Position numbers and translations under genes: made by a program. This document shows, in pieces, positions 1 to 39,201 of a DNA stretch of 39,201 nt. The stretch comes from Alphaproteobacteria bacterium (GTDB lineage Bacteria > Pseudomonadota > Alphaproteobacteria > Micropepsales > Micropepsaceae). The notes under the pieces are model-generated. The model ran no database searches and was not told the DNA's origin. It was given only the letters and a program-made list of their open reading frames with translations. The stretch lies in NCBI GenBank assembly GCA_021324545.1, contig JAJPIX010000026.1, positions 1-39,201 on the forward strand, read 5' to 3'. Numbering within the stretch: position 1 is the first letter of the stretch; every line of letters starts with the position of its first letter.

Positions 1-302
1 AAGGGATGCGGCGGCACATAGGGGCATTTCGTCATGAAGCACATGTCGCACAGCGTGCAGGCTTCCACGATGGATGGAAAATCCGCGCTCTTCACGCCGT
101 CCACATCTTCGGTGGGATTGCTGTCGATCAGATCGAACAGCCGCGGAAAGGATTCGCACAGGTTGAAGCAGCGCCGGCAGCCGTGGCAGATGTCGAAGAT
201 GCGCCGCATCTCCGCATCGAGCCTGGCGTCGTCATAAAAGTCGTCCTCGCGCCATTTGATCGGCTCGCGCTTCGGTGCGTCGAGGCTGCCTTCTCTGCTC
301 AT
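1..302 (-). CDS. Fe-S cluster protein, heterodisulfide-reductase/GlpC-like (partial)
   Basis: The first 100 codons of a gene that continues beyond the left edge. The visible part has two clustered cysteine motifs, [11 protein letters not shown] and [13 protein letters not shown], each the CxxCxxCxxxC pattern of a [4Fe-4S] cluster, as in the N-terminal ferredoxin domain of GlpC/heterodisulfide-reductase-type oxidoreductases. The start is ATG at 302, with AAGGA upstream. It lies 187 bases downstream of rubrerythrin on the same strand; from memory of alphaproteobacterial genomes this pair is often followed by a DUF3501 gene, which would lie outside the window. A role as electron-transfer partner of rubrerythrin in peroxide or iron stress is inferred. 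The gap to rubrerythrin holds an imperfect hairpin (451-473) with no T run, so the two genes are probably co-transcribed. Confidence 0.8.
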
Positions 303-489
303 TCAGACAGTCCTTGTCATCCCCGGCCGAATGTCGCGATGCGGCGCGGGAAGCGCGCAAGGCGGCGGCAGGCGCCCAAGCAGAAACATCCGCGCAACCG
401 GAGATGCGCGAAAGTCCCGGGCGCCAAACCGCCATCGCCGCCCTGGCCTTCCCGCGCGCAAAGCATGCGCGGGGGGCGACAGCCCGCGA

Positions 490-912
490 TTACTTGCCCA
501 GCGTATCCAGCGCCTTCTGGAAACGTCCGGCGTGGCTTTTCTCGGCCTTGGCCAGCGTCTCGAACCAGTCGGCGATTTCATCGAAGCCTTCCTGGCGCGC
601 CGTTCTGGCCATGCCCGGATACATGTCGGTGTATTCGTGCGTTTCGCCGGCAATGGCGGCTTTCAGGTTCAGCGCCGTTCCCCCGATCGGCTCGCCGGTG
701 GCCGGATCGCCAACGGCTTCCAGAAATTCCAGATGCCCGTGCGCGTGGCCGGTTTCGCCTTCCGCGGTGGAGCGGAACACGGCGGAGACGTCGTTGTAGC
801 CTTCCACGTCGGCCTTCTGCGCGAAGTAGAGATAGCGGCGGTTGGCCTGGCTTTCGCCGGCGAAGGCGTCTTTCAGGTTCTGTGCCGTCTTGGAGCCTTT
901 CAGATTTGGCAT
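490..912 (-). CDS. Rubrerythrin family protein (diiron, no rubredoxin domain)
   Basis: 140 residues, a single ferritin-like four-helix domain. Carboxylate and histidine iron ligands are visible: E20 in the first helix, the ExxH motif E53/H56, E90 and E93 in the third helix, and E124/H127 in the last. The C-terminal rubredoxin domain with CxxC knuckles of classical rubrerythrin is absent, so this is the short erythrin type. The family reduces hydrogen peroxide at a diiron site or handles iron; the electron donor here could be the Fe-S protein encoded next. The start has a good ribosome site (AAAGGAG, seven bases before ATG). An ICE-like palindrome about 90 bases upstream suggests iron control by Irr, whose gene is the next one upstream on the same strand. 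Confidence 0.92.
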
Positions 913-1000
913 GGATCTTCTCCTTTCATGAGCTGGCCGCGAGCTCCGGCCCGCGGATTTCCGGCGACAAACATAACCCGGCCGGGGGCAGAGTCAACAG

Positions 1001-1017
1001 TTTAGAATTATTCCAAA
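1001..1017. promoter_or_regulatory. ICE-like Irr operator upstream of rubrerythrin
   Basis: TTTAGAATTATTCCAAA is an interrupted palindrome with one arm mismatch, TTTAGAA-N3-TTCCAAA. It matches the iron control element (TTTAGAA-N3-TTCTAAA type) recognised by Irr in alphaproteobacteria at all but one arm position. It lies in the 127-base gap between irr and rubrerythrin, 89 bases before the rubrerythrin ATG, where it could overlap or flank the promoter. No well-matched -35/-10 pair was recognised beside it. Binding by Irr is inferred. Confidence 0.7.
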
Positions 1018-1039
1018 GAAGAACTGCGCCGCCGCCGCA

Positions 1040-1504
1040 TCAGCCGCGCTTGATGCGAACGACCACATCCACGCGCCGGACGGCCATGCCTCTTGGCGGC
1101 GCTGGCACATGGCTCACCGCGATGGCATCGCCCGGAATGTCGATCAGCCGGCCGTCGTCTTCACAAAAGAAATGCTGATGCTCGCCCGTGTTCGTGTCGA
1201 AATAGCTTCTGGCGGCATCCACCACCACCTGCCGCAAAAGCCCGGCTTCCGTGAACTGGTGCAGCGCGTTGTAAACGGTCGCAAGCGAAACCCTCACGCC
1301 TGCCTTTGCGGCTTCCGCATGCAGGGTCTCGGCCGTGAGATGCCGGTGGCCTCGGCCCAGAAGCAGGCTTGCCAGCGCCACCCGCGGCCGTGTCGGACGC
1401 AGGCCGGCCGCCCGCAGGCGTGCGGCGGTATCTTCCTGAATTGCCTGCTTTTTATTGCCATCCATCGGCGCCAAACCCTTGCGCCGCTGCCGCCCGGCGC
1501 TCAT
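1040..1504 (-). CDS. irr: Irr, iron response regulator of the Fur family
   Basis: 154 residues. The winged-helix DNA-binding part contains AGLRPTRPR and SLATVYNALHQFTEAGLLRQ, followed by the dimerisation part with YFDTNTGEHQHFF. This order and wording match rhizobial Irr rather than Fur, Zur or PerR. The family senses haem status and represses or activates iron and haem genes by binding ICE boxes. The three-histidine haem site of Bradyrhizobium Irr is here H-Q-H (residues 109-111), and the N-terminal Cys-Pro haem motif is absent, so regulation may differ. It is divergent from fabA, with an ICE-like palindrome 32 bases upstream of the start. ATG 1504 is used here; ATG 1465, with AAGGG upstream, would give a 141-residue protein and is almost as likely. 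Confidence 0.93.
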   Translation of the reverse strand: MSAGRQRRKGLAPMDGNKKQAIQEDTAARLRAAGLRPTRPRVALASLLLGRGHRHLTAETLHAEAAKAGVRVSLATVYNALHQFTEAGLLRQVVVDAARSYFDTNTGEHQHFFCEDDGRLIDIPGDAIAVSHVPAPPRGMAVRRVDVVVRIKRG

Positions 1505-1534
1505 CTTTGCTAATGTTGCATTCGAACCATACCG

Positions 1535-1551
1535 GTTAGAATGCTTCTAAA
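1535..1551. promoter_or_regulatory. ICE-like Irr operator between irr and fabA
   Basis: The core TTAGAATGCTTCTAA (1536-1550) has perfect 6-base arms, TTAGAA and TTCTAA, around TGC. With the flanking bases it matches the ICE box TTTAGAA-N3-TTCTAAA at all but the first base. It sits in the divergent region, 32 bases upstream of the irr ATG and about 84 bases upstream of the fabA ATG. It could therefore mediate irr autoregulation, control of fabA-fabB-fabI, or both. The assignment rests on motif similarity. Confidence 0.75.
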
Positions 1552-1633
1552 CAACCAGATCGGTGAGGCGCCCTGCGGAATCAAGAGGCGTCGCCGGCAA
1601 AATGGAAACCCAAGGAAACGGCGGGAAACGCAC

Positions 1634-2179
1634 ATGCTGGGACGCAAGTCGAATTTCGATCTTCAGGGCCTCATTGCCTGCGCCAGGGGCGAGCTGTTCG
1701 GGCCGGGCAATCCGCAACTGCCGATGCCGCCCATGCTGATGTTCGATCGCATCACCAACATTTCTGAAAAGGGCGGCGCCTCCGACAAGGGCGTGGTGGA
1801 AGCCGAACTCGATCTGAAGCCCGATCTGTGGTTCTTCAAATGCCATTTCCTGGGGGATCCGGTGATGCCGGGATGCCTGGGGCTGGATGCGCTCTGGCAG
1901 ATGCTGGGATTTTTCCTGGGCTGGATGGGCGGCCTGGGCCGCGGGCGGGCGCTCGGCGTGGGCGAGGTGAAATTCACGGGCATGGTGCTGCCCACCAACA
2001 AGGTCGTGAGTTATTACGTGGAGCTCAAGCGCGTGATCATGCGCCGGCTCGTGCTCGGAATCGGCGACGGCGTCATGAAGGTGGACGGCAAGGTGATCTA
2101 CGAAGCCAAGGATCTGCGCGTGGGTCTTTTCAGCGACGCGGTGCAGAACACGGCCGCCGCCGAAGCCACGCCGGCCTGA
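1634..2179 (+). CDS. fabA: FabA, 3-hydroxydecanoyl-ACP dehydratase/isomerase
   Basis: 181 residues, hot-dog fold. It dehydrates 3-hydroxyacyl-ACP and isomerises trans-2- to cis-3-decenoyl-ACP, the branch point for unsaturated fatty acids. The catalytic pair is visible: H71 in [13 protein letters not shown] and D85 in [10 protein letters not shown], equivalent to H70 and D84 of the E. coli enzyme. The frame is open 93 bases further upstream, but the Arg-rich leader is not family-like. ATG 1634, preceded by AAGGAAACG, gives the family N-terminus and normal length. It is first of fabA-fabB-fabI, with 92 bases to fabB. An ICE-like site lies 84 bases before the start, so the operon may respond to iron through Irr. 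Confidence 0.96.
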
Positions 2180-2271
2180 TTTTCATCCTCATGGCTTGAC
2201 AGGCCCGCCACGGTGACCAGAAAGCAGTCCTCCTCCTGTCGAAGGATGAGGCGAAGAAGGAAAGAAAAAGA

Positions 2272-3492
2272 ATGAGACGTGTCGCCGTCACCGGCATGGG
2301 CATCGTGTCCCCCATCGGCAATTCCACCCAGGAAGTGACCGCCTCCCTGCGCGAGGCAAAATCGGGCATCACCTTCTCTGGGCAATACAAGGACATGGGC
2401 TTCAGAAGCCAGGTCTATGGCAGGCCCGACATCGATCTGGATTCGCTCATCGACCGGCGCGCGCGCCGTTTCATGGGCGATACCGCCGCCTATGCCTTTG
2501 TCGCGATGGAACAGGCCCTGCGCGATTCCGGGCTTGAGGAAAAGGACATCGTGAACGAGCGCACGGGCCTGATCGTGGGCTCGGGCGGCCCTTCCGTGCG
2601 CGCCATCGTGCAGGCGGCCGACATCACGCGCGAAAACAAAAGCCCCAGGCGCATCGGCCCGTTTGCCGTGCCCAAGGCCATGTCGTCCACCTGCTCGGCG
2701 GTGCTTTCAACCTGGTTCAAGATCAAGGGCGTGAATTATTCGATCAGCTCGGCTTGCGCCACATCGGCGCATTGCATCGGCAACGCCGCCGAGATGATCC
2801 AGCACGGCAAGCAGGACATCATGTTTGCCGGCGGCGGCGAGGAGCTGGATTGGGCGCTGTCGAACCTGTTCGACGCCATGGGCGCGATGTCCACGCGTTT
2901 CAACGAAACGCCGGCCAAGGCCTCCCGCGCCTTCGACAAGAACCGCGACGGCTTTGTCATCGCCGGCGGCGGCGGCGTGGTGGTGCTGGAAGAGCTCGAG
3001 CACGCAAAGGCGCGCGGCGCCAAAATCTATGCGGAGCTTGTGGGCTATGGCGCCACGTCCGACGGCCACGACATGGTGGCGCCTTCGGGCGAGGGCGCGG
3101 TGCGATGCATGAAGCAGGCGCTCTCCACCGTCAAAGGCGACATCGACTATATCAACGCCCACGGCACCTCCACGCCGGTGGGCGATGTGACCGAAGTGAA
3201 GGCGCTGCGCGAGGTGTTCGGCGACCGCATTCCGCCGGTCAATTCCACCAAGTCGCTCACCGGCCATTCGCTGGGCGCCACCGGCGCGCAGGAAGCGATC
3301 TATTCCATCCTGCAGATGAACAATGGCTTCATCGCCGAAAGCGCCAACATCGAGGAGATCGATCCGGAAGTGGCCGATGCGCCGATCGTGCGCAGCCGCG
3401 TGGACAACGCGAAAATCGCGCGCGCGCTGTCCAATTCCTTCGGCTTCGGCGGCACCAACGCCACGCTGGTGTTCCAGCGCTACGACGCATAA
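2272..3492 (+). CDS. fabB: FabB, beta-ketoacyl-ACP synthase I
   Basis: 406 residues, thiolase fold. It elongates acyl-ACP with malonyl-ACP and, in the FabA/FabB pathway, extends cis-3-decenoyl-ACP so that the double bond is kept. The Cys-His-His triad is clear: C162 in [13 protein letters not shown]297 in [11 protein letters not shown] and H332 in [11 protein letters not shown], one residue short of the E. coli FabB numbering (163/298/333). The two-histidine arrangement and the neighbouring fabA support FabB rather than FabF. The ATG is preceded by a purine-rich AAGGAAAG ribosome site. The 92-base gap after fabA holds a TTGACA at 2198-2203 without a convincing -10 element. Confidence 0.96.
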
Positions 3493-3591
3493 GCCTCATG
3501 CGTCCGCAGGCTCAGCATGGGGAAGTTTCAAGATGATCCTCACCCCGGGCCGGCCGATGGATGAGGAACCATTCCTTCGAGAATTCAGCAC

Positions 3592-4443
3592 ATGACCGAC
3601 AACAGAAAATTGATGGCCGGCCGCCGCGGGCTGGTGATGGGGGTCGCCAACGATCATTCCATCGCCTGGGGCATCGCGCGCAAGCTCGCCGAGCAGGGCG
3701 CGGACATCGCCTTCACCTACCAGGGCGAGGCGCAGCTCAAGCGGCTGAAGCCGCTTGCGGCGTCGATCGGCGCAACCATCATGATGCCGGGCGATGTGGA
3801 GAAGGATGAAGAGCTTGAGGCGGTGTTCGCCCGGCTGAAGCGCGAATGGGGCCGGATGGATTTTCTGGTTCACGCCATCGCCCATTCCGACAAGAACGAG
3901 CTCAAGGGCCGCTATGTGGATACGAGCCGCGCCAATTTCATCCGCTCGCTCGTCATCTCCTGCTATTCGTTCACCGATGTGGCGCGGCGGGCGCGCGCGC
4001 TCATGCCCGATGGCGGGGCTTTGCTCACGCTGACCTATCTCGGCTCCACCCGCGTCACGCCCAATTATAATGTGATGGGCGTGGCCAAGGCGGGGCTGGA
4101 AGCGAGCGTGCGCTATCTCGCCTCCGACCTGGGGCAGGACAAGATCCGCGTGAACGCGATTTCCGCCGGGCCCATGCGCACGCTGGCCGGCTCGGTGATC
4201 GGGGAATCGCGCACCATGTTCCGCTGGAACAAGCATTTGAGTCCCTTGGGCAAAACGGTTGACCTCGAGCATGTGGGCAATGCGGCTCTTTACCTTCTGA
4301 GCGAAATGGGTGCAGGGGTCACCGGCGAAATCCATTATGTGGATGCCGGCTACAACATCGTGGGCGCGCCTTCGAGCGTAAAGCTCAGGGAATGGTCGGA
4401 GGGCGCGGGCGAGGAAGGGGATTCCAATGGAGCGGGCACATAA
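3592..4443 (+). CDS. fabI: FabI, enoyl-ACP reductase (NADH)
   Basis: 283 residues, short-chain dehydrogenase fold. It reduces trans-2-enoyl-ACP, the last step of each elongation cycle, and the family is the target of triclosan-type inhibitors. The glycine-rich nucleotide site begins at GLVMGVANDHSIAWGIA. The active-site residues Y149, Y159 and K166 fall exactly three positions after Y146, Y156 and K163 of E. coli FabI. The C-terminus runs about 20 residues past the E. coli length, ending in a Gly/Glu-rich tail. Its last 17 bases overlap the next gene, whose ribosome site lies inside fabI, suggesting translational coupling. The 99-base gap to fabB contains an imperfect CCTCA/TGAGG inverted repeat that looks like a dispersed-repeat fragment. 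Confidence 0.95.
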   Translation: MTDNRKLMAGRRGLVMGVANDHSIAWGIARKLAEQGADIAFTYQGEAQLKRLKPLAASIGATIMMPGDVEKDEELEAVFARLKREWGRMDFLVHAIAHSDKNELKGRYVDTSRANFIRSLVISCYSFTDVARRARALMPDGGALLTLTYLGSTRVTPNYNVMGVAKAGLEASVRYLASDLGQDKIRVNAISAGPMRTLAGSVIGESRTMFRWNKHLSPLGKTVDLEHVGNAALYLLSEMGAGVTGEIHYVDAGYNIVGAPSSVKLREWSEGAGEEGDSNGAGT

Positions 4444-5095
4444 CGAATTTTCCTCCCCCGCTTGCGGGGGAGGTGGCGAACCGCCGAACGCGGTGAGCCG
4501 GAAGGGGGCGCGCGGCCACGCCCCAATCGTTGCAGCGCTCTGCCTGATGTTGGGCACGACCGCGGCCCAGGCCGGATGGCAGGATCGCGCCAGCCCCTAT
4601 GATGCGCAGCGCCTTTCCCGCCTCGATGAAGCGCGCGCCAAGGCGATGCAGGAAGCCTCCGCCGGCTCCGACATGGGCATCATCGCGCCGGTGATGAATG
4701 CGCAAGGCGCCATGCCCAGCGGCAGCGATCTTGTGGGATCCTGGCGCTGCCGCACCATCAAGCTCGGCGGGATCACGCCTTCGGTCGTTTACAGCTGGTT
4801 TTCCTGCCGCATCTCCGATCGCGGCGGTGTGCTCTATCTGCAGAAGACGTCCGGCTCGCAGCGCACAAGCGGCTTTCTTTATCCCGGCGACGGCGGGTTT
4901 GTTTATCTCGGCGCCTCCACGGTCAATGGCGAGAAGCCGCACGCCTATTCCGGCAACGGCGCCTCGGTCGGCGCGCCTGCCACCCCCGATGACCAGATCG
5001 GGCTTCTCACCATGATCGGGCCCAATCATGCCCGCCTTGAGATGCCCTACCCGGTTCTGGAATCCACCATGGATGTGCTGGAACTGCAGCGCTGA
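4427..5095 (+). CDS. Secreted DUF4893-family protein with repeat-encoded N-terminus
   Basis: 222 residues from ATG 4427, which has an excellent ribosome site (GAGGAAGGGG) inside the end of fabI. Residues 1-30 are low-complexity and are encoded by a GC-rich dispersed palindrome (4452-4473 and flank). A hydrophobic segment PIVAALCLMLGTTAAQA then gives a signal peptide, probably cut after AQA. The mature part carries the DUF4893 pattern: SWRCRTIKLGG, a SWFSCR segment, KTSGSQRTSGF, VYLGAS and a C-terminal STMDVLELQR. Function is unknown; a periplasmic location is inferred. GTG 4493 in the same frame would give a 200-residue protein with a conventional signal peptide but lacks a well-placed ribosome site. 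The stop overlaps the next start (TGATG). Confidence 0.82.
   Translation: MERAHNEFSSPACGGGGEPPNAVSRKGARGHAPIVAALCLMLGTTAAQAGWQDRASPYDAQRLSRLDEARAKAMQEASAGSDMGIIAPVMNAQGAMPSGSDLVGSWRCRTIKLGGITPSVVYSWFSCRISDRGGVLYLQKTSGSQRTSGFLYPGDGGFVYLGASTVNGEKPHAYSGNGASVGAPATPDDQIGLLTMIGPNHARLEMPYPVLESTMDVLELQR
4452..4473. repeat. Dispersed GC-rich palindrome inside a coding region
   Basis: CCTCCCCCGC-TT-GCGGGGGAGG, perfect 10-base arms with a two-base loop, followed by GGTGGCGAACCGCCGAACGCGGTGAGCCGGA, which itself contains GGCG/CGCC complementarity. This is the look of the short intergenic repeats common in alphaproteobacterial genomes. There is no T run, so it is not a standard terminator. Here it lies in frame within the DUF4893 gene. 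Confidence 0.75.
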
Positions 5096-5475
5096 TGCGC
5101 CTCAACCAGGTCACCGTTCCCGCGCGCGATCTGGAAAAATCCATCGCCTTCTATCTGACGCTCGGCCTGAAACTGATCGTGAAAAGCGAACAATATGCCC
5201 GCTTCGAAGTGGGCGACGGGACAGACACCCTCTCCCTGCATCTGGCCGGCGATGTCGCAGGCGCCGAGAACGGCGCGCGCGTCTATTTCGAATGTGACGA
5301 TCTGGACGCGCGGGTCGCGGCACTGAAAGCCAAAGGCATCCAATTCGACAGCGGTCCCGAAGACAAACGCTGGCTGTGGCGCGAAGTCTGGCTCACCGAT
5401 CCGGCGGGCGTGAAGCTCTGCCTTTATCATGCCGGCGAAAACCGCCGCTTCCCGCCCTGGCGGCTGAAGGATTAG
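5095..5475 (+). CDS. VOC (glyoxalase/bleomycin-resistance) superfamily protein
   Basis: 126 residues, one glyoxalase-like domain made of two beta-alpha-beta-beta-beta units. The first unit runs from NQVTVPARDLEKSIAFY, the second from RVYFECDDLDARVAALKAKG. The C-terminus WREVWLTDPAGVKLCLYHAG followed by ENRRFPPWR matches a common subfamily of small VOC proteins. The usual metal-binding histidine near the N-terminus is a glutamine (Q5), and the usual C-terminal glutamate is replaced in the KLCLYH strand, so metal-dependent glyoxalase activity is doubtful and no substrate can be named. Its ATG shares one base with the stop of the DUF4893 gene, and its stop overlaps that of carA on the other strand. 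Confidence 0.85.
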   Translation: MRLNQVTVPARDLEKSIAFYLTLGLKLIVKSEQYARFEVGDGTDTLSLHLAGDVAGAENGARVYFECDDLDARVAALKAKGIQFDSGPEDKRWLWREVWLTDPAGVKLCLYHAGENRRFPPWRLKD

Positions 5476-6659
5476 GCCCGCGCTTTCGCCGCCGCCGCGA
5501 AACGCCCGAAGAGATAATGCGAATCCATCGGCCCCGGAGAGGCTTCCGGATGGTATTGCACGCTGAACACGGGCTTTCCCTCCACGCGCAATCCGCAATT
5601 GGTTCCGTCGAACAGCGAGACATGGGTTTCCTTCACCCCGCGCGGGAAGCTCTCGCGGTCCACGGTGAAGCCGTGGTTCATGGAGACGATTTCCACCTTG
5701 CCGGTTTCCAGATCCTTCACCGGATGATTTGCGCCGTGATGGCCCTGCGCCATCTTTTTCGTCTTGCCGCCCAGCGCCAGCCCCAGCATCTGATGGCCAA
5801 GGCAGATGCCGAACACCGGAAGTTTGGAATCCACGAGCGCCCTGATGGTGGGAATGGCATATTCGCCCGTCGCCGCCGGATCGCCCGGCCCGTTCGACAG
5901 AAGAACGCCATGCGGGGCATGGCGCATCACATCCTCGAATGTTGCATGGGCCGGCAGCACCACAATGTCGGCGCCGTGCCCCGCAAGCTGGCGCAGGATG
6001 TTGCGCTTGACGCCATAATCAATCACCACCGCGCGCCATGTGGGCGCGGTTTCTTCGCCATAGCCTGCGCCCCAGGCCCACGGCGTCTCCCGCCAGCGAT
6101 ACATCTGCCGGCAGCTCACATCCTTGGCGAGATCAAGCCCCACCAGTCCCGGAAAGCCGCGCGCCATCTTCACCAGCGCGTCGCGGTCGAATCTTCCGCC
6201 GGCGCTGTGCGCCACAACGCCGTGCGGCATGCCCTGCTCGCGGATGCGGTTGGTGAGCGCGCGCGTATCGATGCCGGCGATGCCGGGAATGTTGTGCAGG
6301 CGCAGCCAGCGGTCGAGCGCGGCCATGCTCCGCCAGTTCGAGGGATGCCCGGCATCGGCCCGCACCACGCAGGCCCGCACAACCGGCGTGGTGGATTCCA
6401 CGTCTTCGGCGTTGGTGCCCACGATCCCGATGTGGGGAAAGGTGAAGGCCACGATCTGCCCGGCGTAGGACGGGTCGGTGAGGATTTCCTCATACCCCGT
6501 CATCGCGGTGTTGAAGCAGACTTCGCCCACCGCTGCGCTTTCCGCGCCGAAGCCGAAGCCTTCGAACACTGTGCCGTCCGCCAGCACCAGAAGGGCGGTT
6601 TTCGCGCGCGAAAAAGCCGCCGCCGGGCGTTCGGCGGTTGCGGACGTGCTGTCGGTCAT
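5472..6659 (-). CDS. carA: CarA, carbamoyl-phosphate synthase small (glutaminase) subunit
   Basis: 395 residues. The N-terminal CarA domain (about 20-155) starts LVLADGTVFEGFGFG. The C-terminal class I glutamine amidotransferase has its triad C286 in FGICLGHQM, and H370/E372 in QYHPEASPGP. It releases ammonia from glutamine for carbamoyl-phosphate synthesis by CarB, feeding arginine and pyrimidine synthesis; carB is not in the window. The frame is open 51 bases further upstream, but ATG 6659 has GGAAGG at the right distance and gives the normal length. It is divergent from yqeY and convergent with the VOC gene, their stop codons sharing two bases. Confidence 0.96.
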   Translation of the reverse strand: MTDSTSATAERPAAAFSRAKTALLVLADGTVFEGFGFGAESAAVGEVCFNTAMTGYEEILTDPSYAGQIVAFTFPHIGIVGTNAEDVESTTPVVRACVVRADAGHPSNWRSMAALDRWLRLHNIPGIAGIDTRALTNRIREQGMPHGVVAHSAGGRFDRDALVKMARGFPGLVGLDLAKDVSCRQMYRWRETPWAWGAGYGEETAPTWRAVVIDYGVKRNILRQLAGHGADIVVLPAHATFEDVMRHAPHGVLLSNGPGDPAATGEYAIPTIRALVDSKLPVFGICLGHQMLGLALGGKTKKMAQGHHGANHPVKDLETGKVEIVSMNHGFTVDRESFPRGVKETHVSLFDGTNCGLRVEGKPVFSVQYHPEASPGPMDSHYLFGRFAAAAKARA

Positions 6660-6718
6660 GGAAGGCCTTCCGATTTGCCGGAAAATAGGAAGGTGCCCGG
6701 GCGCGGTCAACCTCGAAT

Positions 6719-6743
6719 CGCCCTCCCTTGCAAGGGGAGGGCG
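6719..6743. repeat. Intergenic palindrome between carA and yqeY
   Basis: CGCCCTCCCTTG/CAAGGGGAGGGCG form two arms of about 12 bases that pair except for one extra G. A second, smaller palindrome, TCCCCTT-TTC-AAGGGGA, follows at 6793-6809. Both lie in the 190-base divergent gap and resemble the CCCTCTCCC-type repeats found after rpoD. Neither is followed by a T run. They may be transcribed into the carA or yqeY leader, but no function is shown. Confidence 0.6.
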
Positions 6744-6849
6744 GATCGCCTCCAGGCCGCGCCATGATCCCCGCCCGGCGCGGGTTGCGGGCTCCCCTTT
6801 TCAAGGGGAAGAAGAAAAATGCTAGGACCCTCTGCAAAGGAGCCAAGCC

Positions 6850-7314
6850 ATGCCCCTGCGCGACCAATTCAACGATCAGCTGAAAGAAGCGATGAAAGCC
6901 AAGGATCAGCGCCGGGTCTCGACGCTCCGGATGATTCTGGCGGGGCTCAAGGAAAAAGACATCGCCAACCGCAGCGAAGAATCGAAGGCCGGCATCGGCG
7001 ACGACGAAATTCTTTCGCTGCTCGCCAGGATGATCAAGCAGCGCGAGGAATCGGCGGCGGCCTTCGAACAGGGCGGCCGGCCCGAACTTGCAAAAGCCGA
7101 GCGTGAGGAAATCGCGATCATCCGCGCCTTCATGCCAAAGCAGATGAGCGCCGAGGAAGCAAAGGCCGCAATCGCAAAGGTCATCGCCGAAACCGGCGCC
7201 GCCTCGATGAAGGACATGGGCCGCGTGATGGGCCTGCTGAAAGAGCGTTACGCCGGCCAGATGGATTTCGCCAAAGCCAGCGCCGTGGCGAAAGAGCTGC
7301 TCAGCCGCACCTAG
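6850..7314 (+). CDS. GatB/YqeY domain protein
   Basis: 154 residues, all-helical, the usual length of the YqeY family. The start MPLRDQFNDQLKEAMKAKDQ and the segments LRMILAGLKEKDIA, FMPKQMSAEEAKAAI and SMKDMGRVMGLLKERYAGQMDF are family hallmarks. The domain resembles the C-terminal tRNA-binding tail of GatB, so a tRNA or amidotransferase link is often proposed but is not established. The ATG is preceded by AAAGGAG at seven bases. Its position near dnaG and rpoD is conserved in alphaproteobacteria. A GAF-domain gene on the other strand ends 46 bases downstream. Confidence 0.92.
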   Translation: MPLRDQFNDQLKEAMKAKDQRRVSTLRMILAGLKEKDIANRSEESKAGIGDDEILSLLARMIKQREESAAAFEQGGRPELAKAEREEIAIIRAFMPKQMSAEEAKAAIAKVIAETGAASMKDMGRVMGLLKERYAGQMDFAKASAVAKELLSRT

Positions 7315-7360
7315 AATTCAGGCGGCGGAGGATGGCACCGGCCTCGAAACCGTCTCCAAT

Positions 7361-7861
7361 CTACGCCGCGGCGGCCTTCATCGCTTCGCCCACAAGCCCC
7401 GCCATGGCCTCGACCATGCCGATTTCCTTGTCCACGAACAGCCGCCGTTCGCCCCAATAGGCGCCGATGGCGGCCACAGGCGAACGGCCGCCCACCGGCG
7501 CCATGATCAGGCTTTTCACGAAGGTGCGGCGATAGACGTCGTGGGGAATGCGCGGGTCGGCGAAAATGTCCTCGATGGCCGCGGTTTTGCCGTTCAGCAT
7601 GCACCAGCCGGAGATGCAGCTTTTCATGGGGAATTTCCGGCCCTTCCACAGCGGCCCGATCGCGTCTTCGTCCACGTAATGGCAGCTTTCGCCCTCGCGC
7701 AGCACGAACGTCACCCCGTCCGATGAAAAGATCGCGCGCGCGGTGGAGCGCACCAGATCGACGATGTCCTGAAGGCTTTCGGCATAGGCGAAACGTTCGC
7801 GCGCCACGGAAAGCAGCTTGCGGCGCGAGTTGAAGCTCGCATCGAAGGCGGAAACGAACAT
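7361..7861 (-). CDS. Stand-alone GAF-domain protein
   Basis: 166 residues from ATG 7861, which has GGGGAGAAA upstream; an ATG seven codons earlier (7882) lacks a ribosome site. One GAF domain spans about residues 10-160: a helix with FAYAESLQDIVDLVRSTAR, the strand GVTFVLREGESCHYVDEDA, a cysteine-containing SCISGWCMLNGK and the strand APVGGRSPVAAIGAYWGE. GAF domains bind small ligands or chromophores in sensor kinases and cyclases, but no output domain is attached, so it could signal only through a partner or work as a single-domain sensor or enzyme. It is divergent from dnaG with 193 bases between them. Confidence 0.82.
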   Translation of the reverse strand: MFVSAFDASFNSRRKLLSVARERFAYAESLQDIVDLVRSTARAIFSSDGVTFVLREGESCHYVDEDAIGPLWKGRKFPMKSCISGWCMLNGKTAAIEDIFADPRIPHDVYRRTFVKSLIMAPVGGRSPVAAIGAYWGERRLFVDKEIGMVEAMAGLVGEAMKAAAA

Positions 7862-8054
7862 GCTGGATTTCTCCCCGTGCATCCAGATGGCGCGGGGGAG
7901 ATTAGGGGGCGATTCTTAACGGAAGCCGAAAGTTTACTTGGGAAAATCGGCCGTTTTACTTTCGCAGCACCGGTTTTATTGTGAAACACGACGATTCACA
8001 GATCGTTTTGCCGGCCCTTGCCGCTTCGGGCGCAAATTCGCGTAAAGTCGGCCC

Positions 8055-9905
8055 ATGCGCTTTGGCCAGGGCCTCCTCGATGAAATCCTGCGGCGGACCG
8101 ATCTCGTCCAGCTGGTGGGCCGGCGCGTAAAGCTTGTCCGCAAGGGCCGCGTCTTCTGGGGCTGCTGTCCCTTCCACAAGGAGAAAACGCCCAGCTTCAA
8201 GGTGGAAAACGAACGGCGCACCTATCACTGCTTCGGCTGCGGCGCTGGCGGCGATGCCTTCAAATGGCTGATGGAGACCGAAGGGCTTACCTTTCCCGAA
8301 AGCGTGGAAAGGCTTGCGGGCGAAGCCGGCGTCGAGCTTCCCAAATGGACGCCCGAAGACGAAGCCCGCGAACAGAAGAAAAAATCGCTTTACGAGATCG
8401 TGGAGCTGGCCGCCGCCTTCTACGAAGCCCAGCTTCGGGCCGAGCGCGGGGCGGAGGCGCGCAAATATCTCGCCGCGCGCGGGCTGAATGAGGCTGCGGC
8501 CAAACAGTTCCGCCTGGGCTATGCGCCGTCGAACAACGCGCTCATCGCCCATCTTCAGGCCAGGAACGTGCCGCTGGAAGACATGATCGCCGCGGGCCTC
8601 GCGCGCCCGGCCGAAGATGGCCGGGGCCCGCGCGATTTCTTCTTCGACCGGCTGATGTTTCCCATTTCCGACGGGCGGGGAAAGCTCGTCGCCTTCGGCG
8701 CGCGCGCGCTTTCGCCCGATGCCAAGCCCAAATACATCAACACCGGCGACACCGCGCTCTTTTCCAAGGGCCATCTGCTTTACAATTTCGCAACCGCGCG
8801 GCCTGCCGCGCTCAAAAGCGGCAACATCGTCCTGGCCGAAGGCTACATGGATGTGATCGCACTTGTGCGGGCCGGGTTCGAGGCGTCCGTTGCCCCGCTC
8901 GGCACCGCGCTCACGGAAGATCAGCTGCATCTGTTGTGGCGCGCGGCGGCCGAGCCCGTGCTCTGTTTCGACGGCGACGAGGCGGGCCTTCGCGCGGCCT
9001 TGCGCGCGGCGCGGCTTTCGCTGCCGCATCTGAAGCCCGGCTTCAGCCTGCGCTTTGCCTTCATGCCGAAGGATGAAGACCCCGACAGCTTCCTGCGCGC
9101 GCACGGGGCCGATGCGATGAAGAAGATTCTGGATGCCGCCGAGCCGCTGGCGCAGGTGCTCTGGCGCCTGGAAACCGAGGGGCGGGACTTCGCAACGCCG
9201 GAACGCCGCGCGGGGCTGGAGCGTGCGCTGGCCGAAATCGTCTCGTCCATCGGCGATGCGATGGTTGCCGATTACTATCGCCGCGATTTCGAGCAGCGCG
9301 TTTTCGACAATTTCAAGCGCCGGGCGCCCGCCCGACCGGCGGGCCGGCTCCGGCCGGCCGGCGAAAAGCCCGGCCGCTTTGCCGGGCCTGCCGCCCCTGT
9401 TTCGCCGGAAGTGAAAAACAGCCTTCTTGCCCGCGCCTCGGGCAGCGGCGCCCGCCGCCTGAAGGAGCAGGAAATCGCCCGCCTGCTTCTGGAAGCCCCC
9501 GATCTGGCCGCGGCCCATGCAGAGCTTCTGGCCCATCTTTCCTTCGGCGATCCCTTGCTTGACAGGCTGCGGCGCGAACTCTTAAACCTCGCCGCTTCCG
9601 GATTTCCGCTTGAAAAAGGACGTCTGGAAGACCATCTCAACCGCGCAGGCATGGCCGGGCTTTTCGCGCGATTTTCCTTGCGGAACCCCGAGGCCGCCCC
9701 CGCGGGTGAAGAAGGCCGGGGGGACGCCAGTGCCGAGGATTTGGAAATCCGCTTCCTTAGAGCCACGGCCCAGCTCAGGGAGATCGTGGAGATCGAGCCC
9801 GAGCGAAGGCGCGCCTTGGAGCGTTTCAAGTCCGAGGCCACGGAGGAGAGCTGGCAGGAAGCCAGAATCCTCCTGGAAACGCGCAAATCGGCGAACGAAG
9901 GCTGA
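8055..9905 (+). CDS. dnaG: DnaG, DNA primase
   Basis: 616 residues. The CHC2 zinc-binding domain has C38, H41, C59 and C62 (CPFH...CFGC). The catalytic core contains the TOPRIM acidic residues E262 in LAEGYMDVIAL, and D306 and D308 in CFDGDEAGLRAAL. The C-terminal third is the helicase-binding region, with a Pro/Ala-rich stretch near residues 425-455 as a linker. DnaG makes RNA primers at the replication fork. The start at 8055 leaves the family N-terminus FGQGLLDEILRRTDLVQLVGRRVKL; its ribosome site is weak. rpoD follows after 46 bases, the classical macromolecular-synthesis arrangement. Confidence 0.96.
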   Translation: MRFGQGLLDEILRRTDLVQLVGRRVKLVRKGRVFWGCCPFHKEKTPSFKVENERRTYHCFGCGAGGDAFKWLMETEGLTFPESVERLAGEAGVELPKWTPEDEAREQKKKSLYEIVELAAAFYEAQLRAERGAEARKYLAARGLNEAAAKQFRLGYAPSNNALIAHLQARNVPLEDMIAAGLARPAEDGRGPRDFFFDRLMFPISDGRGKLVAFGARALSPDAKPKYINTGDTALFSKGHLLYNFATARPAALKSGNIVLAEGYMDVIALVRAGFEASVAPLGTALTEDQLHLLWRAAAEPVLCFDGDEAGLRAALRAARLSLPHLKPGFSLRFAFMPKDEDPDSFLRAHGADAMKKILDAAEPLAQVLWRLETEGRDFATPERRAGLERALAEIVSSIGDAMVADYYRRDFEQRVFDNFKRRAPARPAGRLRPAGEKPGRFAGPAAPVSPEVKNSLLARASGSGARRLKEQEIARLLLEAPDLAAAHAELLAHLSFGDPLLDRLRRELLNLAASGFPLEKGRLEDHLNRAGMAGLFARFSLRNPEAAPAGEEGRGDASAEDLEIRFLRATAQLREIVEIEPERRRALERFKSEATEESWQEARILLETRKSANEG

Positions 9906-9951
9906 ACGTCTTCGTTCTGCATATAGATAGAGACCGTGGAGTGACAGGCGC

Positions 9952-12312
9952 GTGCCGACAAAGCCTTTGAAGAAGCCGAAAGTGGCGTTGAAACCGGTGA
10001 AGAAGCCGGCGGCCAGGGCCGCCCAGGCCAAGGCCGCGGCCAAGAAGACTGCTGCACCCAAAAAGCCCGAGCCCAAGACCCGGGCCGCGCTGAAACTTCA
10101 GCCGCAGGCGGCCAAAAAGGCCGACGCCAAAGCCCAGGGCCGCGCGTCCGCTCCGCCTCCTGCGAAAAAGGCCGCCGCCCAGCCCGAGCCGCAAAAGAAG
10201 GACGGCAAGGTTCTTCCCAAGCCGGGCGCAAAGCCGGGCGAAGGCGAACAGCCGGCCGATGCGGATTCGGCGCTTCTCGACATGTCGGACGTGGCGGTGC
10301 GCAAGATGATCCAGCGCGCCAAGACGCGCGGCTATGTCACCTATGACGAGCTGAACAAGGTTCTGCCCAGCGAGAAGGTCTCTTCCGAACAGATCGAAGA
10401 CACCATGTCGATGCTCAATGAAATGGGCATCAACGTCATCGAGAGCGAAGAACAGGAAGAAGGCGCCGAAGGCGAGGCGGGCGTTCCCGCCGTGGCGGGC
10501 GGCAAGGCCCTCGTCTCCGCCGATTCCGAAAAGGAAACCTACGACCGCACCGACGATCCGGTGCGCATGTATCTGCGCGAGATGGGCTCGGTCGAATTGC
10601 TCTCGCGCGAGGGCGAAATTGCCATCGCCAAGCGCATCGAAGCCGGGCGCGAGCTCATGATCGGCGCGCTTTGCGAAAGCCCGCTGACGTTTGAGGCGCT
10701 CACCGTTTGGCGCGACGAGCTCAACGAAGGCAAGGTCCTTCTGCGCGACATCATCGATCTTGAAGCCATGTATGGCGGCGGCCCCGATGCGCAGGCGGCA
10801 ACCGCCGCCGCCGTGGGCGCCGATGGCCAGCCGCTCGCCGTGCCCGCGGCCCCCGTCAATGGCGCGGTCCTGAACGGCCATGCCGCGCCCACGCCGCGTC
10901 CGCCGGCGCCCGAAGCGAAAAAGCCGGAAGAAACCCAGGCGCCGCGGACCGAGCCGCGCGCCGACGGCCAGGAGCCCGATCCGGCCGAAGTCCAGGCCGC
11001 GGCCGACGCCGCCGCCGAAGCCGAAGAGATGGAAGACGAAGGCAATCTTCCGCTGTCGGCGATGGAAGCCGCGCTCAAGCCGCAGGTTCTGGAAACGCTC
11101 GACCAGATTGCGGCGCTCTACAAGAAGCTTGGCCGCCTGCAGGATGCCCAGGTCGAGGCGCAGCTGGCCAGCGACGATCTCTCCACCAGCCAGGAACGCC
11201 GCTTCAAGAAGCTGCGCGCCGAAACCGTGGACCTCGTCAAGAGCCTCAAGCTCAACAACAACCGCATCGAATCCCTTGTGGACCAGATGTACGGCATCAA
11301 CCGCCGGCTCTTCTCGCTGGAAGGAAAGCTGCTCAGGCTGGCCGAAGCCCACGGCGTGGACCGCGCCGATTTCCTGAAAGAGCATTTCGGCAATGAGCTC
11401 GATCCCAACTGGGCCCGCCGCGTGGGCCGGCTTTCGCGTCCCGGCTGGAAGGAATTCGTGGCCGAAGAGCGCGACAGGATCCGCGAGATCCGCGACGAGA
11501 TCCAGACGCTCGCCCAGGAAATGCGCCAGCCCATCGAGGATTACCGGCGCATCGTGCAGACGGTGCAGAAGGGCGAGCGCGAATCCAGCGTCGCCAAGAA
11601 GGAGATGATCGAGGCGAACCTCAGGCTCGTCATTTCCATCGCCAAGAAATACACCAATCGCGGCCTTCAGTTCCTGGATCTCATCCAGGAAGGCAACATC
11701 GGCCTGATGAAGGCGGTGGACAAATTCGAATATCGCCGCGGCTACAAATTCTCCACTTATGCGACGTGGTGGATCCGCCAGGCCATCACCCGCTCCATCG
11801 CCGATCAGGCGCGCACCATCCGCATTCCCGTGCACATGATCGAAACGATCAACAAGCTGGTGCGCACGTCGCGTCAGATGCTGCATGAAATCGGCCGCGA
11901 GCCCACGCCTGAGGAATTGGCCGAGCGTCTGGCCATGCCGCTCGAAAAAGTGCGCAAGGTCCTGAAAATCGCCAAGGAGCCGATCAGCCTGGAAACGCCC
12001 ATCGGCGACGAGGAAGATTCCCATCTCGGCGATTTCATCGAAGACAAGAACGCTGTTCTGCCCATCGATGCCGCAATCCAGGCCAATTTGCGCGAAACCA
12101 CCACGCGCGTTCTGGCCACGCTCACCCCGCGCGAAGAGCGCGTGCTTCGCATGCGCTTCGGCATCGGCATGAACACCGATCACACGCTGGAAGAAGTGGG
12201 CCAGCAGTTCTCGGTCACGCGCGAACGCATCCGCCAGATCGAAGCCAAGGCGCTCAGGAAGCTGAAGCACCCCTCGCGCTCGCGCAAGCTCCGCTCCTTC
12301 CTGGACAATTAG
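9952..12312 (+). CDS. rpoD: RpoD, primary sigma-70 factor with long basic N-terminal tail
   Basis: 786 residues from a GTG start with GGAG upstream, about 100 longer than most alphaproteobacterial RpoD proteins. Residues 1-100 are a Lys/Ala/Pro-rich tail resembling histone H1. Region 1.1 follows (about 105-165), then region 1.2 ([20 protein letters not shown], 201-220) and the non-conserved region, which contains an Ala/Pro/Glu-rich stretch at 275-365. Region 2 has [18 protein letters not shown], the core-binding [20 protein letters not shown] and the -10-reading [17 protein letters not shown]. Region 4.2 ends [19 protein letters not shown]. It directs transcription of housekeeping genes. The extra tail is unusual; a role in nucleic-acid contact or stability is only a guess. 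Confidence 0.96.
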
Positions 12313-12514
12313 TCCCGTTCCCTCTCCCCTTGTGGGAGAAGGCTGCTCCTGCCCGGACAATTCGTTCCCTCTCCCCTTGTGGGAGAGGGCGGCGCGCGCT
12401 TCGCGCGCCGGGCGAGAAGGCGCGATTGCTCCTGCCCGGACAATTGGCCACGTTCCCTCTCCCCTTGTGGGAGAGGGCGGCGCGCGCTTCGCGCGCCGGG
12501 TGAGGGGGCAATTG
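12303..12514. repeat. Three-copy hairpin repeat overlapping the end of rpoD
   Basis: GGACAATT occurs at 12303-12310 (inside the last rpoD codons), 12355-12362 and 12438-12445. Each copy is followed by GTTCCCTCTCCCCTTGTGGGAGA. The copies start 52 and 83 bases apart; the third ends within the repeat. In copies 2 and 3 the hairpin arms CCCTCTCCC/GGGAGAGGG are perfect (12367-12389, 12455-12477) and are followed by a second hairpin, GGCGCGCG-CTT-CGCGCGCC (12391-12409, 12479-12497). Copy 1 has a shorter, imperfect hairpin. TGCTCCTGCCC precedes copies 2 and 3. There is no T run, so these are not ordinary terminators, but they may stabilise the rpoD mRNA 3' end. Confidence 0.85.
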
Positions 12515-12525
12515 CATTTGCGCGC

Positions 12526-12605
12526 CGTCATTGCCCGGCTTGTCCGGGCAACCCATCTTCCTTCAGAAAACAAATTGGGCCGCCCGCCTGAAGCGGGCGA
12601 TGACG
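12526..12605. repeat. 80-base composite palindromic element (MITE-like)
   Basis: The element is bounded by the inverted ends CGTCAT (12526-12531) and ATGACG (12600-12605). Inside are two perfect hairpins: TTGCCCGG-CTTGT-CCGGGCAA (12531-12551) and GCCCGC-CTGAA-GCGGGC (12582-12598). This layout is typical of the small dispersed palindromes of alphaproteobacteria. It encodes nothing recognisable. Its right end supplies the -35 element of a plausible promoter for the next gene. Confidence 0.7.
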
Positions 12606-12628
12606 GGTGGAGGATTCGGCCCTACAAT
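12600..12628 (+). promoter_or_regulatory. Putative sigma-70 promoter for the small gene at 12649
   Basis: -35 ATGACG (12600-12605), a 17-base spacer, -10 TACAAT (12623-12628). Transcription would start about 12635, giving a 14-base leader that holds the GAGG ribosome site. The -35 hexamer coincides with the terminal inverted repeat of the palindromic element. Confidence 0.5.
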
Positions 12629-12648
12629 CGCTTTCGCATGAGGCCGCT

Positions 12649-12891
12649 ATGACGGACAAAAAACCCTCCCCCGAAGACCTGGCCGGCCAGCTGAAGCAGC
12701 CGGGCTGGCGGCTCGTTCCCAAAGACGGCGGCGCGCCGGTGGACGGCACGCTCGAGCATGTGGCGCGCGCCGCCTATGACCGCAAGAAGAAGGGCCAACA
12801 TCCGGGCCTCGTCCAGCGCATCGAAAACGCCATCGAGATCGACCTGCTCGATCTCGAAAAACTCTGGTGGCAGCTCGGATTGCCGAGGTAG
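12649..12891 (+). CDS. Small conserved-looking protein of unknown function
   Basis: 80 residues, starting MTDKKPSPEDLAGQLKQPGW. I do not recognise the family. It is hydrophilic and mostly helical by eye, with a basic patch DRKKKGQHPG near the middle, then a helix with alternating acidic and hydrophobic residues (IENAIEIDLLDLEKLWWQLG). There is no signal peptide or membrane segment, so it should be cytoplasmic. ATG 12649 is preceded by GAGG at a good distance; the frame is open to 12607, but that part overlaps the promoter. Codon use (G/C at third positions) resembles its neighbours, supporting a real gene. It sits between a repeat cluster and a toxin-antitoxin pair. Confidence 0.6.
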   Translation: MTDKKPSPEDLAGQLKQPGWRLVPKDGGAPVDGTLEHVARAAYDRKKKGQHPGLVQRIENAIEIDLLDLEKLWWQLGLPR

Positions 12892-12941
12892 CGGACGATC
12901 ATTCCTTGGTTTTCTTGGACACGCCCGTCTCCCGCGGAATC

Positions 12942-12971
12942 TTGGGCACTATCCTGTTCCCGTGCTATACT
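12942..12971 (+). promoter_or_regulatory. Putative promoter and direct-repeat operator of the toxin-antitoxin pair
   Basis: -35 TTGGGC (12942-12947), an 18-base spacer, -10 TATACT (12966-12971). The antitoxin ATG begins only seven bases after the -10 element, so the mRNA may be leaderless. GCTAT occurs at 12964-12968 and again at 12975-12979, an 11-base period overlapping the -10 and the start codon; this spacing suits binding by ribbon-helix-helix dimers. Both readings are inference. Confidence 0.5.
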
Positions 12972-12977
12972 TTTGCT

Positions 12978-13259
12978 ATGGTCCGGCTTCCGCGCACCCT
13001 TGAACTCGATCCTGAAACCGAAGCACGCGTGGACGCGCTGGCGAAGCGGCGCGGCCAGAAGCCGGCCGACGTTGTGGCCGCAGCGGTAGAGTTGCTCGAT
13101 ACGGTGGACGGCGAGCTTGACGTTGAAGAAGACCTGCGCCGCCTGCGCGAATTCGAGCGCACCGGCATGGCCGTGCCGCTGGACGAAGTGAAAGCCTGGA
13201 TCGAAAGCTGGGGCACGGCGAACGAGCTTGCCGCGCCCAAGCCCCGCAAGATGGCATGA
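12978..13259 (+). CDS. Ribbon-helix-helix antitoxin (CopG/ParD-like)
   Basis: 93 residues. The N-terminus RLPRTLELDPETEARVDALAK gives the beta strand and first helix of a ribbon-helix-helix DNA-binding domain, followed by QKPADVVAAAVELLD. The acidic C-terminal half, with DEVKAWIESWGTANE, is the usual toxin-binding tail of antitoxins paired with ParE/RelE toxins. It should neutralise the toxin encoded next and repress its own promoter, where GCTAT direct repeats overlap the -10 element. It overlaps the toxin gene by ATGA, typical of coupled modules. The frame is open to 12867, but ATG 12978 fits the family N-terminus. Confidence 0.85.
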   Translation: MVRLPRTLELDPETEARVDALAKRRGQKPADVVAAAVELLDTVDGELDVEEDLRRLREFERTGMAVPLDEVKAWIESWGTANELAAPKPRKMA

Positions 13260-13534
13260 TCCGCCTCGCGCCGGGGGCGGTTTCGGATTTGGAGCGCCTG
13301 CGCAATTTCCTCTATCCCGAGAACCCGAAGGCCGCGCAACGGGCGATGCGCGCGATCTGGAACAAGATCGAGCTGATCGCGCGATTTCCCGAAATGGGCG
13401 TTCCTGCGAAGGCGCCAGACATTCGCCAGACATTCGTGCGGTTCGGAAAGCGCAGCTATGTCATCCGCTATGCGGTTGGGGGCGACAGCCTCATTGTGCT
13501 GCGCATCTGGCATAGCCGCGAGCGGCGCGACTAG
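13256..13534 (+). CDS. RelE/ParE-family toxin
   Basis: 92 residues, the normal size of the RelE/ParE fold. MIRLAPGAVSDLERLRNFLY is the first strand and helix; NPKAAQRAMRAIWNKIELIARFPEMG is the second helix and the loop typical of ParE toxins; the C-terminal strands RQTFVRFGKRSYVIRYAV and LIVLRIWHSRE close the sheet. ParE members poison gyrase and RelE members cleave mRNA at the ribosome; the sequence does not decide, though absence of a clear RelE catalytic set and the paired ribbon-helix-helix antitoxin favour ParE. Its ATG overlaps the antitoxin stop. A HigA-like gene converges from the other side, 43 bases away. Confidence 0.85.
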   Translation: MIRLAPGAVSDLERLRNFLYPENPKAAQRAMRAIWNKIELIARFPEMGVPAKAPDIRQTFVRFGKRSYVIRYAVGGDSLIVLRIWHSRERRD

Positions 13535-13577
13535 CGGATCTGCCCGGTGTCGCATTTTCTCGCGCCGATTGACTGTA

Positions 13578-13871
13578 TCACGCCGCTTCGCGCACTACCC
13601 GTTTCACCTTGATGGCGCGTTCGTGCTTCATCGCCTGTGCGAGGTCGTAATCCATCTGAAGACCCAGCCAGATACTGGCGCCGCCACCGAACGCCTTTTC
13701 AAGCCGGATCGCCATCTCCGGCGAAATTCCGCTCTTGCCGTTAACGAGATTGTTGAGCGCCTGTCGCGTCACGCCCAGAACTTTCGCCCCTGCCGTCACG
13801 CTCAATCCCAGGGGATCAAGACAATCATGACGGACGATTTGTCCGGGATGTGGCGGGTTTTTCATCGGCAT
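13578..13871 (-). CDS. HigA-family antitoxin/XRE regulator, without an adjacent toxin
   Basis: 97 residues. KNPPHPGQIVRHDCLDPLGLS is the HigA N-terminal signature; GAKVLGVTRQALNNLVNGKSGIS is the helix-turn-helix; EMAIRLEKAFGGGASIWLGLQMDYDLAQA is the rest of the domain. HigA normally follows higB and neutralises it. Here no higB-like frame exists upstream on the same strand (13872-14395) or in the repeat region, so it is solitary. It has its own promoter with a palindrome in the spacer, fitting autorepression. ATG 13871 has GGAAGG upstream; ATG 13865 is an alternative. It may regulate other genes or cross-neutralise a distant toxin. Confidence 0.88.
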   Translation of the reverse strand: MPMKNPPHPGQIVRHDCLDPLGLSVTAGAKVLGVTRQALNNLVNGKSGISPEMAIRLEKAFGGGASIWLGLQMDYDLAQAMKHERAIKVKRVVREAA

Positions 13872-13896
13872 GACGCAGCCCCTTCCGGGACGGCCA

Positions 13897-13925
13897 TAAA
13901 TCCGGTGACCATAGTCACTTGTCAA
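13897..13925 (-). promoter_or_regulatory. Promoter of the HigA-like gene with operator between -35 and -10
   Basis: Read on the minus strand: TTGACA (13925-13920), a 17-base spacer, GATTTA (13902-13897). The spacer contains GTGAC-TATG-GTCAC (13918-13905), a perfect 5-base palindrome. An operator placed between -35 and -10 is a standard repressor site, and the HigA-like protein encoded just downstream is the obvious candidate to bind it. Confidence 0.7.
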
Positions 13926-14048
13926 TCGAAGCCATCGCCCCCCGGCGCTTGGCGATTGTGGCACAGGCGCCGGGCGGGCGCCCTTATCCCCCAAAGCCAG
14001 ATTCTGTCCTATTGGAGAGCTATTACTCCCCAAATATGCCAATAATCC

Positions 14049-14077
14049 TTGACAGGGGGCCCGTCGGTTGTTACATT
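14049..14077 (+). promoter_or_regulatory. Putative sigma-70 promoter for an unassigned transcript
   Basis: TTGACA (14049-14054), a 17-base spacer, TACATT (14072-14077): a perfect -35 and a 4/6 -10 at ideal spacing. The predicted start is A14084. No protein gene follows on this strand; the transcript would meet a terminator-like hairpin after some 60 bases. Confidence 0.55.
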
Positions 14078-14083
14078 CGCCCC

Positions 14084-14146
14084 ATCTCCGGAAATGCGTC
14101 CAAATCCCGAAACCCTGCCAAAGGCGGGGATTTTCGGGCCGTTTTT
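14084..14146 (+). ncRNA. Candidate small RNA of about 63 bases
   Basis: Defined by the promoter at 14049-14077 and the hairpin plus T run at 14106-14146. It has about 22 unpaired bases (14084-14105) followed by the stable stem. It matches no RNA family I can recall. An ATG at 14094 opens a 40-codon frame that runs through the hairpin and is in frame with the nine-codon ORF at 14187, so a leader mRNA is the alternative reading. Confidence 0.35.
14106..14146 (+). terminator. Intrinsic-terminator-like hairpin with T run
   Basis: The stem is CCCGAAA (14106-14112) with TTTCGGG (14132-14138) and CCCTGCC (14113-14119) with GGCGGGG (14123-14129); the loop is AAA and AT is bulged. That is 14 base pairs, one of them G-T. 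Three bases (CCG) later comes TTTTT (14142-14146). The spacing between stem and T run is a little long, so efficiency is uncertain. Confidence 0.55.
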
Positions 14147-14186
14147 GCGCGTTTCCCGGCTCACCCCACTCCCAGGAGAATCACCC

Positions 14187-14216
14187 ATGACCGCACGAAC
14201 CATCTCCTCGCCCTGA
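14187..14216 (+). CDS. Nine-codon leader-like ORF
   Basis: MTARTISSP followed by TGA. It has an unusually good ribosome site for this window: AGGAG at 14174-14178, eight bases before ATG. It is followed within two bases by a hairpin (14218-14221 and neighbours pairing with 14235-14241). A short ORF, ribosome site and hairpin make up the plan of an attenuation leader, but no gene follows on the plus strand; the next gene is the antisense cyclophilin. The composition (Thr and Ser twice each) is not strongly biased to one amino acid. A chance ORF remains possible. Confidence 0.35.
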   Translation: MTARTISSP

Positions 14217-14395
14217 CGGCCTCCCCGCCCCTTTGGGGGCCTTGCGGATGTCCGAACAGGTTCGCGCCACACAAGGCTTGCGCGCGCGGGCGAGGAGAAT
14301 CCCAAAAATACGCCAAGCGAAAAAAAGCGATTCCGGGCGGCGCCCGGAGTCTGTCTTCGCCGGTCCCGAATTTAAAAATTTTTTCGCGCCGGAAA

Positions 14396-14971
14396 TTATT
14401 CGCCGGCGATCGTCACCGTCTTCACAACAACCGGTGTCAGCGGCGTCGATTGCGGCGGAAACGGCCCCTGGCCGCCGGTTGGCACGCCCGCAATGCGGTC
14501 GGCCACATCCATGCCTCTCACCACATGGCCGAACACGGCATAGCCGGTCGTGTTGCCGTTATCGAGCCGCTGATGATCGAGCGCGGTGTTGTCGGAAAGA
14601 TCGATGAAAAATTCCGCCGTGGCCGAATCGGGCGCATCGTTGCGCGCCATGGCCACGCTTCCGTGCAGGTTGGAAAGGCCGTTGGCGGCTTCCAGCGGAA
14701 TGGGCGCATGCGTGGGCCGTGCGGAGCCGTCGGCGGCATAGCTGCCCATCTGGATCACAAAGCCCGGCTCCACGCGATAGACAATGGTGCCGTCGAAATG
14801 GCCTTCGCGCGCATAGGCGATGAAATTGGCCACGGTCTGCGGCGCCTTGTCCCTGTCGAGCGCGATGGTGATCGTGCCCATCGAGGTTTCGATGGTCGCG
14901 GTGGGCGCGTTTTGTGCAAGCGCCGCGCTGCCCGCAACAAGACAGGCGGCAATCATGGCGATGCGGCGCAT
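14396..14971 (-). CDS. Periplasmic cyclophilin-type peptidyl-prolyl isomerase
   Basis: 191 residues with a signal peptide MRRIAMIAACLVAGSAALA cut before QNAPT. The cyclophilin core follows: ATIETSMGTITIALDRDKAPQ, TVANFIAYAREGHFDGTIVYRV, FVIQMGSY, SVAMARNDAPDSATAEFFIDL and GYAVFGHVVRGMDVADRI. It is the short PpiA/PpiB-like form. The usual catalytic Arg of FHRV is kept in this YRV version. It should catalyse proline isomerisation in the periplasm and assist envelope protein folding. It is the last gene of the minus-strand run from argH; DUF4175 begins 12 bases upstream on the same strand. The 3' flank is AT-rich (14369-14389) but shows no clean terminator. Confidence 0.92.
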   Translation of the reverse strand: MRRIAMIAACLVAGSAALAQNAPTATIETSMGTITIALDRDKAPQTVANFIAYAREGHFDGTIVYRVEPGFVIQMGSYAADGSARPTHAPIPLEAANGLSNLHGSVAMARNDAPDSATAEFFIDLSDNTALDHQRLDNGNTTGYAVFGHVVRGMDVADRIAGVPTGGQGPFPPQSTPLTPVVVKTVTIAGE

Positions 14972-14983
14972 GCGGTGGCTCCT

Positions 14984-17377
14984 TCAGAATTCCTTGAGCA
15001 GCCGGTCGATGTAATCAAGCTCTTCCTGCGGCCGCCCGCGCTCGGCGGCGCGCTTGCGCAGTTCGCGCAGGATTTCGCGCGCCCGCTCCAGATCGGACTG
15101 ATCGGGAATCCGCACATTCGATCCGAAGCTGCCGCCGCGGCTTCCCTGCGCGCGGCCAAGCGGGTCCTGGCCCTGTCCGTTCTGTCCCTGCTGGCCCATC
15201 TGCTGCATCAGCGATTTGGCCAGCGCCTCGGCCCCTTCGCGCAGGGCATCGAGCGCGTTCTGCTGTTCGTTGCTGGACCCCTGGAGATCCTGCCCGTTCA
15301 GCGCCTGCTGTGAATTGCCCATGGCGCGGCCGGCGCGCGAAAGCGCGTTCGGCACGGGAATTTTCTGTCCGCCCAGCCCCTGCAGAATCCTGTTCAGGTC
15401 CTGTTGCAGCTGGTTCTGCTGATTGGCCAGCCCCTTTGGCCCGCCGTCTTTCGGGTCGCCCTGGCCCTGCTGCTGGCGGAAGGTCTTGTCCAGAAGTCCG
15501 CGCTGCCGGCCCATCAGATCGCCAAGGCCCTGGATCGCATCGCTCATCGCCTTGCTGCCGGGCGACTGGCCGGCCTGACCGCCGCCCTGGCCCTGCGCAA
15601 GGCGCATGTTTTCGATCAGGTTCTGCAACAGCTGCATCAGCTGCTGGGCCTGCTCGCGGTTGCCGGTCTGCGCCAGCTGCTGGATGGCTTTCAGCAGCGT
15701 GTCGAGGTCTTGCGGCGAAAGCACCTTCGCATCCGGCGGAAGCGGCGCGTTGGCAGGCGGCGGATTTTGCGCCAGCGATTGCAGATAACGCTGCATCGCC
15801 TGCTGATAGCGCTGGAGCAGCGCATTGATTTCATCCTGCGGCGCCCCGCGCGCCAGGGCTTCCGAAATCATCTGCTGCAATTCGCGCAGCTGCTGCGCGG
15901 CCAGCGAAAGCCCGCCCTGTTCCAGCGCCAGCGCCGTCTGCCACAGGATGTCTTCCACGCGGGCATAATCGGCCTGCCCGCGCGCGCCTTTCAGCGTCCA
16001 GTAGGCCGTGCGCAGCGCAAGATAGGCGCCCGCGTGCTCCACGTAGAAAAGTTCCGGCGCAACGGTCAGCGCGTCCAGCGCAAGGCCCGCGCGCTTGCGC
16101 GCTGCGGCGTCGCCCGTGGCGATCGCCTGCCGCTGCTCGATCAGCGCGCGCGCCAGCGGATTGGTGAAGATGCGCGCGGGCAGCCGCATGCGCATGGGCT
16201 TTGTCGTGCCGGTCTGCCCGATGGCGTCGCGCGCAACCAGCGTGATTTCGACGTCGCTGCCGGCATAGGGATGGCCGGTCAGATCGCGATAAACGGTTTG
16301 CGTCACGGTCTTTCCCTGCGACGACAGCGGAAGGTCCAGAACAAGCGGCCTGGCCTTGCTGTTGGCGAGAGGCCGGATGATGGCTTTCACGCTTGTCACG
16401 CCGTAATCGTCGCCGGCCGTGAAGGAAAGTTTCAGCGCATCGCGCTGCGTGCCGGAAGGCGGCGATGCAAATGCGATCACCGGCGCGGCGTCGGCGATGG
16501 CCCGGATGCGCCAGCTCCCGAGCGCAAACCCGTCGGCGCCCACCTGCACTTCGGCGTTGCTCCGGATGACGATATTGGCGCCATAGTCGCCGCGGCCGCC
16601 CTTGAAGCCGGGCGCGCTGTCATCGCCGCTCACAAAGGAAAGATCGGGCGAATAGGCCGCGCCGTGCACGCGCAGCGAAAGAACCGAACCGGCCGGAACG
16701 GCGATCGGGTTTGTGCCCTGGCCGCGGTGCAGATAGATGGGCGCTTCGCCGGTGTAGGCCGGCGGGCTGATCCAGGCATCCAGCCCCGGCGCGGGAAAGC
16801 TTGCGCCGGCATTGGGCGAAAGCGCAGCCGTCACGCGCGCGCGCCAGTCGGGCCCGGCAAAGACGAAGCCCGCGATGACGGCAAGAAGAACAAGAAAGCG
16901 CAACGCATAGGGATCGCGCCGCGCAAGGCCGGGCGCGGGCAGCGAAAGGCGCAGGCGCCGGATGCCCGAAAGCAGCCGCTCCAGATGCGCCCGCCAGAAC
17001 GCTTCGGCCACCGGATCGCCCCGCCCGGCCGCCAGCCGGTCGCCGCCTTCGGTCAGCGGCCGGTGCGAAAGCACGCTGTCGCGCTCGATGCGGCGGGCGC
17101 CGTCGTTCCATCCGGGAAAGGTGAAATCCGAAAACCCGCGATAGAGCGAAACAACGATGGCCGCCGTCAGCGCCGAAAGGACGAGCGCATGAATCTGCCA
17201 GTCGATCTGCGCGAAAAAGCCGAACAGCGCCGCGGCCAGGAATGCGCCGGCGAAGCCGGTGGCGGGCCACAGCTTGGGCCAGACCCGCTCCCACAACAGC
17301 GCAAGGCGCGCCAGCACGATCAATCGCGCGGCGCGATCAATCCTGAAGCCAGTCCGGAATGCGGTCGTATCCGACAA
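14984..17377 (-). CDS. DUF4175/TIGR02302 family membrane protein
   Basis: 797 residues. Two membrane segments lie near 38-57 and 62-80 and a third near 155-172; a large periplasmic part follows with SPPAYTGEAPIYLHRGQ, a family hallmark. The last 300 residues are rich in Gln, Leu and Gly (QQLRELQQMISEALARG, QQLMQLLQNLIENMRLAQG), forming coiled-coil and low-complexity stretches, and the C-terminus is a helical EILRELRKRAAERGRP segment. Function is unknown. The start at 17377 overlaps the end of lysA by 41 bases; a start near the LVLARLALLWERVWP segment is possible. Conserved neighbourhood with lysA and argH. Confidence 0.88.
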   Translation of the reverse strand: MSDTTAFRTGFRIDRAARLIVLARLALLWERVWPKLWPATGFAGAFLAAALFGFFAQIDWQIHALVLSALTAAIVVSLYRGFSDFTFPGWNDGARRIERDSVLSHRPLTEGGDRLAAGRGDPVAEAFWRAHLERLLSGIRRLRLSLPAPGLARRDPYALRFLVLLAVIAGFVFAGPDWRARVTAALSPNAGASFPAPGLDAWISPPAYTGEAPIYLHRGQGTNPIAVPAGSVLSLRVHGAAYSPDLSFVSGDDSAPGFKGGRGDYGANIVIRSNAEVQVGADGFALGSWRIRAIADAAPVIAFASPPSGTQRDALKLSFTAGDDYGVTSVKAIIRPLANSKARPLVLDLPLSSQGKTVTQTVYRDLTGHPYAGSDVEITLVARDAIGQTGTTKPMRMRLPARIFTNPLARALIEQRQAIATGDAAARKRAGLALDALTVAPELFYVEHAGAYLALRTAYWTLKGARGQADYARVEDILWQTALALEQGGLSLAAQQLRELQQMISEALARGAPQDEINALLQRYQQAMQRYLQSLAQNPPPANAPLPPDAKVLSPQDLDTLLKAIQQLAQTGNREQAQQLMQLLQNLIENMRLAQGQGGGQAGQSPGSKAMSDAIQGLGDLMGRQRGLLDKTFRQQQGQGDPKDGGPKGLANQQNQLQQDLNRILQGLGGQKIPVPNALSRAGRAMGNSQQALNGQDLQGSSNEQQNALDALREGAEALAKSLMQQMGQQGQNGQGQDPLGRAQGSRGGSFGSNVRIPDQSDLERAREILRELRKRAAERGRPQEELDYIDRLLKEF

Positions 17378-18593
17378 GAGTGTCCTCGCTCAGGCGCGGC
17401 CTCACCACGCTCCATCGGCCGCCCTTCACCAGAATTTCGGGCGCGGGCGGCCGCGCATTGTAAGCCGAAGCCATCACCGCGCCATAGGCGCCCGCCGAAA
17501 GGATCGCCACAAGATCGCCGGCTTTCAGAACCGGAAGCGTCCGCTGCCGCGCGAAAATGTCGGCCGTTTCGCACACCGGCCCCACAACATCGTAAACGGC
17601 CCGCGCCGGGCCCGGTTCGTTCAGAGGCACAATCTCGTGATAAGCGTCATAAAGCGCCGGCCGCAGAAAATCGTTCATGCCGGCGTCCAGCACCAGGAAG
17701 CTGCGGCTTTCGCCCTCCTTTGCATAAAGGACGCGCGAAACAAGAACGCCCGCTTCCGCCGCAATTGCCCGGCCCGGCTCAAGGATCAGGCGCAGCTTCA
17801 GCCCGTCCAGCGCGCGCGCAACCGCCGCCGCATAGTCTTTCAGCGGCAACGGCAGGCCAGCGCCATACGCCACGCCGAGCCCGCCGCCCACATCGGCGGA
17901 AGCGATTTCGTGGCCCTCGGCGCGAAGCATGCGGATGGTTTCGGCAAGCCGCGAAAACGCCGCCGCGAACGGGGCCTTCTCGGTGATCTGGCTTCCGATA
18001 TGCATGTCCACGCCCACGATCCGGAGGCCGGGAAGGCGCGCGGCGTGCGCATAGGCCTGCCGCGCGCGGGAAACCGGAATGCCGAATTTCGTCTCGGCTC
18101 CGCCGGTTGCGATTTTCGCATGCGTGCGCGCATCCACATCGGGATTGAGCCTGATGGCCACCGGCGCGCGCACGCCCAGCGCAGCGGCGGTCTCGTTCAG
18201 GATTTCAAGCTCCGGTTCGCTTTCGACATTGAACTGGCAGATTCCGGATTCCAGGCCGGCGCGCATTTCGTCTTTCGTCTTTCCCACGCCGGAAAAGACG
18301 ATGCGTCCGGGCGCAACCCCTGCCGCCAGCGCTTTCTTCAATTCGCCGCCCGAAACAACATCGGCGCCCGAGCCCAGGGCGGCGAGCGTTTTCAGCACGG
18401 CGAGGTTGCCGTTGGCCTTCACCGAAAAGGCGATCAATGCATCCCCGGGAAAGGCCTGAGCAAAGGCCCGGTAGTTTTCTTCCAGCGCGGCGCCGGAATA
18501 GCAGTAGAAGGGTGTGCCCGCCTTCTCTGCAATCGCGGCAAGATCGCAGTCTTCGGCGCGCAGGGCGCCGTTCCTGTAATGAAATGCGGTCAT
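17337..18593 (-). CDS. lysA: LysA, diaminopimelate decarboxylase
   Basis: 418 residues, alanine-racemase-like barrel with a C-terminal beta domain. The PLP lysine is K59 in IAFSVKANGNLAVLK. Other landmarks are VDMHIGSQI, the phosphate-binding region LILEPGRAIAAEAG, the GPVCETADIF cysteine segment at the dimer active site and NDFLRPALYDAYHEI. It decarboxylates meso-diaminopimelate to lysine. Its ATG overlaps the stop of the small lipoprotein gene (ATGA), so argH, the lipoprotein gene and lysA form one coupled unit. Confidence 0.96.
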   Translation of the reverse strand: MTAFHYRNGALRAEDCDLAAIAEKAGTPFYCYSGAALEENYRAFAQAFPGDALIAFSVKANGNLAVLKTLAALGSGADVVSGGELKKALAAGVAPGRIVFSGVGKTKDEMRAGLESGICQFNVESEPELEILNETAAALGVRAPVAIRLNPDVDARTHAKIATGGAETKFGIPVSRARQAYAHAARLPGLRIVGVDMHIGSQITEKAPFAAAFSRLAETIRMLRAEGHEIASADVGGGLGVAYGAGLPLPLKDYAAAVARALDGLKLRLILEPGRAIAAEAGVLVSRVLYAKEGESRSFLVLDAGMNDFLRPALYDAYHEIVPLNEPGPARAVYDVVGPVCETADIFARQRTLPVLKAGDLVAILSAGAYGAVMASAYNARPPAPEILVKGGRWSVVRPRLSEDTLVGYDRIPDWLQD

Positions 18594-18736
18594 CGGCCAA
18601 GCGAATGTGGCGGCTTTGACGGGTCCTGCTGGCCCTGGGGCGGTTTCTTGCCGTTGGGCAGATCCAGGCTCGTCTTGGTGCCGCAGGCCGCGGTGGCGGC
18701 CGCGAGCGCCAGGACGATCAGGATTTTCCGGATCAT
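18590..18736 (-). CDS. lptM: Small LptM-like lipoprotein
   Basis: 48 residues. [18 protein letters not shown] is a lipoprotein signal with the modified cysteine at 18, followed by [13 protein letters not shown], matching the LptM/YifL pattern (Cys-Gly-x-Lys-x-x-Leu-x-Leu-Pro) and a Pro/Gln-rich tail. In E. coli LptM assists maturation of the outer-membrane LPS translocon LptD; the same role is inferred here. The gene overlaps both neighbours by ATGA: its ATG overlaps the argH stop and its stop overlaps the lysA ATG. This position between argH and lysA is known from other alphaproteobacteria. The lipobox residue at -3 is Thr rather than Leu, so it is a slightly weak match. Confidence 0.85.
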
Positions 18737-20115
18737 TTCAGTTTCTCCCGCCAGAAGGCGATCTGCTCGCGCACGCGCGCGGGCGCCGTTCCGCCATAGC
18801 TTGCGCGCGAGGCGGCCGAAGCTTCAAGTCCAAGCACGCCGAAAACGTCCTCCGTGAGGCCCGGCTCGAACTTGCGCATGTCGGCGAGCGGAAGCCGGTC
18901 AAGCGTCACGCCTTTCTGCTCCGCAAGCTTCACGATTGCGCCCGCGGCATGATGGGCTTCGCGGAAGGGTTTTCCCAGCACGCGTGCAATGTAATCGGCA
19001 AGATCGGTGGCGGTGGGGTATCCCGTGTCCGCGGCCGCGCGCATTTTCGCGCGATCCGGCGTCATGTCGGCAACCATGCCGGCCATGGCGGCGAGCGACA
19101 GCTCCAGCGCATCGGCTGCGGCGAAAACCGCTTCCTTGTCTTCCTGGAGATCCTTCGCATAGGCGAGCGCCAGCCCCTTCATCACGGTCGCAAGCGCAAC
19201 GAAGCTGCCGAGAATCCGCCCCGTCTTGCCGCGAATGAGTTCCGCCGCATCGGGATTGCGTTTCTGCGGCATGATGGAAGAGCCGGTGGTGAAGGCATCG
19301 GAAAGTGCGACGAATCCGAAGCCGGGCGAGGCCCAGAGCACGATCTCTTCGGCAAGCCGCGAAAGATGGGTCGCTGCAATCGCGGCCGTGGCGAGATATT
19401 CCAGCGCAAAGTCGCGCGATGCCACCGCGTCCAGCGAATTGCGCATGGGCCGCGCGAAGCCCAGGGCGCCGGCCGTCATGTCGCGGTCGATCGGGAAGGA
19501 CGTTCCCGCAAGGGCTGCCGCGCCCAAAGGGCATTCGTTCATGCGCGCCTGCGCGTCGGCAAAGCGGCCACCGTCGCGCGCGAACATCTCGACATAGGCA
19601 AGGCAATGATGTCCGAAGGTTATGGGCTGCGCCGGCTGCATATGGGTGAAGCCCGGCATGATCGTTCCGGCATGGGCCTCGGCCTTGTCGAGCAGAGCGC
19701 GCTGAAGATCGCGCAGGCCCTCGCGGGCGCGGCCGCAGGCTTTCACAACCCACAGGCGCAAATCCGTGGCCACCTGATCGTTGCGGGATCGCGCGGTATG
19801 AAGCCGTCCGGCGGCCGGCCCGGCAAGCTCCGCGAGGCGCGCCTCGATGTTCATGTGAATGTCCTCGAGGTCGCGGCGGAAGGCGAAGCGGCCTTCGGCG
19901 ATCTCCTGTGCAATCCGGTTCAGCCCTTCGCGGATGGCGTCGGCATCGGCGGGCGAAATGATGCCCTGGCGGGCCAGCATGGCCGCATGGGCCAGGGATG
20001 CCTCGATATCCAGCGGCGCCAGCCGCCGGTCGAAATCGATGGAGGCATTGATTTCCTCCATGATTTGGGCAGGACTGTCGCTGAAACGCCCGCCCCACAT
20101 CCTGTTCGTGCCCAT
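18733..20115 (-). CDS. argH: ArgH, argininosuccinate lyase
   Basis: 460 residues, fumarase/aspartase fold. [20 protein letters not shown] is the family start; [17 protein letters not shown] contains the conserved substrate-binding part; the signature [18 protein letters not shown] carries the mobile catalytic loop. It splits argininosuccinate into arginine and fumarate. The frame is open to 20181, but ATG 20115 gives normal length; ATG 20100 (MWGGRF) is also possible. ATG 20115 shares the tetramer CATG with the divergent tlpA start. The stop overlaps the lipoprotein start. Confidence 0.95.
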
Positions 20116-20707
20116 GAACGCTTTCTTGTCCGGTCTGAATGGCAAAATCCTGGCCGCGGGCGGGGCCGTCGCCGCCGTCATTGTGGCGGGGCTACTATAT
20201 ACGATGATGGCGCCGGTTCATGCGGTGCCCGCACCGCCCGGCGCGATCGCCAGGCTCGAGCCGCTGAAGGAGCCCGCGCCCGTTCCCACGGTTGCCTTCA
20301 ACGACGCATCGGGCAGGCGGCACACGCTGGCGGAGTTCAAGGGCCGTTATGTTCTTCTCAATCTCTGGGCGACCTGGTGTGCGCCATGCGTGCGGGAGCT
20401 TCCGTCGCTTGCCGGCCTGCAGGCCGCAATTCCCGGATTGAAGATCGTGGCGGTGAATGTGGGCCGCGGCAGCGCAAGCGATGCGGCCGCTTTCTTGAAG
20501 GCCCATCATGCGGGCTCGCTTCCGGTTTACATGGATTCCGACATCGCGCTCATCCGCGTCTTCGGCGCATTCGGCCTGCCCTACAGCATCCTGATCGATC
20601 CGCAGGGCCGCGAAGTGGCGCGGGCCGTCGGCCCCGGCGCCTGGGATGCGCCCGATGCCGTGGATTATTTCAGGGCGCTGACGCTCAAGACGTCCGGAGC
20701 ATCCTGA
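20114..20707 (+). CDS. tlpA: TlpA-like membrane-anchored thioredoxin
   Basis: 197 residues. Residues 10-33 ([18 protein letters not shown]) form a signal anchor, then a thioredoxin domain facing the periplasm. The redox motif is WCAPC in [18 protein letters not shown], and the cis-proline loop is [12 protein letters not shown]. TlpA-type proteins reduce periplasmic dithiols, in rhizobia for cytochrome oxidase copper centre assembly. The start codon is uncertain: ATG 20114 overlaps the argH ATG on the other strand, GTG 20108 is two codons earlier, and neither has a clear ribosome site. Divergence from argH is conserved in alphaproteobacteria. Confidence 0.9.
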
Positions 20708-20716
20708 GGGCGCGGG

Positions 20717-21592
20717 TCAGCGCGTTGGAACCGGGTGTTCGCCGCGGTAGTCGTAAAAGCCGCGGCCCGTTTTCTGCCCAAGCCATCCGGCTTCCACATA
20801 TTTCACCAGAAGCGGGCAGGGGCGGTATTTGGAATCGGCCAGGCCTTCGTAAAGCACCTGCATCACCGAAAGGCAGGTGTCGAGCCCGATGAAATCGGCA
20901 AGCTGCAGCGGCCCCATCGGATGGTTTGCGCCCAGCCGCATGGCGGTGTCGATCGCCTCCACATTGCCCACGCCTTCGTAAAGCGTATAGACCGCCTCGT
21001 TGATCATCGGCAGCAGGATGCGGTTCACGATGAAGGCGGGGAAATCCTCCGCATAGGCGGCCGTCTTTCCCACCCGTTTGACGATCTCCAGCGCCGCCTG
21101 GAAGGTGGCATCGTCGGTGGCGATGCCGCGGATCACCTCCACCAGCTGCATCATCGGCACCGGATTCATGAAATGAAGGCCGATGAAATGCTCCGGCCGG
21201 TCGGTCGCGGCGGCAAGGCGCGTGATGGAGATCGACGAGGTGTTGGTCGCGATCATCGTGTTGGGTCCGATCCGCGGCGACAGATCGTGGAAGATCTTGC
21301 GCTTGACGCTTTCATCTTCCGTCGCCGCCTCAATGACCAGATCGCGGTCCTTCATGTCGTCCAGCGTGCGCGAAATGTGGATGCGCTTCAGCGCGGGCGC
21401 AATCTGCTCGTCCTTGATCAGGCCGCGGGCTGCCTGGCGATGCATGTTCTTCTCGATGCGCTGCATGGCGCGGTCCAGCGCTTCGGGATTGATATCCTCC
21501 ATCACCACATCGAAGCCGGCCAGCGAACAGACATGGGCAATGCCATTGCCCATCTGCCCGGCGCCGATAATGCCGATACGCTCGATACTCAT
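20717..21592 (-). CDS. hbdA: 3-hydroxybutyryl-CoA dehydrogenase
   Basis: 291 residues. The NAD-binding glycine motif is IGIIGAGQMGNGIAHV near the start. The catalytic histidine is in FIGLHFMNPVPMMQLVEVI, and the C-terminal helical domain has GPLQLADFIGLDTCL and GRGFYDY. It oxidises or reduces 3-hydroxybutyryl-CoA/acetoacetyl-CoA, linked here to acyl-CoA or butyrate metabolism. ATG 21592 is chosen because GAGG lies at the etfA stop (TGAGG); a TTG four codons upstream is less likely. It is the last gene of etfB-etfA-hbdA, eight bases after etfA. Confidence 0.95.
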   Translation of the reverse strand: MSIERIGIIGAGQMGNGIAHVCSLAGFDVVMEDINPEALDRAMQRIEKNMHRQAARGLIKDEQIAPALKRIHISRTLDDMKDRDLVIEAATEDESVKRKIFHDLSPRIGPNTMIATNTSSISITRLAAATDRPEHFIGLHFMNPVPMMQLVEVIRGIATDDATFQAALEIVKRVGKTAAYAEDFPAFIVNRILLPMINEAVYTLYEGVGNVEAIDTAMRLGANHPMGPLQLADFIGLDTCLSVMQVLYEGLADSKYRPCPLLVKYVEAGWLGQKTGRGFYDYRGEHPVPTR

Positions 21593-21600
21593 TGTTTGCC

Positions 21601-22542
21601 TCAATAACCCAGACGGGTCAGTTCCTGCACCATTTCCGGCACCGCCTTGAACAGATCGGCCACCAGGCCGAAGTCGGCGATCTGGAATATGGGGGCTTCT
21701 TCATCCTTGTTGATCGCGGCGATCACCTTGGAATCCTTCATGCCGGCCAGGTGCTGAATGGCGCCGGAAATGCCGACCGCGATATAAAGCTCGGGCGCCA
21801 CCACCTTTCCGGTCTGCCCCACCTGATAGTCGTTGGGCACAAATCCGGCATCCACCGCCGCGCGCGAAGCGCCGACGGCGGCATGCAGCTTGTCGGCCAG
21901 CTGTTCCAGCAGCTTGAAATTTTCGCCCGAACCCATGCCACGGCCGCCCGACACCACGATCTTTGCCGATGTGAGTTCCGGCCGCTCGGACTTGGAAAGC
22001 TCTTCGCCCGCGAATTTCGAAATGCCGGGATCGGCTGCAGCCGCGATTTTTTCGATCGCCGCATTGCCGGTGGCGCCGGCGGCCTTGAAGGCCGTCGTGC
22101 GCACGGTGATCACCTTCTTGCCGGCGGGGGCCTGCACGGTCTGGATGGCATTGCCCGCATAGATCGGCCGCTCGAAGGTATCCGGCGAAACCACCTTCAG
22201 GATTTCGGAAATCTGCGGCACGTCCAGCCGCGCGGCCACGCGCGGAAGATAGTTTTTGCCGTTGGTGGTCGCCGGCGCAAGAATGGCGTCGTATTTGTCC
22301 GCAAGCGAAAGGATCAGCGCTTCCATCGGCTCGGCGACCATATGCGCATATTGCGCATCGTCGGCGACAAGCACCTTTTCGACGCCCGCAAGTTTCGCGG
22401 CAGCCTGGGCGACGGCATCGCAATTCTGCCCCGCCACCAGAACATGCACCGGCGTGGAAATCTGCGCCGCGGCGGTCACTGTCTTGGCCGTCGAATCCTT
22501 AAGGGTCCTGTTGTCGTGTTCGGCGACGACGAGCGAAGCCAT
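21601..22542 (-). CDS. etfA: EtfA, electron transfer flavoprotein alpha subunit
   Basis: 313 residues, FixB family. The N-terminal domain begins SLVVAEHDN; the FAD-binding C-terminal part has [44 protein letters not shown] and [17 protein letters not shown]. With EtfB it carries electrons from acyl-CoA dehydrogenases to ETF-ubiquinone oxidoreductase in the cytoplasm. Its ATG shares one base with the etfB stop (TGATG), so the two subunits are translationally coupled. Confidence 0.96.
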
Positions 22543-23288
22543 CAGATCGCTCCAATCTCTTTCAGCTTGTCCACGAGCTCGGTCCCGCTTTTCACCTTCA
22601 CGCCGGCCTGCCGTTTGGGCGGTTCGGTCACCTTGAGCACCTTGAGCCTTGGCGTGACGTCAACCCCGTAATCGGCGGGCGTCTTTTCGTCGATCGGCTT
22701 TTTCTTCGCCTTCATGATGTTGGGAAGCGAGGCATAGCGCGGCTCGTTCAGGCGAAGATCGGTCGTGACGATGGCCGGAAGTTTGATCTCCACGGTCTGA
22801 AGGCCGCCGTCGATTTCGCGCTCCACCGTTGCGGCGCTGTCGGTGATGTCGAGCTTGTGGGCAAAGGTGCCTTGCGGCCACCCCAGCAGCGCCGCCAGCA
22901 TCTGGCCGGTCTGGTTGGAATCGTCGTCGATGGCCTGCTTGCCAAGGATCACAAGGCCGGGCTTTTCGGCTTCGCAGATCGCCTTGAGGATTTTCGCAAC
23001 CGCCAGCGGCTCCACATCGCCGTCGGCCTTCACCAGGATGCCGCGGTCGGCGCCCATGGCGAGCGCGGTGCGGATGGTTTCCGATGCCTGCGCCGGGCCG
23101 ATCGAGACGGCGATGATTTCGCCCGCCTTGCCCTTTTCCTTCAGCCGGATGGCTTCCTCGACGGCGATTTCGTCGAAGGGGTTCATGCTCATTTTGACAT
23201 TGGCGAGATCGACGCCGGTCTGGTCCGCCTTCACGCGAACCTTCACGTTGAAGTCGATCACCCGTTTGACGGGTACGAGGACCTTCAT
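22542..23288 (-). CDS. etfB: EtfB, electron transfer flavoprotein beta subunit
   Basis: 248 residues, FixA family. [20 protein letters not shown] is the typical start; [20 protein letters not shown] and [20 protein letters not shown] follow, the latter carrying the AMP-binding loop. It pairs with EtfA. The frame is open 36 bases upstream, but ATG 23288 gives the family N-terminus. First gene of etfB-etfA-hbdA; a good promoter lies about 96 bases upstream. Confidence 0.96.
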
Positions 23289-23383
23289 GTTGCTAGTAAT
23301 GCCTTCCCCGTAGGGCCGCTTCACGCCTTCAGCGGTTGCTTTCCGGCCGCCGCGGCACAGCCCCTTCTCTTGTGCGGCGCAAA

Positions 23384-23412
23384 AACTAGGACCGCAGCTG
23401 ACCGGATGTCAA
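23384..23412 (-). promoter_or_regulatory. Putative promoter of etfB-etfA-hbdA
   Basis: Minus strand: TTGACA (23412-23407), a 17-base spacer, CTAGTT (23389-23384). Perfect -35 and a moderate -10. Transcription would begin near 23377, leaving an 89-base leader before the etfB ATG. No hairpin regulator was recognised in that leader. Confidence 0.55.
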
Positions 23413-23514
23413 CGAATTGAGACCCCAAAATCTCGGGATTGGGCTGCAACGGGCGGACAGGCCAAAACCGCTGCAGTGCAGCATTATCCGGCCGGCGCGT
23501 CATTCCGCCGCATG

Positions 23515-24003
23515 CTACCACCAGCCCGACGCCGTGGCTTTGGGCGGGGTTTTTCGGTCGAGCGCCAGGTCGGTCAGCGCACAGGGATTTTCGGAATGAT
23601 AGCCGATCAGCGCGACAAGCCGCGCGCTTTGGCCCCCCGCAGCAAGCTCCATGACAGCGATGTTCCGGCTGTAGGCAATGCCGCCATGTTCGTACCAGAG
23701 AAACCAGCGCATTCCGCTGTGGCCGGCGCGAATGAAGCGGCGGCCGGGGCCGGGCTTCATGATGACATCCGTGGCATTAAAGAACCCGCCGCGCGGCGCC
23801 ATGAATTCGCCCGCGGGCAACGCTCCAGCATTCATTCTGGCGCGCACCAGGGCTGTGATGGCCGGAGGCAGCCGGTCGAAGGATTGCACTTCCTCCACCC
23901 GGTGGCGAAACCTGCACGCAAGGTCGGCGGAAACATCGTCTGCCGAAGCGGACGCGGCGAAAAACGCAAGGCCCGCGCCCAGAACAGCGGCGGCCGGCTT
24001 CAT
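23515..24003 (-). CDS. Secreted protein of unknown function, coupled to cytochrome c
   Basis: 162 residues with a signal peptide MKPAAAVLGAGLAFFAASASA cut before DDVSAD. I do not recognise the family. The mature protein has only two cysteines (ADLACRF and ENPCALT), which could form a disulfide, and an aromatic segment MRWFLWYEHGGIAYSRNIAV in the middle. It is predicted to be periplasmic. Its ATG overlaps the stop of the cytochrome c gene by ATGA, so the two are co-translated, and a joint role in periplasmic electron transfer or a shared folding need is possible. Third-position G/C use matches the neighbours. Confidence 0.75.
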   Translation of the reverse strand: MKPAAAVLGAGLAFFAASASADDVSADLACRFRHRVEEVQSFDRLPPAITALVRARMNAGALPAGEFMAPRGGFFNATDVIMKPGPGRRFIRAGHSGMRWFLWYEHGGIAYSRNIAVMELAAGGQSARLVALIGYHSENPCALTDLALDRKTPPKATASGWW

Positions 24004-24383
24004 TTGAGCGTTTCGAGATAGGCAGCCAGATCTTCGGCCTGTTCCTTGTTGGCGATTCCGGCAAATGCCATGCGGTTGCCGGGAACGACCTTGGCCGGAT
24101 TCATGATGTAGGCCTCAAGCTTCTCTTCCGTCCACACGATGCCGGAGCTTTTCATCGCGGGCGAATAATAGAAGTTCGGAGCGGTTGCGGCTTTCCGCCC
24201 GACAATCCCGAACAGATTGGGGCCCACCTTGTTGCCGGCGCCTTTCTCGGCGTTGTGGCAAATGGCGCAGCGGCCAAACAGCTCCTGGCCCTTTTTTGCA
24301 TCGGCCGCCTGAGCGGCGGCGATCATCAGGAAACCGAGCGAAGCTGCCCCCAGCAGTCGCCCGGCCATTCTTGCGCTTGTCAT
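24000..24383 (-). CDS. Periplasmic class I cytochrome c
   Basis: 127 residues. The signal peptide is about 26 residues (cut after AAAQA). The haem site is C39-A-I-C42-H43 and the distal ligand is probably M105 in GNRMAFAG. The segment GPNLFGIVGRKAA is typical of mitochondrial-type and c2/c550 cytochromes. It should shuttle electrons in the periplasm between the bc1 complex or a dehydrogenase and a terminal oxidase. The ATG has AAGGGG upstream. The frame is open much further, but that part is antisense-like and lacks protein character. It is coupled to the unknown secreted protein downstream. Confidence 0.92.
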   Translation of the reverse strand: MTSARMAGRLLGAASLGFLMIAAAQAADAKKGQELFGRCAICHNAEKGAGNKVGPNLFGIVGRKAATAPNFYYSPAMKSSGIVWTEEKLEAYIMNPAKVVPGNRMAFAGIANKEQAEDLAAYLETLK

Positions 24384-24415
24384 GTGATCCCCTTTTTTGA
24401 GACGGCAATTTCCGT

Positions 24416-24826
24416 TCAGCGCGGCGGCTGTGTGTTGGCGCTCTTGGCCGTTTCCAGCGCGGCGCGGAAGGCCACCGGATTGGCGATGTCGGGGATTTCG
24501 ACCGCATCGACGCCCGTGCCTTCGATGCGCAGATGGCCGTAACCCAGAATCCGTCCCCAGATGCCCTGTTCCACTTTCACGCCCTCGATATTGGGCAGGG
24601 CAACCTCGCTGGTGCTCAGCGCGATGAGGCCCTTTTTCTCCACGAAGCGGTGGCTGGTGACGCCGATCTCCGTCGTCCATTTGCGGATCATCATGGGAAT
24701 GGCGACCACAAGCCCGATCACCGTGCAGCCCAGAAGAATGGCCTTGAAGGTGTACCACCAGTGGAAATGGGCTTTGGCGACCAGCGTTTCGCCCTGGCCC
24801 AGCGAGCGTTCGATATAGGTGGACAT
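24416..24826 (-). CDS. PH-domain (bPH_2/YdbS-like) membrane protein
   Basis: 136 residues. A membrane segment spans about 28-47 (FKAILLGCTVIGLVVAIPMMI). After it comes a bacterial PH-like domain: TTEIGVTSHRFVEKKGLIAL, STSEVALPNIEGVKVEQGIWGRILGYGHLRIEGTG and a C-terminal helix. These proteins lie at the inner membrane and their function is mostly unknown. It ends 32 bases before the cytochrome c start, on the same strand, so it may be co-transcribed with it. Confidence 0.85.
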   Translation of the reverse strand: MSTYIERSLGQGETLVAKAHFHWWYTFKAILLGCTVIGLVVAIPMMIRKWTTEIGVTSHRFVEKKGLIALSTSEVALPNIEGVKVEQGIWGRILGYGHLRIEGTGVDAVEIPDIANPVAFRAALETAKSANTQPPR

Positions 24827-24887
24827 CAGCCTGACCCCTTCGTGACCGAAAGAATATATAGCCGCTGCCGGGGGCCGGCGGGAGGGG

Positions 24888-27320
24888 TCAGTCCCGTTCG
24901 TTCTCGGGCAGCAAAACCTCTCGCAAACCCTTGTGGTTGGGCTTGGATATGACGCCTTCTTCTTCCATGCGCTCGATCAGGCGGGCGGCCCTGTTGTAGC
25001 CGATTTCGAGCCGGCGCTGGATGTAGGAGGTCGTCGCCTTGCGTTCGCGCGCCACAATGGCAAGCGCGCGATCATAGAGCTCATCGCCGGAATCGCCGTT
25101 GCCGCCGCCATAGAGGCCGTAGGGGTCGTCGCCCTCTTCGTCGGGCTCTTCCGTCACCGCGTCCAGATATTCGGGCACGCCCTGCGTTTTCAGGAACTTC
25201 ACGACATCTTCGACTTCCCGGTCCGAAACGAAGGGGCCGTGAATGCGCCGGATGCGCCCGCCCGCCATCATGTAGAGCATGTCGCCCTGGCCCAGCAGCT
25301 GCTCGGCGCCCTGCTCGCCCAGGATCGTGCGGCTGTCCACCTTGCTGGTGACCTGGAAGGAAATGCGCGTGGGGAAGTTGGCCTTGATCGTGCCGGTGAT
25401 CACATCCACGGACGGCCGCTGCGTGGCCGCGATGAGATGTATGCCCGCCGCGCGCGCCATCTGCGCCAGCCGCTGCACCGCGCCCTCGATCTCCTTGCCG
25501 GAAATCATCATCAGGTCCGCCACCTCGTCCACCACGATGACGATGTAGGGCATGGGCGCGAATTCGAGCACTTCGTCTTCGTAGATCGGCTTTCCCGTAT
25601 CGCGATCAAAGCCGGTCTGCACCGTGCGCTTGAGCGTTTCGCCCTTTTCCCTGGCCTTCAGCACGCGATCGTTGAACGCTTCCACGCCGCGCACGCCAAG
25701 CTTGGACATCTTGCGATAGCGCTCTTCCATCTCGCGCACCGCCCATTTGAGCGCCACCACCGCCTTGCGCGGATCGGTCACCACGGGAGTCAAAAGATGC
25801 GGGATGCCTTCATAGACGGAAAGCTCGAGCATCTTGGGATCGATCAGGATCATGCGGCAATGCTCCGGCGCCATGCGATAGAGCAGCGACAGGATCATGG
25901 TGTTGAGGGCCACCGATTTGCCCGAGCCCGTGGTGCCGGCGATCAGCAGATGGGGCATTTTCGCAAGATCGGCCATCACCGGCTCGCCGCCGATGGTTTT
26001 GCCGAGCGCAAGAATCAGCGGTGCGCGCGCTTTTTCATATTCGTTGGAAGCAAGCAGCTCGCGCAGGAAAACCGTGTCCCGCTGCGGGTTGGGCAATTCG
26101 ATGCCCATCACGTTGCGGCCGGGAATGGTGGCGATGCGCGCGGCAACCGCGCTCATCGAACGGGCCACATCGTCGGCAAGCGAAATCACGCGCGAGGATT
26201 TCACGCCGGCCGCCGGCTCGAATTCATACAGCGTCACAACCGGTCCGGGGCGCACCGCCATCACGCGGCCCTTCACGCCGAAATCGGCCAGCACCGCTTC
26301 CAGCATGCGCGCGTTTTCTTCCAGCGCCTCGTCGGAAAGGCCGGAACGGTTGTGCAGATGCACCGGCTCCGCAAGAAGCCCAAGGGAAGGCAGCTGATAT
26401 TCGCCCGATGACAGATCCAGCGCCGGCTGCCGCGGCCGCTTAAGATTTGCCGCCGCCGCGATCCGGCGCGCTTCTTCGCGCTTGACCCGGCTTTGCGCGC
26501 GCGCTTCATCGGATTGGGCGGCCAGCCGTTCGGGCGCGTCGGAAAGCGCATATCCGCCGTCTTCGCCGTCCTCGAAATCTTCGGTGTCGTATTCGTATTC
26601 CCGCTCGTCGTCATAGTCGGGCTGGCGTGCGCGCCGGAATGAAAAGTTGCGCGCGCGGAGCAGCCCGGCAAGCCAGAAGAAGGCCGCCGGCACGTTCAGA
26701 ACCGCCCGCCCGATCGGTGAAAACCGCAGGCCCGTAGCCGCGAACGCAAGCGGCAGTCCTGCGGTAAAGAACAGCCCGGGCAGGGCATACCGCAGCCAAT
26801 CCATGTCATAGACGCGGGCCACATGCGTCGAAAGATTTTCGACGGAAATGCCGATGAGTCCGCCTGCGCCGGCCGGAAGGCCGTCCGGCCAGTTCAACAT
26901 GCCAAGGCCGGCGGCGACAAAAACCGTTCCCATTGGCCAGGCGATCGCGCGCAATCCCGCATGCCTGAGCTGCTTTCCGGCCAGCGCGCAGGCGCCCCAA
27001 ACGGCGGGCGCCGCCAGAAACGCAAGCGCGGCAAGACCGAAATATTCAAGAAGCTGATCGGCCATCTCGGCGCCCACGCCGCCCAGCCAGTTGGCGGCTG
27101 TCCGGCTGGTGGCGTTGTTCAGGCTGGGATCGCTGGCATGATAGCTCGCAAGCGCCAGCAGGGCCGCTGCAGCCGCCAGAAACAGCAAACCGCCCGCGCC
27201 ACGTAAAAGCGCCGCGCGTGTTGCGCGCGCAAATGTGCGGCGGGCCTCCGCCAGCGCATCAGCCAGGGCGCGTCTGCGCGAGAGCGGTTGATAAACGCCG
27301 GCCAGACGGTTGGGGCTCAA
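24888..27320 (-). CDS. ftsK: FtsK, DNA translocase
   Basis: 810 residues from a TTG start. Four membrane segments lie in the first 200 residues, followed by an acidic linker (DEREYEYDTEDFEDGEDGG), then the RecA-like motor. Walker A is GTTGSGKS, near residues 462-469; Walker B is in PYIVIVVDEVADLMM. The C-terminal gamma domain with AARLIERMEEEGVISKPNHKG reads KOPS sequences. It pumps DNA at the septum and activates XerCD at dif. The N-terminus is uncertain: the frame opens with TTG 27344, and TTG 27320 has a perfect AGGAG (27332-27328) at seven bases, so I prefer it; no ATG is near. A CtrA-like site lies upstream. Confidence 0.93.
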   Translation of the reverse strand: MSPNRLAGVYQPLSRRRALADALAEARRTFARATRAALLRGAGGLLFLAAAAALLALASYHASDPSLNNATSRTAANWLGGVGAEMADQLLEYFGLAALAFLAAPAVWGACALAGKQLRHAGLRAIAWPMGTVFVAAGLGMLNWPDGLPAGAGGLIGISVENLSTHVARVYDMDWLRYALPGLFFTAGLPLAFAATGLRFSPIGRAVLNVPAAFFWLAGLLRARNFSFRRARQPDYDDEREYEYDTEDFEDGEDGGYALSDAPERLAAQSDEARAQSRVKREEARRIAAAANLKRPRQPALDLSSGEYQLPSLGLLAEPVHLHNRSGLSDEALEENARMLEAVLADFGVKGRVMAVRPGPVVTLYEFEPAAGVKSSRVISLADDVARSMSAVAARIATIPGRNVMGIELPNPQRDTVFLRELLASNEYEKARAPLILALGKTIGGEPVMADLAKMPHLLIAGTTGSGKSVALNTMILSLLYRMAPEHCRMILIDPKMLELSVYEGIPHLLTPVVTDPRKAVVALKWAVREMEERYRKMSKLGVRGVEAFNDRVLKAREKGETLKRTVQTGFDRDTGKPIYEDEVLEFAPMPYIVIVVDEVADLMMISGKEIEGAVQRLAQMARAAGIHLIAATQRPSVDVITGTIKANFPTRISFQVTSKVDSRTILGEQGAEQLLGQGDMLYMMAGGRIRRIHGPFVSDREVEDVVKFLKTQGVPEYLDAVTEEPDEEGDDPYGLYGGGNGDSGDELYDRALAIVARERKATTSYIQRRLEIGYNRAARLIERMEEEGVISKPNHKGLREVLLPENERD

Positions 27321-27375
27321 GCGGCATCTCCTCGGAATGGGCAAACCCGCCCACTCTCAAGTCTCGCCATAATGG

Positions 27376-27390
27376 TTGATAAGTGGTTAA
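27376..27390. promoter_or_regulatory. CtrA-like site upstream of ftsK
   Basis: TTGA-N7-TTAA, or TTAA-N7-TCAA on the ftsK strand; one mismatch from the CtrA consensus TTAA-N7-TTAA. It is 56 bases before the preferred ftsK start. Just beside it is the small palindrome CCATAATGG (27367-27375). CtrA control of ftsK would be reasonable in a cell-cycle-regulated alphaproteobacterium, but this rests on the motif. Confidence 0.4.
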
Positions 27391-27444
27391 CGTCGGCGGA
27401 ATGCTGCCCAACCGTGCAGGATTCCGCCCAATCTGCAGCCGCCG

Positions 27445-28005
27445 TTACTGCACACTGGCATGGCCGGGCTTGATCGCCCCGCAATCGGCGCTCAGCCAAT
27501 GCGAGCTGAGGGTGCTGTGCATCTTCATGCTGTTGCCGTGGCCGCTGACATCGAAGTCGAAGGCGCCGCTGACGGTTTCGGGATTGGCGGCAACGATATT
27601 GATCGTGCCCGTCGTCGTTTCGCCGTCTCCCGTGCAGGTAAGATGCACGGTCTGGGCATTGGCGGAACTGGAAACCACCATCCGCTGGCAATTCTCGCTG
27701 TTGCCGTGCCGGGCCTCTTCCGCAGCGAAGCCCTTGTTGATCTCGTCCTGCGACACGCAATACTTCACCGTGCGCGCCTTGTTCATGGCGTTCATGCTGC
27801 TCTGCATCGCAGCCTGCATCCGGGCGCGCGCCTCCGGCGGCATCCTGGCCAGATCTTCCGGCGGGATGGGCGGCATTCCGCTCACCTGCGATTGGGTCGT
27901 TGTTTCCCAAAGCCCCGGCTTCACATTAAGGCTCGCGCCATAGGCCGAACCTGCGGCAAGGGCGGCTGCGCTTGCCAACACAACAAGAACGCTCATGCGT
28001 GACAT
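27445..28005 (-). CDS. Secreted DUF3617-family protein
   Basis: 186 residues. The signal peptide MSRMSVLVVLASAAALAAGSAYG is followed by ASLNVKPGLWETTTQSQVSGM, the DUF3617 start. Three cysteines follow in the mature part (YCVSQDE, ENCQRM and HLTCTGDG) and a fourth in SADCGAIKP. The function is unknown; these proteins are small periplasmic or envelope proteins of proteobacteria. ATG 28005 is used; ATG 27996 is nearly as good. It is divergent from the ubiquinone hydroxylase gene, with 87 bases between. Confidence 0.85.
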   Translation of the reverse strand: MSRMSVLVVLASAAALAAGSAYGASLNVKPGLWETTTQSQVSGMPPIPPEDLARMPPEARARMQAAMQSSMNAMNKARTVKYCVSQDEINKGFAAEEARHGNSENCQRMVVSSSANAQTVHLTCTGDGETTTGTINIVAANPETVSGAFDFDVSGHGNSMKMHSTLSSHWLSADCGAIKPGHASVQ

Positions 28006-28092
28006 GGACGAATCCCCGTTATCCGCCCGCGACACGCAGGCGCGTTGCGCACAATTTAACGGGGCGGACAATCCGGAGCAATCGCGGCTATA

Positions 28093-29346
28093 ATGAATAA
28101 AGACGAAAGACAGGCGATGAAACACGCTGAAAAAGCCGATGTCCTTGTCGCCGGCGGCGGGATGGTGGGGCTGACCCTTGGTCTTGCGCTGGCGCAGGGC
28201 GGATTGAAAACCGTTGTGGTGGATGCCCTGGCCAAATCGGCCGTGCTGGATGCCAAATTCGACGGGCGGGTCAGCGCGCTGTCCTATTCTTCCGTTCGCA
28301 TGTTCCGCGCCTTGGGCGTGTGGGCGCACCTAGCGCAATGGTCCCAGCCGATCAACGACATTCTGGTGACGGATGCCAGGCTGGGCGAAGCGCCGTCTCC
28401 TTTCTCCTTGCATTTCGATCATCGCGAAATCGGCGAGCCCATGGGCCACATCGCCGAGAACCGTCACATCCGCGCGAGCCTTTTCGAAGCGGCGAAATCG
28501 CATCCGCAACTTTCGCTGATCGCGCCGGCTTCGGTCACGGACCTGCAGAGTGAGGATGCGTGGGCGGTGGCCGCGCTTTCGGATGGCCGAACGATCAGGG
28601 CTTCGCTTGCGGTCGCGGCCGACGGGCGCGAATCTCCCATGCGGGAAAAGATGGGCATCGGCGTCGTCGGCTGGTCCTATCCGCAAACCGGCATTGTGGC
28701 CACCGTCGGGCATGAACGCCCGCACAACGGCACCGCTTATGAGCATTTCATGCCGTCCGGCCCGTTCGCCATCCTGCCCATGACCGGCAACCGTTCGTCG
28801 CTTGTCTGGACGGAACGCCGGGAGCTGGCGCCGCGCATGATGCAGTTGCCGGACGACGAATTCGATTCTGAGATCGCGCGCCGCTTTGGCGGCCATCTCG
28901 GCGCCACGAAATCCGTCGGGCCGCGCTGGAGCTATCCGCTCAGGTTCCATCTGGCGCGCGATTATGTGGCTGCGCGTTTTGCACTGGCCGGCGATGCGGC
29001 GCACGGCATCCATCCCATTGCGGGTCAGGGCCTCAATCTGGGGCTGAAGGACGCCGCGGCCCTTGCGGAAACCGTGCTCGATTCCGCGCGCCTGGGCATG
29101 GATATCGGCAACGCAGAAACGCTCGGCCGCTATGCCCGCTGGCGCCGCTTCGATTCATTTTCGCTGGCTGCCGCCACGGATGCATTGAACCGCCTGTTCT
29201 CCAACGATATCCCGCCCCTTCGGTTGGCGCGCGATGTGGGCTTGGGGATTGTTGACGCCATCGGTCCGTTGCGGCGCTTTTTCATGCGCCATGCGGGCGG
29301 CGACGTGGGAAAGCTGCCGCGTCTCCTGAAAGGCGAAGCGGCCTAG
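28093..29346 (+). CDS. UbiH/UbiF/COQ6-family FAD monooxygenase
   Basis: 417 residues. The dinucleotide fold motif is ADVLVAGGGMVGLTLGLAL (G21-G26), the DG motif is LAVAADGRESPMRE, and the FAD ribityl site is ALAGDAAHGIHPIAGQGLNLG. The family hydroxylates the ubiquinone ring; alphaproteobacteria use one or two such enzymes (UbiL, UbiH, UbiM), and the sequence alone does not fix which position is attacked. The start is ATG 28093; ATG 28117, eight codons later, would also give the full domain. It is convergent with a small membrane protein, both ending in the palindrome CTAG. Confidence 0.9.
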   Translation: MNKDERQAMKHAEKADVLVAGGGMVGLTLGLALAQGGLKTVVVDALAKSAVLDAKFDGRVSALSYSSVRMFRALGVWAHLAQWSQPINDILVTDARLGEAPSPFSLHFDHREIGEPMGHIAENRHIRASLFEAAKSHPQLSLIAPASVTDLQSEDAWAVAALSDGRTIRASLAVAADGRESPMREKMGIGVVGWSYPQTGIVATVGHERPHNGTAYEHFMPSGPFAILPMTGNRSSLVWTERRELAPRMMQLPDDEFDSEIARRFGGHLGATKSVGPRWSYPLRFHLARDYVAARFALAGDAAHGIHPIAGQGLNLGLKDAAALAETVLDSARLGMDIGNAETLGRYARWRRFDSFSLAAATDALNRLFSNDIPPLRLARDVGLGIVDAIGPLRRFFMRHAGGDVGKLPRLLKGEAA

Positions 29347-29732
29347 TTCAGCTTGTCCTTGCGGCGGGCCCGAAGCGCGGCCGGCAGTTCCCGGTAGAAT
29401 CCGCGCGCTTTCTGCAAGATGCTTTCCTGACGCGCAGCTTCGGCCTCTTCCCGCGAAGCGAACACCTCGCCTGCGAAGGTGAAACGGGTCACCGGCAATC
29501 CGGTGCGCTCGTCCGTCGTTTCGAAGGCGCCGACTTCCTCCACCTGCTCGGCGGCCACGCGCGCGGTGTGCCTGTAATGCGCTAGCGGATCGTGACGGTC
29601 GCGGATTTCGTCGCGCCTGCGCTCACGGTTGCGCATGTCGAAACGCGCGAGCGCGCCCAGAATCGGTCCCCGGAACCGGTAGAGCAGGATGACGGCAACG
29701 AGAAACGCCGCGGTAATGAAAAGATCCTGCAT
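29343..29732 (-). CDS. Small membrane protein of unknown function
   Basis: 129 residues. An N-terminal membrane segment DLFITAAFLVAVILLYRF is followed by a highly charged cytoplasmic part (ARFDMRNRERRRDEIRDRHD). The tail RTGLPVTRFTFAGEVFASREEAEAAR and ILQKARGFYRELPAALR is reminiscent of conserved alphaproteobacterial hypotheticals, but no function is known to me. It starts 58 bases downstream of zapE on the same strand and could be co-transcribed. Its stop (TAG) uses the same CTAG as the stop of the facing hydroxylase gene. Confidence 0.8.
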   Translation of the reverse strand: MQDLFITAAFLVAVILLYRFRGPILGALARFDMRNRERRRDEIRDRHDPLAHYRHTARVAAEQVEEVGAFETTDERTGLPVTRFTFAGEVFASREEAEAARQESILQKARGFYRELPAALRARRKDKLN

Positions 29733-29790
29733 GCGACAGCGTCCATGATGCCTGCGGCCATTATGTCCGGACCTCCCGGCGCGAACAATC

Positions 29791-30876
29791 TCATTGAATA
29801 TCCTGCGCGGCCAAGGTCCGGTGCCGGCGCCTCAGATAGTCGGCGCTTTGCATTTCAATCAGGCGCGAGGCCGTGCGGCGGAAGGCTTCGGCTCCGTCGC
29901 CCTCGGGGTAAAGACGGTCGGGCGAAGTTGCCGCCGAACAGAACAACTTCACGCCTTCGTCGTAAAGCGTATCGATCAGAAGCGAAAAGCGCCGGGCTTC
30001 GTTCCGCTGCGGCGGCTCCATGCGGGGAATATCGTCGATCATGACGGTGTGAAATGCATGGGCGATTGCAAGATAGTCGGCCCCCGCCAAAGGCCGCGCG
30101 CAGAGATCGGCGAAGGAAAACCGGGCCGCGCCGTTTGCTGCGCCCGGCACAGCGAGCCTGCGGCCAAGCACCTTGAGCGTCATGGGCGCGCCTTCGCCGC
30201 CCGCAATCGCCTTCCACAGCGTGTCCATTTTCGCGCGCGTCTGCGCTCCCAGCGGGCTGAGATAAAGGTCGCGCCCCGCCGCAAACAGCAGCCGGTAATC
30301 GGTCTTGCCGTTCAGCTCCACGATGTCGAGCTTCTGCTTCAGCAAATCCACGAAGGGCAGAAAAAGCTGACGGTTGAGCCCGCCCTCGTACAGGCTGTCG
30401 GGCGCGGTGTTGGAGGTCGCAACAACGACAACGCCCTGCGCGAAGATGCGGGCGAACAGCCGCCCCAGGATCATTGCGTCGGCGACGTCGGTCACCTGAA
30501 ATTCGTCAAAGCACAGAAGCACAAGGCTGCCGGTCATCGCCTGCGCCACGGGCGGAATCGGGTCGTCGGCGCCGCGGCTGCGAAACTCGTGAATGCGCGC
30601 GTGCACGTCCGCCATGAAGGCATTGAAGTGGATTCGCCGCTTGGCCGGTGTCGGCGCCGCCTCGAAAAAAAGATCCATCAGCATGGATTTGCCGCGGCCG
30701 ACATCGCCCCAGACATAAAGGCCGCGCGGGCCGCGGCGCCGGAACCAACCCTTCGGCCGATAGGCCGCCAGCGCGTCGGCCAGCGCCTGCAGCCTGAGCG
30801 CGGCGCGTTCCTGCAGCGCATCGGGCTTGAGCGCGCCGCGCAGCAGGCGCGCACGGTAGTCGTCGTAGAGCGTCAT
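29791..30876 (-). CDS. zapE: ZapE, AFG1-family cell-division ATPase
   Basis: 361 residues. Walker A is GDVGRGKS (57-64), Walker B is LLCFDEFQVTD (120-130), and the segments GGLNRQLFLPFVDLLKQKLD, DYLAIAHAFHTVMIDDIPRM and RRFSLLIDTLYDEGVKL are AFG1/ZapE hallmarks. In E. coli ZapE is recruited late to the Z ring and is needed for division at high temperature or low oxygen; the mitochondrial homologue AFG1/LACE1 helps turn over respiratory subunits. It overlaps the mch stop by one base (TGATG), so it is coupled to carbon-assimilation genes. Confidence 0.94.
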   Translation of the reverse strand: MTLYDDYRARLLRGALKPDALQERAALRLQALADALAAYRPKGWFRRRGPRGLYVWGDVGRGKSMLMDLFFEAAPTPAKRRIHFNAFMADVHARIHEFRSRGADDPIPPVAQAMTGSLVLLCFDEFQVTDVADAMILGRLFARIFAQGVVVVATSNTAPDSLYEGGLNRQLFLPFVDLLKQKLDIVELNGKTDYRLLFAAGRDLYLSPLGAQTRAKMDTLWKAIAGGEGAPMTLKVLGRRLAVPGAANGAARFSFADLCARPLAGADYLAIAHAFHTVMIDDIPRMEPPQRNEARRFSLLIDTLYDEGVKLFCSAATSPDRLYPEGDGAEAFRRTASRLIEMQSADYLRRRHRTLAAQDIQ

Positions 30877-31934
30877 CAGGATCGGCGCGGCATCAGCGCC
30901 CAGTAATCGAAATCGAGGACTATGGCATCCGGATATTCGCCGCCCTCGTTCCTGTCGGGAAAGCCGTCGCAGGGAAGATTCCTGGTGGCGACAAGCCGCA
31001 GCCTGAGCGCGCCGCAATCCGGCCGTCCGGCGATCTCCGCCTTGTCCAGCACCTGCGACCAGGCAAACACGGTGTCGCCGGCAAACAGCGGATGCGCATG
31101 GCGGCCGCCATTGATGCCAAGCAGCGAGATCGCGTTGGCAAGCCCGTTGAAGGAAAGCGCGCGCGCCAGGCTTATGACATGCCCGCCATAAACAAGCCGC
31201 CGCCCAAAGCGGCTTCCCTGTTCCGAGAACTGGTTGAAATGAACGCCTGCGGTGTTCTGATAAAGCCGCGCGGCCATCATGTGGTCGGCTTCTTCCACCG
31301 TGACGCCGTCCACATGATCGATCTTTTCGTCCGGCTCGTAATCGTCCCACAGCAGGGGGCTGCCGGCCGCAGCCGCATCATAACCCTCAAAGCGGATGTG
31401 CGAAGGAATGCGGAACTGGCTTGCGGAAACCGCGCCGGCAAGCTCGGGCACATGCATGTCGGAAACCTTTGCCGTCGGGTTGCGCTTTCGCACCATCACC
31501 CATCGCACATAGGAAAGAACGGTGGCGCCGGTCTCGTCCAGCCCCTCGGTGCGCACATACACGATGCCCGTCTCGCGGCTGGAATTTTCCTTCAGGCCGA
31601 TCACTTCCGACCGTGCCGAAAGGCTTGTCCCCGGATAGACCGGTTTCAGGAATCGGCCTTCCGCATAGCCAAGATTGGCGATGGCGTTGCGCGAGATGTC
31701 GGGAACCGATTTGCCGAAGATCGTGTGGAAGACGAGCAGATTGTCCAGCGGGCTTTGCGGATGGCCAAGCGTGCGCGCGAAGGCATCGGAGGATTGCAGC
31801 GCAAATCTTGGGCCGTAAAGGGCCGTGTAGAGCGCCCTGTCGCCCTGGGTCAGCGTGCGCGGGCTTGCATGGGCAATCGTCTGGCCCAGCCGGAAATCCT
31901 CGAAGAAATTGCCGTGCGAGCTTTTTGCGGTCAT
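30876..31934 (-). CDS. mch: Mch, mesaconyl-CoA hydratase (double MaoC domain)
   Basis: 352 residues with two hot-dog (MaoC-like) domains. The start FFEDFRLGQTIAHASPRTLT and the segment ALYTALYGPRFALQSSD are close to known mesaconyl-C1-CoA hydratases, as are SRETGIVYVRTEGLDETG, VRWVMVRKR and the second-domain NQFSEQGSRFGRRLVYGGHV. The enzyme reversibly hydrates mesaconyl-CoA to (2R,3S)-beta-methylmalyl-CoA in the ethylmalonyl-CoA pathway used for acetyl-CoA assimilation. It overlaps mcl2 by ATGA and zapE by one base. The pairing with mcl2 supports the pathway call; ccr, ecm, mcd and mcl1 are not in this window. Confidence 0.92.
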   Translation of the reverse strand: MTAKSSHGNFFEDFRLGQTIAHASPRTLTQGDRALYTALYGPRFALQSSDAFARTLGHPQSPLDNLLVFHTIFGKSVPDISRNAIANLGYAEGRFLKPVYPGTSLSARSEVIGLKENSSRETGIVYVRTEGLDETGATVLSYVRWVMVRKRNPTAKVSDMHVPELAGAVSASQFRIPSHIRFEGYDAAAAGSPLLWDDYEPDEKIDHVDGVTVEEADHMMAARLYQNTAGVHFNQFSEQGSRFGRRLVYGGHVISLARALSFNGLANAISLLGINGGRHAHPLFAGDTVFAWSQVLDKAEIAGRPDCGALRLRLVATRNLPCDGFPDRNEGGEYPDAIVLDFDYWALMPRRS

Positions 31935-32806
31935 GCGCGCTCGCGTTCGCTGATTGCATCCGCCAGCGCCACCGTGCGCCGCGCGATATCCGCATGCAGC
32001 CGTTCCACCATGCGGCCGTCGAGCGCGATGGCGCCCTTGTCCCGGTTCTCCGGAAGCTCGAAGGCGGCGATGATCTTGCGGGCGGCTTCCACCTCCTCGG
32101 CCGACGGCGCGAAGATCCTGTTGCATGCATCGATCTGCGCGGGGTGGATCAGTGTCTTGCCGTCAAAGCCGAACGCGCGGGCCTGCCGGCAGCTTTCGGC
32201 GAATCCCTCCGCGTCCTGGATGTCGTTGTGGACGCCGTCGATCGCGCCAAGGCCAAAGGCGCGCGCGGCCGCCACCGAGAGTCCCAGAGCGGTGGAAAGG
32301 TTTTGCCGGCCGGGCATATGAACGCCATGCAGTTCCTTGATCAGGTCGTTGGTGCCCATCACAAGGCAGGCAAGCCTTCCGCCGTGGCCCGCGATCGCGT
32401 CCACGTTCAGGATGGCGCGCGGGGTTTCGATCATGGCCCACAGCGCAATCTGCGGATCGGCCCCGGCAAGCCGCAGCCGCGCCTCCGCCATCTCAAGATC
32501 AAGCTCTGCCGAAACCTTGGGGATCAGAACGGCATCGGGCCGCGCGGCGGCTGCGGCCGCAAGGTCGTCCATCCCCCAGCTGCTCGAGAGGGCATTGATG
32601 CGAATGACCACTTCGCGCCTGCCAAAGCTGCGCGCGGCGACCGCCGCACAGACCTGGGCGCGTGCCGCATCCTTGGCGCCGGGCGCCACCGCATCCTCCA
32701 GGTCCAGAATCAGCGCATCGGCAGGAAGGCTGCGCGCCTTTTCCAGCGCCCGCGCGTTGGAGCCCGGCATGTAAAGCACGCTGCGGCGCGGCCGGATGTC
32801 GTTCAC
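31931..32806 (-). CDS. mcl2: Mcl2, (3S)-malyl-CoA thioesterase (CitE-like)
   Basis: 291 residues from GTG 32806, preceded by GGAG. The TIM-barrel HpcH/CitE fold begins RRSVLYMPGSNARALEKA, and DALILDLEDAVAP (about 30-42), LWAMIETPRAILN, LVMGTNDLIKELHG and GFDGKTLIHPAQID follow. This wording matches Rhodobacter Mcl2, which hydrolyses (S)-malyl-CoA to malate and CoA, rather than the longer Mcl1 lyase. Another CitE-like lyase activity cannot be excluded. It is coupled to mch by ATGA. Confidence 0.88.
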   Translation of the reverse strand: MNDIRPRRSVLYMPGSNARALEKARSLPADALILDLEDAVAPGAKDAARAQVCAAVAARSFGRREVVIRINALSSSWGMDDLAAAAAARPDAVLIPKVSAELDLEMAEARLRLAGADPQIALWAMIETPRAILNVDAIAGHGGRLACLVMGTNDLIKELHGVHMPGRQNLSTALGLSVAAARAFGLGAIDGVHNDIQDAEGFAESCRQARAFGFDGKTLIHPAQIDACNRIFAPSAEEVEAARKIIAAFELPENRDKGAIALDGRMVERLHADIARRTVALADAISERERA

Positions 32807-32867
32807 GGGGGCTCCGGGGAGACGGGACGGCCGAGATTTACGACAGGTCCAGGCCCGAACCAAGCGC

Positions 32868-34049
32868 CTAGGGCCGATCGGTGCGCCAGGGGTTCTTCCA
32901 GTCGCGCGCCTTCAACAGGGCCGCATCGAAAAGGCATCGGGTGAAAGACGGATCGAACTGCTGGGCGGCGTTCTGCGGCCCGGGGCAGATGTCGCGCCGG
33001 CCGTGAATGTCTTTGGGGTCCGCCACCACGTCGTCGGCGCTCGTCCAGTAAAAGCCGTAGCCGTTTTCGCGCGCGTAGTCATAAACCTCGCGCAGCGAGT
33101 TGCGCTGGATTTCGTTCTCGGCGATTTCGAAGCCGCGCACGGCAATGTCGATCAGCGCATCGCCCGTGATCACGCGATGGTCGCCAACCGTGCCGTTGAC
33201 GATCACATAGATGTCCGCCCTGGGCCTGTCGGTTCCCGCCGCCGCCTGCACCGCGCCATGCAGGTGCGAAATGAAAACATTCTGCCGCACGTCGCCATCC
33301 ATGTACATGCAGCCGTTGATGAAGCGGGGCGGCATGTAGGTGGGAACGGCGGAGGCGCCCATGATCCTGTCGATCATGGCGTTGCGTGCGCTTTCGGGCG
33401 GCAGATCGCGCGCCAGTGCCGAAAGGTTGAATTCGGTGAAAGCCGCCGTGTCGAAATTGACCGCGCCCACCCAGATGGTCCGCTTGTCGTCCGCGGCCGA
33501 ACGGATTCCGGAAATCACGTCGTCGGAAAGGGCGCGGCGCAGATTGTCCTCCAGCGGCTGCGAGTCATTCACCGAATCCCAGAAGGGCGCCGTAAGAACG
33601 CTGCGCGGCGTAAAGGCGCTCGAGGCCCCAGCGCCGCGAAACCATGCCATCAGCGCGCCATCGTAGCGGGAGCCCAGGAACGCATAGGGCGCCATGATCG
33701 CGCCCACCGAAATGCCGGTGACCACATCGAACTGCGGGCGCGGCGTGGCAAGGCCCGATGGCCTCTGCGACCATCCGTTCAGAAAGCCTGCGCCATAGGC
33801 GCCCCAGGCGCCGCCGCCGGACAGAACCAGAATTTCGGTGCGCTGATGGGGATGGCCGGGGGCGCCGGTCCAGCGCGCGGCCATGGCATCGGCCAGCGAT
33901 GCATCGAATGTCGGCTGCGGCCCGCCTGTTGCGGCCGGGCAGACCGCTTCGCCGGGACGCTGGTTGACGCAGGCGCAAAGCAGCGTGCCGGCAAGCAGCA
34001 ACGTCGCCAAACGACCGATGGCTTTCAGCCCGACAAACGCCCCCGCCAT
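32868..34049 (-). CDS. Patatin-like phospholipase lipoprotein
   Basis: 393 residues. The signal ATLLLAGTLLCAC places a lipid on C27, so it should be membrane-anchored, probably in the outer membrane facing the periplasm. The patatin domain has the oxyanion loop SGGGAWGAYGAGF, the nucleophile S114 in GISVGA and the dyad aspartate D251 in MYMDGDVRQNVF. It probably hydrolyses phospholipid or acyl esters. ATG 34049 has GGGAGG upstream. It lies 31 bases after asd and 61 bases before mcl2 on the same strand; whether all are one operon cannot be told. Confidence 0.9.
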   Translation of the reverse strand: MAGAFVGLKAIGRLATLLLAGTLLCACVNQRPGEAVCPAATGGPQPTFDASLADAMAARWTGAPGHPHQRTEILVLSGGGAWGAYGAGFLNGWSQRPSGLATPRPQFDVVTGISVGAIMAPYAFLGSRYDGALMAWFRGAGASSAFTPRSVLTAPFWDSVNDSQPLEDNLRRALSDDVISGIRSAADDKRTIWVGAVNFDTAAFTEFNLSALARDLPPESARNAMIDRIMGASAVPTYMPPRFINGCMYMDGDVRQNVFISHLHGAVQAAAGTDRPRADIYVIVNGTVGDHRVITGDALIDIAVRGFEIAENEIQRNSLREVYDYARENGYGFYWTSADDVVADPKDIHGRRDICPGPQNAAQQFDPSFTRCLFDAALLKARDWKNPWRTDRP

Positions 34050-34080
34050 GCCGCCTCCCTGGCGGCAGGATAGCAGACCA

Positions 34081-35106
34081 TCAGGCCGCGCGCCTCAGAA
34101 GTTTGCGGTTGATGACGCATTCGGCAATCTGCACGGCGTTGAGCGCGGCGCCCTTGCGCAGATTGTCGGAAACGATCCACATGCAAAGACCGTTCTCGAC
34201 CGTGGGATCCTTGCGGATGCGCGAAACATAGGTTGCATCTTCGCCGGCCGCTTCCACCGGCGTCACATAGCCGCCGTCTTCATGCTTGTCGACAACAAGA
34301 ACGCCCGGCGCCTCGCGCAGGATGTTGCGCGCCTTCTCCGCGGTGATGGGCCGCTCGAATTCGATTGTCACCGCTTCCGAATGGCCGATGAACACCGGCA
34401 CGCGCACGCATGTCGCGGTCAGCCGGATGTCGGGATCGAGAATCTTCTGCGTCTCGACCATCATCTTCCATTCTTCCTTGGTGTAGCCGGAATCCAGAAA
34501 CTCCTGGATGTGCGGAATCACATTGAACGCGATCTGCTTGGTGAAGAGCTTAGTTTCGATCGGATCGGCGACGAACACGGCGCGCGTCTGGCTGAACAGC
34601 TCGTCCATCGGGGCCTTGCCGGCGCCCGAAACCGATTGATAGGTGTCCACCACGACGCGCCGGATCCTGGCTTCGGCGTGCAGGGGCTTCAGCGCCACCA
34701 CAAGCTGCGCGGTCGAACAGTTCGGGTTGGCGATAATGCCCTTCTTGATGCCCTGATCGAGCGCAGATGCATTCACCTCCGGCACGATCAGCGGCACGTT
34801 GCGGTCCATGCGCCAGTAGGACGAATTGTCGATCACAAGCGCGCCCTGCGCCGCGATCTTCGGCGCCCATTCCTTGGCCACGCGCGAACCGGCCGACATG
34901 AGGCAGATATCGGTATCGGAAAAGTCGAAATAGTCGAGCGCCTTGGCTTTCACCACCTTGTCGCCGAAGGAAATCTCCCGTCCGATCGACGCCGTGGATG
35001 CAAGGGCGGCCACCTCGCGAACGGGAAAGGCGCGCTCGGCCAGGACATTGAGCATTTCACGGCCGACGTTGCCCGTGGCGCCGACGACGGCGACTTTGTA
35101 AGACAT
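34081..35106 (-). CDS. asd: Asd, aspartate-semialdehyde dehydrogenase
   Basis: 341 residues. The NADP site is VAVVGATGNVGREMLNVL; the catalytic cysteine is C130 in NPNCSTAQLV and the catalytic histidine H242 in VFIGHSEAV. It reduces aspartyl phosphate to the semialdehyde on the way to lysine, threonine, methionine and diaminopimelate. The frame is open 48 bases upstream, but ATG 35106, with AAGGAA upstream, gives the family N-terminus MSYKVAVVGATG. A stretch of 89 bases separates it from the CoA-transferase gene. Confidence 0.96.
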   Translation of the reverse strand: MSYKVAVVGATGNVGREMLNVLAERAFPVREVAALASTASIGREISFGDKVVKAKALDYFDFSDTDICLMSAGSRVAKEWAPKIAAQGALVIDNSSYWRMDRNVPLIVPEVNASALDQGIKKGIIANPNCSTAQLVVALKPLHAEARIRRVVVDTYQSVSGAGKAPMDELFSQTRAVFVADPIETKLFTKQIAFNVIPHIQEFLDSGYTKEEWKMMVETQKILDPDIRLTATCVRVPVFIGHSEAVTIEFERPITAEKARNILREAPGVLVVDKHEDGGYVTPVEAAGEDATYVSRIRKDPTVENGLCMWIVSDNLRKGAALNAVQIAECVINRKLLRRAA

Positions 35107-35195
35107 GGCTGAATTTCCTTCGGAAGGGGCGCCCAACCGCCGCGCCGACGCCACGCATTTAAGCCATTGTCATGCGGCGGAAAAGAGGCGTTCGG

Positions 35196-36422
35196 CTAAC
35201 CCACGATATGCAGTGCGCGCAGCTCCGCGCATTGTGCCGGGGAAAGCTTCAGCAGCTCCTGCAACACCGCATCGGTATGCTGGCCAAGCGTGGGCGGTGC
35301 GCTGCGATATTCCGGCGGGGTTAATGCAAGGCGCAGCGGGCTTGCCACCAGATCGATCGTTCCGCCTGCATGTTCGAGCGGCACGACAAGCCCCCTCGCA
35401 AGGGCCTGGGGGTCGGCAAACAGCTGGTCGATGCGGTTGATCGGGCCGCAGGGCACGTTGGCCGCCTCCAGCGCCGCAATCCACTGGGCATTCGTGCGCT
35501 GGCGCAGAACGGGCTTGAGCATTCCCACCAATTCGTCCCGGTGGTCCACGCGGGCGGCGTTGCTCGCATAGCGCGGGTCGGACGAAAGCCCCTCCAGGCC
35601 CGCCGCCTTGCAGAAGCGCTTGAACTGGCCGTCGTTGGCGACGGCCAGGATCAGATGGCCGTCCGCAGTTTCAAACACCTGATACGGCACAATGTTGGGA
35701 TGGGCGTTGCCCAGCCGTTTCGGCAACTGGCCCCCCGCGAGATAATTCATCGCCTGATTGGCCAGCGCGGCCGTCTGACAGTCGAACAGCGCCATGTCGA
35801 TCTGCTGGCCTTCGCCGGTGCGGTGCTGGTGCAAGAGGGCGGCCAAAATCGCGATGGCGGTATAGAGCCCACTCACCACGTCCGAAATCGCGACCCCCAC
35901 CTTCATGGGCTCGGCGCCCGGCGCGCCGTCGGGTTGGCCGGTGATGCTCATCAGTCCGCCCATGCCCTGAATCAGATAGTCGTAACCGGCTTTGTCCCTG
36001 TAAGGGCCCGTGTGACCGAAGCCGGTGAGCGAGCAATAAATGAGCGCCGGATTTTCCGCTGCGAGCGATTTGTAATCGAGGCCGTATTTCGCAAGTTGCC
36101 CCGTGCGGAAATTTTCCACGACCACGTGGGAACGCCGCGCGAGCTGTTTCACAAGCTCTGCGCCGCGCGGCGTTGCGATGTCGATGGCGGCCGATTTCTT
36201 GTTGCGGTTGGCCGAAAGGAAATAGACGGCGTCGCCCTGCCGGCCGTCCCGGGTTTTCAGGAAGGGCGGGCCGAACGCACGCGTCTCGTCGCCCTCGCCC
36301 GGCTTTTCGATCTTGATGACTTCGGCGCCGAGGTCGCCCAGGATCTGGGTCGCCCACGGCCCGGCCAGCACGCGGGAAAGGTCAAGCACCCGGATATGCG
36401 ACAGCGCCCCCATTCGGCTCAT
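35196..36422 (-). CDS. Class III CoA-transferase (CaiB/BaiF family)
   Basis: 408 residues. The start IRVLDLSRVLAGPWATQILGDLGAEVIKIE and the segments NRNKKSAAIDI and NFRTGQLAKYGLDY are family-typical. The catalytic aspartate is D148 in AGYDYLIQGMGGLM; the C-terminal part has RTNAQWIAALEAANVPCGPI. Members move CoA between acyl groups such as succinyl, formyl, oxalyl or carnitine derivatives. The acyl partner cannot be read from the sequence. Its ATG 36422 overlaps the kynA stop (ATGA), suggesting a link to tryptophan-derived acids; ATG 36413 is an alternative start. Confidence 0.9.
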   Translation of the reverse strand: MSRMGALSHIRVLDLSRVLAGPWATQILGDLGAEVIKIEKPGEGDETRAFGPPFLKTRDGRQGDAVYFLSANRNKKSAAIDIATPRGAELVKQLARRSHVVVENFRTGQLAKYGLDYKSLAAENPALIYCSLTGFGHTGPYRDKAGYDYLIQGMGGLMSITGQPDGAPGAEPMKVGVAISDVVSGLYTAIAILAALLHQHRTGEGQQIDMALFDCQTAALANQAMNYLAGGQLPKRLGNAHPNIVPYQVFETADGHLILAVANDGQFKRFCKAAGLEGLSSDPRYASNAARVDHRDELVGMLKPVLRQRTNAQWIAALEAANVPCGPINRIDQLFADPQALARGLVVPLEHAGGTIDLVASPLRLALTPPEYRSAPPTLGQHTDAVLQELLKLSPAQCAELRALHIVG

Positions 36423-37291
36423 ATTTCCGTGCGCACATCCCAAAGCTCGGGATAGAAGCGGAGATCCAGCGCCTTCTTCAGATAGGAAACGCCGGAGGTG
36501 CCGCCGGTTCCCGGCTTGCCGCCGATGATGCGCTCGACGGTCTTCATGTGGCTGAAGCGCCAAAGATGGAAGCGGTATTCGAGATCAACCAGTTTCTCGG
36601 CGAGTTCGTAAAGGTCCCAGTGCTTCTCCGCATCGTGATAGACCTGCCGCCAGGCTTCCGTGACGCGCGGATCGGAGACATAGGGCTGCGAGAAATCGCG
36701 CTCGAGCTTTTCCGCCGGGATCGCGATCCCGCGCCGCGCCAGAAGCCTGAGCGACTCGTCGTAGATGCTGGGTTCGACAAGCGCCTTCTCCACCTCGCGC
36801 GCGATGTCGGGATGGGATTGAAACACGCGCGTGGCATCGCGGTTCTTGTTCCCCAGCCGGAACTCGAGCATGCGGTACTGGAACGACTGAAAGCCTGAAC
36901 TCTTGCCGAGCGCGGCGCGAAAACCCGCGTAATCGAACGGCGTCATGGTCGAGAGGATTTCCCACGACTGGATGAGATTCACCTGCACCCGCGCCACGCG
37001 CGCCATCATCTTGAAGGCCGGCCCAAGATCGTCCTTGCGGATTTGCGCGATCGCCGCCCCGATTTCATGCAGGCACAGCTTCATCCAGAGCTCGCTGGCC
37101 TGATGGATCGTGATGAACAGGACTTCGTCATGTTGTCCCGTCAGCGGCTTTTGCGCGGCCAGAAGTTCCTTCAAATGCAGGTAATCCGCGTAAGACATGG
37201 AATCGCGGAAATCCCAGTGAACGGCCTCTCCGGTCAGGTCCACATGGCCGGGGGCATCTTCGCGGGTGGTTTGGATTTTCCTGGAACTCAT
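36419..37291 (-). CDS. kynA: Tryptophan 2,3-dioxygenase
   Basis: 290 residues. ILFITIHQASELWMKLCLHE-type helix holds H63 (equivalent to H55 of the Xanthomonas enzyme), R125 is in FRAALGKSSGFQSFQYRMLE, and the haem ligand is H248 in LWRFSHMKTVERIIGG, followed by GTGGTSGVSYLKKAL. It opens the indole ring of tryptophan to N-formylkynurenine, the first step of the kynurenine pathway. The frame is open 225 bases upstream, but that part is not family-like; ATG 37291 gives the normal length. The ATGA overlap couples it to a CoA-transferase rather than to the usual kynurenine genes. It is divergent from the secreted four-cysteine protein. Confidence 0.95.
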   Translation of the reverse strand: MSSRKIQTTREDAPGHVDLTGEAVHWDFRDSMSYADYLHLKELLAAQKPLTGQHDEVLFITIHQASELWMKLCLHEIGAAIAQIRKDDLGPAFKMMARVARVQVNLIQSWEILSTMTPFDYAGFRAALGKSSGFQSFQYRMLEFRLGNKNRDATRVFQSHPDIAREVEKALVEPSIYDESLRLLARRGIAIPAEKLERDFSQPYVSDPRVTEAWRQVYHDAEKHWDLYELAEKLVDLEYRFHLWRFSHMKTVERIIGGKPGTGGTSGVSYLKKALDLRFYPELWDVRTEI

Positions 37292-37403
37292 CTTGTCTTT
37301 TGAAGGGCGCCTTAACGTTGGGGCCGAGGAACCATTGGCAACCGCCTTTACCCTGATGCTATGGTGCGTCCTGCAACAAGACAAATACTGTGCGGTGAGG
37401 GCT

Positions 37404-37994
37404 ATGGGACGGGCGTTTAGGACTGGCGCTCTGGCGCTGGCAGCGGCATTTGCGACCACAACGACGGGGGCCCTGGCCGACCAGACCTGCGCCAGGCCCG
37501 AGGAAATGACAGCCATTCAGGCCGCATCGGTGCAGCAGCAGTTGATGGTCTCGGCGCTGACCTGCAACCAGATCAGCAATTTCAACGCATTCCAGATCAG
37601 CTATGGACCGGAGCTGCGGGCGGCGGACGCCACGCTGTTGAGGATGTTCAAGCGGTTCTACGGCTCATCCCGGGGCGAGGCGGAATATCATGCCTTCAAG
37701 ACCCGGGTGGCCAACGACTCGGAAATGCGCAGCATCAATAACAACCCGGCTTACTGCCAGGCGGCCCAGGCGGTGTTTGCAAGCGCGCTTGCGCCCAACA
37801 AGCCGAGTCTGGCCGAATTTGTCTCCGCCGTCCAAATCCAGGAAGCCAGCCCGTTCGATTCCTGCCAGATTCGCGTGGCGGTGGGGGTGCAGGGCGGCCT
37901 GACGCCGGCCAGCGAGGTGGTCGTTCCGCGGCCGAAGCCCGAGCTGGGCGAGACGGTGCCGGCGCAGGGCGCATCGCTCCCGGGCGGCAACTGA
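37404..37994 (+). CDS. Secreted four-cysteine protein of unknown function
   Basis: 196 residues with a signal peptide (RTGALALAAAFATTTTGALA, cut before DQTC). The mature protein has four cysteines, C29, C54, C118 and C154, that could pair as two disulfides. The first half is helical with VQQQLMVSALTCNQISNFNAF and a YHAFKTRVANDSEMRS segment; conserved alphaproteobacterial secreted hypotheticals have this look, but I know no function. The last 30 residues are Pro/Gly-rich. ATG 37404 has GAGGG upstream; the frame is open to 37266, but that part would precede the signal peptide. A strong terminator follows. Confidence 0.82.
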   Translation: MGRAFRTGALALAAAFATTTTGALADQTCARPEEMTAIQAASVQQQLMVSALTCNQISNFNAFQISYGPELRAADATLLRMFKRFYGSSRGEAEYHAFKTRVANDSEMRSINNNPAYCQAAQAVFASALAPNKPSLAEFVSAVQIQEASPFDSCQIRVAVGVQGGLTPASEVVVPRPKPELGETVPAQGASLPGGN

Positions 37995-38035
37995 TCGGGC
38001 CGAAAGGAAGCGGAATTTCAGGATTTCAGGCAAGA

Positions 38036-38063
38036 GGGCCCCGCGTCGCGCGGGGCCCTTTTT
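38036..38063 (+). terminator. Intrinsic terminator of the four-cysteine secreted protein gene
   Basis: GGGCCCCGCG (38036-38045), loop TCG, CGCGGGGCCC (38049-38058), then TTTTT (38059-38063). A perfect 10-base stem directly followed by the T run, 42 bases after the stop codon. Confidence 0.95.
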
Positions 38064-38116
38064 GTTTTGGCGGCCAGCCCCGGGATCGCTCGTACCGCTG
38101 GCCCTGAAGTCCCGTC

Positions 38117-38150
38117 AAAAAGAAAGGGCGGGCAAACCGCCCGCCCTTTC
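38117..38150 (-). terminator. Intrinsic terminator of the OmpA-family gene
   Basis: Minus strand: GAAAGGGCGGGC (38150-38139), loop GGTTT, GCCCGCCCTTTC (38133-38122), then TTTTT (38121-38117). A perfect 12-base stem, 23 bases after the gene's stop codon. It faces the terminator at 38036-38063, so transcription is closed from both sides. Confidence 0.95.
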
Positions 38151-38173
38151 CAGGTCTTTCAGGCTGTCGCCCG

Positions 38174-39201
38174 TCAGCCACCGAGATCGATGACTGCGCG
38201 GCGGTTCTGAGGCTCGCGAACGCCCGGTCCCGTCGGAACCAGCGGATCGTGGAAGCCCTTGCCTTCGATCGAGATCGAGTTGGCGTCCATACCCTGACGG
38301 ACCATCTCGTCCTTCACCGACTGCGCACGGCGGACAGACAGCGCCATGTTGTAGCTGTCGGAGCCGACGGTGTCGGTGTGGCCGGTGACCATCACGCGGA
38401 CCGCGCCGCTCGCCTTCGCAGCGGCAACCGCTTGCGTCACCACCTGCTGCGCTTCGGCCGTCAGATTCGACTTGTTGAAGTCGAAGAAGACGATGAACGT
38501 CTTCACCGGCGGCGGAGGCGGCGGGGGCGGCGGCGGAGGCGGCGGAGGCGGAGGTGCCGCATGGAACGGATACCAACGCAGGCCAACGACAACGGCCTGT
38601 TCGTTGAGGTTCTTCACATGCGCCGGTCCGAATGTCGGCACCGCGCTCGTGATCACGCCGGACCTGAAGTCCTTGTTGACCGAGAGCGAGCGATAGCGCC
38701 AGTCGACGAACAGATCCAGGCTCGGGTCGACGGCGTACACGACGCCAGCCATGCCCTGCCACATGAAGCCATTCTTGTGACCGTTGGCAATCGTGAAGCC
38801 ACCCGCGCCGGCCGTGGAGATATCCACGTTGCCGGTGCCAATGCCTGCACCCGCACCGACCTCGAGCATCCAGCGATCGCTCAGTGGGACGTCATAAAGG
38901 ACGTCGATCAGGCGCGCGCATTTCGTCACGTGGCCGTCGTAACCGGCTTCATTGATATTGTGACGGTCATAGCCGAATTCGAATTCGACGCGCAGGTTGT
39001 TCGTGAACTTGTAGCCCAGCGAACCAACGAACAGGGCGGCACTGTCCGTGTCCGTCCTGACGCTCGGAAGCGCTGTACCCGGGAAGGTCGTCACCACATT
39101 GCCCAAACGATCCCAGCCCACTCCCAAGCCGAGATACCAACCTTGACCAGCAGCAGCCGGTCCGGTCAGGGCCAGAGCCGCAACGCCCGCCAGGGCGATC
39201 G
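38174..39201 (-). CDS. OmpA-family outer-membrane protein (partial at window edge)
   Basis: About 341 residues are visible; the start lies beyond the right edge. The visible N-terminus reads as a signal peptide (IALAGVAALALTGPAAAGQG) followed by GWYLGLGVGWDR, the first strand of an eight-stranded beta-barrel with alternating aromatic residues. The barrel ends at VVVGLRWYPFHAA; a linker of 16 consecutive prolines follows (38507-38554); then a C-terminal OmpA/peptidoglycan-binding domain with FDFNKSNLTAEAQQVV, VTGHTDTVGSDSYNMALSVR and PQNRRAVIDL. It anchors the outer membrane to peptidoglycan, and may act as a porin. The proline linker is coded by CCG/CCT/CCC codons, a slippage-prone tract. Confidence 0.93.
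   Translation of the reverse strand, partial: IALAGVAALALTGPAAAGQGWYLGLGVGWDRLGNVVTTFPGTALPSVRTDTDSAALFVGSLGYKFTNNLRVEFEFGYDRHNINEAGYDGHVTKCARLIDVLYDVPLSDRWMLEVGAGAGIGTGNVDISTAGAGGFTIANGHKNGFMWQGMAGVVYAVDPSLDLFVDWRYRSLSVNKDFRSGVITSAVPTFGPAHVKNLNEQAVVVGLRWYPFHAAPPPPPPPPPPPPPPPPVKTFIVFFDFNKSNLTAEAQQVVTQAVAAAKASGAVRVMVTGHTDTVGSDSYNMALSVRRAQSVKDEMVRQGMDANSISIEGKGFHDPLVPTGPGVREPQNRRAVIDLGG

Follow-up and report, generated by a model that had tools for sequence, protein, structure and literature searches.

The question raised by positions 14049–14146 of the window (the whole 39,201-nt stretch of DNA analysed) is whether a promoter closely followed by a terminator marks an isolated gene for a new small RNA, as a sequence-only reading had proposed. 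The parts named in that reading were all found on the forward strand. The promoter, TTGACA-N17-TACATT, has its -35 hexamer TTGACA at 14049–14054, a 17-nt spacer and its -10 hexamer TACATT at 14072–14077 (pattern scan and alignment of six sites, see below); it matches the consensus at 10 of 12 positions, with TG preceding the -10. A hairpin of 14 pairs with one 2-nt bulge (14106–14138, -21.3 kcal/mol) begins 57 bases after the start of TTGACA and is followed by a T5 run at 14142–14146. With a start at about 14084, deduced from the position of the -10 hexamer, the RNA would measure 63 nt up to the last T at 14146, as had been proposed. No protein gene was recognised on the unit, the three long ORFs that overlap or abut it having no Pfam match, and its neighbours by Pfam are an HTH_3 gene (13578–13868) and a cyclophilin gene (14396–14971), both on the reverse strand. 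Nearby, a ParE-type toxin gene lies behind a small ORF without Pfam match (12867–13534); no toxin was recognised beside the HTH_3 (HigA-like) gene, which has the near-palindrome GTGACTATGGTCAC upstream.

By its scan counts and fold energy, the unit taken alone barely exceeds chance. A scan of 8 kb gave three promoter-like sites (shuffle mean 1.0, sd 1.1), and the 63-nt RNA folds at -23.9 kcal/mol (z -1.86), with 10 of 200 shuffles at least as stable. The remark that the unit resembles no RNA family agrees with Rfam, which gave no family in the whole window at gathering score and just three matches (E 1.6–3.2) when E values as high as 10 were admitted, each lying outside the 63-nt unit. 6S RNA (RF00013) was considered for a long closed structure at 14202–14302 but was rejected; the only match of the genome lies elsewhere (C48:104602–104759, 57.4 bits).

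Searching G000, the genome that contains the window (2.70 Mb in 68 contigs), by DNA similarity led to two further places, and a pattern search with the 29-bp promoter gave six sharp sites, three per strand, and no others at up to 3 mismatches (reversed-pattern control, 0 or 1). These sites are located in the window, upstream of recA, upstream of a gene that we take from its translation to be lexA, upstream of a terminase gene of the type found in gene transfer agents (GTAs, domesticated viruses), and at two intergenic places. The sequence GAAC-N7-GAAC, presumably a LexA-type box, lies between the promoter site and recA and likewise between the promoter site and lexA. Alignment of the six sites showed conservation of the -35 (TTGACA being invariant), most of the spacer, the -10 and about 20 bases beyond. 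In two pairs the likeness extends over 322 and 391 columns, the longer being that of the window and the region upstream of recA, which have the whole repeated unit (14004–14372, forward strand) in common at 72% over 391 alignment columns; in the more distant copies the dyad, hexamers and leader described below are alike and the remainder does not align. The recA placement is found in G000 only: of 29 relatives, L024 has 48 bases of DNA before recA, and among the other 28, with 1 kb each, none has a promoter of this pattern there and 24 have the LexA-type box. A stricter 'module' pattern misses even the G000 recA copy and was left out of these counts. The proposal of a new small RNA is therefore supported in part. 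A short terminated transcript is a reasonable prediction from the promoter, hairpin and T-run and from the similarity between copies in relatives (see below), but with its promoter and leader recurring at the start of the GTA cluster and upstream of recA and lexA, the unit is not an isolated small RNA gene.

Direct DNA homology to a 301-bp stretch was found in none of 40 relatives. A sequence model was needed because the plain 29-bp pattern, at up to 2 mismatches, found nothing in 60 relatives and no stretch in a broader genome contig set. The model, built from the six sites by sequence only, detected 42 sites with E≤0.01, spread over 7 of the 69 genus genomes: 13 in G000, 10 in G061, 8 each in G089 and G049, and one each in G046, G069 and G074 (29 in the six relatives), counts that are not independent since copies within a genome are related. 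Six of the G000 sites have E values of 3e-18 or better and seven are weaker, from 2e-8 to 0.009. One weak site (L089, contig C15, E 0.0086) precedes a small zinc-finger-like gene and an ORF that, from its translation, we take to be polA-like. Among 84,980 named species genomes, a -10-plus-leader pattern gave 24 stretches, 17 of them in G089, G061 and G049; the other seven, in unrelated organisms, were taken as chance because about six chance matches were estimated by hand. The leader pattern had no match in viral contigs. As far as these genomes and viral contigs go, the promoter module appears to be lineage-specific, and a literature search gave no report of dispersed GTA-type promoters or of GTAs in Rhizomicrobium.

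The promoter spacer holds an 11-bp dyad, 5–15 bases after the TTGACA start. At this offset the 42 sites have on average 3.93 of 5 possible pairs; over 340 other offsets the mean is 1.31 (sd 0.18, maximum 1.88). The window copy, AGGGGGCCCGT (14054–14064, forward strand), has 4 of 5 pairs and is a candidate operator; the window thus has an inverted repeat between its -35 and -10, as does the GTA promoter controlled by GafZ (see below). The dyad of the lexA copy, ACGGGGCCCGT, is perfect, and over all 13 G000 sites the mean is 3.0 pairs, the weaker sites fitting less well. The letters are mostly A-N-GGG-N-CCC-R-T in G000 and mostly ACCGTnACGGT or ACCGCAACGGT in the relatives, and the offset is fixed though the six model sequences have GGG/CCC-type halves and the relatives CGT/ACG. 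Such a change of letters from genome to genome is as would be seen with a species-specific operator.

A folding scan predicted intrinsic terminators at 24 of 41 scored sites, the window included, against 5.5 expected from shuffles. A scan with bulges disallowed had found 12 of 41 (1.2 expected), the window not among them. The window terminator was also missed by a simple scan that allowed 0–2 bases between stem and T-run, its T5 standing three bases past the stem. In G061, G089 and G049, terminators were scored in 21 of 25 copies and begin at +44 to +64 from the TTGACA start, the model used for the site search ending at about +60; their stems differ in sequence but keep the fold. In G000, terminators were scored at 2 of 13 sites, namely the window and one weak site. 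The GTA, lexA and recA copies are without one, and in the recA copy a hairpin is followed by TTTT five bases later. The six genome copies, together with terminators at the same place in the relatives' copies, put the window unit above chance.

The conserved leader of about 20 nt (CCCATCTCCGGAAATGCGTCC, 14081–14101, forward strand) lies at and after the predicted start, and its register to the -10 is constant within a base; its presence in all sites found is partly a matter of selection, as it belongs to the search model. Behind the T-run, CGCGTTTCC (14148–14156, forward strand) is complementary to leader positions 14090–14098 (GGAAATGCG), a pairing possible only after read-through. Over 39 sites, own pairings compared with swapped ones gave a weak signal (p = 0.013, mean z -0.85).

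Farther downstream on the same strand (14174–14216), an RBS-like AGGAGA (14174–14179) and a 9-codon micro-ORF, MTARTISSP (ATG at 14187, TGA at 14214–14216), are predicted. Short ORFs after the promoter were also seen by eye in the recA, C20 and C39 copies and in several copies of relatives. Those with an RBS-like site (window 14187–14216; L016, L017 and L020) read MTARTISSP, MNRTKRRTCPSP, MNRPIFR and MIRPIFR, the pattern MxRPIFR being present in two own copies only and in none of 60 relatives, where the micro-ORF is often ATG CAC AAG CTC TAA. In many copies a CCTCGCCCTGA block follows or overlaps. The window also has a perfect 10-bp inverted repeat, CTCCTCGCCC/GGGCGAGGAG (14204–14213 and 14289–14298, about 75 nt apart), and the recA copy keeps this pairing, by eye, with changed letters and one G-U. 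Several copies in G061, G089 and G049 have different genomic palindromic repeats between the terminator and the micro-ORF.

Six of the 7 genomes with sites have one of them upstream of the GTA terminase gene; the seventh, G089 (81% complete), gave no terminase match. The site is directly before the small first GTA gene in G000, G061, G049 and G046. In G069 (L059) and G074 (L058), an Xre-like gene and a second gene, presumably RES-type, separate the GTA promoter from the first GTA gene. The cluster of G061 runs terminase, portal, protease-like protein, prohead protease, capsid and connector. In G000 the terminase is truncated to a 374-aa ORF followed by an Ntox44-like ORF (L005 1–1872, G000:C60), and because of this cut and the toxin-like ORF behind it, the GTA of G000 may be decaying. 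Since no GTA gene was recognised beside the window copy (neighbouring ORFs, Pfam) and its sister sites precede the terminase, we class the window copy as a GTA-type promoter, not as a GTA promoter.

The GTA terminase is present in 40 of the 69 genus genomes. Of the thirty GTA loci that were read, 3 belong to the family, 22 promoters in 21 further genomes have a CTTG[AT] layout, and 6 (G084, G017, G008, G012, G041 and G016) were not recognised and were left out. The 22 promoters, whose layout was recognised by eye and by regular expression and not blind, have a dyad after CTTGA at offset 4, with on average 3.18 pairs compared with 1.11 at other offsets (maximum 2.23); at least 3 pairs are present in 16, and 0–1 in five (G019, G048, G007, G062 and G085). 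A leader-like stretch stands at one fixed position in all 22. A leader score model (GTA and own sites) reached at most 13.6 bits in the other GTA loci, with a reverse-strand control maximum of 9.2. By their sequence (CTTGAA...CCCATNT), we take the 22 promoters to be heat-shock-like rather than sigma-70-like. G045 (L138) has two GTA-type promoters in tandem, about 110 bp apart.

A candidate for the factor acting on the dyad is the product of a DUF6456 gene, which is present in all 7 genomes with sites (in G000 at C58, 128.8 bits). Homologues of GafA are annotated as DUF6456 in two reports (PMC9638019, PMC9765227). At cut-offs of about E < 1e-30 and E < 1e-40, which we chose from the match lists, strong DUF6456 and terminase matches occur together in 34 of the 69 genomes and are both absent from 29, with 4 genomes having the terminase only and 2 DUF6456 only. 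The GafZ-type identity of the gene is assigned by family, and orthology with Caulobacter GafZ is putative. In PMC11150451, Caulobacter GafZ is described as an antiterminator with the GTA promoter as its single target, enriched at an inverted repeat between the -10 and -35 of that promoter; mutation of the repeat lowered GafZ binding to background and ended GTA production. Among 36 DUF6456 proteins of our set, 4 were unreadable by the pattern for the C-terminal helix WPxxSAKVVLxIALDR, and K/R is kept in 30 of the other 32, the exceptions being F in G000, the genome with the odd operator, and G in G049. This correlation between helix residue and operator, involving one or two genomes, is suggestive only.

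Our preferred, still tentative, reading (probability roughly 0.43) is that the window carries one of the dispersed copies of a GTA-type promoter module, which yields a short terminated RNA by default and is under a dyad-binding regulator, most likely a GafZ-type DUF6456 protein. In this Rhizomicrobium-like alphaproteobacterium, the module would consist of a sigma-70-type core promoter, a spacer dyad as operator, a transcribed conserved leader and an intrinsic terminator close to the promoter. In the default state, polymerase would stop after an RNA of about 63 nt. A dimeric factor on the dyad, most likely the GafZ-type (DUF6456) GTA regulator, would control the promoter and, on the model of Caulobacter GafZ and lambda Q, could load on polymerase at the dyad and let it pass the terminator. 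Read-through would then give a longer RNA carrying the micro-ORF and running against the cyclophilin gene. Antitermination is likely by this analogy, since an operator between the hexamers with a terminator close behind is the layout that it requires and GafZ provides a precedent.

Several lines of evidence favour this reading: i) the six sharp copies and the 42-site family, with the dyad at a fixed offset and terminators well above the shuffle expectation, ii) the site that precedes the terminase in 6 of 7 genomes and the dyad and leader in other GTA promoters, and iii) the co-occurrence of DUF6456 with the terminase, the GafZ precedent and the helix residue. Against it weigh i) the single target of Caulobacter GafZ, whose repeat is not the dyad of the G000 family, ii) the scarcity of scored terminators in G000 (2 of 13 sites), with none at the GTA, lexA and recA copies, iii) the restriction of the recA site to G000, the five other GTA promoters with 0–1 dyad pairs and the possible decay of the GTA, and iv) the reliance of the helix correlation on one or two genomes, the relatedness of the copies, which are not independent, and the dyad itself, which could equally serve a repressor.

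An unlikely alternative is that the sites encode a family of trans-acting small RNAs, with the RNA of about 63 nt as the product, the conserved 20-nt leader as a target-pairing seed and the variable hairpin as a terminator only. Pairwise BLAST similarity within three relatives would suit such a family, as among the matches listed it often covers about -7 to +95 (the promoter, a transcript of about 65 nt and the terminator) and then ends, and so would the alignment of the short RNAs, in which the leader sequence is conserved and that of the hairpin varies. Several copies, including the window's, are also without a clear gene directly downstream in a crude ORF list. However, the GTA, lexA and recA sites all carry the same leader and have no scored terminator in G000, so that for the GTA and lexA promoters a short RNA of this kind is not predicted, and the near-fixed register of the leader to the -10 is that of a promoter-linked cis element. 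In those three copies the leader would form the 5' end of an mRNA, and a cis-acting promoter/leader element therefore appears to be a better fit than a small RNA seed.

Slightly less probable, in our judgement, is a GTA-type promoter whose spacer dyad is bound by a repressor or by a dimeric regulator of another kind, with a terminator that merely insulates the unit. Spacer dyads are typical repressor operators, and the dyad here is strong and differs between genomes; moreover, most G000 copies are without a scored terminator and the identity of the regulator is putative. On the other hand, the set distance of the terminators in the relatives calls for a reason, and the GafZ precedent (PMC11150451) places an antiterminator at the same point of a GTA promoter.

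More doubtful again is a repeat spread by duplication, which carried the promoter along and left the window copy functionless. This would account for the two pairs of own copies alike over hundreds of columns, the palindromic repeats seen by eye in relatives between terminator and micro-ORF, the lack of a recognised gene downstream of the window copy on its own strand and the recA site peculiar to G000, but not for distant own copies that keep the dyad, hexamers and leader where the remainder does not align, or for terminator stems that change in sequence and retain their fold. A chance promoter and hairpin, to which the unremarkable scan counts and fold z-score of the unit alone would point, is very improbable in view of the six genome copies against a control of 0–1 and the sites in relatives, the promoter-leader part being already beyond chance.

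Returning to the GTA-type module under a GafZ-type regulator, a wider proposal, which we regard as unlikely on balance, is that in this lineage the antiterminator of the GTA now regulates promoters across the chromosome. Dispersed promoters with its operator, many of them terminated early and in G000 lying also upstream of recA and lexA, would switch from short RNA to read-through at GTA onset, tying domesticated-phage gene transfer to SOS and recombination genes. The restriction of the recA site to G000 and the five other GTA promoters poor in dyad pairs take a little from the odds of this proposal and of the module reading alike. GafZ of Caulobacter reportedly has a single target; here a dispersed family of like promoters has two of its six sharp copies upstream of recA and lexA. 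The family makes a possible takeover of host genes by the antiterminator of a domesticated phage directly testable, and it illustrates that only comparison may reveal a control module in a promoter-terminator pair that resembles a solitary small RNA.

Among known systems, small RNA genes in general are similar to the unit in having their own promoter and an intrinsic terminator, but differ in that the leader here is common to promoters of protein genes and the unit belongs to no Rfam family. The closest likeness is to PgtaT of Caulobacter crescentus with its putative GafZ binding element (GafY/GafZ/IHF), which, according to PMC11150451, is the promoter of a GTA cluster, has its inverted repeat placed between the -35 and the -10, and is served by a regulator with a sigma-like HTH and followed by a downstream terminator overcome by antitermination. 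There, GafZ has one target and the -35 is called degenerate, whereas here there are several sites per genome and a consensus TTGACA; the Caulobacter repeat, GCGCCCG-CTGGCGC, also differs from the dyad of the G000 family. Lambda Q is named as a GafZ analogue (PMC11150451). The conserved leader and a terminator beginning within about 60 nt of the -35 set the present module apart from PgtaT. In the lambda late promoter, the Q site lies between the hexamers and a short default transcript ends at an early terminator. The module shares this layout of factor site, short terminated RNA and early terminator, the likeness being one of layout only, and differs in having dispersed chromosomal copies in place of the one phage promoter of lambda.
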